Shown: piece by piece, positions 1 to 64,000 of the stretch
How the letters are laid out: every line of letters starts with the position of its first letter
Position numbering within the stretch: the stretch's first letter is position 1
DNA from: Tolypeutes matacus
Taxonomy: Eukaryota; Chordata; Mammalia; Cingulata; Chlamyphoridae
Assembly (NCBI GenBank): GCA_026826555.1
Contig: JAKSZT010053928.1
Coordinates: 1,264,629 to 1,328,628 of the forward strand
Reading direction: 5' to 3'
Length of the DNA stretch: 64,000 bases
Position numbers and translations under genes: made by a program
The notes under the pieces: generated by a model
Told to the model about the DNA's origin: nothing
Databases searched by the model: none
The model's input: the letters and a program-made list of their open reading frames with translations, nothing else

Positions 1-961
1 CCCATATTCTTGTCAGCCTAGATTCACAAAAAAATGAAGCTCTATACCTTGAAGACATTTAATAAACGTTAATTTTTATTAACAATTTAAATATAATCTC
101 CCAACAGATGTAGCTCTTAGTTCAAATTCTTTTACACTAAATATGAGGGTACAGGATATTTGGGGGAGGTTTATGATTTCTCCACAACAAAGTCTGCTTA
201 GAGGGGAACATTTTACAGTTTTGGAATATCTGCTTCTCCCCTCTGCAGATACTACCAATGGACAATAAATAAAAAACTGCAAAAAGAATCCCCCTCATTT
301 TTCAATGTATTTTTTATTTCAATTGGAAAATCCCCACTGAATGAATTTTAAAAAAAATTAAATGTATCCTGGGAACACGCTGTTCAGGATTTTGGAATGG
401 GAACTTCAAACGAAGTTGGTAAAGGAGTCAAGTGCGTAAGTGGAAACTTTGAGGAAACTGGCAATGAGAGACTGGAAATCAGGCAGTCATTTACATTTTA
501 CTCCACCACCCTCTGCATGTGCGAGTACAAAGCAGGGAGCTGGCACGGCTGTGAGTCAGAATTCTCCTCTCAGGAACTGAGTGGAGAGAGATTCCCAGCA
601 TCTGTTTCCTCAACTATCACCTAGAGGATACTGATGGTAAATCACAGGGAATAAAAATAGCCTCTGAAGTCTAGTTACAAACAAATGAGATATGGTGGAT
701 ATTTGACAGTGGTTTGGAGTCTCTTCTCTCAAACTCAAAATTCTTCATTAGTTAATTAATAAAGATAATGTTATTTTACATTAATGAATTATATTACTTA
801 TTAATCTAAACGTTGAGCAAAATCTTGACATTTTTATTGATCTGAGTTGAACTATTACCTAAATTACAATGTGTTTGGTATTTAAATCTGAACCATATAG
901 CTGTATAAAGGTTGGCTATGACCAATAATCACAGATAGTAAAGCTTTGTTTTAGACACAAT
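1..961. other. AT-rich unique sequence, no gene seen
   Basis: No repeat family, exon or RNA gene could be recognised here. Open frames are short and lack any recognisable protein similarity. The sequence reads as ordinary AT-rich intergenic or intronic mammalian DNA. Confidence 0.5.
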
Positions 962-974
962 AAAACATGTATTT

Positions 975-1145
975 TTTATTTTTTTTTTGAGGTACCAGAC
1001 TGGGGATTGAGCCCGGGACCTCGTATGTGGGAAGCCAGTGCTCAACCACTGAGCTGCATCGGCTCCCCTGGGTTGGTTTTTATTTTGTTTGTTTACTCAT
1101 TTTTTGTTTTTAGGAGGCACCAGGAAATGAACTCGAGATCTCCCC
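975..1145 (-). mobile_element. DAS-type tRNA-derived SINE, 5'-truncated dimer
   Basis: Read on the minus strand this has a tRNA-like A box (GGCTCAGTGGTTGAGC type), a B box (GTCCCGGGCTCAATCC) and an A-rich tail, seen on + as T-rich sequence at its left end. A second, truncated unit follows at the right. A 13-bp direct repeat, aaaacatgtattt, flanks it at 962-974 and 1146-1158. This perfect target-site duplication proves L1-type retrotransposition and fixes both ends. DAS-SINEs are known from armadillo; the assignment is by motif. Confidence 0.9.
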
Positions 1146-1158
1146 AAAACATGTATTT

Positions 1159-3055
1159 CTAAGACTAAAAAATGGCACGCTTCTTACCCCAGTGTCAATT
1201 GCCCGTATACTCAGAGAGCTCTGCATTTGCTGGAGATTTTAAGACTAGAATCTTTTACAATTTAAGATTCTTTAAGGTTATATTTCACATGTGGGGAAGC
1301 GTTTTTTAGGTCTGGCTAGAATTGTAATTTGATATTAAGTTACAGCTTCAGTATTTTCAACAAAAATAGCAGCTTTAATAGATGAGATTAGCAAGTGGTG
1401 AAAAGTTCAAAGCATTTAATGGAATTGATCTACTGAATTAGCATTGACAATTTTTAGTGGCTATCTTAAATATACATTATTATCATGAAAGAATTAGTCC
1501 AATTAAGCCTTTACATTTGGAAGATACTCAGTCTGACCTTGTTCTACTCAATATGAAAAGTGCAAAGGTCTTGGGTTTATTTAAATTTGGTGCTAAATCA
1601 ATAGATTTGGGGGACCCTTTCACTACTATTTGAAAAGGAGGAGAAACCCAAAGGCTCTTTATGGTGACAAATGGATTATTAGAACAGTTACACTTTGAAA
1701 ATGAAAATAATGGTTAATTAATAGAACAAAATTATATCAACAAATACATCAGAGGAATCAACAAAAATTGGGTTCAGGAATTGCATTCTCATTACAACCA
1801 TATATTACTGTGTATACTGAGCACATTAGGTACAAAGGCCATACATTTTGGAACTGAAATAATTATATTGAATTTTGTATCAGGTTTTATTTAGAATATT
1901 CTGAATTCACAAATAACCAGCTAATTTAAAAATTAAATTAAATTTTTGAAAAACTAGAAATCTATGCCAATATACATGAAGAGTCAAGTATGGGATTTTC
2001 AGGAAATCTACTTTCTATGTATCCACAGTTTATTTTATGTTCTATTAATATAGACGTCTATGATACCTTGAACATAAATATCATGTAAAATTGAGTTTTA
2101 CATTTTCAGCTTAATTGTGCAAAGCTTCAGATGATGGCTGATTACTCATATTTATCATGAAATTGTGGAGTCTTGGCTCTTGAAGGAGCTTGAGAACCAG
2201 CTCCTTACTTCACAGAGACTCATAAGGAAGCCTTCATCTGAGGAGCTAGCTCTTCTGTAAAAGAATTCAGTAAAAGATATTTTAGTTTAGTGGGGTTTTT
2301 TGTTTGTTTCTTTTGTTCTATTATCCATTATGATATTTAATGATCCATTTTCTTAATTTTGACTTCTAACCTAAACATTTTGGGACCTTTCGAGTAGAAA
2401 GAGAGACCATCCTTTGTGTAATGTCTCCTCAAAATTTGAACATTGTAACTAATTTATCCCCACCCTCTCCTCTACAAACCCAACAATCCAATTCCAAGGT
2501 ATTTTTCTCATTTATCAACCCCCCCCCCAGTTTATTTAGGTTCTCCTGTGAAGGCTCAGCAGATCATTCATATCTGTCTTTAAATCTAGACTTCTAAGGG
2601 AAGATCAGCTCTTTAGAAGGGTATCCTGAAGAAGATGGGAGGATGATCTCAGATTCTTAGGGATTTACTGAAAGCCTTCTCTCTGCCAGGCTCTGTGCTA
2701 AGTGCTGGGAATACTGCAGGATACAAAGATCTGAAAGGAGAAAAAGATGTGCCAACAAATAATGGCAGCACAAGGTGCCGAGTGCTAATATGAATGTGAA
2801 CAAAGTGCACTTATATGTCATAGTCCTAATTCTGCTTCCATTGTCAGACCAGTATTTTAAACTGAGTGCAATGTCTATTGGTAGTCAGATTTTTATTCAA
2901 TAATCTCTAATTTTTTTAATCTCCCACGTGCCAGGTATACTTTTGGAGCACATTTTTCATATGAAATTTAATTCTGCTCTTTGTTTGTGGTTATTTGTAC
3001 AATTTCATCTTAAAATGTTATTTTACCTTCTGAACACCTTTCTTGGCACCTCTAT
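1159..3055. other. Unique AT-rich sequence with a possible old repeat at 2640-2740
   Basis: Mostly unrecognised sequence. Around 2650-2730 the phrase 'ctgccaggctctgtgctaag' is typical of ancient mammalian interspersed repeats, but I could not settle the family. A C-run lies at 2519-2529. No exon-like frame was found. Confidence 0.4.
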
Positions 3056-3059
3056 CCAT

Positions 3060-3345
3060 TGTTCAGTTCAGTGTCACGAAACACCATTTGTAGCTTCCTA
3101 GACTTGAATGCTTTAGTTAAAAATCTCCAGCCAGATGGTAATTAGCTAATGCATAGTTGTCTTCTCCTGGTCATATTTTCCCAGCATGCCTTATAAGACA
3201 GGATCAAAAGCCTTTCTCAAGTCAAGATAGGTTTCATCAATTAGTTTTCTGGGACCTACCAGGCCCACCACTGCTGTGTAAGAAGATGACTGTATGTCAC
3301 CCAGACAGGACAAGTTCTTCATGAAGCTGTATTGGTTATTAATAA
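3060..3345 (-). mobile_element. L3/CR1-like LINE fragment, antisense
   Basis: The + strand reads like the antisense of CR1-clade reverse transcriptase. Near 3210 'aaaagcctttctcaagtcaa' matches the usual antisense phrase for the conserved Phe-Asp-(Lys)-Ala-Phe region, and 'gacaagttcttcatgaagct' follows near 3308, as in other CR1 copies. L3 is a very old mammalian CR1 lineage. The element is heavily decayed and has no frame left. The next SINE starts 30 bp to its right. Confidence 0.5.
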
Positions 3346-3377
3346 TTGTATAATTGCAAATGTCCTAAAGAGTTCTG

Positions 3378-3590
3378 TTGGGGAAGTGGCTATGGCTCAA
3401 GCAGTTGAGGTCCTGTATTACCATATGGAGGACCCAGTTTCGATCCTGGGACCTCCTGGTAAGAAAAAAAGAAAAAAGACATCCCAGACTTGCACAGAGA
3501 AGAAGCGCAGGCCCCCACCAGACGCCGAAAGGCAGCAGCTGCAAAGCAAAGCACCAAAAAGGCGATGATACAATCAGATAGGAAATTAAA
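3378..3590 (+). mobile_element. DAS-type SINE, plus strand
   Basis: It starts with ggggaagtggctatggctca (A box), then B box 'ggacccagtttcgatcctgg', then an (A)nG-rich tract. An extra ~110 bp follows before the right end. An imperfect 11-bp direct repeat, aaagagttctg / aaagggttctg, lies at 3367-3377 and 3591-3601, consistent with a decayed target-site duplication. Confidence 0.8.
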
Positions 3591-3889
3591 AAAGGGTTCT
3601 GGTTATTTTGGTCCTTTTTTCAGTCTTCAAGAGTCTACCTAGCTCTCTGAATATTACACAAAGGGAGAGATAATTTTATAACAGTTGTTCAGTGTTGTCA
3701 GATGGAAAAAACCAGAGCCTGTGGCTGTCAGAGAAGTGCTTGAGACCTACCTACATTCTGGCCATAATTTATCATGCCAGCATTTGCACCTTCATAGTCA
3801 AGCACTAAACATGGCATGATGTGAGCTTTTATTTGGTCACCATGGCCAAGTTTTCTCCATTTATTGATTTGGAATAAACTGGGTTGATT

Positions 3890-4200
3890 GTCGAGAGATA
3901 GAACATGCCAGATAGCAGAACGATAAAAACCACATGTAATTTCCCTATCTAGAGATTAGTATTGTTAACATTTTGCCATACTCGTGCTTGTGTGTGTGCT
4001 AGTGTGTGTGTATAAAATGTGTATATTAAGCATACATATTATTTCATAACTTGTTTTTTTTCACTTAGAACTGTATGGAATTCATCTTTCCAAGGAAATG
4101 CACATTATATAAGCAGAAAAATTGAACTTTTCAATATTTAATTTCATTTGTGTTCTTTTTGCTGTTCAATAATACTTCTGTAATTCCCTGAGTAAAAAGA
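3890..4200 (-). mobile_element. Old L1 3' fragment, antisense
   Basis: The + strand carries the antisense-L1 3' phrase 'gttaacattttgccatactc', then '..tgtatggaattcatctttcc' and other phrases common to L1M 3' untranslated regions. It is heavily diverged and the boundaries are approximate. A short degenerate (TG)n tract lies at 3990-4012. Confidence 0.45.
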
Positions 4201-4287
4201 AACCTCTCCTTCATACGCTCCTCTCTTCTGGTATTATCTATTTTTTCATTTAAGTACAGTCTTTATTCTCCTAGTAACTGTATTCTT

Positions 4288-5050
4288 TTTTTTTTTTTTT
4301 TTAAGTTTTAAAAATTTCCTTTATTCCAGATGATCCAATGCCATAACAGAAACTCCATTATAAAAAACTTCCCCCAAATTGTCACAGTAAATGACCACAA
4401 AAAGAAACAGAAAGTCTTAAACCTCAAGCAGAAACTGAGATTTAATACAACAGAGTTAATTATTTATAGTAAAGGTTTCAGGATTGTCAGATTTTGCTTT
4501 CATAAAACATATCCCAAAACTACCAAAAAGTTATAATTAGCGATAGTTCATTATTCCTAGCCAACAGACCAGAAGCTACTCTTTGCATTTGAATATATTG
4601 GGGAAAATATGCCACAATTCAGCCAACAAATAAATGGACTACCCTTAGGAGGTGGAGGATGAGGTGGTGGAGCTGGTGATAACAACAGTGAAAAAACTCC
4701 TCTGTTTGAAAGTTACACAGATTTGGACAGAGAAATCAAGTGGATGGGTGTTTCAGGGTAGAGAGTTTGTTGCACTAATGAGGGTAATATGATATTCACT
4801 TGCCTTCTAGAATACCTTGTACTGCCTAGTTCTTTAGCAGACCAAGAACTAAATTTCTATTCCCATTATTTGTTGGAAGAAGGGTGCCATTCCTGTGCTG
4901 GAGCCACCCTAATGGCGGTGCCTTGGTGAGAATGGCCCTCATAAAAGATGTGTTGCAGCAGTGAAAAATTGATCAAAGCATCTGTAATGCAATAAATAGA
5001 AAGCATCCACAGAGGAGTGATGTTTACAAATTGGATTTGATTGAGACCTT
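4288..5050 (-). pseudogene. Possible processed retrocopy, parent not identified
   Basis: On the minus strand an AATAAA signal (complement near 4320-4325) is followed about 20 nt later by an A tract (the T run at 4288-4303), the order expected at an mRNA 3' end. A plus-strand reading near 4610-4760 also looks gene-like: a glycine-rich stretch with one stop, then an acidic region, ended by tag near 4760. I could not name a parent and found no target-site duplication. Strand and nature are therefore uncertain. Confidence 0.3.
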
Positions 5051-5053
5051 GCC

Positions 5054-5560
5054 TGTATTAGTCAGCCAAAGGGGTGCTAATGTGAAATACCAAAAATGTG
5101 TTGGTCTTCATAAAGGGTATTTATTTGGGGTAGAAGTCCACAGATACCTGGCCATAAAGCGTTAAATTTCTTCTCTCACCACAGTCCATTGTTACGTGTT
5201 TGAGCAAGACAGCTGCTGGTGTTTGCCAGGGTTCAGGCTTCTGGGGTTCCTTTCTTCCCGGGGCTGCGTTTCTCTCCAGGCTTAGCTCCTGTTTCCTCCA
5301 CAAGGTCAGCTGTAGACGATCGGGCGAACGGCTTGTTTCTCCTCTCCGGGGGCCTTTTTCCAACATCAAAACTGCTTCTCAAAAGTCTGCTTCAACTGTC
5401 TTTTGCCTTGCCTTTTATATTCGATTCTCTACCCACCAAGGGGTGGGGCTCAATGCCCTAATCCTAACCTAATCATGCCCAGATTAACAGATCAGTTTAC
5501 AAGCATGATCCAATTATATTTTTGGAATTCATAATTACATCAAATTCCCCAACTGTTACA
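5054..5560 (-). mobile_element. Solo LTR (class III/MaLR-like), copy 1
   Basis: A 507-bp element running TG..CA, flanked by a perfect 5-bp duplication ttgcc (5049-5053 and 5561-5565). On the minus strand it has a TATAAAAGG promoter motif (complement near 5412-5420), then an AATAAA signal near the 3' end, and ends '..gactaataca', resembling MaLR LTR ends. A 5-bp duplication fits ERV-L/MaLR integration. No internal viral sequence lies beside it, so it is a solo LTR left by recombination. A close relative sits at 46219-46731. Family name not determined. Confidence 0.85.
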
Positions 5561-5746
5561 TTGCCTAATATCCAAAAAATACAAATGTCATTTATAAAAC
5601 TTAAGCAACTGTGCATTAGTGTGCCTTTTGAAGAAACATAACAGAAATGGCTATCTTCATTGGAAAGTACTAAGTGGTTATAATATGGAAGGGCATTCCT
5701 TAAACATTCAGTAGAAGTTGTGTACATGCTGGAGAGCAACATAACT

Positions 5747-5910
5747 CTGCAATCTTGGCAGGGGAGATACTATGCTTACAAAGGTGGTTTTCCCAGGGTG
5801 AGTCTTATCCATTGCACTCCAGATGTGCTGACCCCTGTGATTTCCCCAAATGTGGGAAACTCAACTGCATAATTTGTGGTAGTGGGGGACTGCATTCACA
5901 CTCTCCCCTT
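5747..5910 (+). pseudogene. RNU1 pseudogene: U1 snRNA pseudogene
   Basis: This stretch aligns without gaps to all 164 nt of mammalian U1, the RNA that pairs with 5' splice sites in the spliceosome. The U1A-binding loop 'attgcactcc' (5811-5820) and the Sm site 'aatttgtgg' (5871-5879) are intact. From nt 13 onward I count about 14 differences, several of them CpG decay. The first 12 nt, including the 5'-splice-site recognition bases, are largely changed: U1 nt 3-11 read gcaatcttg instead of the conserved ACUUACCUG. With that guide lost it cannot work as U1. No A tail follows. Its 3' end directly meets an antisense retroviral leader. Confidence 0.92.
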
Positions 5911-6280
5911 TTCTGTTTTCTTTTTCTTTTAAAACCGCTCTCAGGAGCGCCTTGGTCCGCGCACTGACTGAAAGAAAAACTTCGTTTTCAGTGCCCCACG
6001 TTGGGCGCCATATGTTGGCATTCAGGAACTGGGTCAGTGAAAACGGTGCCACGGATGAGAAAAAAAGAATAAGACAAAGAGAAGAAAAACTGGGATCAGG
6101 GGACTCTCTGTCCGATATGGAGAGAAGAACTCAGCCACATCCTAAAGTGTGGCTTTTTCACTGTATTCTTTTTGAGCGTAGGATCTGTGCATGATTTATC
6201 CCTATGTTCCTTGAATTACAGCTGCATAACGGATATCCATTGAGTGAATAGCTAAAGGGACTTTGGTAACGGGGATTAAA
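5911..6280 (-). mobile_element. Class II endogenous retrovirus remnant: U5/LTR end, PBS and short leader
   Basis: On the minus strand the order is LTR 3' end (ending at + coordinate 6013), a 2-nt spacer, a tRNA-Lys primer-binding site at 5993-6010, and ~82 nt of leader that stops where the U1 pseudogene begins. The tRNA-Lys-1,2 site is typical of betaretrovirus-like class II ERVs. No gag, pol or env frame is present. The right (upstream LTR) boundary near 6280 is a guess. It is an old, broken copy. Confidence 0.6.
5993..6010 (-). other. Retroviral primer-binding site for tRNA-Lys
   Basis: The complement of these 18 bases is tggcgcccaacgtggggc, which pairs fully with the 3' end of tRNA-Lys-1,2. 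It lies 2 nt inside the LTR end, where such a site should be. Confidence 0.8.
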
Positions 6281-6479
6281 ATCCTACACCTTTGTGTTTT
6301 GATCTTAGTTCTACCACTGGTTTGACTTGGTAACTCAGTTTATCCAGGGGAGGAAGGAAAATAAAGCAATTTCTTATTTACCTGGCATCACCAGGGTATG
6401 AAGTATGCTGTAGAAGCTAATGTACCACACAACTGAAGTTAATTTTTTAGTATTAACTATTTTGGATGAAACTCTTTCT

Positions 6480-6640
6480 GATGCATTACACACACTTTAT
6501 TACTTTTTTACACAAGTGAAAGTGTCAAAAATTATAAAATGCAAACAAAAAACTACTCATAATCCTACTACCCCAAAATAAACATTGTTATTATTTTGAT
6601 GTATATCCTTCTAACCTGTTTTCTACACATATCTACACAT
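6480..6640 (-). mobile_element. Old L1 3' fragment, antisense
   Basis: It contains 'ttattattttgatgtatatccttctaacc', the antisense L1M 3'-region phrase that precedes '..ttttctacacat'. Short, diverged and with approximate edges. Just to its left, about 6290-6350, is a possible MIR scrap. Confidence 0.35.
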
Positions 6641-6809
6641 ATGAAATATGACTACAGTTGTTTATCAGAATGCAGTGAGCATAGTTAGTAGCAATGCTTC
6701 ATTATTTGTACACCAATTGTAACAAATGTACCATATACATGTAAAATGTTAATAGGGGAAAGTGGAAAGGGGGAGGGGGTTGGGTATATGGGAATCCCCT
6801 GTATTTTCT

Positions 6810-7717
6810 TTCTTTCTTTTTTTAAATTTATTGAAGTATATCATTCATACATGAACATATGTAAACTATAAGTGTTCAGTAAACATCGTGAACTTACAAA
6901 ACAAACATATATAACATCATACAGGGCTCCCACACATCATCCCCCCACAAACACTCTGCATTTATGTGAACATTTGTTAACACATCATGAAAAAGCATCA
7001 TCAAAATATTACTACTAACTATAGTCTGTATCTCCCTCCCCTATACATTTTTTTAAAGGATTTATTTATTCATTTATTTACTTTTATCCATTTTTACCCC
7101 CCCTCCCCATTTTTGCTGTTTCTGTGCCCATTCACTGGGCAATGCTCTGTGTCCGTTTCCTGCCCTCACTTCTCATCCTTCTCCTCCTGTCTTCACTGGG
7201 ATTCGATCCTTGAAATCTCTGGTATGGGAGAGAGGTGTCCTACTGCATGTGCCACCTTAGCTCCTGGTTTTTCGGCATGTCTCATCTTGGCTCTCCCTTG
7301 TGTTATTCTCCTGTTATGTCATCATCTTGCTGCGTGGCTCGCGGGGCCTGGCGGCTCAACTGCACACAGGGCCTGGTGGCCCATGCACCTTTTGTATTTT
7401 TCTTTTTTTAATTTTTACCAGGAGGTCCTGGGGATCGAACCCAGGTCTGTCCATATGGGAGACGGATGCCCAACCACCCAAGCCACATCTGTCCCCCTGC
7501 TATATCTCTTAAGGTTGACCAAGGATACCCAAAGTTACAGTCTTTTCCCATACAGGATGGTCATGTAATAAACCAGGCTTAGCTTATCACCAGCATTCTA
7601 AAATCCAGATCTAGGGAGAAAAACTAGGTCTGGATCCACATACATGGTTTGTAATATAGCGAATGTTTAGCCTACCCTGATTATCACAAAATCAGGTTAA
7701 CGAGAATATTCACATCT
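6810..7717 (-). mobile_element. Composite SINE-VNTR-L1-tail retroposon, copy A (908 bp)
   Basis: On the minus strand it runs: 5' unique part (~7717-7500), a tRNA-like SINE unit (~7499-7400), a 25-bp tandem repeat (7389-7343), a second SINE-like unit with A/T-rich tail (~7330-7058), then an L1-type 3' UTR ending in CAATAAATTT and an A-rich tract near 6810-6835. An 11-bp target duplication (ctgtattttct at 6799-6809, ctatattttct at 7718-7728) marks the ends. Copy B at 20941-21855 has the same parts and ends but a different duplication, so both are independent insertions of one source. Open frames inside are fortuitous. Confidence 0.75.
7343..7389. repeat. 25-bp minisatellite in composite copy A, about 2 units
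   Basis: One full unit (ggggcctggcggctcaactg..., 7343-7367) and one partial unit (7368-7389). The same unit occurs about five times in copy B, so the copy number differs between the two elements. Confidence 0.7.
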
Positions 7718-7834
7718 CTATATTTTCTATGTGACTTTTCTGTAACCTAAAGCTTCTTTGAAGATAAAGTAAAAAAAATAAGACACTGGGGGAACATATG
7801 GAAGAAATCGTCACTGCACATAAAAGATAACAGA

Positions 7835-9690
7835 TCTTACAGTGATGAAAGACACGATGAAAAAGATTTTATTTATTTTATTTTCATATTTGTATTTTAT
7901 TTGTTATTTTAAAATTATTATTTTATTTTCATGTCATTTTTGTGTTTTTTTGGCTTTGTTTTTGGGGAGGTTGGGTTCAGAGAAGGGTCACAACTGTGGC
8001 AGGGAAGGATCACTGATAGTGCAGGGTGTCAGTGATGGGGGGATGTATGGGGAGGGGTGCATCTGGGGCATGACTCTAAGGCATATGAATATGTTCAAGT
8101 GGTCATGGGGCATTGTCTCGGTGGGTGAAGACCCACACAATAACCAAAAGAATATTGAATTTCCATCCTGGGAAGTCTTGCTACATTCTTTAATAGAGCG
8201 GCAAGAATCCCCTAAGTACATGGGCAGTACTCAGCAAAGGAGGACAGACTATTACACCAGGCCCTTGATACTGATGGGTGTTCTTATGAAACTTTTCTTG
8301 TGAAATTGAAACTTAGCTTAGTATTATATATTGCCTAAGAGTTACCTCCTGAAAGCCTCTTTGTTGCTCAAATGTGGCTAAACTCAGCATATAAATGCAC
8401 TACCTTCCACCTGGCTTGGGACATGATTCCTGGGGATGAGCTTCCCTGGCACTGAGGGATTATTACCAAGCACCAACTAGGGATGCATTTGGAAAAAGAC
8501 CTGGACCAAAAGGGGGAAATATTAATTACAAATGAGTTTTTATGGCTAAGAGATTTCAAAGTGAATCAAGAGATCATTCCAGAGGTTACGCTTATGCATG
8601 TCTCAGCAGGATCTCATTTGACTGCCACAATAAACAGTGCTTCAAACAGTGGAGCTCCTGAGGGCTCTAGAGACATCTAGACACTATAGGCAGGGCAGAC
8701 AATCTCAGGAATTTGGCACCCTGTCAGTGGGCCTTACTTTGGAATATATTCTCCCCAATACAACAGAGTTAGACTCATTTATATTTTCCCTACACATAGC
8801 TCTTCTGCCCCTTTATTTGAACCTATAATTGTTACTATACTCATTAAATATATGTCTCAGAGATTTAAATCTTCAGTTTGTTCAAATGACAGTTGAGCCC
8901 TGAATCTCAGCAGAGTTGCGACACCTACTCTCCAGTTCACTGGACTCACCCAGGACAACTAACAAAAGGATGATGATGGACAATGCCCATCCCAAAACAC
9001 AGAGTATCTACAATCACAAGCAAGACAGTTCCATCCATCTGCCACATAGGAGCTAAGCCTTCTCTCAGTCAGAAACAGAGTGGGCATAACCATCCAAAAA
9101 TCCTCAAGATTGAGGAATGAACAAACATAAGGAGGGAATGCAACTATGGACTAAAGTAGACTTATTATTATTCTAGCAATGGAAGAATTTATATCATTGA
9201 TATAAAAGCAGTGGCCACCAGAGGTTCTGAGGGGAGGGAGAGGGAACAATAGGTGTAACACAGGGCATTTTTGGGACATTGGAGTTGTCCTGCATGACAT
9301 TGCAATGATGGATACAAGCCATTATTCATTTTGTCAAAACTTGTAAAGTTGTACAGTGCAAAGTGTAAACTATAATGTAAACTATAGACCATAGTTAGTA
9401 GCAATACTTTAATGTATGTTCATCAATTATAACAAATGTACCACACTAATGAAAGATGTTGTTAATAAGGGAAAGTGGGGGAGGGGACAGGGGTGGGTAT
9501 ATGGGAATCCTCTATATATTTTTTATTTATTTTTTACTGTTTTGTTGTTTTTTTCTTTTTTTAATTTGTTTTTTTCTTTTTATTCTTTCTTCTCTTTTTT
9601 TTTTCTTTCTTTTTGGAATCTCCTATATTTTTTATGTAACATTTATGTAATCTAAAGCTTCTTTTTAAAAAAGATTAAAAATGTATTCAC
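7835..9690 (+). mobile_element. Unclassified xenarthran repeat with L1-type 3' UTR
   Basis: From about 9300 to 9660 the sequence is an L1-type 3' UTR: 'gacattgcaatgatggatac', 'caattataacaaatgtacca', 'gggtatatgggaatcctcta', 'gtaatctaaagcttcttt', then an A-rich tail. A T-rich low-complexity tract (9515-9615) interrupts it. The upstream ~1.4 kb reads as one continuous decayed non-coding unit with no reverse transcriptase frame. I do not know the family. A 153-codon frame at 7842-8303 looks fortuitous. Confidence 0.4.
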
Positions 9691-9699
9691 AACAAATTA

Positions 9700-9960
9700 A
9701 TATTTATAATTGCTTCTTGTTAATTAACAAAAATCTTTATAGAACAATAAACTTATAACTAATATTCAATGTTGATGGCTGTATAGTATTCCATTACAGG
9801 AATATGCCATAATTTATTTATCCTTCCTTTACTGGACATTAAGTTACTATCTACTTTATATATTATACAATACAAGCAACATTATAATACCTTAATTCAT
9901 ACATCTTTGGGCACTTGTCAAGGAAAATTTTTAAATATCATCTTTTTAACTATCAAAAGT
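9700..9960 (-). mobile_element. Old L1 3' region, antisense
   Basis: 'ggctgtatagtattccatta', 'gccataatttatttatcctt' and 'ctggacattaagttactatc' are the antisense phrases for the L1 ORF2 C-terminal/3' UTR region. No frame remains. Confidence 0.55.
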
Positions 9961-12638
9961 TGGTTAAGCATATAGTCCTTTTTCCTCCCATCCCAAGATT
10001 TTAAAAAAACATGGCTCATTAAAATTTCTTTGGTGTATGAGATGGCCTAAGATGTAAAAATTATTATTAAATGAGGTCTTGCTACCCCGACTAATGATAA
10101 TGGAATTACTTTCTCTTTCATATTGATTTTGGAAAACTTGTTTGGCCTCATTTGGTCATTTGTGGCATGAAGAATGAATTTCTTTATTAGTTCTACTCAT
10201 CTAACCTAAAGAAATAGGATTCTAAATGTTCACATTTCCTGGAAGAAATTGATACCTAGCTATATCTTTGTGTAGTTTCATAAAACCATAGGTTTGAAGG
10301 CAAACTGGGTTCTGTCCTCAGTTCTGGTCCCCAATTTCCATTTTTGTAAGCAGGGACAGTACTAAGTCATTCTTCTCAGAGAGCAGTGAGAGGAACAACG
10401 AATAGGAATGGACAGCAAAGTCGCCACTAAAGGCTATGCAGTTGTGGGCAGCATTACAGCAGCACCTTCTATTAGAAAATCCAGTGCAAGTTGCACTCAT
10501 ACCAGTGGGAGTTGTGTTATTCTTGATAAAAGCACTTGTATTTCCCTCAGCTGTTGCTTTAATGCTAAGCAATGTTTACAGCTCAGTTTACACTAGATCA
10601 AAATATTTGTTAGGGGGAGCTGGTGTAACTCTGAGTTGGTGTGAAGGAAACACTGAGGCCAAATTATGCTTCGAGAATGGATGAAAAAAAAGTTGCTACT
10701 ATTTTTGCTTAAAATAAATCACTGTTAATTGGAGATTGTGGGATTTTGTAATTGGGAACTAGAGGGTAAAGAGAGGTCATTATTTTTATTTTAAATAGAT
10801 CAATGCTGTTAATCGAGATCTGTTCCTGTTCAAAAGCTGAAGAAATTACTATTTAGTTCTGTCAAGTAGCAGCAAATAATATTAATTAAATCTGGTTGAT
10901 TAGACGGTTTTTCCCAAATAACCTTTCAAGAGAATGTGGCCCAAACTGTGATGTCTTAGAATTAAAAAAATTTAATTGGTAAAATTTCTTCATGACTTTA
11001 TTTACTTATTAAAAGCAGTATGTTAGCAGAAAGACATCTACAACCCCAATCTGGATTCTTGCACAGCACCTTGGACTGTTAAGGCAAAGACAGTGGGTCT
11101 GGTTGGTGAGAACTCTTTTTCTCCAATACTTCAGCAGTTGTGGGGTTGTTGGTGTGATGTATCTTAGCGCATCACAAAGGAATATCTCTAAAGCAGATGC
11201 CAGAGAGGGAAGCGGTTAAGAGGCAAGGAGGGAAGAAAAGAACCATGGTTAACCAATGCAGTCCGAAGAGAAAGGTGAAAGACATCTGAGCTTTTGGCCA
11301 GAGTTGAGGTAAATTCAGCTCTTACAAAAGGGCATTGTGGGATCTCTGGGGCCCCGCCGAGCTGATAGTGCTTTTGCTTTATAGGTCTCACTGGGTGGAC
11401 GCTCATGCGGTAAAAGGAATTGGACTTGGATTTATCTACTTTAGAAGGAGGATACATTCAACTTGCTTGCGTCGGAGAACTGGTCACTCTAGGGAGCCAG
11501 TGCACAGGAGGATGAACTGTGGAGTAGAGGGAGAACCGCAGGATGGGAAGTGGGTTGACTGGGATCCTGAGGCCAGTGCTGACATTCGCTGGTGGGCTTG
11601 CGAGTCCCTTGATCTATCTACATTCAGTTTCATCCTGTGCAAAGCAAGGCGCTTGGTACTGACCACAGGAGCGAGGATCTCTGAGCTCCCTCCCAGATCC
11701 TGGGCATCCTGGTTTCAGGTAGCCTGAATTCTTAGGGCCTGAGGTCTTGTGTGCTCTGGGTAACTATAGAACAGCAACTAAAAGAAAAACTTTGTCCTCA
11801 GGCTGATGCTTTACGTCACCGTGATGCTTAGGGGGGCCCTAGCTTGATATTAATCCTGTTTTTTTTTTAAAAAGCTTCTTTTGATATGTTGGTACATTTT
11901 TTGGGGTACATTTTATTCCTTCATAAATTTTTTAACTGTTCTTGTATATGTCCAAGCAGCACATATTCCTTGTGAACCTATTTATCCCTTGGAACTTCAA
12001 CAGGAACAAGTGCTATCAGTCAATATTTGAAGCTGATGACTCATTCTGATAAAAAATGAGTTATTTTGTTCTTGATCTATGTCTTGAGTTATCAAGAAAC
12101 TTAGAAAACTTTCCTACTGCAGTCATCAGGAAACTAACTATAAATAAATAAACGTCTTGCTATTTGGTTTCATGAAATATGATTCTCAGCTAACTGATCC
12201 TTTACCTTTTTACTGTTTGAATTAAGGTATTTATAACTCCCAGAAAAGAGTGTCCTTTCTAGAACAGAATGATTCGTTATTTATTAAAAACAAGCCATGC
12301 TAGTGTGTTATCTAACAATTTTATTGAAGAAATGCTTTCCTATTTGAGAAATTTGGAAAGCAGTGTTTATTTGTTTATGTAAAAATGGTTGATTAATCAT
12401 TTATTGTGGGTTGATATGGATACAGAAATGCTTATTACGAAAAGTTCTGCCACTGGCTGCAGGTTCTCCTTGATCCAACTCTGCGTGTTGGGATGGCCAG
12501 AATCTTTTTAAGATTCCTCAGTATTCCCAAAAGGCATCAGCTTGTTTGAGCACTAATGCCTATGGCTCCACTTCAACCAACTGTAAATGCTGTGTTTCAG
12601 GCCACTGTCCAGAAATGCCTGGTGCTCAGCTCTTACCA
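9961..12638. other. Unique sequence, no gene recognised
   Basis: No clear repeat. 10800-10980 is AT-rich with TAATTAA-type motifs. 11180-11760 is the most GC-rich unique part of the window and holds a 130-codon frame at 11335-11727, rich in Arg and Trp, that matches no family I know and has no splice or promoter support. Conserved non-coding DNA is possible but cannot be shown here. Confidence 0.4.
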
Positions 12639-12646
12639 GTTTAGGG

Positions 12647-12986
12647 CAGGGGTTGGCAAACTTTTTGTGAAAAGGGCCAGACAATAAATATTTTTGGCTT
12701 TGTGGACCAAATGATCTCTGTGACAACTACCTACCTCTGCTATGTAGTGCAAAAGCAGTCATAGACAGTATGTAAATAACTTAGTGTGGCTGTGTTCCAA
12801 TAAAACTTTATTTACAGACCCTGTAATTTAAATTTCACTTAATTTTCATGGGTCATGAAAAGTTACCCTTCTTTTGAATTTTTTTCAACCCTTAATAAGA
12901 TGGAAAATCTATTCTTATCTCATGGGCCACAAAGAAACAAACATTGGGATAGATTTGGCCTACAGGCCACAGTTTGCTGAATCCTG
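12647..12986 (+). mobile_element. hAT DNA transposon, MER3-like (non-autonomous)
   Basis: A 340-bp element with 16-bp terminal inverted repeats: CAGGGGTTGGCAAACT at the left and the complement CAGGATTCAGCAAACT at the right. It is flanked by an 8-bp duplication, gtttaggg (12639-12646) and gtttagag (12987-12994), as hAT transposases produce. Internal phrases such as 'ggctgtgttccaataaaact' fit the MER3/Blackjack group. No transposase frame. Confidence 0.88.
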
Positions 12987-13069
12987 GTTTAGAGAGTTGA
13001 CGTTGTAAAAGACACAACTAATAATTTGTGACTGACAGTGTTAAATGTACCTGTTTGCTCTTTCTTCCA

Positions 13070-13385
13070 AGCACATGGATTAGATTATATTTACAGTCTC
13101 CTTTATAGTTAGGTCTGGCCACGTGACTAAGTTCTACCCATGGAATGTGAACAGATGCCATGTGTTGCTCCTTCCAGGCCTGGCCGTAAAAACCTCCCCT
13201 GCATGGTCCTCCATGTCCACTTCCCTCGCGTTGAATATGGTGTGGAGTTTTATGACAGAAGGAGCCTGAGCTTGTTTGGCTTTACATGAGGAAGAAATAA
13301 AGTTCTATTGTGTTACACCACTGAGATATTGAGTGTTTATCTGTTATAGCTGCTAGTGTCACCATAACTAATATCTCATTCATTC
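13070..13385 (+). mobile_element. Ancient LTR-like repeat with MaLR-type 3' end
   Basis: 'ggccacgtgactaagttcta..' and the end '..gaagaaataaagttctattg..ccactgag...aactaatatc' follow the layout of old mammalian LTRs: a polyadenylation signal, then a GT-rich and 'taat' end. The exact family was not determined. The left edge is uncertain. Confidence 0.4.
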
Positions 13386-14274
13386 TTCCCGATGTTTTTG
13401 ATTTGATTCTTATATTACATTGGACTCTCGGAGACTACGTACTTGGCGAACCACATTTTTTCCCCTCCTCCTCATCCCTTCATTTCTTTCCTCTCACATT
13501 TAACCGGCAGATGATAGACTGGGAGAAGATATTTGCCGTCTTTGTTTTAACAGATTATAGTTTGGTAGCTATAAGCTTCCACTGAAAGATGCTACAAGAA
13601 ACAGCGGTGTGAAACCTGTTATTGTTTTTACCAGAGATGTCAGTGACAGAACTGTCCCCAATATGAAATTCACCTGAGACATTCCTTTTGGAATTCAGGG
13701 CCAGGAAAAGTTTATCTTCCCCTGAAGAACTTTTATATTTCTTATCAACAAAGAGAATATAGTTGAATGAGCCTGATTGTATCCCTTTTCCCTTTTCCCT
13801 CTGGTTGCCAAGAAGCTCAAGCCAAATTTTTGGCTCAACATTAGTAACTTTGTAGGACCCTGTGGCCTACATATCTGCATTCTTAGTTTCCTCCTGGTCT
13901 TGACCTTCTATTCTGCTGTGTTTTCCTTGTTCCTGATTTTTTTATTTATATTTTTCAAATTTACTGCTTGTTTTCTTTTAAGTTTCCTTGTAGAACAAGG
14001 TGGCGTAAATAAAAAATGGCTCCAGTTTATTAATAGAAAACACCAAAAGCTTTCCTTAATCATCAATTTAGTGGTCTGGGAATTAGCACTTCCAACTTCT
14101 TTCTCAGGCTCCCTCCTTAGTCATTGTGTCTCCTGGTAGTTTGGTGAAGGGATGGTTTTGCAATTATGAGAGCTGAAGATCTTCACATTTCTCCATTTTA
14201 CTTTAAAAGAGAGAGAAAGTCATTTTAGCAGGAGTCCCTATTCTTTGCCATAGGAAATGTAGAAAGGATATAGA
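13386..14274. other. Mostly unique sequence with one L1-like scrap
   Basis: 13499-13535 repeats, with four mismatches, the L1 ORF2-like sequence that begins the L1 fragment at 14279-14315. The ~740 bp between the two is unassigned and pyrimidine-rich. Confidence 0.4.
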
Positions 14275-15140
14275 TAAATTTAACTGGCAGATGACAAACT
14301 GGGATAAGATATTTGAATATTTAAAAGCAACAAAGCATTTATATCAAGAATATACAATGACCTCCTGCAAATCAACAAGGAAAAGATAAGAAACCCTAGA
14401 GGGAAATGGTAAAACAACAACAACAAAACCCGACTACGTTATTCTCACAAGGGTATACCAGAAAAGCTAACAAATATTAAGAACAGATGCTGAAACTTAC
14501 AAGTAATCAGAGGACAGCAAATCTAAACAAGTTATTACTTCGCCCTCATCCAATTAGCAATAATTAAAAGGTAGGTAGATAATAAGTATTGGCAAGGGCA
14601 TGGGAAAATGGGAACCCTCATGTCCTGCTAACAGGAATCTAGCCTGGCATAGCCATTCTGGAAAGCAATCTCTCCGTGTTTAGTTAGAGTAGCTATGTGA
14701 ATGTCTTATGACCCCTTCTGGGTATATATTCCAGATAAACTCTCCCACAAGTCCAGTAGGAGATACAGATAGAGCTCATCACAGTCTTGTTTGTGGTAGC
14801 AGGGGGTTTGAGGCTTCTGAGGTATCTGTCACAAGGAGAGTGGATGAAGAAAATGTGGTGGATGCATATTTTGCAATACTTAGAATCTATGTAGGCTTAT
14901 AGTAACATCCTAAAAAATAGTGTTAAGTAAAAAATGGAAGAAAGAGTAACACGTTTAGCAGAACACCATTTACATAAATTTAAAGCAGCCACAAAAAAAT
15001 AGTACAACATAATTTTAAAAGAATTCAGACAAATTAAGTTTATGTCAAACCCACTGGAGAGTGTACATATGGAGGGTAGGGGAGTAGGGGCCGACGGATG
15101 ATTATCTACCCTGAATTCAACTATCTGTGCTGAAGTCAAA
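14275..15140 (+). mobile_element. L1 fragment: end of ORF2 and 3' UTR
   Basis: It follows the order of the L1 ORF2 C-terminal part: 'actgggataagatatttgaa', 'caaatcaacaaggaaaagat', 'gcaagggcatgggaaaatgg', 'agccattctggaaagcaatc', 'cccttctgggtatatattcc', then the 3' UTR with 'ggggagtaggggccgacgg'. Many frameshifts and stops: a dead, 5'-truncated copy. Confidence 0.75.
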
Positions 15141-15394
15141 ACAGGAAGGGTATGTGGTGTTGGTAGGAAATGGGCACTGCAGTGTTGCCTCTTGATGTCC
15201 TAAGATAGCCAAGTCTAAACAGGAGAATTCATGGTGGCAGCAGCACAGAATATAAGGATGCCTTCACCCTCACCTGGCTTTGATTCCAGCAACAACTCTG
15301 AACTTACCAGTGTTTCGCTGCTGCTTAAAAGTGAGGACTTTGTAAAAATCTATCTCAGTAAAGACAGCACCCTAGATTTCATTTATTCATTTGG

Positions 15395-15595
15395 AGCATA
15401 GCATGGTGGTAGAAAGTATGGGCTCTGGAGCCAAGTCGTGGCTCTACCTTTACTACTGCATGGCCCTGGGCATGTTACTTAATCTCTCTGTGCCTCAGTT
15501 TCCTCATCTTAAAGATGAGAATAATAACTGTACTTCATATGGTTGTTGAGAGGATTATAGTGGTTGGCACATAGTAAGCATTATATAAGTTATTC
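15395..15595 (+). mobile_element. MIR element
   Basis: Near full-length MIR core: 'gggctctggagccaagtcgt', 'gggcatgttacttaatctct', 'gcctcagtttcctcatctta', 'ggttgttgagaggattatag', 'ggcacatagtaagcattata'. A tRNA-derived SINE of ancient mammals, inactive. Confidence 0.88.
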
Positions 15596-15879
15596 CTTAA
15601 ATAAATAGTTATTTGACAAATATTTGAATATTTTACACAGCAAGGACTGGTTCTGGAAATACATGTCAGAAAAGAAGACCTTTACTGCTATTCCCATCCA
15701 GCATGTGAGTCTTTGTTTCACTGCTTGGGCCCAAGCTACAGCTATTGCTATTTGGGGGTCCTTGTTTTCTTTTCCCATTCTTGAATCTGTCTGTATTCTC
15801 TGACAAATATCTTGTGTAGTGTCGGGTTGGGGACCCAGGCTGGGCACTAGACCCTCCTGATATTAAATGCATACTTGAT

Positions 15880-16380
15880 GTCAGCTATTGCCCAACTCTC
15901 CAGTCTTCTAATATTCTGCCTGGTGGTTCCACTTGGTTCTTCCTCATATTTGCAGGATCTTGCTAGAATACCTCAGCAGGTCTGTCCAAAGATTTTGTCT
16001 TTGGTGGTTTTTCTCTTTATAGTAAATGATTTTTTTCCAGAGGTTTAAGCCAGAAACCTAAGAGTCCTCTTTGATTTCTATTTTTCCTCTTCATCTAATC
16101 TAATCCAGCAGCAAGTCCCAGTTGATGCTACCTCCAAAATATCTCTTGAATCTGTCCAGTTCTGTCCATTTCTGCTGTTATCACCCAAGTCCAACGTACT
16201 AGCATCGTGTTCTGGTTTCCTTGCTTTTACACTTGCCTCCCTGCATTTTCTTTGCTATATGGCAGGAGTCAGAAGGGTCTTTAAAAATGCAAATTTCCAT
16301 TGTCTGATTCCTGTTTAAACCCTTCAATGACCTTGCATTGCACTTGGAATTAGTACTACTAAGCCATGATTTAATTTATA
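15880..16380 (+). mobile_element. L2-like LINE fragment
   Basis: 'gaaacctaagagtcctcttt', 'ctacctccaaaatatctctt', 'gtttaaacccttcaatgacc' and 'ttgcacttggaattagtact' are phrases of the L2 sequence upstream of its 3' end. Very decayed. Confidence 0.55.
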
Positions 16381-16606
16381 GGAGCAAGTTTTTAAATCAG
16401 TGTTTTCTAACTCTGCAGTCAACCCCAGAACAGTTTGCTTATGAAATTTTCAAAATTAAATAGAGCACAACAGCAACTTTGTTTAATTTTCTTCTCTGAT
16501 TTAGACTTTTTTTTTTTTTTAAGGTACCGGGCCTGGGATTGAACCTGGGACCTCATATGTAGGAAGCTGGTGCTCAATCGGCTTCCCTGAATTGGTTTCT
16601 TCATTA

Positions 16607-17020
16607 CCCTTTTTTTTTTTTTTAAGATTTATTAATTTCATCCCCCCGCCCCCCTCATTGTTTTGTGCTCACTGTCTGCTCTCTGTGTGTTCTTCTGTGT
16701 CTGCTTGTTTTCTCTTTAGGCGGCACCGGGAACCGATCCTGGAACCTTCCGGAGCAGAGAGAGGTCCTGAATCTCTTGCGCCACCTCAGCTCCCTGGTCT
16801 GCTGTGTCTCTTATTGTCTCTCCTCTGTGTCTCCTTTTGTTGCATCATCTTGCTGTGCCAGCTCTCCACGCGGGCCAGCACTCCTGTGCAGGCCAGCTCT
16901 CTGCTTGGGCCAGCTTGTCGCACAGGCCAGCTTGCCTTTCACCAGGATGCCCCGGGAATTGAACCCTGGACCTCCTATATGGTAGACGAGAGCCCAATCG
17001 CTTGAGCCACATCTGTCTCC
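16607..17020 (-). mobile_element. Long DAS-SINE with internal tandem repeat, nested in another SINE
   Basis: A 414-bp dimeric copy. Two tRNA-like halves, with B-box complements near 16725-16745 and 16955-16972, are joined by a linker containing a ~17-bp tandem repeat (16857-16938). T-rich tail at left. It is inserted into an older SINE with an 8-bp duplication cttcatta (16599-16606 and 17021-17028). Confidence 0.85.
16857..16938. repeat. 17-bp tandem repeat inside long DAS-SINE
   Basis: Four to five units starting gccagc (e.g. gccagctctccacgcgg, gccagctctctgcttgg), 17-18 bp each, between the two tRNA-like halves. The same array appears in the SINE at 45182-45625. Confidence 0.75.
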
Positions 17021-17131
17021 CTTCATTAGTGTTGCTTGTTTTTTGTTTTTACAGGAGGCACCGGGAACCAAACCTGGGACCTCCCACGTGGGAGATGGGT
17101 ACTCAACTGCTTGAGCCACATCCATTCCCAC

Positions 17132-17677
17132 AAGACATTTTGCTGCGAAATTTTGTCAGACTGGGAAAGGGAATGTTGTAGTGTAATTTGTTAACAGCTT
17201 CTGCTCTGAGAAGCTGATTTCTATACCTTCAAGGAGTTGGACATTCCTGAGAAATTCTCTTCTAGTTCTGATCAGGACCAGGAATGAGGACCGGGCCTGG
17301 GTCAAAAATACAGGATTTGGGCGAACAACTGGAAGTCAAGGCTCATAGGGAAGTCAAGGCTGGGTGATCTGACAGTGCCCAAATAAAAAATGGCTGTGGC
17401 TGGGGAGGAAGCAGATAGAGGTACAATAAAGGCAAATGTACCAGAAACATCCTAAAAGATTTGAGGAGAAGGGAGGTGAAGGACTGCAGTAGTTAGCAGA
17501 GGAGCAGATTGGGGAAGTCACAGCCCATCTCAGCCTGGGGGAGATCTGTGGGGGTCTTAACCTGACCACTCGTAGTGGAACCCTTCCCTCGAGTCACAGC
17601 TTAGCTTCTTTTCATTCAGCCATTTTCTTTTCCTGATGAGCCAATCATCTTGTCAGAGCTTAATGCCCTCTTTAAAC
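17132..17677. other. Unique sequence, nothing recognised
   Basis: Includes a small local repeat of 'gaagtcaaggct' near 17331-17361. No repeat family or exon recognised. Confidence 0.4.
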
Positions 17678-17884
17678 TGGTGGGTCTCAGCCTCATTAGA
17701 ATCACCTGGGAAGCTTTGAAACCAAGCTAGGATGCCTCTGCCCCACCTTGCCTAGGCCGATGGGATAAGAATCCCTAGGGGGTCAGGGTGGTGTGAGGTT
17801 GGTGGGGCTGGGCCCAAACATATGTGATTAAAAAAAAAAAGTCACCATATGATTCTGAAGCACAGTAAGGGTTAAGAACCACTG
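17678..17884 (+). mobile_element. hAT-Charlie-type MITE (MER5/MER103-like)
   Basis: Starts 'ctggtgggtctcagcctcat', continues 'tagaatcacctgggaagctt', and ends 'gggttaagaaccactg', the complement of the common hAT-Charlie start CAGTGGTTCTCAA. Inner sequence with 'gattctgaagcacagtaagg' fits the group; exact family not settled. Confidence 0.7.
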
Positions 17885-17977
17885 CTTTGAACACTTTTAC
17901 TTTGGGCAAACAAGCTCATTCACAACTTGTGAAATTATTTTAATTATAGAATGTTGCAATTAGAGAACACTTTAGAG

Positions 17978-18095
17978 CAGTGCTTCTCAAACTTTAGTGT
18001 GCATGTAAATAACCTGGGGCTCTTGCAACTCATTCAGGACCATAATGTTGTTTTAGTAGAGTCCGATTTTGAATTGAGGTTGTCTGATTCTAGAG
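17978..18095 (+). mobile_element. MER5-like hAT fragment
   Basis: 'cagtgcttctcaaactttag' then 'tgtgcatgtaaataacctgg' is a MER5A-type left end. The right end is lost or too diverged to see. Confidence 0.65.
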
Positions 18096-18099
18096 GTCA

Positions 18100-18613
18100 T
18101 GGTCCTGCTTCAATGGCAGGTTAATACTGCTTCAATGGCAGGATGGGACTCAGGACAGGGCTTGTGGTTGGAAGAGGGTATTCAGGGATTTTTCTTGAAG
18201 CTGTGTTTGCATAACAACTATATTGTTTTTACAGGGTTGTGTGTTTATTTGAGATGGCTGGTGGAAGAGGGGGATAAAAATGGAAATTATGGAGGGATTA
18301 AAGCTCTCTAAGCTGCTCCTCTGTCTGTCTCTGTAGGCTATACCTTCACCTTACTGAGAAGGAAAAGAGGATTTAGAGAGGTTAGAGGTTACTGCAAGGT
18401 ATGTAGCAATTAAATGGCAAGACTTTTGATGTTGCTGTATATCTCACATCATATATAGCTAACTGGTTTCTGACCTTGTGCTGACCTTGATGTCAGACTT
18501 GAGACTGTCATGACCTGGCTGTTACCTGTCTCTTCCCCTCCTCTTTCACCATTGCCTCCCCTACAAAACCTGGTCCCACTGAAGGCATCATACTTACAGT
18601 CTGCTGAAGCCAT
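18100..18613. other. Unique sequence with a 19-bp tandem duplication
   Basis: 'ctgcttcaatggcagg' occurs twice, near 18106 and 18126. Nothing else recognised. Confidence 0.4.
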
Positions 18614-18626
18614 CATAATTTTACAC

Positions 18627-18836
18627 TTTTTTTTTCCGAGGTTCTGGGGCAGAGGATTGAACCTGGGACTTTGTATGTGGGAAGCCAGTGCTCAATTACT
18701 GAGCCACATGGGCTCCCCTGAGTTGGTGTTTTTCATTTGTTTGCTTGGGTTTTTTTTCAGGAGATACCAGAGACAGAACCTGGGACCTCCCATTTGGGAA
18801 GCAGGCACTCAACCGCTTGAGCCACATCCGCTCCCC
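18627..18836 (-). mobile_element. DAS-type dimeric SINE
   Basis: Two tRNA-like units (B-box complements 'aggattgaacctgggact' and 'gacagaacctgggacctcc'), T-rich tail at left, 5' end '..cttgagccacatccgctccc' at right. Target duplication cataattttacac (18614-18626) / cataattttatac (18837-18849), 12 of 13 matching. Confidence 0.9.
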
Positions 18837-18924
18837 CATAATTTTATACTTGATGAATGTTAACTTCCCTTCCCCTCCCCTCCCCCCCCTCCTCTTCCTT
18901 TCCTAACATCCTTTTATGCTTCTT

Positions 18925-19225
18925 TTGCCAAGTTAAATGCTATCTATTGTTCAAGATCCAGGCCAGGTGTGTCTCCTTCAGGAAGAATTTTCTGACCCTT
19001 CCAGCCTTGTTTAAGCAGTGTCCCCTCCTTTGGGCTGTTGTGGTCCCTTGTTTTCCTCAAGCATAGATAACACTTAGGTAATTAATTTTTCTCTTTAATC
19101 AGACCATGAGTCTCTCTAGAGCTGCATTTTCTTTATCTTTGCATCCCAGGGTTTGGTGTAGTGTCTTGTACATAGTGTGATGGCTTAAAAGAGTGTTTAT
19201 TGAATGAACAAATGAACAAAAGCAT
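18925..19225 (+). mobile_element. L2 LINE 3' end
   Basis: 'tccttcaggaagaattttct', 'catgagtctctctagagctg', 'tctttgcatcccagggtttg' and '..gagtgtttattgaatgaaca' match the L2 3' end in order, including the terminal TGAATGAA-type repeat. Confidence 0.75.
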
Positions 19226-19299
19226 AAATAAATGAACCTCTTACTCTCATCCAGTGTTCTTTCCAAATGATCATTTGACTCAACTAGCATTTTTCAATT

Positions 19300-19435
19300 C
19301 TGCTAAAGGATTTTAAAAATACCTGGACCACACCCAGACCAATTACATCAGGGAGAAGAGGTCATGTCCAGGCACCTGTGTTTTAGTAATGCTTCCTAAG
19401 TGATTCTAATGTGCAGCTAGTTGCGAACCAATGGA
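19300..19435 (+). mobile_element. hAT-Charlie-type fragment
   Basis: 'ccacacccagaccaattaca' then 'gtgattctaatgtgcagcta' and 'tgcgaacca' match the 3' half of MER103/MER5-type elements. 5' half missing. Confidence 0.55.
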
Positions 19436-20489
19436 TTGACCTTCCAGAGTCTCTCCTGCTGTGGTTGGAGCCTGACAGGAAAATTCTTGACTTTTGTCTT
19501 CAAACCTGAAAAAGAAAAATAGAAAGAAATATATGAGTAAATAGATGACTTACCTAGATTTTTTGGAAAGTATGAAACTACTATATTTTCAGGGCTAGGG
19601 TAAGGGATGTCATCAAATTTAATCGTCAACTAAGAAGTATGAAAAAAAGAAGTATGGTGCTTCTAAAAAAGCTGGCAATCACTCTTCTAAATGGATTTTA
19701 ATTGGCTGTCAATAGTACATCTTCTCAGTTTATGCAATTTTGACTATTTTTATTCATAGATCATTTGTCTGGAGTTCTAGTAACCACACTCACGTCTTTG
19801 AAAGACTTTCAACAGATGACTCATCTTTCTCTTACTTTAATATAATATGCCAACCGGCAGCCATCTTAGGAATTTTAAAATATGACAACAATAATACGAA
19901 GAAAATAGTGAAGAAAGAAAATTGGTTCGATCTAAGTCTAGAACATACCAGTTGTGAGAAAACCTGTAAATACATCTGTCTATTCATTCTCTACTCATAT
20001 GGTTATTAGTTATCTACTCTCAGATAATATGCTACACACTGGGAAATAAAGATGAATAATACACAATACTTTCTTCTTAGGAATTCACTCTCTCATATGG
20101 AGTAATCAAATTGTTTCAGTGTAATGTGTTGTGCCACAATAGAGGTCCACTCCAGTGAGCACAGGAGGCCAGTGGAAGGCTGGCTGACAGGGGGAAGGAT
20201 TGTCAGAGAAGAAGTCACAGGTACCCAAGCTACCTGCACGTAATGCATAACCATGGTATCAGAAATGGTCCTGAAAGGACAGCTCCAGACACATGGGGGT
20301 ATGGTGCACATGTGTGTGATTAAATCCATGCCATGTCATAATGGAATTTTGTTGGAGCCCCACTCTTGGGAACATCCCTAAAAGACATAATTAATGTTAT
20401 TTCAAAAGGTGTCTGACAGACACATGGAAATATCTGCTTTCATATCTCTGATTACAGTAACAGTTTGCCTATGCCAGGAGGGAAAGACT
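19436..20489. other. Mostly unique; possible ancient repeat near 20025-20235
   Basis: 'tacacactgggaaataaagatgaata' and the following purine-rich stretch resemble a common ancient mammalian repeat of unresolved family. The rest is unassigned. Confidence 0.35.
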
Positions 20490-20835
20490 AGTCAGGATAA
20501 GTCAGTTATGCTATGATAAAAACAACTCCAAATATCTACGGCATAAAACAAGAAGGGTTTATTTCTTGCTTGCCCTTCATTCCAATATGGATTGGTGTGT
20601 ACGTAGGTGGGGAATTCTGCTCCATGTTGTCATCTCTTAGAGATGACGTGTCAAAACAATACTTCAGGGTTCATCAAAGCAAGAGAAGAGAAGAATGAGG
20701 AGTCAAGAACAGCCAATTAATGCTTTTAGCCAGAAGAGATGTACTTCACTCATTTCATTGGTCAGAAATAAGAAATAATTATATGACCATGTCTAAGTTA
20801 GAATGTTGGCAAACATCAGTAACACCTACTAAAGC
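20490..20835 (-). mobile_element. Ancient LTR-like repeat, antisense
   Basis: 'ggcataaaacaagaagggtt tatttcttgc', 'gctccatgttgtcatctctt', 'cacttcactcatttcattggtcag..'-type phrases follow the antisense layout of old MaLR-like LTRs (polyadenylation region first). Diverged; family not settled. Confidence 0.35.
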
Positions 20836-20940
20836 TAGTTTCTTCATTGCTACCCATGTTTGTCAGAAATAAAAGGGTTGTGATTTCAGACATGAGGAAA
20901 AAAATGGCTTCTTTACAATTGTTTATTATTCTCATTATAT

Positions 20941-21855
20941 ATATATTTTAAACAATTTATTGAAGTATATAATTCATACATGAATATACAGAAACTATAA
21001 GTGTTCAGGAAACATTGTGAACCTACAACACAAACATGCATAACATCATACAGGGCTCCCACACATCAGTCCCCCACAAATACTTTGCATTGCTGTGAAA
21101 CATTTGTTAACAAATTATGAAAGAGCATTGTCAAAGTATTACTACTAACTATAGTCTGTATCTTTCTCCCCCATACATTTTTTTAAGGACTTATTTATTT
21201 ATTTACTTTTATCCATTTTTTACCACCCCCCGCCCCCCATTTGCTGTTTTGTGTCCATTTGCTGGGCAACTCTCTGTGTCCATTTCCTGCTCTCTCTTCT
21301 CATCCTTCTATCTTCACTGGGATTTGATTCTTGGAACCTCCAATGTGGGACAGAGGCATCTGACCATCTGTGCTACTTTAGTTCCTGGTTTTACGGCGCA
21401 TCTTGTCTTGGCTCTCCCTTGTGTCACTCTCCTGTTATGTCATCATCTTGCTGTGTGGCTCGCGGGGCCTGGCAGCGCACCTGTGCATGGGGCCTGATGG
21501 CTCACCTGCACAAGAGGCCTGGGAGGCTCTCCTGCTCACGGGGCCTGGTGGCGCAGCCCGCACATGGGGCCTGGTGGCCCATGTGCCTTCTATATTTTTC
21601 TTTTTTTTATTTTTAACACTTGAACCACAACCGTCTCCCTGCTATATCTCTTAAGGTTGACCAAAGATACCTAGAGTTACAGTCTTTTCCCATACAGGAT
21701 GGTCATATAATAAATCAGGCTTAGTTTATCACCAGCATTCTAAAAACCAGACCTAGGAAGAAAAACTAGGTCTGGGGACACATGCATGGTTTCTAATATA
21801 GTGAATGTTTAGCCTACCCTGATTATCACAAAATCAGGACAGCAAGAATATTTGC
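20941..21855 (-). mobile_element. Composite SINE-VNTR-L1-tail retroposon, copy B (915 bp)
   Basis: Same order as copy A on the minus strand: 5' unique part (~21855-21640), remnant of the first SINE unit (~21639-21617, largely deleted), 25-bp VNTR (21587-21464), second SINE-like unit (~21455-21180), L1-type 3' UTR, CAATAAATTG and A-rich end near 20941-20962. A perfect 13-bp duplication attctcattatat lies at 20928-20940 and 21856-21868. It differs from copy A in target site and VNTR length, so it is not a segmental duplication of copy A. Confidence 0.8.
21464..21587. repeat. 25-bp minisatellite in composite copy B, about 5 units
   Basis: Units begin at 21464, 21489, 21514, 21540 and 21566, consensus ggggcctggtggcncacctg plus ~5 bp. 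GC-rich island in AT-rich surroundings. Confidence 0.8.
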
Positions 21856-21868
21856 ATTCTCATTATAT

Positions 21869-22440
21869 GTTAATATATGTGGGATTGTTGCAATCAGGTT
21901 TTTATTTAAAAATAGCAGCAAGATTAGTCTTCTTCAACATTAAAACTATTGTTTGAAAGTTTTGATAAACTACCAAGTCTATTTGAGGCAGCCTGAATAT
22001 GAATTCCAAATACCAACCAGTATGATGACTGTATTATAAAAATAATTATAATTGAATAAATATCTACCTGCTGAACCCCTATGGATTACAAGAACAACTT
22101 CCATATGGAGGTTACTCCAGTGAGTTGGTTTACTGTGCCAGCCAGCGGTACAAATACAGACATGGCACCACATTTTGAATACAAGATGTAGTAATTGCTT
22201 TTTTTTCTAATTGCCTTCAAAATCTCTCACACACAATCACTCCCTTTCCTCTCTTGTGCTCAGGAAAGATGGGAAAGATTTGGAGAAGATAAAGGATGGA
22301 ATCCATGGGGGAGGATAGAGGGAGTAGCCGAACTGGAAAAATTCTCTGAGAGTAAAAGGGATTGTCCTATTTCCACTTTCTCTCCTTCCTAGGGAACACT
22401 TCGGGCGGTAATCTCTCCCTAACTGTATCCTCCAGAGGCC
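21869..22440. other. Unique sequence, no gene recognised
   Basis: No family recognised. The frames over 22195-22686 show no recognisable similarity and no splice context. Confidence 0.4.
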
Positions 22441-22444
22441 AGAG

Positions 22445-22605
22445 CTGTCCAACAGAATTTTCTGCCATGATGGAAGTGTTCTGTGACTGCTGTTGTATAG
22501 ATGGCAGCCACTAGCCACAGTTGACTTTGGAGCACTTGAAATGTGGCTAGTGCACAAGAGGAACTCAATTTTTAATTTTATTGAATTAAAAAAATTTAAA
22601 TAGGT
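22445..22605 (+). mobile_element. hAT DNA transposon of the 'GCTGTCCAA' type
   Basis: 'agctgtccaacagaattttc', 'atggcagccactagccacag' and 'gcacttgaaatgtggctagt' are typical of a mammalian hAT-Charlie MITE whose relatives lie at 28664-29195 and 30808-31093. Exact family name not certain. Confidence 0.65.
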
Positions 22606-23085
22606 ACATAAATCTAGACTGCAGAAAAGAGGGAAGTTATTCTTATCCTTGGGTTCTTGGTGTCTGTAGCTTTGTTTGCTCATCACAACTCTTTTCTCTC
22701 TCCTACTGGGAGTCGTTAAGGATGATTTAGGCCAGTTTGAGGGAGGAGTGAAGGGTGGACCTAGGTGGACTATTTCTATGTAATATATTTGAGTATAAAA
22801 TCTTTACTATGATCAAAATTCTTATTAAAAATGCAATGAACTTTATTTTGCACATTTGCAACCTTTTATTCCCTCTTTTCAAACTTTTATTCCTCAATTG
22901 TTCTTTTGTGAGAAATGATTTTTTTGATGGTAGTTTTATGAAAGACATGGGCAGTTATTGAAAGAAAACTAATGTCATCAAATATTCATCCGGTGACTCC
23001 TGTGTGTAGGTGCTGTGCTAACAATGAATAGAACTTTGCAACACTATTTTTTAGCAAAATGACTTTTAAACTATAAACTCCCCAT

Positions 23086-23433
23086 GGGGAAGTGGATGTG
23101 GCTCAAGCAGTTAGGCGCCCGCCTACCATATGGGAGGTCCCGGGTTCAGTTCCCGGTGCCTCCTAAGAAGATGAGCAAGACAGCAAGCTGACACGATTAG
23201 CTGGCATGGCAAGCTGATGCAACAAAGAGATACAATGAGGAAAAACACAATGAGAGACACAACAAGCAGGGAGTGGAGGTGGCTCAAGTGATTAGGCACA
23301 TGGGAGTTCTCATGTTTGGTTCCCAGTGCCTCCTAAAAAAGAAGATGAGCACACAGAGAGCAGACAGTGAGTGCAAACAATGAGGAGGGATGGTGGTGGT
23401 GGGTAATAAATAAAATAAATCTTAAAAAAAAAG
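23086..23433 (+). mobile_element. DAS-type dimeric SINE, full length
   Basis: First unit 'ggggaagtggatgtggctca' with B box 'ggtcccgggttcagttccc'; linker; second unit 'agggagtggaggtggctcaa' with a decayed B box; ends '..taaaataaatctt' plus A tail. Flanked by tccccat(ggg) repeats at ~23079-23088 and 23434-23443, the shared g's making the left edge ambiguous by 3 bp. Confidence 0.88.
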
Positions 23434-23443
23434 TCCCCATGGG

Positions 23444-24376
23444 CTTGTGTCCTGGAAGTATATAATCTTGTCAATCTTTGGAACTATTTTGGAAAACATC
23501 TACTTTTATTACATGATTGTAAAAAATAGTGCTCATATTGAAAAATTTAATGAACTGAAGTGCCTCAAAACTCACTTTGCTGACTGGCCTCACCTAGATT
23601 CTTAGGTATAGGCCAATACAAAGTATTTGAGTGCTTTGGCAAAATATTGGATTTTATTCTCGGGATGTAACATGAAGGCAAGGGGGTGAAGGAAAGCAAG
23701 TATGATTTGAAGATAATTTGATTTATAAAAGATAGAATTTGTCCTCTCTGAATTAAAACCGTAACTCACCTTAAATAACCTTAGCGCAAAGGAAGTCATT
23801 TTCAAAACACATAATATCCAATGGCATCAAAGATATTTTATCCAACAGAGCATAAGTATAAACAGGAAATAAATTTTTCAGTGGAAGGTTAATCATTGGC
23901 ACCACCATATTTACACTCAAGGGCAAGACTATTCCTAGTTCCATCTCCCATAACATTCCAGGGCCCATCCTTACTTTATCCTGACATTGTACCAGCATGA
24001 GTCCAATATGCTAATTACTTCTCCAGATCATACCCGTGGTTCTGATGCTATAAGACAAGTGTTAAAGGTTTAGTTTTTGAGTCAGAATAATGGGTAATTG
24101 GAGTCATCCTGTGGCAAGTTTCCCCTTTTCCTGAGGTCTTTTGACTAATGGCCCTATTGTTATCGTTGGAATGGCTCAAAACCCATAGTGCCATGACGCA
24201 AAACTTGATCTTTGGTAGAAAAGCCTTACACATTTATTCCCTCCAGGAAACCAAAGGGCAACAAAGCAACATTCCAGGTTGAGAACCTGACCTTTTGCAC
24301 AATGAACTAACCTGTTGCAGGTGAAAAATATTAGGACAAAAATAGTTTCATGAGAAAACTTTGACTTGAATTTCTG
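23444..24376. other. Unique sequence, no gene recognised
   Basis: No clear repeat, exon or RNA gene. Short frames only. Confidence 0.4.
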
Positions 24377-24582
24377 CAATGGTTCTCAATCCTAGCTGCA
24401 CATTAAAATCACTTGGGGGACTTTTAAAAAATACCAGCATCTGGGGCCCCCCTGAAATTTGTTGAAAAGACAGATTCCTGGGCCCCATCACAAACCTAAT
24501 GAATTTAGACTCTCCAGGGAAGGGCCCTAGGTATCTGTATTTTGAAGATGTTCTGAGAAAGTTGGTCCACCTGAATTAGGGA
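24377..24582 (+). mobile_element. hAT-Charlie-type MITE
   Basis: Left end 'caatggttctcaatcctagc', then 'tgcacattaaaatcacttgg', 'ctgggccccatcacaaacct' and 'aggtatctgtattttgaaga'. Layout fits the MER103/MER58-like group. Right inverted repeat degenerate. Confidence 0.65.
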
Positions 24583-24984
24583 ATTGATCTTAAAAAAAGA
24601 GCACCTAATATATTTTTGAAATGAATGTCATGGTCCTAAAGACATCATTTTAAATGCTAATGTCCAATTTGTCTTCTTTTATTCACATATAAATACTATC
24701 AAAGGGGAGAAAATTAACAGAAAACATTTGCCATTTTTTATTTCAAACCAAAATCAAGTCTCTGATCCCAAGGGATGACTTCATGTATTAAAATAAAATT
24801 TGCATTTTCATATGCACCAGATAGTGCACTGTAACTCAGAGCCAAGCAGAGGGGCCCTCACCCTCTGCTTCTTTTACTGCAGAGGGGCATCTTAGGATCT
24901 TCTTGTGCTTTGAGAATAATTTGTCATTCTATCTCCAAATGAAATTGTAAGGGATTCTCTAGGGCATTTGTCCATGCAACAATG

Positions 24985-25480
24985 TTTGGAGGTCTACTTT
25001 TTGTCAGACTCTATGCTAGGAGCTAAGGATACTAAATAAAATAAACTGGCATCTTCACTTCTAGAAACTGGCAGGCTAAAGCAGAGTTTCTCAAAGTGTG
25101 ATTTGGACCAACAGCATCACCTGGGAACTTGTGAGAAATGCAGTCTCAGGCCCCACCCCAGATGTACAAAATGAGAAGCTCTGGGGCTGGGCCTTGGCAA
25201 TCTGGTTACACAAGCTCTCCAGATGATTCTGATAAATGCTAAAGGTTGAGACCCAGTGGTCTCTAGGAGGAACAGCCAGTTCAGGAGACGATTAGCTACA
25301 CAGTGATGGGTGCAATGGAGATAGGAAGTGGACTGGGGCATTAGGTAAGTTTCCAGGGGGAGGCAATGCCTGAACTCACTCACAATAGTTGGTGCAGAGT
25401 GCAGACTGGTGATCCTGAGAGGTCAGAAGGGAGCAGGGAAAGGAGTTTGTATTTTACTCTGAATGCAATGTGGAACGCTT
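24985..25480. mobile_element. Ancient unresolved mammalian repeat, split by a MER5A-like element
   Basis: 'actctatgctaggagctaag gatact..' at the left and 'tttgtattttactctgaatg caatg..' at the right belong to a common ancient repeat whose name I cannot fix. The MER5A-like element at 25082-25259 lies inside it. Confidence 0.35.
25082..25259 (-). mobile_element. MER5A-like hAT MITE
   Basis: + strand: 'cagagtttctcaaagtgtga', 'agcatcacctgggaacttgt', 'ccagatgattctgataaatg', ending 'ggttgagacccagtgg', the complement of CAGTGGTTCTCAA. Near full length, non-coding. Confidence 0.8.
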
Positions 25481-26029
25481 TGGTCCTATCGTGATGTCAT
25501 TCACACTCAGCATCATCTTTTGGACAGACTTTCAGCTGAGTGGTGCTGGCCTTATACTCCGTGCTTCAGGTGCTCCCTCAGGAATGAGAGGTTAGAGAAA
25601 TATGGGAATAAGAATTCCTCCTGCATTAAAAATCTAACATAGCAGGTGTGTAATAAATGTCCGGTGAATAAACAATGAATAACAGACAAAGTCAGAGATG
25701 TTTAATGGGAACAAAACAGAATAAGCATTTGTTTCTGAACTAACTGAAAATCCCCTAGTATTAAAAAGATCACACAAGCCACTGAATGTTTTAACCAAAG
25801 AAAACAAGTCTCTCTTCTACTCCTCAGAGGAGCCAGGGCTCAAAGGCTCAGAGTCACCTGAGTAGGAGGGAAATGGGAAAAGAGAAGCAAAGATACCCGG
25901 CAACTCTGCCTGCTGCATTGCCAGTTCTCCTGGGATTGCTTTCAAGTCCTCCTTCACATTCGCACAACAGTTACTGGACACCGACCTTGTTCCAGGAACT
26001 GGTCACATATTATCATTATTGATTTTTTT

Positions 26030-26210
26030 TTTTTTTTTTTTAGATTTTATTTATTTATTCATTTATCCCCCCCTTGCTGCTTGTGCTCGCTGGGTCAGCT
26101 AACCACGCCACGCGGGCGGGCTTGCCTTCACCAGGAGGCCCCGGGAACCGAACCCGGGGCCTCCCATATGGTAAACGGGAGCCCTACTGATTGAGCCACA
26201 GCCGCTTCCC
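26030..26210 (-). mobile_element. DAS-type SINE, low divergence
   Basis: tRNA-like unit with clean A box (complement 'tgattgagccacagccgctt') and B box (complement 'gggaaccgaacccggggcct'), a GC-rich body and a long T run at left (A tail). Duplication tgattttttt at 26020-26029 and 26211-26220. Very similar to copies at 41773 and 49551, so this subfamily looks young. Confidence 0.92.
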
Positions 26211-26212
26211 TG

Positions 26213-26550
26213 ATTTTTTTATTAGGTTGTAAGTTTACAGAAAAATCATGCAGAAAGTACAGCACATTCCTATACCTTTCCCTCACAGTTTCCCCTATAT
26301 TAACATTTTGCATTAGTATGGACTTTTGTTACATTTGATGAAACAATATTATTATAATTATATTATTAACTCTAGTCCATAGTTTATGTTAGGATTCACA
26401 GTTTGTGTTGTAGAGTCCTATGGGATTTTTTATTCTGGTAACATACACAACCTAAAATTTCCCACTTAAACCACTTTAAGTGTACAATTCAGTGATGTTA
26501 ATTCACAGTTAAAAAAATACATTCAACAATGCTGAAAAGTAGGTTTTGTA
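26213..26550 (-). mobile_element. L1 3' UTR, antisense
   Basis: 'aagtttacagaaaaatcatg', 'ctatattaacattttgcatt', 'tgatgaaacaatattattat', 'acaacctaaaatttcccact' and 'taagtgtacaattcagtgat' occur in the antisense L1 3' order. The SINE above inserted at its edge. Confidence 0.65.
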
Positions 26551-26559
26551 ATTCCATGT

Positions 26560-26690
26560 TTATAGAAAGGAAACTGGGGATTAAAAAGATTAAGTGACTT
26601 GCCCAAAGTCAACATGCTAGTAACTGGAACGGCTGGGATTCAAAACCATGTCTATGTAAGAGCAATCTGTCACACTGCTCTATGTGACCA
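26560..26690 (-). mobile_element. MIR fragment, antisense
   Basis: 'gaaactggggattaaaaaga', 'taagtgacttgcccaaagtc', 'ggctgggattcaaaaccatg' match the MIR core in antisense. Confidence 0.7.
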
Positions 26691-26699
26691 GAGCAAGAC

Positions 26700-28320
26700 C
26701 CTTAGATAGCCAGGCCCCCCAGGATACGGCACTCATTCTTCAATTCACCACCAAAACATGCCCCTCCCCACTGTGATCACACATAATATCTAAACTCATG
26801 GGAAAGGCACACATTACTTGTTCTCAAGGATAATGAACATTTGAATTTAACCTTTGATTGTATTATAGCTAACCCAATGATTTGTTTTCACTTCCTGTAT
26901 CCAAACAATAAATGATCATTTTATATTTATAGCAATGTGAGGAGCAATCTTTACAGAACTCAATAGCCCAAATTTTCATTTTTTTGCCCTGACATCATGA
27001 TTTTCTCTCTCTTCAAATGGCAATGGTATCTAGGCATAAAAAATTGGACTTCTTGTGACTAAGAAATTTATAAGTCGAATTTAATTGTTGGCTTTAAGTC
27101 ACTGTATAAGTCACTGTATAAAGGCTGAAAAAACAAAAATATACACATCCACACACATACATGTATCTATGAAAACACACATGTCCACACACACATATAT
27201 ATACCAAAAATCTATTGGTATTGCTATTTTACAGCACATTCATGTACCTACCATAGATCATGTACCGTATATTACAGATTTTTGTCAAAACTGACAGAAA
27301 AGAGAAATAAATCACATTTACTAAGGATAAAAACCTCACCCATTTAATTCTGTGTTTTTTCTTCCTATGTTTACAATAGACGATAAAAAAAATAGATTTT
27401 GGCTAAAAAAATAAAACTTTATAGTTTTATTTCAAATTGGCAAAATTTTGCAGAAGATATGTTTCCTAAGTCCCTATTTCTGTGTTCTATTAAAATATAT
27501 GGCATGGTAAAAGCTAAACGATTATTAGTTTCTATCTTTTCTGTTGGATTGTGAGACTTTTTTCCTCTAGACAATTGTAAATTTGTTTATTTTTCTATAT
27601 TCTTCTACTATAGTAAGCTGTGGGGAAAATATATTAGGAAACTCAGAAGGAAGGGGAACTCAAGAAAAACACCTAATTCAAATATGGGGGCAGCTGTTTC
27701 TTGGATGTATGATGGCATCAACTGGTTTCTTCAGAAGGTCTGCCCTTGTCTTCAATGACTCCTATCACAATGGATAAAGTAAAAACAGACTCAGCACAGC
27801 TCAAGAGAAGAGCTTCCTCTCTTTTCCTTATCCCCCCTGCCTTCTCTTAGTTAAAATCAGCAGATAGAAACTCAGATTAAAACCCACTCTCTAGCTACAA
27901 ACAACAGTGTTGATTAAATGGATCACTTTGCCAAGGGAAATGAAGCTGGAGTGCCCATTTTTCATTCAAATGTTCCAGCCCAGTAAAAGTAGCTTCCAGC
28001 TGTAAATATATTGAATCACCATTAACCTACTGGAGAAAATAGGAACACAAACACATACTCTCTTATTAGATGATGATGGCAGGGTGTCTGATAATGCAAA
28101 CAATTAAATGGAACAATTTATTTATAGCTTTCAAAGGGTCTTAAAATTCTTTCCGTCAGAGGAACACACTTTCCCCTCCCTTAGAGCAGCCTAACTGGAA
28201 TTTTGAGGGGTGAAATCCTTTGAAGTTCTGGGAATGTGTGCCGATTTATTTGACCGGATATTGGTTAATTTGTTTCGTAAGGAGTAAATGTTCTAGGTTC
28301 TTGCATCCCAAGGAATGATC
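26700..28320. other. Unique sequence, includes a possible conserved non-coding stretch
   Basis: No repeat or exon recognised. A CA-rich stretch lies near 27135-27205. The part at 27900-28260 is repeat-free and rich in homeodomain-type TAAT/CAATTA motifs. Confidence 0.35.
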
Positions 28321-28324
28321 CAGG

Positions 28325-28463
28325 ACTAGCAGCTTCCATCATCATCTGGGAACTTGCTAGAATTGCAGAATCTTGAGCTTCACCCCTGACCTACTGAATC
28401 AGATTCTGAATTTTAAAAGTTCCTCAGGTACTTTGGATGCATATTAAAGTTTGAGAATCCCTG
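28325..28463 (-). mobile_element. MER5A-like hAT MITE, minus orientation
   Basis: 'catcatctgggaacttgcta' ... 'ctactgaatcagattctgaa' ... 'aaagtttgagaatccctg'. The left inverted repeat is partial. It abuts the next copy in opposite orientation. Confidence 0.78.
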
Positions 28464-28469
28464 CTAGAA

Positions 28470-28651
28470 CAGGGCTTATAAAACTTTAACAGGGATCAAA
28501 GTCACTTAGGGACTTATTAAAACACAGATTGCTGGGTCCTCTCACAGAGATTCTGATTCAGTATGTCTGGGATGGGATCCGAGAATTTGAGTTTTTCATG
28601 TTCCCAGGCGATATGGATGATACTGGCCCAGAACCACACCGAGAACCACTG
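28470..28651 (+). mobile_element. MER5A-like hAT MITE, plus orientation
   Basis: 'cagggcttataaaactttaa', 'aacacagattgctgggtcct', 'gattctgattcagtatgtct', ending 'gagaaccactg'. Only 6 bp separate it from the inverted copy on the left. Confidence 0.82.
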
Positions 28652-28663
28652 CTCTAGGGCAAG

Positions 28664-29195
28664 GTTGTCAAATAGAATTATTATCTTTTTCATACTTTAT
28701 TTTTTTGAGGTGCCAGGGCCTGGGGATTGAACCTAGGACCTTGTATGTGGGAAGCTGGTGCTCAACCACTGAGCCACATCAGCTCCCCTGAGTTGATTTT
28801 TCCATTTGTTTTGCCTTTTTTTTTTCAGGAGGCACCAGGAACTGAACCGGGTCCTCCCATGTGGGGAGCAGGCACTCAACCGCTTGAGCTACATCTGCTC
28901 AAATAGAATTATAATGTGAGTCACATATATAATTAAAAATTTTCTGGTAGCCACATTTTAAAAGTAAAAATTATTTTAGTATCTTTTATTTAAACCAGCA
29001 TATCTAAAAAGTTATTTCAACAACAATCAATGTAAAATTTTTAGTGAAATATTTTGCATTCTTCTTTTTGTAGTAAATCTTCAAAAATCTGGAGTGAATT
29101 TTACATTTAAAATACATCTTGACTTGGACAAGCCTTATTTCAAGTGACAGTAGGCACATGTGGCTGGTGGATGCGAAGTCAGACCCAGAGTAGAG
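28664..29195 (+). mobile_element. hAT DNA transposon interrupted by a SINE
   Basis: Left end 'gttgtcaaatagaattat' continues after the SINE with 'aatgtgagtcacatatataa', 'tttctggtagccacatttta', and ends '..caggcacatgtggctggtgg'-like sequence near 29160. The reverse-oriented relative is at 30808-31093. No transposase frame. Confidence 0.7.
28682..28898 (-). mobile_element. DAS-type dimeric SINE
   Basis: Two units (B-box complements 'ggggattgaacctaggacct' and 'ggaactgaaccgggtcctcc'). Perfect 14-bp duplication tcaaatagaattat at 28668-28681 and 28899-28912 places it inside the hAT element, so the SINE is younger. Confidence 0.92.
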
Positions 29196-29369
29196 CACTG
29201 GTTTCCAAATGTTACTTCAAGCAAGGACTGGTACTGTTTGTGAAACTTTCACTGACCTGGGGAGAAATGAGAAAAATAAAGCCAAATTTATTCATTTTAA
29301 ATGATTTGCCTCTATTCTGAGATTATCTCGTTTCTTCATTTTTGGAGCTAAAATGGCGTCCCTTTAATG

Positions 29370-29556
29370 CAGTGATTTTCAAAGTGTGGTTCCCCAGACC
29401 AGCAGCATCGGTATCTTCTAGGAATTTGTTAGAAATGCAAATCACTGGGCCCCACCTCAGACCTACTGAATTAGAAATTCTGCAGGTGGGTGCTAGCAAT
29501 CTGTTATAACAAGCCCTCCAAGTGATTGTGATGCATGCTAAAGTTTGAGAACCATG
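29370..29556 (-). mobile_element. MER5A-like hAT MITE
   Basis: 'cagtgattttcaaagtgtgg', 'agcagcatcggtatcttcta', 'gccccacctcagacctactg', ending 'aaagtttgagaaccatg'. Nearly complete and close to the consensus I remember for MER5A. Confidence 0.85.
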
Positions 29557-29559
29557 GCT

Positions 29560-30800
29560 TTCATGAAATGATGGTGACAAAATAAGTGATAGATTTTAAT
29601 TATTTTTTAATAACTGTAATTGACAAAATTAAGAAGTTGACAACTTGATGCTAGTCCTTTAATTAAAACTTTTTTTTCGTGCTGGTTTATGAAATTTGAA
29701 AGTCAAAGAACTCATGTACTAGAAGTTAGTTAAATAATATTTTGTGCTGCTATGAATAAAGTACAGTTTAAAAAATAGGGAAAGACTTAACAGGAAATGA
29801 GAGCGTATATAAGCATACAAATGAATCCTAGGAAGTCAATGCTTGGTTCTCATTAGTAACACCTTTATGTAATTACTACTGGAAAATGAATACACTCACT
29901 AAACAACACCTACTAAGAAAATTCAAATTTCCTATGCAAAATAGTGAAAATGGGTCAGAAAAAAATTTCATACATATTGATGATTTCATTTTCCAGCTCT
30001 CTGGTAATTAGTCAGTATTTGGCTTTTATTGCTACAAAAGTTGTTCTACAGAAATTTTAATATCTCATCCTTGAAAAAATAAGGAAACAAAATCTTTTGC
30101 CAATTGTATATTTCCTTTTAGAAACATACTAAATAAGGCACAAAGTTAGCATATTATATTTGATTCCTGCAGCCAACTGAGGGGTGGGAGACTATTGAAA
30201 TGAATCAGTGAAATGTGAAATAATATAAGGAATTAACCATGAATGACGGGACAAGTGGAACTGAAAGAAAATCTAATAATATTATCTAATATAATCTATG
30301 GAGAAGATGATGTTAGCTTGGGAGACCCATGGGTTCAGAATCCCAGACTCTGGTTCAGTTTTTGTTTCCATTATGTGATGGTAGCTTTTTCTATTCTAAA
30401 TTTCAGTTTTTCTAAATATACATGAAAGAAATGGCAGAATATGTCAAGACTGTTGAAAGACTGTTGATTGATTAACTGATGTTCTTAAAATTTTTTAAAT
30501 TCCTGAGGAAAATGGGTTTAAGAAGCCCAAAGCATTATTACTTCCCTTGCCCAGGAAGTTCCTGTTAGGCCGAATTCAGAGGAAATTCAGGGATATAAAG
30601 AGAAAAGATGTGATAAAAATGACCAGTTCTATTGTTCTGTGTGAATAAGGAACTTACCTTTACTTCATGCTAAAATTAGAACTCTTCTCCTTTGTAGTTT
30701 GGAGGTTTAAAAAGCTTCTGGATAGGGTGGGTAGCTCTCTGCTCCTAATTTCTTTGAAGCCAAGTAGATCATTGTTTATCTGGAGACTAGGAAGCTGTGT
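29560..30800. other. Unique AT-rich sequence, no gene recognised
   Basis: No repeat family or exon seen. Confidence 0.4.
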
Positions 30801-30807
30801 GTCCAGT

Positions 30808-31093
30808 ACAGTAGCCACCAACCACATGTGGCTGTTGACACTCGAAATGTGGCAGGCTTGAGTAGAGATTTACTCTAATTGTAAAATACACACTGGCTTT
30901 TGAAAATATAGTATGAAAAGAATGCAACATCTCAATAATTTTTAAAATACTGATCAGATGTTGAAATAACATTGATTATATTGGGTTAAATAATAGATAT
31001 TTAAAATTTCACCTGTTTCTTTTAAAAAATGTGGCTACTAGAAAGTTTAAAACGACATGTTTGGCTTACAATATATTTCTATTAGACAGCATT
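30808..31093 (-). mobile_element. hAT DNA transposon of the 'GCTGTCCAA' type, reverse orientation
   Basis: Starts 'cagtagccaccaaccacatg tggctg' and ends '..tatatttctattagacagc', the complement of GCTGTC-AATAGAAATATA. It mirrors the element at 28664-29195. Confidence 0.7.
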
Positions 31094-31386
31094 TTTATAG
31101 AGTGATATTTCTTGAATATTATGAATATAGTTAACAATAAAAGAAATATACTGTTCTACTGTGTTTTGAAAGACTATGAAAACCTACACTGCTTAATTAA
31201 AACCTATTGCTGAATAAATAAGGGATGTGAATAAAATTATTTCTTTAAACTTTATCATAGAGAGAAATTCCAAGTTCTGTGATTCCACTTTACAAGTGCA
31301 AAGGAGGAAACGGAAATAATTATTCTTGTAAAACAGGACGAAATATTTTTATCTGAAAAATTCAGATAATCAAGGCAAATGTTAAA

Positions 31387-32062
31387 CGTTTCTCTCTCTC
31401 TCTTAGAACAATACACACTTTTATCACATGAGCTAAGATGGGAGGGAGGATGATTTATTTGCCTTTCTGGACCTTGATTTTCTTCACAGGACTCCAGCAC
31501 ATGGCCATCTGCTGGCCACAGTGGCCTGGCCTCAAGCAATGGACTCAAGAAGCTTGCCCTGATGGACCAGCATCTCCAGAAGACTGCTGACCTTGGCCTT
31601 CTTTCTCCTCTCCATCCTATTTCTTCAGAATTTTCTTTGACCCTTCTTGTTTAAAATCTCTTCCTCCTGAGGGGTCAGTATGGCTCACTTCTTGCGGCCA
31701 GGGGCAGTGCGTAGTGGGTACTATGTGCAGGCCATAAGCACAGTGCAGTTCTTCTCCAGGGTCTTGGTGTGGGCCAGCTCTATGCTGAATGCGTTGTAAA
31801 CTGCGTCTATGACCCTAGTTTCTCCAGTACAACACTCACAGCCCAGAAAGCTTCCCACGTCAGCCTCAGGGAACAGTACTTCCTGTGGTCTCCCTCGCGC
31901 ACGACACATGTGTTTGAGTGGGGTCCAATCTGAGTGTTGGCCTGCTGGCGTCCCGGCTCACACTTCCGCTTCCGGTGGTCGGGCTTTCTCTTCCCTGCAG
32001 TCTTGTAGCGCTTGTGCCAGCTGTCCTGGGAGCTGTCCTATGCACGGTGAGGCTGGAAACGG
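31387..32062 (-). pseudogene. RPS8 pseudogene: Ribosomal protein S8 processed pseudogene
   Basis: Intronless antisense copy of the RPS8 mRNA, spanning from the 5' UTR (complement of gtttccagcc near 32053) to the 3' UTR. Recognisable pieces on the minus strand: NWHKR-region DNA near 32010-32030, a frame at 31721-31909 with SFLGCECCTGETRVIDAVYN (RPS8 has a GSECCTRKTRIIDVVYN region), KTLEKNCTVL, and the C-terminal GRADGYVLEG-like region (31480-31520) with stop and aataaatc. Frameshifts and stops (e.g. tag near 31722) show it is dead. The A tail looks decayed into a GA-rich tract (CT at 31391-31402 on +). Confidence 0.93.
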
Positions 32063-32794
32063 ATCTTATTTTTTTATTGTAAACTATAGCAGGCATTTAA
32101 AAGAATGTATAACAATATACGTGTACAGCTTGAAGAAAAATAAAATGAATTCTCTGCATCTGGCCCTCAGGCTGAGAAGTAGAATGTTACAGTCTCCCAT
32201 AATACCCTAGGTGTCCCTCTCATCGTCAGGAACTATCCACAATTCTGAATGTTGTTAACCCTTCCCTTGTCTTTCTTATTTATTGTTAAACTCATTCATG
32301 TGGCCCTAAACGTGGCGTTGTTTAGTTTGGCCTGTTTTTAAACTTTACATAGATGAAAAATTGTACATGTTCTTTTGTGACTTGTTTCTTCTAATGTAAC
32401 ATTTTATTTTCGACATCTGACCATATTGACCTTTGTATGTGTAGTTCATTCCTTTTTACTGATGTGTCGTATTTCATTTTGAAAATATACACCATAACTT
32501 ATTTATCTAGTCTGTGGAATGCATTTAGGTTGTTTTCCGGTTTTAACTCTTAATAACAATGCTGCTATATGCATTTTTATACACGTCTCCTGGTGCACAT
32601 ATACAAGATTTCTCTAGGATATATACTCTGGATTGGGAACATTGGATCATAGAATATATGCACCTTCAGTTTGACTAGGTAATGCCAAAACTGTTTTCCA
32701 AAGCTATAGTTCCTATTTACATTCTCACCAGCAGAATATGAGCATTCACAATGGGGGGTGACCTCAGAAACAGTTGGTAATGATCATACTTCTT

Positions 32795-32844
32795 TTTTTT
32801 TTTTTTTACCAGGAGGTCCCAGGGATCGAACCTGGGTCCCTCCA
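32795..32844 (-). mobile_element. Severely 5'-truncated DAS-type SINE
   Basis: Only a T run plus ~35 bp with the B box (complement 'cccagggatcgaacctgggt'). A perfect 13-bp duplication gatcatacttctt at 32782-32794 and 32845-32857 proves it is a genuine short insertion. Confidence 0.88.
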
Positions 32845-33404
32845 GATCATACTTCTTAAGTCTGATATTTTGGAATGGTCTTTCATGGTTTTTACTTCTC
32901 TGATTTCCCATGAGATTGAACATCTTTTCACGTGTCTATGGGCTATTTGTGCCTCATTTTTCTATTTGGTTGTTTGTCATTCTTAATTGATTTATGGAAG
33001 TTTAAAAATATCTTTTGTATTCTCATACTTCCTTAGTTATATGTGTTGCAATGATCTCTGGGGCTTGTCTTTTTACGCTACAATGTCTTCTGATGAACAG
33101 AAGATCTACATCTTGATTTTAGTGTACTCAATATTTTCCTTTATAATTTGTACTTTTAATGTCTGGTTTAAGAACTCCTCTCCTAGTTTGAGATCATAAA
33201 GATGTTCTACTATATTATCTTCTAAAAGTTCTATAGTCTTGCTTTTCACATTTATGTCTTAAATCCACTTGGAACTGAATTTTGTTTATGGTGTGATGTA
33301 GGAGACTAGTTTAGTTTTCTTATATTGAAAACAAAACAAATTGTTCCAGCACTAGAAAAAAAATTCATCTTTTTCCTTCTGATCTGCATATATATATATT
33401 CCCC

Positions 33405-33628
33405 CTGCCCCTTAGAAACTGGGGCTGGGGATTGAACCCTGGACCTTGTATATGGGAAGCTGGCACTCAACCACTGAGTTGGTTTTTTCATTTGTTTGCT
33501 CCCCTGAGTTGGTTTTTTAATTTGTTTGCTTGTTTGTTTTTTTGTTTTTAGGAGGCACCAGGGATGGAACCAGGGACCTCTCATGTGGGCAGCGGGAGCT
33601 CAACAGCTTGTGCCACATCTGCTCCCTA
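33405..33628 (-). mobile_element. DAS-type dimeric SINE with internal duplication
   Basis: Units with B-box complements 'ggggattgaaccctggacct' and 'gatggaaccagggacctctc'. The linker phrase 'gagttggttttttcatttg' is duplicated (33476 and 33508 areas). Lies in the old L1. Confidence 0.82.
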
Positions 33629-34899
33629 TTGTGTCATTTTATGTGTGGGTTTGCTTCTGGGCTCTCTATGCTGTTCCATTGGTCTGAGTTTCTTTACCTT
33701 CCTCCCTTAAAAAAAAAATCATATTGTATATCTTTTCAGCAATTAAGCTCTTCTTTAATATTTTTCAATAACGTTTTATACTTTACTTTGAGGGATTCAG
33801 TTTGCATGTGTTTTATCTGGAATTTTTGCATCTCTGTTAATGAGTAAGATTGGTTTGTAATTCCTTTTTTTTTTGTAATGTAGAATTTTGGCACCAAGCT
33901 TATACTAGTGTCAGAAAATGAGTTGAGTAATGCCCTTTTTTTTCTTCTATGATCTGAAATAGTTTGTTTAAAATTGAAATTATTTGTTCTTGAATGGTTA
34001 GTAGAACTTGCCAGTAAAATCTCCTGGGCCTGACATTTTCTCTAGGGAAAGATTTTAAACTAATGATTAAATTTCTTTAATGATCAAAGGACCATTCAGG
34101 TTTAGATTTCTTGAATCAGTTTAAGTTTTATTTTATAGAGATCATTTCAGCTAAGTTTTCACATTTATTGGCTTAATGTTCTTAAATCTCTTAATTATTT
34201 AATGTCTATAGCATCTGGAATTGTCCTGTTTTAATTTCATATATTTATATAATATTTTCATTTCATATACCTATTATTTTAATTTTTAATATTTATTTTG
34301 GGGACTTACCTCTTGCTTTTTTTTTAAACAAATCGTTTTTATTGATACATATTAATAAAACATACAGTTCGACCAAAGTGTACAGTCAATGGTATTTGGT
34401 ATAATCACATAGTTGTACGTTCATCACTTCAATCATTATTAGAGCATTTTCATTATTTCAATAATAACTATAATAAACAAAAACCAGACAAACAAGAAAA
34501 TTCCTCACCTCTCATTCTCTCTCTGTTTCCCCTGCTGTACATAGTGTATCTATCTAAAGTGTATAATCAATGGCTTCTAGTATAATTCTAGTATAATCAC
34601 AATGTTGTACATTCATCATCTCAAAAACTTTAGAACAACTGCATTACTCCAAAAAGAAAGACTCCACCACCCTTTAACTTTCCTTACCCAGCCCTACATT
34701 ACCACTAATCTAATTTCGTCTGTATAAATTCATTTATATTTACATTTTATATAAATGGAATCATAGAATCTGTAGTACTCTCTGGTCTTCTCCACTTAGT
34801 ATAATGTGGTTTTTTTTTTTGTCTGATATTAACATTTTGTAATATTAATCTACATTTGTTCAGCTTCAAAGAAAAATGGTCTTATATATGTAATTTTAC

Positions 34900-36205
34900 C
34901 CATATTCATATTTCACATAATTTATTTATATTTCACATAATATATTTAGTTCATAATAGCGCAATCGTACAGTATTTGTCCTTTTGTGTCTGGCTTGTTT
35001 CACTTACCATAATGTCCTCCAGGCTCATCCATGTTGTCATATGTTCATGACTTCATTTCTTCTTACTGCTGCATAATAGTCTTTCATGTGAATACTCCAC
35101 AATTTGTTTATCCATTCATCAGTTGATGGACACCTGGGTTGTTTCAAACTTTTGGCTATCGTGAATAATGCTGCTTTGAACATCAGTGTGCAGATGTCTG
35201 TTCATGTCACTGCTCTCAGTTCTTCTGGGTATATTCCTAGTAATGGTATTGCCGGGTCCTATGGCAAGTCTGTATTCAACTTCCTTAGGAACTGCCAAAC
35301 AGTCCTCCACAGTGGCGGTACCATTCTACATTCCCATCAGTAGTGAATAAGCATTCCTATCTCTCCACATCCTCTCCAACATTTACAGTTTTCCAAGTTT
35401 TTAATAGCAGCCAGTCTAATAGGGGTGGAATGATATCTTATTGTAGTTTTTTTTTTTTTACTTTATGCCTTTTATTTTATTTTATTATTATTATTTTTTT
35501 ATTATGGGTAAAAATCAAAATTCTCACAATACATACAAACATTTGCAAAATGATATATAAATATATATGCATATATGTGTATTTGCTTACAAAAATGTTA
35601 TTTATATATATATATATATTGTAGTTTTGATTTGCATTTCCCTAATTGCTAGTGATGTTGAACATTTTTCCATGTGTTTGTTCACCATTTGTATTTCTTC
35701 TTTGGACAGTTGTCTTTTCAAGTATTTTGCTCATTTTTTAATTGGATAGTTTGTTTTTTTTATTGTTGAGTTGTATGATCTCCTTATATATCATGGATAT
35801 TAAACTCTTATCAGATATGAGATTGCTAGATGTTTTCTCCCATTGAGTTGGCTGCCTTTTCACCCTTTTGACAAAGTTTTTTGAGGTGCAAAAGTGTTAA
35901 ATATTGAGGAGGTCCCATTTATCTATTTTTCCTTTTGTTGCTAGTGCTTGGGGTGTAAGGTTTAAGAAACTACCACCTACCACAAGATCTTGAAGATGTT
36001 TTCTTACATTTTCTTCTGGAAGTTTTATGATTGTTGTTTTTATATTTAGGTCTTTGATCCATTTTGAGTTAAATTTTGTATAAGGTGTGAGATAGGGGTC
36101 TTCCTTCTTTCTTTTGGATATGGCTATCCAGTTCTCCCAGCACCATTTGTTGAAGAGACTGTTCTGGCCTATGTGGGTGGGCTTAACAGCCTTGTCAAAA
36201 ATCAC
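34900..36205 (-). pseudogene. L1 ORF2 C-terminal tail remnant (no RT or endonuclease)
   Basis: A frame at 35897-36205 reads from IFDKAVKPTHIGQNSL through the WCWENW motif to KIDKWDLLNI, the conserved region shortly before the L1 ORF2 C-terminus. Further pieces (e.g. GPGNTITRNIPRR and KFETTQVSIN at 35119-35310) follow in L1 order, with stops between. It begins immediately after the ORF1 stop at 36207, with no intergenic spacer or ORF2 N-terminal domain. Confidence 0.85.
35451..35616 (-). mobile_element. Short retro-insertion of unknown source
   Basis: A ~166-bp insert flanked by a perfect 12-bp duplication tattgtagtttt (35439-35450 and 35617-35628). It starts with T-rich sequence (an A tail on the minus strand) and ends in a (TA)n tract at 35602-35619. 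The body is AT-rich and matches nothing I know; it could be a truncated L1 or a transcript. Confidence 0.7.
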
Positions 36206-36206
36206 T

Positions 36207-37039
36207 TTACTGTAGATGTGGATACAGAATTCTTGGCCGGCAGTTTTTCTCTTTCAGTACCTTAAATATATCATACCACTTTCTTCTCTCTTCCATGGTT
36301 TCTGATGAGAGGTTGGCACTTAATCTTATTGAGGTTCCCTTGTATGTGATGCTTTGCTTTTCTCTTGCTGCTTTCAGAATCTTCTCTTTATCTCTGATAT
36401 TTGTCATTCTGAATAGAATGTGTCTTGGGGTAGGTCTGTTTGGATTTATTCTGTTTGGGGTGCATTGTTCTTGGATATTGATATTTATATCTTTCATAAG
36501 GGTTGGGAAGTTTTCAGTCATTATTTCCACAAATATTCTTACTGCCCCTTTTCCATTTTCTTCTCCTTTTGGGACAGTGATAATGTGTATGTTTTTGCAT
36601 TTTGTGTTGTCATGCAATTCCCCGAGACCCTATTCCATTTTTTCCATTCTCTTCTCTCTCTGTTCTCCTGTCTTTTCCGGTTCAGATGTTCTGTCTTCAA
36701 AATCACTACTTCTGCCTTTGAGCAATTCAAATCTGCTCTTATGTGCCTCTAATATATTTTTAATTTTATCCATTGTGTCTCTCATTCCCATAAGGTCTGT
36801 TACTTTTCTTTGCAGACTTTCAAATTGTTCTTTATGCTCAATCAGTGTCTTCTTAATATCCTTTATCTCTCTAGTCATATTTTCTTTCAATTCTTTAAAT
36901 TGATTTAGGAGAGTTGTATGATTATCATTGATTAATTGTCCTAAAGCCTGTATCTCTTCAGGATATTTTGTTCCTTTGGCTGGGCCATCTCTTCCTATTT
37001 CCTAGTATGGCTTGTAATTTTTTGCTGATGCCTAGTCAT
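36207..37039 (-). pseudogene. L1/HAL1 ORF1 (RNA-binding chaperone) remnant
   Basis: L1 ORF1p coats the element RNA as a coiled-coil trimer. Here the start codon is at 37039-37037; a heptad-rich coiled coil follows (36890-36633, e.g. MKENMTREIKDIKKTLIEH), then an RRM-like part and the C-terminal domain (PRHILFRMTNIRDKEKILKA, ..TMEERRKWYDIFKVLKEKN). It ends at ..RPRILYP, earlier than a standard ORF1p, at the junction with the ORF2 tail. Damage is light: an early stop near codon 15, a one-base shift near 36960, and one stop at 36630-36632 that looks like a Gln codon mutation. Confidence 0.88.
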
Positions 37040-37179
37040 CTGAATATGTTGGTGAATTTACTCTGAGGGCCAATTTCTCTCTCTTGCCTATTATTATTTT
37101 TCCAAAGCTCGTCTTTGATATTTGGCTCAACCTGTCTTAAGTCTTTAAAATTGCCCAGCTTACGTTATCAAACCATGCC

Positions 37180-37307
37180 GGGGGGGATGGATGTGGCTCA
37201 AATGGTTGGGCGTCAGTCTCCCATAGGGAGGGACCTGGGTACGATCCCTGGGACCTCCCGGTAAAAACAAAAACAAAAACAAAAACAAAAACAAAAACAA
37301 CAACAAA
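37180..37307 (+). mobile_element. Short DAS-type SINE with (AAAAAC)n tail
   Basis: Monomer: 'ggggatggatgtggctcaaa', B box 'gacctgggtacgatccctgg', then a 45-bp (AAAAAC)n tail. Duplication aaaccatgcc at 37170-37179 and 37308-37317. It lies in the 5' UTR of the HAL1-like element. Confidence 0.9.
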
Positions 37308-37884
37308 AAACCATGCCAGGGACTCACTAATGGGGCACAGATTTTCTTCCAGAAGTTAGAGAACAGAGAGACCCAATTGCAGTTTTTGTCCTTGCAATTT
37401 CCAGATCTTCCAGCAGATGATGCTCATCGGCTCACCTTTCCACAGAGGTGTATCTGTCTCAGTTTTCCTTTGTTTTGGTCTAGCCAGAGCTAAGATTTAC
37501 AGTGGGTGCCCCTGGCAAATTCACTGAAGAAAAGCCCCAAACTTCCCTTTCCTTTTCCCCTGTAACAGCTGACAGGGAGGAGGACATCTCCTTCCCTTTC
37601 AGTCAGCTGCAATGAGCCAGGGGTTTTACCCCAGCTTAATATCTTGGGGGTGGGGGAGGGGAGCCCTTCCCTGAGGCAGGGAGGTTTAGTAACTTACAGT
37701 TTGTTGTTTTGGGTTCTTCTCTCTCTGTCCCTTGCCTTCCTGGGAGTTGTGAAGCCCTGTTCTTGTCTGCTGACTCCCAAAGCAGGTCCCTTGGGCAGCT
37801 TTTGGCTTTTTCTCGGTTGTTTTTGTGAGATTGCTGAGGCTCACCTGCCTAATCTGATGCCATCTTCTCACAGTCCTCCTCTTG

Positions 37885-38206
37885 TTTCTTAATATTGTCA
37901 AAGATTTGTCAATTTTACTGGCTTTTTCAGAGAACCAATTTTTGGCTATTAAATCTTTCATTTTCTATTTCATTAATTTTTGTTCCCAACTTTATTATTC
38001 CAGTCCTTCTCCTTTCTTTGCGTTTATTCTATTGGTTTGTTTGTTTTTTTACTAACTTTTTAAGATGGATGCAGTTTTCATTTTTTTCTCCAACTTTTCT
38101 TCTTTTCTAAATTAAGCATTTAGGCCACACATTTTCCTCTAAGGCTTCATTAGTTTCATAACATAAGTTTTTCAATGTAGTATTTTCTTTGTATTCAGCT
38201 CTAAAA
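37885..38206 (-). mobile_element. Old L1, right part: ORF2 reverse transcriptase region (antisense)
   Basis: 'caaagatttgtcaattttac', 'tcagagaaccaatttttggc' and 'taagcatttaggccacacat' are antisense L1 ORF2 phrases that directly continue the left part ending at 34315, showing the HAL1-like element split one L1 copy. Confidence 0.75.
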
Positions 38207-38290
38207 TTTTTTTTTTAAGAGGTTACCAGAGATTGAACCCGGGCCCTTGTATGTGTGAAACAGGTACTGAGCTACAGCTGCTCCTTCAAA
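38207..38290 (-). mobile_element. DAS-type SINE fragment
   Basis: T run, then 'gagattgaacccgggccctt gtatgtgtgaaacaggtact gagctacagctgctcctt'-type sequence: a tRNA-like unit with decayed A box. Confidence 0.75.
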
Positions 38291-38520
38291 TGTTTTTTTT
38301 TTTTTTTAAGATATGTGCCTTCTATACTCTTTCCCCTGAATATAGGCAATGAAGAGATCCCAGGCTCAAGGGCTGGCAGAGCCATGAGATGGAGGGAGCT
38401 CCAGCTCCTGAGTTACTATAATCACAGACCGGAACAACCAAATTGGACTGTTACGTGGGAGAAAAAGAAATTTCCATTGTGTTTGAACCATTTTGTATTA
38501 TGTTTCCCTGTGACATAGCT
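38291..38520 (+). mobile_element. Ancient LTR-like repeat, 3' part
   Basis: 'gccatgagatggagggagct', 'cctgagttactataatcaca', 'ttgtgtttgaaccattttgt attatg..' and '..cttaccctatttaataca' follow the 3' end layout of an old MaLR-type or similar LTR. Family not settled. Preceded by a T run at 38294-38308. Confidence 0.4.
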
Positions 38521-38574
38521 TACCCTATTTAATACACACTCTCATTTTAAAAATCATTTTGTCTTTTTGACCTC

Positions 38575-41500
38575 CATTCTTTTAAATATATTTATTTTTA
38601 TTGTCGTAACAAATATATAACATAAAATTGCCATTTTTAACCATTTAAAAATTGCCATTAATAATGGTGTGCAACTACCACCACCATACATTACCAAAAC
38701 TTTTCCATCACTCAAAATAGAAACTCTGTATCCATTATTTACCCATTATCTCCATTTCTTCTGCCCCCTGTCTCTGTTAATCTCTAACCTATTTTCTGTC
38801 TTTGTGATTTTGCTTTTTCTAGAGATTTCATATAAGTGAAATCACACAATATTTGTCCTTTTGTATCTGGTGTATTTCACTCAAGATGATGTCTTCAAGG
38901 TTCATCCATGTTGTTGCATGTATCAGAACTTCTTCCTTTTTGTAGCTAAATGATTTTCCATTGTGTGTATATGTCACATTTTGTTTATCCATTCCTTTGT
39001 TGATGGATACTTGGGTTGCTTCCCTATTTTGGTTGTTGTGAATAATGTGATATGAACATTGGTATTCAAGTTTGAGTCCCCTGCTTTCAATTCTTTTGGA
39101 AATAAACATAGGAGTAGAAATGCTGGGTCAAATAGTAATTTTGTTTAACTATTGAAGAACACCAAATTGTTTTCCAAGTGGCTGCACCATTTTACAACTC
39201 ACCAGCAATGCTTGAGGGCTCCAGTGTCTCCACATCATTGCCAACACTTGTTATTTTCTGTTTTTGTTAATAATAGCCATCCTAGTGGGTGTGAAGTGGT
39301 ATCTTATTGTGGTTTTGATTTCCATTTCCCTATTGGCTAATGATTTTGAACATATTTTCATGTGCTTATCGGCCATTTGTATATCTTTGGAAAAATATTC
39401 ATTCAAGTATTTTTTCCTATTTTTAAATTGAGTCATCTTTTTGAGTTGAGTTGTAGTAATTTTTATATATTCTGGATGTTAAACCCTTATCAGATATATG
39501 ATTTGCAACTATTTTATCTCATCTAGTAGGTTGTCTTTTTACTTTCTTGATGTCTTCTAGATGTTTTAAAATTTTACATTTTGATGAAGTCCACTTTATT
39601 TTTTGCTTTTGTCACTTGCACTTTTGGTGTCATTGCAAATACAATGCAATGGAATCCATTGCCAACTATAAAGTAATGAAGATTTACCTATGTGTTTTTT
39701 CTAAGACTTCTACGGTTTTAGCTTTGCTATTTAGTTTTTGATCCATTTTGAGTTAATTTTTGCATATGGTGTGAGGTAGGGGTCTAATTGCATTCTTTTG
39801 CATATGGATATCCAGTTTTCCCACCATGAGTTGTTTAAGAGGTTATTGTTTCCCCATTGAGTGAAAAGTTTGACACTTGTTGAAAAGCAATTGACCAAAA
39901 ATGTGGGGTTTATTTTTGGAATCTCAGTTCTATTGCATTGGTCAATATGTCTGCCCTTAGGTCAGTATCACACAGTTTTGATTACTGTAGCTTTGTAGTA
40001 AATTTTGAAATCAGAAAGTTTTAGTCCTCTAACTTTGTTCTTCTTTTTCAAGGTTGTTTTGGTTATTTGGTTAATTCTTGCAATTCCATGAATTTGAAAA
40101 TTGGCTTCCATTTCTGCAAAAAGATTGCTGGAATTTTGATTGGGATTGTATTAAACCTGGAGATTGCTTTGGGTAGTATTGACATTTTATTAATAAGTCT
40201 TCCAAAACATGAACATGGGCTGTCTTTCCATTTATTTAGATCCTCTTTAGTTTCTTTTAGCAATGTATTATAGTTTTCAGTGTATAAGTCTTTTATATCC
40301 TTGGTTAAATTTTTTTTTTAAGATTTATTTTATTTATTTCTCCCCCCACCCCCAGTTGTTTACACTCACTGTCTGCTGTGTCACTAGCTGTTCGTTGCAT
40401 GCAATCTGTGTCTCCTCATCTTCTTTTTAAGAGGCCCTGGGACGAACCTGGGACCTCCCATTTAGGAGGGAGGTGCCCAATCACTTGAGCCACATCCTCT
40501 CCCTGCTTGTTGTATCTCTTGTTGTGTCTTCTTGTTGCATTATCTCGTTGCATCATGTTGCTACGCCAGCCTGTCATGTCAGCTTGCTGTCTTGCTTGTC
40601 TTCTTTAGGAGGTATTGGGAACTGAACCTAGTACCTCCCATGTGGTAGGTGGGCGCCCAGCTGCTTGAGCCACATCCACTTCCCTCCTTGGTTAAATTTA
40701 CTCTTAGATATTTTATTCTTTTAGATGTTCTTGTAATGGAATTGTTTTCTTGATTTGTTCATTGCTGATATATAAAAACAAACTGATTTTTGTGTTGATC
40801 TTATACCCTGCAACTTAGCTGAATTCATTGACTTTCATTCTTGATAATTTCTTCAATCTACCTTTTAGTTCACTAATTCTCTCTCTTATGCTGTGTCTTA
40901 TTGACTGTTAGATTTGTCTATTGAGTGTTTAATTTCAATTGTTACTTGCTTTTTATTTCTAGGATTAATCATGCTTTCAAGTTGTCTTTGATAATTAAAA
41001 TATCTGAAGTTTTTGGGTCAGATTTTCTGTCTTTTGTTTCTGCTGGCCTTGATTCCTTATATGGGTAGTAATTTTGATGCTGAGCTGCTCAGTTTTCCTT
41101 GGAAACTTATCCATGGAGATTCTTTGTGTTCTGTAATAAAAGAGGTGTCTATCACAAACGATTTGCATTTGCTTTTGTTAGGCACTTGGGGCATTACCAG
41201 TCCAGGACCACTTTACATAAAATTATTGACTTAAGTTTTTTTTTAAAGGCTCTTCAGAAGCGTGAATTTGTGTTGCAAACTTGTGTGAAGGCCAGTTTGT
41301 GGTTACAAATTCTCAAGGTATAATTCACTCCAATTCTGTTTATTGTGAAGTTTTGAGACTGTTAGTTTCCACACAGTCTCCTGAGGTGGGAGTTGTTGGT
41401 AGTTTATTTTAGTCCTCTCTTTCACTGGGTGTATCCTTTTGAGCCCCAGTTTCATGAAGGTTCTAACTCCAACTTGGGTGGTTGCTGGGCTTTGTGTTCT

Positions 41501-41720
41501 CTCTCCAGATCATGAAAATCTGCTCAAGTTCACCAGGTTCAGCAAATGCCCTAGGGTAAAACCAAGTTCAGCGCTGCCTTCCAATGTATTCCTTACACTT
41601 TTGCTGGCATATGGATGCATTCAAGAAGGTGTTTTTATATTTTATATAGCATTTTTAGTCATTACCAGGAAGGTGGGTCCTGACACCTAGTCTGATATTT
41701 GCCAGAAACTCTACTACCTT
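38575..41720 (-). mobile_element. Second L1-lineage element, probably HAL1-like (antisense)
   Basis: Minus-strand pieces include [20 protein letters not shown] (40063-40263, ORF2 thumb region), [20 protein letters not shown] (39251-39436) and the ORF2 end with 3' UTR (38575-39110). Going upstream past ~40850 the ORF2 reading stops and sequence resembling L1 5' leader/ORF1-type antisense ('cttttagttcactaattctc', 'gctgagctgctcagttttcc') follows to ~41720. The reverse transcriptase catalytic core and endonuclease are not seen. More decayed than the element at 34316-37877. A SINE is inserted at 40313-40685. Confidence 0.65.
40313..40685 (-). mobile_element. DAS-type dimeric SINE, full length
   Basis: Two tRNA-like halves (B-box complements 'gggacgaacctgggacctcc' and 'gggaactgaacctagtacct') with a linker rich in ttgttgcat. 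Perfect 14-bp duplication ccttggttaaattt at 40299-40312 and 40686-40699, inside the L1-lineage element. Confidence 0.93.
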
Positions 41721-41772
41721 TTTTCCAACTAGGATTAGCCAGATAAATCCTCACTTTCAATAAAGATTTGCT

Positions 41773-41960
41773 GGGAAGCGGCTGTGGCTCAATCAGTGGG
41801 GCTCCCGTTTACCATGTGGGGGGCCCCGGGTTCGGTTCCCAGGGCCTCCTGGTGAAGGCAAGCCCGCCCGCACGGCGTGGTTGGCTGACCCAGCGAGCAC
41901 AAGCAGCAAGGGGGGGGGATAAATGAAAAAATAAAAAAAAATTAAAAAAAAAAAAAAATA
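41773..41960 (+). mobile_element. DAS-type SINE, low divergence
   Basis: 'gggaagcggctgtggctcaa' (A box), 'ggccccgggttcggttccca' (B box), GC-rich body, then A-rich tail. Perfect 14-bp duplication aataaagatttgct at 41759-41772 and 41961-41974. Same young subfamily as 26030 and 49551. Confidence 0.94.
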
Positions 41961-42122
41961 AATAAAGATTTGCTTATTAATTATGGGTATGCGGAGGGTC
42001 TTGGTGGGAGGTTGAGTTTACACAATCATTGGCTCTCCATTATCTGAACTTCTGGGCCTAGCTGGCAAGCAGAAGAAAAGCAAAGACAATTCAGGGAGAG
42101 ATATGTTATCTCATAGGCTTTA

Positions 42123-42225
42123 TTTTTTTATTTTTATTTTTTTTACCGGGAGGTCCCGGGGATCGAACCCGGGTCCCTCCATATGGGAGACGGATGCCCA
42201 ACCAGTTGAGCCACATCCGACCCCC
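42123..42225 (-). mobile_element. DAS-type SINE monomer
   Basis: Clean tRNA-like unit (B-box complement 'ggggatcgaacccgggtccc', A-box complement 'ccagttgagccacatccgac') with T-rich tail at left. Perfect 14-bp duplication tctcataggcttta at 42109-42122 and 42226-42239. Confidence 0.94.
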
Positions 42226-42253
42226 TCTCATAGGCTTTAAGGGAAAGTGTGGA

Positions 42254-42338
42254 TTGGAGCAGGTTATGTATGGCTCAGTGATTGAGCACCTGCTTTGCAT
42301 GTATGAGGTCCTGGATTCAATTCATGGTACCTTCAAAA
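42254..42338 (+). mobile_element. tRNA-derived SINE monomer, divergent
   Basis: 'gtatggctcagtgattgagc' (A box), 'gaggtcctggattcaattca' (B box), 'ggtaccttcaaaaaa' end. Resembles the inner unit of DAS dimers and may be an older stand-alone form. Confidence 0.7.
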
Positions 42339-42479
42339 AATAGTGTGGAGAGAAAGGAAACTATGTATAACCTCTTGCTTAATAAATATTAAATCATTAG
42401 TACTCTACCTATGTTATCTCATTATAATACTCCTTTAAAGCAGGCATAGTTACAGATTATTTTACATATGCTATGACAG

Positions 42480-42610
42480 CTACTATTAATGTTTACTCAA
42501 TACTAGGTAATTGCCATGCATCTTTTCAATTAGAATCATTTTATAGATAAGTGGCTGAAGTTCAGAGAGTTACTAGCTCAATGTCACTCAGTAGCCACTG
42601 ATCAAATACC
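42480..42610 (-). mobile_element. MIR fragment, antisense
   Basis: 'tcattttatagataagtggc tgaagttcagagagttac' and 'caatgtcactcagtagccac' are antisense MIR core phrases, diverged. Confidence 0.55.
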
Positions 42611-42714
42611 CAGAGATTCCTTTTAGATTTATGGCAAGATAATGGCATTTGGTGTCCTATTTAAAATCATGCCTGTTTCACCTCCTCCCATACTCAACAG
42701 AACAGTTCTAAAGT

Positions 42715-42975
42715 ACTTATAGCAACAACTAATACTGATTATGTACCAGCTACTCTTCTAACTGCTATACATGTATAACTCATTTCATCCTAACAACAAT
42801 CCTATGAGGTAAATCCTTGTATTATCATCATCCCCATTCTAAAATGAGGAAACTGTAGTTCAGAGAGTTTAAGTAACTAGCCTAAGATCTTACAACTAAG
42901 TTGGGAAGCAGGATTTGAGCCTGACTGATCCATTTCCATTGTCTGTTGCTCTTGACTACTATGCTATACTGCCGT
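42715..42975 (-). mobile_element. MIR element, antisense, near full length
   Basis: 'attatgtaccagctactctt', 'tcatttcatcctaacaacaa', 'aaatgaggaaactgtagttc', 'gggaagcaggatttgagcct', 'actactatgctatactgcc': the whole MIR in antisense order. Confidence 0.88.
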
Positions 42976-45165
42976 CAAAACCTGAATCAAGACTTTGAGA
43001 ATGGAAAGAGAGGAGATTCTGCTTTGCGAAAGGCTTTTCTTTAAGATTCTTCTCTGACAGAATCAGGATTTCTTGTTAACAGGTAGCCCAAACATTTTCA
43101 CTAGAATCAGAGAGCAGTTAAACAAGTGAGGATATTAAAAAAAAATGATTGGTATCATGTTTTATAACTCTTGGTCTCAAAATGAATTATGGAATGGAAA
43201 GGCTATCTGCCATTGCCAAGAGTGATACCCAATGGGAAAATTGTAGTGCAGGGGCAATAAGTGTATAGAAATGAAGAGATCAGCAGAGAAAGATGGCTCT
43301 CCTGAGACCCATTGTCAATTTTTTCTTGTACTTGCATTCAGCTAGGTGAAAATTATCTATCAGGGGAAACAGAGGCAAGATTTACTAAAACTCTCGTCCG
43401 TATTAGTTACTAATCTTAGAAAAATCATTTCTAAGTTCCTTCTTCATTCCTTATGAGTAAGGGCCAAGAGAGGTAGCAATGGGTTAAAATAATTTGCAAA
43501 CCATTTATGACACCATTAAATATAAGTGGCTCTGTTTGTCTGGCTTAAATACTCAATTACTCTGTGAGAGTGAGCACATGGGAATTTTAGGGATTCATAC
43601 CTTACATTATTTTGGTGAAATTTTATGGCAGAGGAAAAAAATCTAATGACTTGCTTTAATAAAAAATACTGTTTTTCTCAAAGCAATAAACCTATAGCAT
43701 TAACCAAAGAGAACTTTTCTAGAGGAAACAGAAAAGTGTAATTTTTCTCCCAAAGTTAGCACTTTTGTTTAGACTTCCAGTATTTGTGGTTAATATATAT
43801 GGAGGTTCTTGGTGTGAGCCTGGGCTAGGGTTTAAGTATGTGTTGGTATGTAGGTAGAGTCCTGGGACAGCACCTAAAAAATATTTGTAAGGGAGTAGGG
43901 TGCTGGGGAGCCTCCAAGGAGCTAACTCATTTTAAAGAAAGGAAAAACCAGGCACACCTGACTAGAGGTCTGGTTCCTGTGAGGAACAGTTGGCTATAAA
44001 AATCAAAGCATAAACAAAACCTAGAATTCTTCCTATATGACATAGGCATATAAGCATCACTGCTTTGGTGCCTTCTAATAGTGTATAACATCAACGTTTG
44101 TCAACTTTGATCATTGGTTGGGCAACGTCACTATCCCACCTCACCTCTCTAGCATCCTGGTGGCCTAAGAACAGCGGTGCCTCCTGGCAGAGACTTGCAT
44201 GCCTGGTGACCTGGTGGCAGGGCCTGATGACGTGGACGTGCTGGGCAGTTCCTGAGAGAGCAGTAGCAGATGCCATACAAGAGGGGGATTAGTTAGGAGC
44301 ACACCTGGATTCCAGAAGCACCTGACTTCAGAGAGCATCTGGACTCCCAGAAGAACCTGAGAAACATTTATAGGTTGTTGAGATGCTTGCTGGTGGAGGC
44401 AAGAGCCAATAGAATCTGGGTTCTAATTATTAATATGATTCTGTTTGTATTCACATGTTGGGAAAACTCAGGTAGCATTCATATTCATACAAGGTTTTCA
44501 GTACAGCTACAGGATATGACATACATATAATTATGGTGCTGAACATATAGATGTAAAAGGATTGGTATCCTTAAAGAGCTCTCTAAGCATGCATTATTTG
44601 GAACATTATGTTTGAAAGTTTAGCAGTGTTATATCCATTTTTAGGTTTTGTACTTGAAAATAGAATTCAGAAAAGGTGAGTAAAAATCTTTATGCTAATG
44701 ATGTCTTAATATTTAGATGTTACTATTTTTTATCTTTTATTGGGTGGAGAAGGTTTTTAGGAAGAATGCTAACTGACAACATGGAATGGTTTTTATGTTT
44801 CCACAGGTGAAATAAATGAATAATTTTTATTCTGTATTTATTTAATAGTGCATTTCAGAGAATATTTGGTTAATAAATACTTGTTAAATAATTTTTTTTT
44901 TCTGATAAGGCCAAAAGGCCAAAGGAAATGTAATTTAATAGTTCCAGTAATGTGGAGGTTTAAAAAGAAATTAGGAGAACTGTGCTTCTAGTGTGAGATC
45001 AGAAAAAACATAAGCATGTCAAAGACTGCAAAAACATATATACAATGTGAAATTTTCTTATTAATCCCTTTTCATATTCTTATTATTTATTTAGAAACCA
45101 GTGCCCTATGGATTGTAGTATAAACCTTACTTGTTACTTTCTAATTAGTGAAATAAGAGCATGTC
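42976..45165. other. Unique sequence, no gene recognised
   Basis: Nothing repeat-like or exon-like identified. Overlapping frames on both strands at 44091-44292 show no similarity to a known protein. Confidence 0.4.
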
Positions 45166-45181
45166 TGATTTACATTTAATT

Positions 45182-45625
45182 AAAAATTTTTTTTTTAATT
45201 TTAATTTTTTAAAGACTTATTTATTTATTTCTCTCCCCCACCCCTCATTGTTTTATGTTCACTGTCTGCTGTGTGTTCTTCTGTGTCTGCTTGTCTTCTC
45301 TTTAGGGCGGCACTGGGAACTGATCCTGGGACTTTCTGGAGTGGGAGAGAGGCGCTTAATCTCTTATGCCACCTCAGCCCCCTGGTTTGCTGTGTCTGTT
45401 ATTGTTCTCTTCTGTGTTTCTTTTTGTTGCATCATCTTGCTGTGCCAACATGCCATGCAGGCCAGCACTCTGCTTGGGCCAGTACTCTGCGTGGGCCAGC
45501 TCTCCACTTGGGCCAGCTCTCTGCTCAGGTCAGCTTGCCTTTCCGCACGAGGCCCCGGGAATCGAACCCTGGACCTCCTATATGGTAGATGGGATCCTAA
45601 TCGCTTGAGCCACGTCCGTTTCCCA
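45182..45625 (-). mobile_element. Long DAS-SINE with internal 17-bp tandem repeat
   Basis: A 444-bp dimer: halves with B-box complements 'gggaactgatcctgggactt' (45315 area) and 'gggaatcgaaccctggacct' (45556 area), joined by a linker holding the tandem array at 45461-45540. Perfect 16-bp duplication tgatttacatttaatt at 45166-45181 and 45626-45641. Sister of the copy at 16607-17020. Confidence 0.93.
45461..45540. repeat. 17-bp tandem repeat inside long DAS-SINE
   Basis: Units of exactly 17 bp start at 45461, 45478, 45495 and 45512 (gccagcactctgcttgg and variants), with a partial fifth at 45529. Confidence 0.85.
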
Positions 45626-45641
45626 TGATTTACATTTAATT

Positions 45642-46218
45642 TTATATACTCTGTTGATTGGGCTTTTATCATTATCCAGGGAAATTCTTGTTTGAGTTGA
45701 CAAGGTCATGTTCCAAAGATATTCATTTCTCCTAGAAGAAATTGAGGCAGTCTGCAGTCAGTCTACCATGAAGAATGTGGGCCAGGATTGGTTTAATTCT
45801 GTTCATATCAGGTACTGTAAATTTTTCTTTCATTACCATTTAGTTTAGCAACTGAAATAATAGAAATAGAAATTTTATGGCAAAATGGAATTTGCCTGTT
45901 GACTATTTTAACTGAAAATGGAGAATAGACTGATAATTTAGGAGGCTCCATCTGAATTATAAATCATTATAGCAACTTTGTAGTCCTATTAGCATTTATG
46001 AACTAGCTACAGTGCTAAGAGCTGTAGAATTTGAAAACTTGTGTAAGAAAAGGATGGTCTGGTCTCAGTGTCCTTCAAAAATGCCACAGCAATACTGTGT
46101 AACTTCTTTTTTTTTTTTTTTTTTTAATTGTGTTTTGCTTGTTTTGGGCTTAGCAATTGGAATTTTGAAAAGTTCTTGCATTGCATTAGCATAGTGACAG
46201 CACTGATTGAAAGCCATC
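45642..46218. other. Unique sequence, no gene recognised
   Basis: A T run lies at 46106-46125 with no recognisable retrocopy attached. Nothing else identified. Confidence 0.4.
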
Positions 46219-46731
46219 TGTATTAGTCAGCCAAAGGGGTGCTAATGTGAAATACCAAAAATGTGTTGGTCTTTATAAAGGGTATTTATTTGGGGTAGAA
46301 GTCCACAGATACCAGGCCATAAAGCTTTAAGTTTCTTCTCTCACCACAATCCATTGCCACGTGTTAGAGCAAGACAGCTGCCGGCATTTGCCAGGGTTCA
46401 GGCTTCTGGGGGTCCTCTCTTCCCGGGGCTGTGTTTCTCTCCGGGCTTAGCTCCTGTCTCCTCCACAAGGTCAGCTGTAGACGATCAGGTGAAAGGCTTG
46501 CATCTCTTCTCCTGGGGCATTCTTTCCAACATCAAAACTGCTTCTCAAAAAACTGCTTCAACTCTGTTCTTGCCTTGCCTTTTATATTCAATTCCCCACC
46601 CACCAAAGGGGTGGGGCTCAACGCCCTACTGACATGGCCCAGTCCATGCCCAGATAAAGAGATCAGTTTACAAGCATGATCCAATTATATTTTTGGAATT
46701 CATAATTATATCAAACTGACCAACTGCAACA
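46219..46731 (-). mobile_element. Solo LTR (class III/MaLR-like), copy 2
   Basis: A 513-bp TG..CA element flanked by a perfect 5-bp duplication ccatc (46214-46218 and 46732-46736). On the minus strand it carries TATAAAAGGC (complement near 46579-46588) and AATAAATACCC near the end, as in copy 1 at 5054-5560. The two copies align end to end with modest divergence and different target sites, so they are separate integrations. Confidence 0.88.
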
Positions 46732-47049
46732 CCATCTTAGAATTTTTTCAGAAGATTTGGTAGAGAGAATGTGGTAATTCACTTTTCTACTTTATCCCAT
46801 ATAGAGTCTTTGGGAAAAGCCCAAGAAAGTGGTCTAGTTTGTTCTTTAGTGCCTAAAATGTCTACTGTTCTCTTTATTTAAAATTCTATAAAGTACATCT
46901 ATACTGTAAACTGTAACTTAACAAACCTTAATATCCTGTCAGAGGACACTTGTGGATCTTTTCTGGTTTCTGTGCTGCTGCATTTGACAACCTTAAGCAC
47001 TTGCTCCTTTATTTAAACAAAGAAACCCAATTAAACAAAAAAACTTTCC

Positions 47050-47830
47050 CTAATTATCAAAGGGATGCATACTCATTACTATAACAATGAAACAAATCAC
47101 TCATAGTGTCATTCTCACAGATAACCACTATTATCACTTTGATTTATTTCTTCTCAGATGTATAATTTTTTTTGTTTTTGAACATTGGCATTGCAGCTGG
47201 TCATGAGTTGGTTAGCATTATTATGTTAGAAGTGGAGTTTCTTCTCTTTGGCTTTTTTGCTCCTAAGACCCACTCAAAGAAGGGGGTTCCAATTATTATT
47301 GTTTCAACTCCTTTCTCATGCTTAAGGTCTCATGCTTAGGGAGATAAAACTGAACTAATAATAGCAATCAAAACATTCCTTTAGCAAAGTTATGATGATA
47401 AGTGAACATTTTCTCTAACTTATTTACTCAAAACAGAGCATTATAAACCGAAACATGTTTATTATGACTAATGATTTTTTTCTGAGGTGAGATAATCACA
47501 ACAGTATTGTTAAGGAAATTTCTATATAATTGAGGTCAAACTAATACAGTTTTGCACTAGTGTTTTCACTCAATATTGCACTTCTGGCATTTTACATGCC
47601 ACTAAATATTTTTCAAAAACATAATTTTAATGGCTTCTAGAAATTTCATTGAATTGAGAATTCTAAAATTTATTTAATCACTTTTCTATTTTTGGATATT
47701 TGGGTAGTTTCCATGTTTCTAAAACTTTTTTTTTTTGCTTTTATATAACACTGGTGAAAATACTTGTACATAAACCTTTGACCTTATTTAAAATTATTTA
47801 CTTGAGAATATATGCCTTAAGAATTCAATA
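47050..47830 (-). mobile_element. Old L1 3' region, antisense
   Basis: 'acagataaccactattatca', 'ttttgcactagtgttttcac', 'taatggcttctagaaatttc', 'tagtttccatgtttctaaaa' and 'aatacttgtacataaacc' keep the antisense L1M order. Diverged; boundaries approximate. Confidence 0.5.
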
Positions 47831-47869
47831 ACCTCTTAATTGGTCTCCATAACTTCAGAGTTTATCCCC

Positions 47870-48150
47870 TCTAAATAATCTTGTCCATTGCTGCCAGATG
47901 AATCTTTCTAAAACATCAATTATGTCATGGTATTCTGTGGTCAACAGCCTGTAATGACTTCTCATTGCTAGAGGATAAAAGCTTCAAATTTTTTAGGTTG
48001 GGGACTGAAGAATTCTTGTTTCTTCCAAGTTCTACAATCTATTGTACATGAAGTAACAAGACTCTTTGAGATGGCTCTGCTCTCACCCAGCACCACCTTG
48101 AGGACTTTGACTAATTGTTTTCAACCTTGCCTCTGTCTCTTGCTGTCCCA
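47870..48150 (+). mobile_element. L2 LINE fragment
   Basis: 'ttgctgccagatgaatcttt', 'gtaatgacttctcattgcta' and 'gaggataaaagcttcaaatt' match the L2 region before its 3' end. The 3' continuation may be at 48690-48840. Confidence 0.55.
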
Positions 48151-48317
48151 AATCAGACATGTACTACAACTCTAACATTGATGTATGGGTTACATTGTCT
48201 GTCATAAAATATATTTTGTAAATTTGCCCTCAAACATCTCAGTTTTTTCCCAGGTTTCTCTCCTGATAGCTACTGGCATATCTATTTCCAATCAATCTTC
48301 CCACCCCTAACCCAAGG

Positions 48318-48347
48318 TCTCTCTCTCTCTGCCCCCCCCCCCCGCCC

Positions 48348-48382
<35 letters not shown>

Positions 48383-48383
48383 T
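48318..48383. repeat. Simple repeat cluster (CT)n-(C)n-(GT)n
   Basis: (CT)n at 48318-48330, a C run at 48332-48343 and (GT)n at 48348-48383 directly adjoin. Confidence 0.95.
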
Positions 48384-48689
48384 AAATGCACTGTAAAAGG
48401 TCTGAAAAGATGCAGACCAGGTTCCCCCTATGGGAAAGGGTGCTGGGATGGAATTCGTGGAAAGGATTAAGGCAAACACTTTTTACTCTATGTACTTCTT
48501 TTTTGTTTGAACTTTTTTCAAATATGTATTCATTTATTTCTAATTTAAAACATTAAAATGATAGATTTATTTAAAAAACTTTACAGGGTTGTAAGACTTA
48601 ATGGAGGTAGGCTTTATGAAATTGCTTTCTAAATTTTTAAAACTTAGAGCAAATGCTAATTGTGGTTCCATCCATGCCTTTGCTCTGAT

Positions 48690-48840
48690 CATGTAAAACA
48701 AACTCTGCTAGATCAACTCCCACCCATCTTTCAAAGCTCAGCTAAATTTCTATAGCTTATCAGACCCTGCTTTGATTACTGAAACCCACATTTGCCTCTT
48801 AAAGCACTTTTACTTGTATTTGTCATATGAAATTAATGTC
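48690..48840 (+). mobile_element. L2 LINE fragment
   Basis: 'catctttcaaagctcagcta aatttc', 'cagaccctgctttgattact' and 'gcacttttacttgtatttgt' are L2 3' phrases. Confidence 0.55.
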
Positions 48841-49264
48841 CTTGGGCTTCAATTTGGAGCATATGATGAGTAGGTAAATATAGCAGCATTGGTTTAGAAT
48901 AACTCTATCCATAGTATGCTCTTTTACCTATTTTTTTGTTCCATATATACATGGCCTTTTTTTTTTTTTCTTTTTGTATTTAGCAAGGGACAATGATTGC
49001 AGATGGATTTCTCTTTATGTGATCTTGGGAACATCAAACTTCTTTGGGGATTTCTTCATCCAGAATATGAAGGGGTCGAGCTAGGTATATCTTCTAACAC
49101 CCCTTCTGGTTCAAAAAGTTTGTGATTGTGAAATCATCTGAATTTGCCTGGCTTAATTTGAAAATGGTTACTTTCTCTTTGGAAAAGAAAGCCTCTACAA
49201 ATATCTTTCTTTTAGTAAAGATAAAAATACTAAACAGGGCAACTCAATATAATTAATCTGTTTG

Positions 49265-49520
49265 ATGAAGTAGCAAGGGCATTGACTTTGAAATCAAAAG
49301 GACCTGTATTTAAATCCTGAATCTACCATCACTAAATCTTATCCTAAACAAGTTACTTAACCTCTTTTAGTCTCAGTTTCCTTGTATATTTTCTTATATA
49401 TTAACTGGGGCTAATAATCTTTGTCTCCCTGTACTATAGTAAATAATAAATGGTATAACACATGTGGACACACCCAAGACAGTATCTGATATGTAGCAAG
49501 CTCTCAGTAAATGTTAGTTT
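49265..49520 (+). mobile_element. MIR element
   Basis: 'tagcaagggcattgactttg', 'aagttacttaacctctttta', 'gtctcagtttccttgtatat' and '..tatgtagcaagctctcagta aatg' in MIR order. Confidence 0.78.
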
Positions 49521-49548
49521 CCTTTCTTCCTTTGTCAGTAACTTTGAC

Positions 49549-49550
<2 letters not shown>

Positions 49551-49581
<31 letters not shown>

Positions 49582-49743
49582 TATTTATTTATTCATTTAT
49601 CCCCCCCTTGCTGCTTGTGCGTGCTGGGTCAGCCAACCACGCCGTGCGGGCGGGCCTGCCCTCACCAGGAGGCCCCGGGAACCGAACCCGGGGCCTCCCA
49701 TATGGTAAATGGGAGCCCCACTGATTGAGCCACAGCCGCTTCC
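49551..49743 (-). mobile_element. DAS-type SINE, low divergence
   Basis: Same subfamily as 26030 and 41773: GC-rich body, B-box complement 'gggaaccgaacccggggcct', A-box complement 'tgattgagccacagccgctt', long T run at left. Duplication agtaactttgactt at 49537-49550 and 49747-49760 (3 extra bp att at the right). Confidence 0.93.
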
Positions 49744-49760
49744 ATTAGTAACTTTGACTT

Positions 49761-51190
49761 CTGAAAAGCACATTTTAAAAAGAAGAAAATGCTATTTTAT
49801 ATACTTATACATCTATAAATGAGGTTCAGAGAGAACAAAGTGGATATTTTATTTTTTTGTTTTTTTTTAAATTCTTTTCTTTTCTCTTTTTTTTTTTGAA
49901 GTGGATATTTTAAAACAGGAATGTGATAAGTATGAATATGTGCAAAGAGTTTGTGTAATCCTTGCTCTAACTGTATGCCGAAATGCAGAGCTCCTATAGG
50001 TCTACACATTATTTTCTTTCTTATAGGGCTTAACTAGTAACAAAAGGGTCATAAAAATAAAATGCATGTTTGATGCCTTATAGTGAGCTAGCTAAGATAG
50101 GTCAACAACTGGGAGCTTCAGACTGGGATCTCAGACAACTTGGCCGTATATCAAATGCTGGAAACCTAGATACTCTCAGGACCCACATCTAATAGGCACA
50201 ATAGATACAGTGCCTAGAACCCACAATACTTCTAAGGGCCCATGAAAATGCTTACATTTTTTATTTTGTAAACCAGAAAGAACAGAAGAAATTTGGGGTC
50301 AAAAATGGTTTAAAATATATCACTAAAATATTTAACTTGATAACACAATTTTAAGAAATAATTTATTATTATTATTATTTTAATGGAGTAAGGGGGCCAC
50401 AAAAGTCATACTTAGCCCTGGATGCTTTAATGAGTTTTTCAACTCTCTCTTTCCCAAGATGCATCAGGAAAGGTGTGATTAGTAAGTCCTGTTGCATGGT
50501 TTTGCCTGTTTATTCTTGGCTCCATGAGAAGATAGGAGATAAGCCAAACATGAAGACAAAACAATAAAAAACAGGTATTTATATCAAGCTTCAGAGTCTG
50601 CTCTCATAAAATTAGAATTTTGGAAGCAGAGGGTTCCCGCTTATCTCAGACTTATGTAAATTTAATAGATAGACTTTTCCATGAATAGTGATGAATTTGT
50701 AAAGGAAGGTTTTGGGGAAAAAATTCACCATCACCACCAAAAACAAGAGAAAAGATTGATATTCTGATTTTGGCTGAATAAAAGAGAAAGTATGAAATGT
50801 TAAAAAAAAAAAAAGAGAAATGTAGAGTTGCCTGACTTTCTGAGATTAGAAAAGTGGATACTCTAAGAAGGAAGCTGTGTGCCCCATCTCAGTTTGTAGA
50901 AGGTTCCCTTGTACAGTAGGACATTTGGTCAGCAAATGAACTTACCCCAACTCTGCCTCTTGAGAATCTGGAGGCAGTAAAGGGTGGAGCAAGGTGGAGA
51001 ACAGCTTCTGTAATTTTAAGCCAAGCCATTCCTGAGAGCTCTCAGAGTCCACCTCAATCTAAAAGGCAGCTTCATGCTGATGGGGCTGTAGATTGGTTGG
51101 AGAGGAAAGGGGCAAACTGTCCCTCCCCCGACCCCACTGGGTGTGTAGGCTTTACTTTTCAGACAGATTATTTTAGGTTAATAATTCTTA
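49761..51190. other. Unique sequence, no gene recognised
   Basis: A-rich and T-rich patches (e.g. 49853-49899, 50801-50818) but no clear repeat family or exon. Confidence 0.4.
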
Positions 51191-51194
51191 CTAA

Positions 51195-51430
51195 TCATAA
51201 CTAACATGACAGGAATGCTTACTATGTGCCTGGCACAGGACTAAGCATTTTACTGGGGTTGACTGTTTAATCCTCCCAGTAAACCTGTGTAGTAGGTACT
51301 ATCCCCATCCCTGTTTTACAGATGGAGAAGCAAAGCTCTGGGAGGTTGAGGGACTTATCTGAGGTCTCATAGCTAGTGGCAAAGCAGGAGTTTGAACCCA
51401 GGCAGTCTGACACCAGAGCCTGCATTTCTA
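51195..51430 (-). mobile_element. MIR element, antisense
   Basis: 'cttactatgtgcctggcaca', 'ttaatcctcccagtaaacct', 'ttttacagatggagaagcaa', 'gagtttgaacccaggcagtc': complete antisense MIR order, well preserved. Confidence 0.92.
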
Positions 51431-51599
51431 ACCTCTGTTCTTACGAGAGGCGAACCCATCTTTGGCAGATCATATGAGCGAAATGCAAAAATGTTAGGGG
51501 CTAAGACATCTTTTGTGTGGACTAGTCCTGTAACAAGATCATCTCTCCCAATAATATTCTAGAGGGCCTAAGTAGACTTCTTATCCCACTTCTAGGTAG

Positions 51600-52260
51600 A
51601 GAATGAGCAAATATGAGTAACAGTTCCCTGCCTGCCCCAAGAATTTTGAACAAAGTGAAAACAAAGTTAGTTCAAGGACTTGGGCTTATCATTACAACTG
51701 CTAGTTCATGGCAAATAAGGGTAATTAAAGTATATGGTTTAATTAAGTTATTTTCAGTGCTTTTCAAAGAACTGGCTTCTTTAATATCAGTCATTATTAG
51801 CCAAAATGAATTAACAACTCAATCCAGATACTTAATAATAGTGGTGATGATGGCAGAGTCAACTATCCTTAAGGACATTTGGATACCTTTGGGGCAAAAA
51901 GAAGTTAGACTCAACTGAAAGGAAATCAGCATCCCTCAATGTTTTAATCACAATTAAAAACATGTTCAGTGATACTGGTTCAGATTGCATCAGATACACA
52001 GTTATTTTGGCACAAATCATTCAATGGAAGGTAGGCTAATAATAAAGCTTTTTCAAGCAGATGGATTTTTACAGTTTCTCAGTAAGACAGTATTTTACCC
52101 ACAGTTGCATTGCTGCTCATATTATTTGCATACTAATGAAGGAAGTTAGTTATTCTTCCTAAATTTCTCCCTTCCTCTTCTGCAGCACCAGACATGATGC
52201 TCACACTACTTTGCTGAGGAAGTCAGCTTCATTCTTAACCACCTGCCTGGCAGGTGGTCA
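51600..52260. other. Repeat-free AT-rich block, possible conserved non-coding element
   Basis: No repeat hallmark over ~650 bp. It contains TTTAATTAAG (near 51738), several TAAT cores and a perfect POU octamer atttgcat at 52124-52131 followed by actaatga. A 101-codon frame at 51613-51918 has no recognised similarity. Function is not shown. Confidence 0.35.
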
Positions 52261-52839
52261 CCTAGCAAGTTCACCTGATTTTTCAATGTTTCCTTAGAAA
52301 CTTGCATTTATTTTATTTTATTTTTAAATCTGATTTTAATATTGCCACTCCAATATCTTTTATTGAATATGCAACATAAACTTTTATCAACCCATATCCT
52401 TTCAAAATTTGTGTCTTCATCTTTAAAAATTCTTTTTTTATTTTTAAAGAAGCTTTAGATTACAAGAAACTTGCATTAAATATTTATTTAATTCTGATGA
52501 TCTAGAAGGGCTACAACAAGTGAAAGTTCTCCAGAGAGAGATAATAAAGTTTTTTCTTTGATTAACGTTTATTATTTGGAAATATTATAAATTAGTGAAA
52601 ACAATTCCTAAAAAAATTCCTATACTATGACATATGTCTTCAAAGAAAACTAGAGATAAACACACTATCCATTGCGATTTGAGTTGCTGGGTATATTTTG
52701 ACTTTTTAAAGTCATTATTCAGGGTGTTGGAATAGTAAAGTTATAGGATAAGAACTCAAACTGAATCATAACAAAGGTTTTACAGCATTTATAGCTGCTA
52801 TTCTAAATATAAAGTCACAGAAAAAAATTTAAAACATAG

Positions 52840-53040
52840 TAAAGGAAAAAGAAAACAAAAAAACTCTGTAGTCCTGCAGATACTGTTAACATTTTGGTGT
52901 ATGTCCATCTAGTATATTTTCTGTGCACATGTGTTTTCTTTTACAAACATTAAAAAATGTTCCACATGTCCTAATACTTGAATATAGCTATAAAGAGGTC
53001 TAGTGAGACATCAGTAACATTGCTTATTTTCTATACCTGT
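52840..53040 (-). mobile_element. Old L1 3' fragment, antisense
   Basis: 'actgttaacattttggtgta tgtccatctag' and 'ttttctgtgcacatgtgttt' are antisense L1M 3' phrases. Diverged. Confidence 0.5.
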
Positions 53041-53204
53041 AAAGGGGAAAGTATGTATCCAATATATTGACTGCAAAATTTTACATGAAAACATGAATGT
53101 CCAAAGGCAATATTTGAAGGTGACTTGTGCTAGCATATCAGAGGAGTGAAAAACGTATAACAAACAAACAAACAATCAAACAAATAGACAAAAAACACAC
53201 TATC

Positions 53205-53935
53205 CAGAATGAGGGTAGGGAATGGGGAGCTGATGCTTAATTGGTGCAGAATTGGTAATAAAGTTGATTGTAAATGTTTAGAAACGGATAAGAGGTGATG
53301 GTAGCACTTTATAGTGAGTGTAATTAACAGAGCTGATATGTGAGTGTGATTGTGGTTGAAAGGGAAAATTTAGGGTTGTGTGTGTCACTAGAAGGAACGC
53401 TAGAGGATGAAACATGGGACTGTATAACATAACATAGTGAACCCAGCCAGTTGTAGACGATGAGTGTGGTCAATAGTACAAACATAAGAATGTTCTTCCA
53501 TGAATTAGAACAAATGTACGTTACTGTTACAAGGTGTTAATAATAGGGTGGTGAATGGGGAAAAATATACCTAAAACAAACCATGGATTGTAGTGAACAG
53601 TAATATATTAATATTCTTCCATAAATTGTAAAAGAACCAAAACATTATGCTAAGTGAAAGAAACCAGACACAAAATGCTACCTAGTTTTTGACTCCATTT
53701 ATATTAAATGTAAATGCAAATAAATTTATAGACGTGGAATTAGAATAGGGGAAGGATAGAAGGATTGAGGGGTGCCTGCTAAGAGGTAGGGAATTTTTCC
53801 TTTTGGAGTAATGAATATACTATAAAATTGATTGTGGTGATGAATGCACAACAAAGTGTACAATAAAAGCCATTGTTTGTACATTTTGGATGGATTGTAT
53901 GGTATACCTCGATAAAATTACTTTATTAAACAACC
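53205..53935 (+). mobile_element. L1 3' UTR sequence, probably two fragments
   Basis: 53215-53560 has 'ggggagctgatgcttaattg', 'gaggtgatggtagcacttta', 'gagtgtaattaacagagctg' and a 'caaggtgttaataatagggt' end. 53640-53935 restarts earlier in the L1 order: 'attatgctaagtgaaagaaa', 'gattgtggtgatgaatgcac', 'atggtatacctcgataaaat'. Two overlapping portions imply two insertions or a rearranged copy. Confidence 0.65.
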
Positions 53936-54079
53936 AGAAAACACCACATTATCCATAATGAGAGAAATTACACTTGTTAACTCCTACTATGAATGTTATT
54001 TCTTGGAAAAATAAGGCTAGTATCAGACGAGCCTATCGTTTGCCAATTATGTAGATGAGGGCCAAAAGTAGGGAAGCAG

Positions 54080-54262
54080 GACAGCAGTATAGCTGTGTGG
54101 TTAATAACAAGGAATTGGGATTTAAGTGGCCTGGCTTCAAAGAAACTATCTCGATTTCCAAAGCTGCAAAATGGGCAGTTAATAGCATTCATCCTTTGGG
54201 ATTGTTTGTGAGATTTAAATGAGTATATAAAGTGCTTAGCACAGTACCTGGCACATGAAGTT
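54080..54262 (+). mobile_element. MIR element
   Basis: 'cagtatagctgtgtggttaa', 'tttaagtggcctggcttcaa', 'gtgagatttaaatgagtata', 'tgcttagcacagtacctggc' in MIR order, middle diverged. Confidence 0.75.
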
Positions 54263-54940
54263 AACAGTTTCTTAGGAGAGAGGGATATTTAAAAAACAAC
54301 AACAACTTTGATAGATTGTGTGTCTCTAAAATAAAACTTGGCAAAAGAAAAAAAAAAAAAAAAGATTTCTTGTTTTACTAACTTATATTTAAATCACTCC
54401 TTCCACACCTGATCTACATTTAAATAAGTATGGGAAGACGATGTGCCTTGTTCTAAGGTCAGATTTATAATTAAAATAATGAAAAAAGGGGTGAAGGAAA
54501 ATTGTAGATATTGGTTATGTATAGTGTCTTTGTATTGAATTTTGGAAAGTAATTACCATAGGCATGGAAAGTTACATATCAAAATGTAGTTATTTATTTA
54601 AAATCTATAGAAACCATCAAAATGATAGCTATTATGTTGAATGATAAGATATTGCCAGCATTTGGCCATTTTTTACCTACAAAAATGGCAATGTCATATG
54701 GCTCAACCCAATAGAAATTATAGTTTCACGTTCCCTTATTTCAGAAAGGATTCTGTACCATTACATCCCAGGGTGGCAGGTTCAGGCTGAACGTTCTAAT
54801 GAACTGAGCGCAAAGCAGGCAATAGAAGAAATACCATGGTTTCAGCCCAACCCTGCTCCTACCCTGTGCTCTCAGAAGAGGCACAGACCGGCCCCATCAG
54901 GCAGGTGCTCCTGTCACCACCCTAGGTCAAGCCAACCATC
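54263..54940. other. Unique sequence with an A run
   Basis: An AATAAA (near 54331) precedes an A run at 54348-54363, so a tiny retrocopy is possible, but no source or duplication was found. Confidence 0.3.
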
Positions 54941-54949
54941 AGCTTTTGC

Positions 54950-55470
54950 TTGACTATAGCAACCAAAGTGATCTTTTAAAAAGGCAAATCTGTTTATGTT
55001 ACCATCTTGCTTAAAACCCTTCAATGACTTCCTATAAGACAAGGAATAAAATCCAAGATCGTCAGTGTGCCTTACAAGGGCCTGTATGGTTTGACCCTTG
55101 TACACTTCTCCGATCTCATCTCATCTTTTGACATCCCCTTCCTCGGAAATCTCTAGTGTCCCTGGGCTTCTTATTTCTGGAACCTGATAAGCTTCTTCCT
55201 GCCCCTGGGACTACATTTTATTTGTCCCTGCATGGAACACCGATTTCCCTCCTTGCTGACAAGCTAATTCAGAGCTTAACTTGAATATCTTTTTCCCCCA
55301 GGATGCTTTCCTCAGTGCCCCCATAACAGAATCATTTTTGTAGTTATTAGTTTGATGTATGTCTTCCCTGTGCCATCAGGACAGAGTCTAAGTATACCTT
55401 ATTCACTGGTATATCTCTGGCAAAATATGTGTACAAAAATATGTGTTGAATGAATGAATGAAAGGCTAAA
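54950..55470 (+). mobile_element. L2 LINE 3' end, long fragment
   Basis: 'cttgcttaaaacccttcaat', 'ggaataaaatccaagatcgt', 'gggcctgtatggtttgaccc', 'cccaggatgctttcctcagt', 'gtgttgaatgaatgaatgaa' span the last ~500 bp of L2 in order. Confidence 0.85.
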
Positions 55471-57016
55471 TTTGTTCAAACCAAACTATGTTTAAGAATA
55501 TTTAGTAGCTGGCATATTTAAGAAATAATTACATTAAGGCTGTTGAAGATGACGAATTTTATTTTATCTTAAAAGTCTTGATTAGACAAGAGGAGCAAAA
55601 ACCTGTGGATAAACAAATGAAAACAAATTAAAGAATTTTATCAGGTAAACTCAGATCAGTCATGGCATAAGTCATTTGCTAAGTTTGATATATGGCTCCA
55701 GGTTTTTTCTTTATGGTATTTTAACATCATTAGTGCAATCAGGAATGCGGGACCTCAGATCAGGTGCTTACTGGTTCACTAAAGAACAGATGCTATTCAA
55801 AGAAGTGGTCAAAGGGAGTGTGTTCCTCTGGGAATAATACATAGCTAGTTATATAGATTGGCACAGGAACTCATCAAACCCTATGAATTAATAATGAGAC
55901 ATTAATATCTAATAAATAATAATAAAATAGGAATATCTGAAAGGTGACACTAATTAGTGTTTAGGTACTATAGGTGCCTAAATTTTCAGAAGGTATTTAC
56001 TCTCAGTGTGATTTGAAAATATAGGTAGGATATATTAATTCATACGGAATGATAATATTAATAGGTATGTTTGACTAGAAAATAGTATACCAGACAGCTC
56101 CTTGCACATGTTAAGTATACCAGACACCACATATGTGCCACCCTAGAATATCTGTACTTCACCTGTCACTACGGAGCTCTAGATCTCTTTGTCCACTCTA
56201 GATGCTGTGATAGCAAAGACTTTATATGGCCCCAGGATGCAGGAGTTGGGAGGGAGCTGGTAGATAATTTCTCTGTCTTCTCCACCCCTTGATGGAGTAT
56301 TCCATGGTAAAGCTTTCTGCCTAGCCTATCCCATTTGGCTGTATCTCTTTGTGAAGTATCTAATTTAGTAATGTATTACCTTGTATTTGCTTCCCAGCCT
56401 TACTTGCCTCAGTTCCCTTTTCCATCATTCACATTACCCTAGTTTTTGAGGGAACTTAATCTAGGACAAGGAATGTTCTATAAATATTTAAATATTTAAT
56501 AAGTTGGATCGAATAAAAAATAAAATCTTGGCTAAATGGGACCTATTGTTTCACCATTTTCATCTTTTTGCACTTCAGATGAACTTGATCCGTGCCTCCT
56601 GATCCCCTTCATCTTGTGGTTGCCTCTGGATTGGTAGGTGTGGTGCCTAGGACAAAATAATCAACAAATCAAAGTCTATTTCATTGATGGTATTTAGCCT
56701 ACCATATGACTTGACGATAACTCACAGTTCCAAAAGGCTGATTGAGTAAGGCAAGAAGTAAGCAAGAAGGATGAGTAGTTCCACATGCACTTAGGCAGGA
56801 TTGTGGGTTCAAAGCTCATCTTTTTCTCAGAGATATAGCTCACCTCTAGACAAGTCATGGCCATCTTGTCTAGGTACCTCTCCTGTTAGGAAAAACTCCT
56901 ACAAAAATTCTGGCTTTCATTGTACCTTGAGAAGAAAACTGAAGTATTTCTTTATCCAATTTCCATGGATTGTGGTTTGTGAGATGCATATGAGACTTGA
57001 AAGACTGAAAATATGA
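55471..57016. other. Mostly unique sequence, possible weak L2 scrap near 56300-56460
   Basis: No gene, RNA or strong repeat. The 56300-56460 stretch is L2-like but too diverged to call. Confidence 0.35.
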
Positions 57017-57480
57017 GGCTTTTTTTTTTTTTTTTTTTTTTTTTTTGTTAAAAGGACAAAAGGAGAGAAGACACTTTTAATTTAATTTATTATTTTTTGA
57101 ATCACACACTTGTTTTTAGAACTGGGAATTGTTGGAACTTCCACAGTAACTACAGGAAAATTGTTTAAGACATTCAAGATGTTAAAAAAAGTGATACACA
57201 GCATTTATTCTGTATTTTAGTACAAGCCAGTACTGAGGGCCAGGACTTTTGTGCTTTTGGGAAGAAATACAGGCATAATTATTATTGTTATTAATAATAA
57301 AGAAGATTGTTACAGAAATGAAATTAAGGAGGCACGAGCTATGCTGACCTGTATGAAACCTTTTGCAATTTAATGAAAAAGGCAAGAAGAGACAACATTT
57401 AGAGAATGACCTATTTTTTGTGTATATGAAACTGGGATCATGTAACTACATTTGCAGACAATTTTTTTAAGTTCTTTGTG
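57017..57480 (-). pseudogene. Possible 3'-UTR retrocopy of unknown gene
   Basis: A 30-nt T run at 57017-57046 (an A tail on the minus strand) is preceded on that strand by an AATAAA (complement near 57085-57090) and by UTR-like sequence with another AATAAA near 57205. No target duplication or parent gene could be found, so this stays a candidate. Confidence 0.3.
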
Positions 57481-58294
57481 GTCTATCATAGCCACAGTAA
57501 ATGGGGACAATTATAAATTTGTATCATTTAGCAACTGTAAAGTATGGAAAGGAAAGCCTTATTAGAAAACTTAAAAAAATCCTGAAAGGTCTTCTTTTTT
57601 CAGGATACATGTTGGGGAGATTTATTATAAATCAACTGACTGGATATATGACTCATATTCAGGGATATTACTGGAACTGGCTATTTGGGTCTTACCATCA
57701 CTGGAGGTAATGCTTGATCTCTTCACTCACATAAAGATGTTTCAAACACAGTGATAGAAGTTACATTTGGTAGGGTCCACCGAGGCCAGCTGCAGCAAGC
57801 AACAAATGTATTTACGTATTTAGCCCAGCAAAGATGCGCTCTCCATCTTGCTTTTACTTCTTTTATAAGGGCAGACATGAATAAACATTCATTTTGGCTA
57901 ACATGAAGTCATTGACATGAAGGCAAAAGAGCAGTGGAGCATAAAGAATAAGCAGTCAGTCCATATTAGTGGGTGGAGTGGAATGAGCAGGATTCACATG
58001 TACCTCTATAGCTGCTACTTCTAGACTGCAAAGCAGGAGTCCTGGACTGACAATGGATGATCTGGGCAAGGTAGGGGGGTAGGGGTGCCAAGTAGCCTCA
58101 GTGTGTTGATCCCTCAGTGCCATATGTTGAACAGAGAAGAAATGTAAGCAATAGGCAACATTAGCAGGCTTAGGTTCACATAGGTGAGAAAGAAAGGAGA
58201 GGAAATAAAATGTAAGGGCAGATCACAGAGGCTATTTAACCCAGTTCCCTCCCCCCCAGTGAAGAAGTCCCTTTTATGGTGTCTTGGGATAAGA

Positions 58295-58437
58295 CTGAAT
58301 CTCCAAGGGAACTTTAGAAAATACACCTCCCAGAGGTCTGATTCAGTGGACCTGAAGCTGGGCCTGGGATTCTATATTTTTAAACATCTCCCCAGTGTTT
58401 CTTATTGCCAGTCATGTTTGGAACCTCTGATATAAAT
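58295..58437 (+). mobile_element. hAT-Charlie-type fragment
   Basis: 'agaggtctgattcagtggac', 'gggcctgggattctatattt', 'aacatctccccagtgtttct', ending 'gtttggaacctctga': the 3' half of a MER5/MER103-type element. Confidence 0.5.
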
Positions 58438-60765
58438 TCTTCTTAAACACCAACAGTAACCCTGAGCATGTTACTCACCTGCTGGTTAGGTGAATGGTTA
58501 GAAGGTGCATCTTATTTCAAACCCAAATCTGCATCTTTAAAACATCCACCCATTCTTTGGTTCTCTCTGGGCCCTTTGGTGTAATTTAAAGATCTTAGAT
58601 CAAGTCAGAAAATTTGAATTTGTGGTGGGCTTATTCAACATAGTTTTATGATCTTATTGAGCAGTGCAAGACAGTCTGGAAGTAGAGAATGTGAATGATA
58701 AAGGAACCCAGATTTGGGGATGGGAACAATGGAAGATCAAAGAATTGAAGGATGCCGGAGAGGGTAAAGTTGAAACCACCCTCCATTGCTGTTGAGACAA
58801 TTGAAGCTTTCAATCGTCTGGTGTATGGAGAGGAGCTGTGCCTAGAGGTTGGGGTATGGACTAGGCTGGGGGGAAATTCAGAGAGGGCTGGACCTGTGTC
58901 TAGCATGCCTTCCATTGATTTCCCAGGCCTTGGTGCAGTAAGATCTCATTCAGCACTTTTTGACTGATTGTTGATGAAAGAGTGTAGATTGAGTAGATAT
59001 ATGGGGTCAGGAGAAGAAAGTAGGAGTTTGTGTCAGAAAGAGAGGAATGACTAGAGATTTTAGAGGTGATAATTTCCTAGCCATGAGAGAATCCAAGTAG
59101 TGGCTAAAAGTATAATAGAATTGAGAGTGAGAGCTGTTGAGCAGTTTTGTGATGATCGGCATGGATGATGCTGTTGTTGAGAATGATGCCCACAGATTGG
59201 GGAGAGAGAGAAACTGATCTAGATGCTGAAGTGTTTGAGCAAAGTGTTTTAGAGGTGACATGCAAGGGAAATGGAAAAGAGGACATAGAGAGCGAGGAGT
59301 GTTAGGTCCTGGCCCTGGCTTGTGAGTGAGTTTGCACAAGTCCTGTATCCACTTTGAACACAGATATTCTTTTGAGTTAATAACATCCTCCCCATCTCCC
59401 TTACAGGGTTGTTGGAGGCTCATGTATGCTACTGTTATCATGTATGTAAAAGCCACTTTGAAAAGGTAGGTCATCTCTAAGGATCGTCCTAGTTTTGAGA
59501 TCATGCAGCACAACTATTTTATTTACAACATATCAATGTTATGAGATGCCATAAAATGTAGGTATGGTAAAGCTACAATTTCATCTGCAAGAAAAACACC
59601 TAAAATCTTGTATTTTATAGCTCAAATAGTCAAGCAACCATTAAGCTAAATGACTTATCTCTGGAATATTACGTCACATTTGGGAAAGATGCTTTTAATA
59701 TTTTTTTTTCTTTCATCAAATACATGTTGGCCCCTTTTGAAGGATTTTGAAAGCCACATAATGAACATGAATCTGAAGCTGCTGTTGCCACAAATGTATC
59801 TTTCACAACTTGATTTTGCATAATATCAATTACTCACATAAAAATATGATGCCACTAAATGGTTCTTGGATTCTAGCATTTCATTTTCAAAGTTGTTAGA
59901 ATGACTTATAATTCTGTAACTCTTTTAATTGTGTTATAATTTCTAGCAACTGGGCGTTTTTCTCCACCGTTTCTTTACACATATCTTGAACCATGGCTTG
60001 TCTTCTGACCTTGGAATAAGTAAAGCTCAGCATCCGACCTAGGGGGGCGGTGCAGTGACAAAGACCAGTCTAAGCATTTCTTGCATTGCCTTTACTTTTT
60101 ATACCCCTGCTTCTGCTGAGGAGTACAATCTCAAAATTGTACATAAATCCAAAGTTGGATTCAGATATGGTTTCTGTTAATTAGTCTTTTGTTCATTTCT
60201 AATGTAGGAATTGCCACCTAGTTTCTTAGCAGGTTCAAGAGCATAAAATGTGTTTTTGGTAAAGAAAGATGATATTCCCAGATTCACAGTGCTCTTCCTT
60301 GAAGTGCATTTGGTAGAAAATGAAAGTCCATTTCCAGGAGCCTAGCCCCTTGCTGAAACAATATTTATGATCTAAGAATATCACAAATACTGTAGATTCT
60401 TTATTTAAATCCTTCCTGAATGGTTTTGGGTCTAAGAATCTGGAAGCCAGAGGTGAAGAGAGGAAAAACATGCTTCTGAGAAAGATGAGGTCAGTTTTCC
60501 AACATTTGGAAGGATTTTTATCAATTTACAACTAACTTAGGTCCAATGATAATTACCAAGCACATCCATTACTCTCAGCAAAACAAGATACAGAGCAGTT
60601 GGCTGCAAACAAAAATTTTAAATCTTTTTGTTAAAGAAATAACAAGCAGAAAACTTGAGGGAATCCTGTATCTACCAGAAGAACACACTTGGGAGCTAGA
60701 TTCCCAGTAACCTCGTGCTTACATTGCAGATCTGGGGAGAAGTTACCAATTTGTTCTGCATGTTT
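58438..60765. other. Unique sequence, no gene recognised
   Basis: The 168-codon minus frame at 59007-59513 has low complexity, no family similarity and no splice context. 59600-59960 is repeat-free AT-rich sequence. Confidence 0.4.
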
Positions 60766-60769
60766 TAAA

Positions 60770-60980
60770 TTGTGAAGATGAAGAGTGAAATGATATTAAT
60801 GGTAGCTCATAGAATGAGATGTGATAGGAGCACAACATTGTGGATATAATTAACAGCATTGAGTTATATATTTGAATGTGGCTAAAAGGGGAAATGTTAG
60901 GTTGTATATATGGTACTAGAGTAAAAATTAATAAGAATCCATGCAACAACACATAAAGTGAGCCCTAAGTTAAACCATGG
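60770..60980 (+). mobile_element. L1-type 3' UTR fragment
   Basis: 'gtgataggagcacaacattg', 'tataattaacagcattgagt', 'gaatgtggctaaaaggggaa' and 'tgttaggttgtatatatggt' match the L1-type 3' UTR also seen near 53280-53370. Confidence 0.65.
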
Positions 60981-62244
60981 GATATATACACACATATGCA
61001 TATATAAAGTGAAATGATGTTAATGGTAGTTTGTAGAAAGAGAATGAACAGTGGAAGGCTAGTTTTGAAATACTGGAATGGGAATATTTTGTATTATTGT
61101 GGTGTTTTTTCTTGGCCTACAGTACTGTAATGTGACTGTGCCAATTCCTTGCTCTGTTTTGCTCGAAGTTTGTGTACTGTACTTACTCCAAACCTAGGAA
61201 CTTTCAGTGTTTTCTCCAATCCTGTGCTACCTATTGAGAAAATTTCAGAGCCTCTAAAATGCCCTTAACCCTATCCTTTACCCTGGTTCCTCTGCACAGC
61301 TGTGGATGAATGGTAGCAAATACAGCCCCTATTAGAAGAATTCTTGCTTGTTCAGAAAGGTTGAACTGTGTAAGTGAAGTGAATTGCATGTGAATTGTGA
61401 TGCAGATTGCTTCATGTCAGGGCCAGTAAAACCTTAGACCTTAAAAATCTCCCAGATGAAGGAATATTGACAGATCTTAACTATTGGGAGGGTGTTGAGA
61501 TAATAACCAATTCAAAGTGGAATATTGCTTTTCTCCAAAGAAGATTCAAAGAGGAAGCCAATAACATTAACCTTCACGTCTTCGGCTAGTCCAAGATGAA
61601 ATACTAGCCCAGGCACCAACTAATCAAGATTGTCCTGTCCCTTGTGTTCTTGTTTGGAAAATAACTTTGTTCAGTATCTTTAAGATTTATTCACCTTTTA
61701 TTTGCACTAATCACATGCATTGAACTGTGAACTGGAGCCAAGAACTATATTTTCGAAGCTGGGCTGGTGATAGGCAGACTGTCTGTGAGTCCTTGGAATG
61801 AATCCAACCATCTTAAATATTGAAGTGTTTCATTATGGTGCTCTAGGGACATTTTCATCATGCTGTAATCTTTTGATCCGCTGAATCTAACCATTGCATT
61901 TGAATGCTTTTCTAAGACAGGTAGATTTTTTGAGCAAAAGTTACTTGAAAAGCTGGTGTGAATGACTGAAAATACCCATGTGGACATTGAAGGAATGTAA
62001 GCAAATAATATATGCCTGATGAAAAAGAGAACATATAAATATTTTGAGTTGACATATACTGGATGTGTAGGTGTATACCCATATCCATACCCACATTCTT
62101 ATTTATGCTCAGTTTTTATATTTATAGAGAAGAGATTGGGGCTGTAACAATCATTTGCATGTTCATGAGTACTTTATGCCATCATAGCCCTATATCAGTT
62201 AGATACTGTTAACCACCACTGCTACTACTAGTAGTCCTCCTCCT
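60981..62244. other. Unique sequence, no gene recognised
   Basis: Short local repeats only: 'aaatgatgttaatggtag' near 61013 echoes 'aaatgatattaatggtag' near 60788. No exon or RNA gene. Confidence 0.4.
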
Positions 62245-62480
62245 CCTCTTTTAGCCAGCACTTAAGGGCACTTACTAAGTACGAGGCAATGTGATACTTG
62301 TTTTGTCTACATAATCTCCTAAAATCCTTTCAACAACTGTTAGAAGTATATATCTTTGTTTCCTTTCTACTGAAACTTCAAGACTTAGCGATATTAAGTA
62401 ATTTGGACAGGAAATCTAAAACTTTCTCACCCAAGGCTTGTACTATTATCCATTTTGCAGTTCAGTCTCAAGTGTACTAT
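62245..62480 (-). mobile_element. MIR element, antisense, diverged
   Basis: 'ggcacttactaagtacgagg caatg', 'ataatctcctaaaatccttt', 'tgaaacttcaagacttagcg atattaag' and 'cttgtactattatccat' keep the antisense MIR order. Confidence 0.6.
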
Positions 62481-62989
62481 TAAGAGCAAAAATCATTCTG
62501 TTAGGACAGGTAAAGACTCTACTCTAAGAGAACCATCTAAAATAAGCGGAGATCTGTGCAGAGCTGACGTACATACAAGGAAGCAGAGGCACTGCTTAGA
62601 GACTGAATAGTGCCAAAGCAGCCCTGTTGGAGAGAGAAGCCACTCCTGGCACTAAACAGCTAGTAGCACCTTTAAATAAAATTAATAAAGACTCAGTCCC
62701 TTAGTGTATACCTCATGCAGCGATGGAAAAAGACTGAGCACCTTTTGTAATAAGGGTCCTGATTCAGGAAGTGATCATCTAGCACAACACTGCATGTGAC
62801 AAGAACATGCAGAATGTGCAGATCAAGCAGAAGAGAATTAGCAAACTTGGGTGACTTAAGAAGAAGAGGAATTGGATGGATCAGAACACAGACAGTTCTC
62901 TTGGTTGCCTTTGGCCAAGAAGGGAAATTATAAGTTAATGGAAGAAACTCATATGTGATTTGTGCAGGAAGAATTAACCTTGCCCAAAG

Positions 62990-63520
62990 AGAGGTCTGGT
63001 CTTTGCCCTTGGCTCCTGGGAGGTAACCTCTAAGCCCTTGGAGAGTCCTGCCTGATAAAAATGTCTTTGTTTATCTGGGAGCTTTGGACCACATCAGCTT
63101 GACCTCTAGAGGGTGTGTGGCTTTGGGCCACACACTATCAGCTTGACCTCTAGAGGGGCTGGAAACTAAGGCCAGCCATGTGGGCTAGCCCCAGTGAAAA
63201 CTCAGGACATCAAGACTCCTGTGAACCGCACAGGTTGGCAATACTCTATGTGTATTTGTCACACATTGCTGTGAGCACTGTCCATGACTTTGCTGGAAGA
63301 AGACAATGAGAAGCTTCATGCTCAGAACAATCCTGGACTCTGCCCCATATGGTTTTTCTCTTGGTTGGTTTTAATCTTTTTTCTTTCCCTGTAATAAACT
63401 GTAACTGTGGGTATAATACTTTCCAGTAATTCTGTGAGTCCCTCCGGTGAATTATAGAAACTGAAGGTGGACTTGAGGATCCTTGAACTTACTGTTGGTG
63501 TTAGAAATTAGGGTGGTCTT
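62990..63520 (+). mobile_element. ERV-L-like LTR end with primer-binding site
   Basis: LTR-like sequence with an AATAAA-type signal ('gtaataaactgtaact', 63391 area), a 'gagtccctccggtgaattat' stretch and an end near 63495, followed by tggtgttagaaattaggg (63497-63514). That resembles, with changes, the tRNA-Leu primer-binding site tggtgtcagaagtggga used by ERV-L. The 5' edge is uncertain and no gag/pol frame follows. An old, broken copy. Confidence 0.5.
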
Positions 63521-63529
63521 GGGGATTCC

Positions 63530-64000
63530 CTAAGTTTGTATGACTGTTTCAAAATATGGCTGTGAATTCTTTGACACCTTTCCCATTGAGAGGTAGGAAT
63601 TGGTGTCTCCTCTCCTTGAATCTGGTCAGACTTGTGAGTGCTTTGACCAATAAAGTATGATGGAAGTGATCCTAAATCACATTTGGGACTAGGTAAAAGA
63701 ATACCATGCAACTTCTGCCTCATCATTCTTGGAGCTCTGAGTCTCCAGGTAAGAAGTCTGACTACCATGAGGCTGCCATATTAGAAAGGCCATATATAGG
63801 TGCTCTCGTGGACAGTCCCAGCTAAGTCCAGCCTTACAGTCATCTGCCTTCCTCCCCAAGGTGTCACACATGTGATCAAGGCCATCTGCCAGCTGAATAC
63901 ATCAGAGTGACCTGCATCAGCATCATGTGCAATAGATGAATCATCCAGCTAAGCACAGACAAAATTCCTGATAGATAAAACTGTGAGATATAAGAAAATG
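63530..64000 (+). mobile_element. Ancient LTR-like repeat, cut by window end
   Basis: 'tttcccattgagaggtagga', 'tctggtcagacttgtgagtg', 'tcttggagctctgagtctcc', 'gtaagaagtctgactaccat' and 'aaaactgtgagata' match a common old mammalian MaLR-type LTR in sense order. Family not fixed; the 3' end lies beyond the window. Confidence 0.5.

Follow-up and report, generated by a model that had tools for sequence, protein, structure and literature searches.

A high-copy composite retroposon family of the armadillo Tolypeutes matacus headed by SNORA72 and RPL30 intron sequence, with a 5' end that may be set by RNA processing

SVA, LAVA, PVA and FVA are composite, non-autonomous retroposons mobilised by L1, with a central GC-rich VNTR and pieces of SINEs; a 2015 account describes such VNTR composites as hominoid-specific and gives LAVA, too, an L1-derived 3' part (PMC4432496). 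Another rare design carries a small nucleolar RNA (snoRNA) at the front, as in PlatSINE1/snoRTE of the platypus, for which about 40,000 paralogs are given (PMC2832892; PMC7245038). The high-copy platypus snoRNA in a table of the former source is SNORA7, and the same source describes snoRTs, which are snoRNA copies inserted with an A-tail and a target duplication (PMC2832892). Small RNAs (U6, U3 and others) are also reported joined to the 5' side of L1-mobilised sequence in chimeras, those with U6 being presented as single events, usually without further propagation, for which template switching or RNA ligation is proposed (PMC13174262). The family described here, from the genome of an armadillo, has the layout of a VNTR composite and the head of a snoRNA-headed SINE, thereby uniting both rare designs in a third lineage.

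The window, as the whole analysed stretch of 64,000 nucleotides is called here, contains copies A (6810-7717) and B (20941-21855) of the element, both with their sense on the minus strand. From 5' to 3', copy A opens with SNORA72 and 84 nt of further unique sequence. Two SINE units follow, the first of tRNA type, with a VNTR between them, and the element closes with an L1-like tail, in which AATAAA is the last motif, and an A-rich end (Table 1). A preliminary description of this DNA had given the coordinates of both copies, the module order and both ends, all of which are confirmed by the sequence; the common design that it saw in A and B holds for the order of the modules but not for their completeness, because copy B has lost most of its first SINE unit (family-consensus positions 237-298 are unmatched). 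VNTR length varies among copies as had been anticipated, with about two units in A, 4.5 in B and a larger array in another copy (L079). A third copy lies just past the right end of the window (L049:3323-4229).

Table 1. Features of copies A and B, in window coordinates
Feature	Position	Strand	Basis or remark
Copy A, head nt 1-134, complete SNORA72 H/ACA snoRNA	7582..7715	-	cmscan RF00139, 123.9 bits, model 1-132 of 132, cut-off 43
Copy A, 84 nt of RPL30 intron directly downstream of SNORA72 ('mid')	7498..7581	-	position; family consensus vs L131
Copy A, first tRNA-type SINE unit (DAS-like)	7395..7497	-	tRNA model match below threshold (22.9 bits, cut-off 29)
Copy A, GC-rich VNTR, about two 25-bp units	7332..7391	-	absent from TRF listing for A
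Copy A, second SINE unit and A-rich end	7049..7331	-	sequence comparison
Copy A, L1-like 3' tail, last motif AATAAA	6827..7047	-	sequence comparison
Copy A, A-rich tail	6810..6826	-	sequence
Copy A, target duplication, 11 bp, one mismatch between partners	6799..6809 and 7718..7728		
Copy B, complete SNORA72	21724..21857	-	cmscan, 138.2 bits, cut-off 43; first 2 nt overlap target duplication
Copy B, RPL30-intron piece	21640..21723	-	sequence comparison
Copy B, remnant of first SINE unit	21597..21639	-	internal deletion; limits approximate
Copy B, VNTR, 4.5 units	21454..21578	-	TRF: 21464-21578
Copy B, second SINE unit	21176..21453	-	limits approximate
Copy B, L1-like tail	20956..21175	-	sequence comparison
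Copy B, target duplication, 13 bp, perfect	20928..20940 and 21856..21868		

Elsewhere in the window there are a full-length match to U1 snRNA (5747-5910, plus strand, 118.9 bits), probably a pseudogene, and two copies of another interspersed repeat (5053-5560 and 46218-46731), 91-92% identical in their matched pieces. Matches to snoU30 (23.3 bits, cut-off 45) and mascRNA (19.2 bits, cut-off 42.5) were dismissed as below cut-off.

The different target duplications claimed for the two copies, 11 bp in A and 13 bp in B, were found as described, with one mismatch in A and none in B. Taken alone, that of A is weak (score 7.8, with 7 being reached by 87 of 335 control pairings) and that of B is strong (score 13, with 12 being reached by 2 of 335), each control being a mismatched pairing of a 5' flank with the 3' flank of another copy. 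Seventy distinct loci were pooled, comprising A, B, L049 and the copies fetched from the genome, with L050 (which is copy A) and L067 (a duplicate of L014) left out; both anchors are present in 67, the exceptions being L057, L061 and L064. A score of at least 10 is reached by 44 of these 67 copies versus 9 of the 335 mismatched pairings, and a score of at least 7 by 60 of 67 versus 87 of 335. The 5' end can be placed in the 50 copies that score at least 9, among which the junction falls exactly at snoRNA nucleotide 1 in 21 and within 2 nt of it in 42, where even scatter over the 24 positions allowed by the search would give about 10 of 50; the fixed start postulated in the preliminary description is thus observed, without scatter. 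Duplications of 12-15 bp occur in 30 of the same 50 copies, and the most frequent opening tetranucleotide among all 50 is AAAA (16 of 50), so that the A-tail, the target duplication and the A-rich target start of L1-type insertion are all represented. The distance from nucleotide 1 to AATAAA is 748-1168 nt in 65 of 67 copies; L036 (1298) and L038 (1287), where a neighbouring tail had supplied the 3' anchor, fall outside this range and were kept in the duplication counts. Length varies with the size of the VNTR (L052, L058, L066, L079) and through later insertions or deletions (L051, L055, L074). Given their separate target duplications and the thousands of sites with the same joints, copies A and B are independent retrotranspositions of one composite family, as first supposed.

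The extent of the family was determined in the species' own genome, one genome only (3.63 Gb in 5,002 contigs). With the whole element as query, all 40 scored matches, from 12,494 first-look candidates, are nearly full length at 87-100% identity. Pattern counts over the whole genome, allowing at most 3 mismatches in 40 and yielding zero with reversed-pattern controls, gave 11,982 snoRNA heads, 8,620 intron/SINE joints and 17,957 tails, so that the two copies first noticed belong to a family with about 12,000 detectable heads. The joint pattern was passed by 26 of 36 loci chosen by their heads, and the tail pattern also by 26. With a correction for such decay, joints may number closer to 12,000 and tails closer to 25,000, although the correction is rough because these 36 loci are the best-scoring ones. 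Tails outnumber heads 1.5-fold in the raw counts and about 2-fold after this rough correction, with a head detectable for about half to two thirds of tails and none detectable for a third to a half, suggesting either that ordinary 5' truncation has affected many copies or that the tail also occurs elsewhere.

Searches with the 5' part lead to the same structure. The first 216 bp alone gave 40 scored matches (of 2,255), and in 27 of the 30 loci that were cut out the element runs from snoRNA to tail; these 27 include copy A (L050) and the duplicate L067, as well as L074, which lacks both the first SINE unit and the VNTR, and L078, which has no VNTR match. Among the other loci, L057 and L061 extend only to the A-rich stretch that closes the second SINE unit, and L064 is broken by an inverted tail. 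The SNORA72 model gave 47 scored matches, all of at least 140 bits (of 599,819 loose candidates). Eight of them were cut out. Seven proved to be composites, some of which have lost or gained internal sequence (L085, L086); the remaining one, L080, keeps only 39 nt of the intron piece. The 39 others were fetched with 500 bases per side, stretches outside which composite tails would lie, and in 34 of them the snoRNA and the intron piece are followed by the first SINE unit, in L120 by the second unit as well. The intron piece is shortened in L099 and L114; the 39 also include three simple A-tailed copies of SNORA72 (L104, L111, L112) and two copies of a different composite type (L089, L103).

When identical sequences among all the loci collected up to that point were merged and the head had to align from nucleotide 12 or earlier to nucleotide 125 or later, 117 distinct heads remained, of which 111 are followed by the intron piece, one by a shortened piece (L099), three are simple copies and two are of the other type. 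Such constancy bears on whether a snoRNA retrocopy, SINEs and an L1 3' end became nested by chance, or whether one such place was segmentally duplicated. SINEs are dense enough in the window for nesting to be imagined (13 copies of one unit), but the same intron piece after 111 of 117 heads, the same joints at thousands of sites and the separate target duplications leave this explanation next to no probability, and copy number together with the separate duplications rules out both of its forms. The intron piece was also sought without a SINE after it: 142 sites were obtained (at most 2 mismatches), and the best three (L127-L129) proved to be composites with small local insertions or duplications. 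Inside the composite, L127 and L128 have A-runs, with a short insert in L128, between repeats resembling AAGAGATATAGCA; it looks as if the L1 machinery had used a CTT/AAGA site to insert little beyond a poly(A) tail.

The head is a snoRNA of the H/ACA type, with two hairpins, an H box and an ACA-type box 3 nt from the end (Rfam alignment and fold), the latter reading AUA in the sequence; the consensus head likewise folds into an H/ACA-type double hairpin. Human SNORA72 is listed with RPL30 as its host gene (PMC7072173), and the armadillo gene was located through its protein. The intron of this gene that was inspected first contains no SNORA72; the last intron does (L131:888-1002, minus strand, 89.7 bits), and nucleotides 2-84 of the family's 84-nt piece match the sequence that follows SNORA72 there at 92.9% over 84 columns, the RPL30 intron running on without a SINE at the position of the joint. 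The head is therefore a fragment of the RPL30 intron whose start coincides with that of SNORA72 itself, so that its birth can be traced to one intron. That the 5' part is not upstream L1 sequence, as the preliminary description held, is borne out.

The tail has AATAAA and an A-tail, and weakly matches a stretch of the window (9387-9460) over 79 bp at 74.7%. That stretch looks L1-like, and the tail may accordingly be L1-derived; among the listed open reading frames upstream of it, no L1 ORF2 was seen by eye. The earlier label of an L1-type 3' UTR is thus likely from this one match, not proven. In each of the 16 tail matches that were read, of 40 listed, the tail is immediately preceded by the second SINE unit, which shows that the tail, in the form read in those 16, belongs to the composite family; they are close matches to the tail of copy A, and more diverged L1 relatives may escape such a search. 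A 5'-truncated L1 with passengers, its 5' end being an accident of truncation, would explain why the tail looks L1-like. It is hardly conceivable for an element headed by SNORA72 and RPL30 intron, not L1, with 5' ends that cluster at one nucleotide (two observations that rule it out), and with none of the 16 tails read, among the best matches to that of copy A, leading into other sequence.

The SINE units of the core resemble tRNA-type units found all over the window, presumably DAS-SINEs, which Churakov reportedly described from the armadillo in 2005. Two dimeric tRNA-type SINEs of the window (16600-17040 and 45195-45640, minus strand) have an internal VNTR of their own, with units of 17-18 bp; as this is the plan of the composite core, the VNTR probably came with the SINE.

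Full copies typically start where SNORA72 starts, suggesting that the front end of the element may be set by RNA processing. The ends of intronic snoRNAs are described as products of exonuclease trimming up to the bound proteins, and SPA lncRNAs, which are headed by a snoRNA and finish in poly(A), provide a precedent for the kind of RNA required (PMC11028025). Since the copies begin at snoRNA nucleotide 1, the shortest account is that the family RNA is an SPA-like RNA copied by L1. The family would have been born when a fragment of the RPL30 intron, already trimmed to the 5' end of the snoRNA, was joined to a SINE-VNTR-SINE-tail transcript by template switch or RNA ligation, perhaps in one event. 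Thereafter, an RNA polymerase II transcript passing through a copy in the sense orientation would fold its SNORA72 domain into an H/ACA snoRNP that would halt 5'-3' trimming at the first nucleotide of the snoRNA, giving a constant 5' end, while AATAAA would direct a polyadenylated 3' end; L1 would then copy this RNA, and the element itself could do without a promoter. On the evidence of the junctions and the origin of the head, a non-autonomous, L1-mobilised composite with a head of SNORA72 and 84 nt of RPL30 intron, whose 5' end is set by snoRNP processing, is the reading that we consider probable. The identity and origin of the head, this possible fixing of the 5' end and the many tails without a detectable head go beyond the preliminary description.

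Alternatively, the head of the same family may itself be a promoter and the fixed 5' end a transcription start, which we regard as unlikely without discounting it. A promoter within the head or close to it would account for a fixed start as well as processing does, and the heads of SINEs are characterised as mainly internal promoters (PMC7245038). However, the start coincides with the snoRNA's own 5' end, the head derives from mid-intron sequence, in which transcription would not be expected to begin, and the tRNA-type unit begins about 218 nt downstream. Five consecutive T, as read from the head sequence, should moreover terminate transcription by RNA polymerase III and argue against that enzyme.

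Composites diverge by about 5% from one consensus. At non-CpG sites the divergence is 5.1% for the tail (n=30) and 5.9% for the first SINE unit (n=33), in loci chosen by their heads; with a mammalian substitution rate near 2.2e-9 per site and year, about 5% corresponds to a family age of roughly 25 million years, as an order of magnitude only. Such divergence from a single consensus would also fit a few master loci with external promoters, SNORA72 being a one-off passenger from the birth of the family and now idle, and head, intron piece and SINE do move together. This version has a rather small probability, as an external promoter usually adds upstream sequence, yet the copies stop at snoRNA nucleotide 1, and as A-tailed copies of the snoRNA alone exist. 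The snoRNA part diverges by 3.1% versus 3.8-4.9% elsewhere (40 copies, P 0.001-0.10), a weak sign of constraint.

The snoRNA-only copies amount to 55 A-tailed sites (snoRNA, TAAG and an A-run, at most 3 mismatches). The three that were read in context (L104, L111, L112) consist of snoRNA, TAAG and A-tail; in the latter two, clear target duplications can be made out by eye. In six of the 55 sites, TAAGCC is followed by ten A, as in the composite, where RPL30 now has CAAGTC; some snoRNA-only sites may therefore be snoRNAs cut from composite transcripts, or else TAAGCC may be older RPL30 sequence and the sites its relics. The variant CCCGATTTT is found in L104 and L111, in one of the two heads of the second composite type, and in none of the 111 composite heads.

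That second SNORA72-headed type, seen in L089 and L103 from base 501 (sense), comprises the snoRNA, 13 nt, a piece of a SINE end, a T-rich stretch and a different short tail, with a 12-bp target duplication in L103 (by eye). It was found at 33 sites, of which 17 are identical over 40 nt, so that it looks young.

In RPL30 itself, SNORA72 is 19 nt short, with a gap in its 3' hairpin (in one assembly), whereas it is complete in many retroposed copies, which score up to 153.1 bits: the host small-RNA gene seems to decay at home while its retroposed copies stay complete. The host may thus now depend on the mobile copies. We entertain only tentatively the broader idea of a promoterless retroposon fed by any transcribed intron, with a 5' end supplied by the snoRNP and a polyadenylated 3' end, in a host that perhaps depends on its mobile SNORA72 copies; if true, the spread of the composite moved SNORA72 out of its ancestral RPL30 home. 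The family in any case raises a testable question, namely whether RNA processing, and not a promoter, can define the 5' end of a retroposon.

A literature search for SNORA72 together with Dasypus returned no paper, and none reporting a SNORA72-headed composite family was found, Repbase and Dfam being outside the scope of that search; a family so large may well be catalogued in pieces already. The resemblance to hominoid SVA and gibbon LAVA noted in the preliminary description is right in that the composite works as they do, but it lacks their defining 5' CT-hexamer/Alu-like region and is headed instead by a snoRNA and host-gene intron. Its VNTR unit is 25 bp long versus 30-50 in the SVA/LAVA type, and, as it belongs to another mammalian lineage than the hominoid VNTR composites, shared descent is not likely. 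Host-gene sequence, from an exon and an intron of PTGR2, is present in PVA too, but there it lies in the 3' part. Simple SNORA72 copies of the snoRT kind occur in this genome too, with the A-tail straight after the snoRNA; the composite instead continues for about 750 further nt, adding intron, SINE-VNTR-SINE and tail, and has grown to high copy number, and unlike the U6/L1 chimeras it propagates. Nearest in the head is PlatSINE1/snoRTE of the platypus, like the composite a high-copy retroposon with a 5' snoRNA, although probably a snoRNA other than SNORA72; by its description it has an RTE-type tail, and a VNTR/tRNA-SINE core such as that of the armadillo family forms no part of that description.
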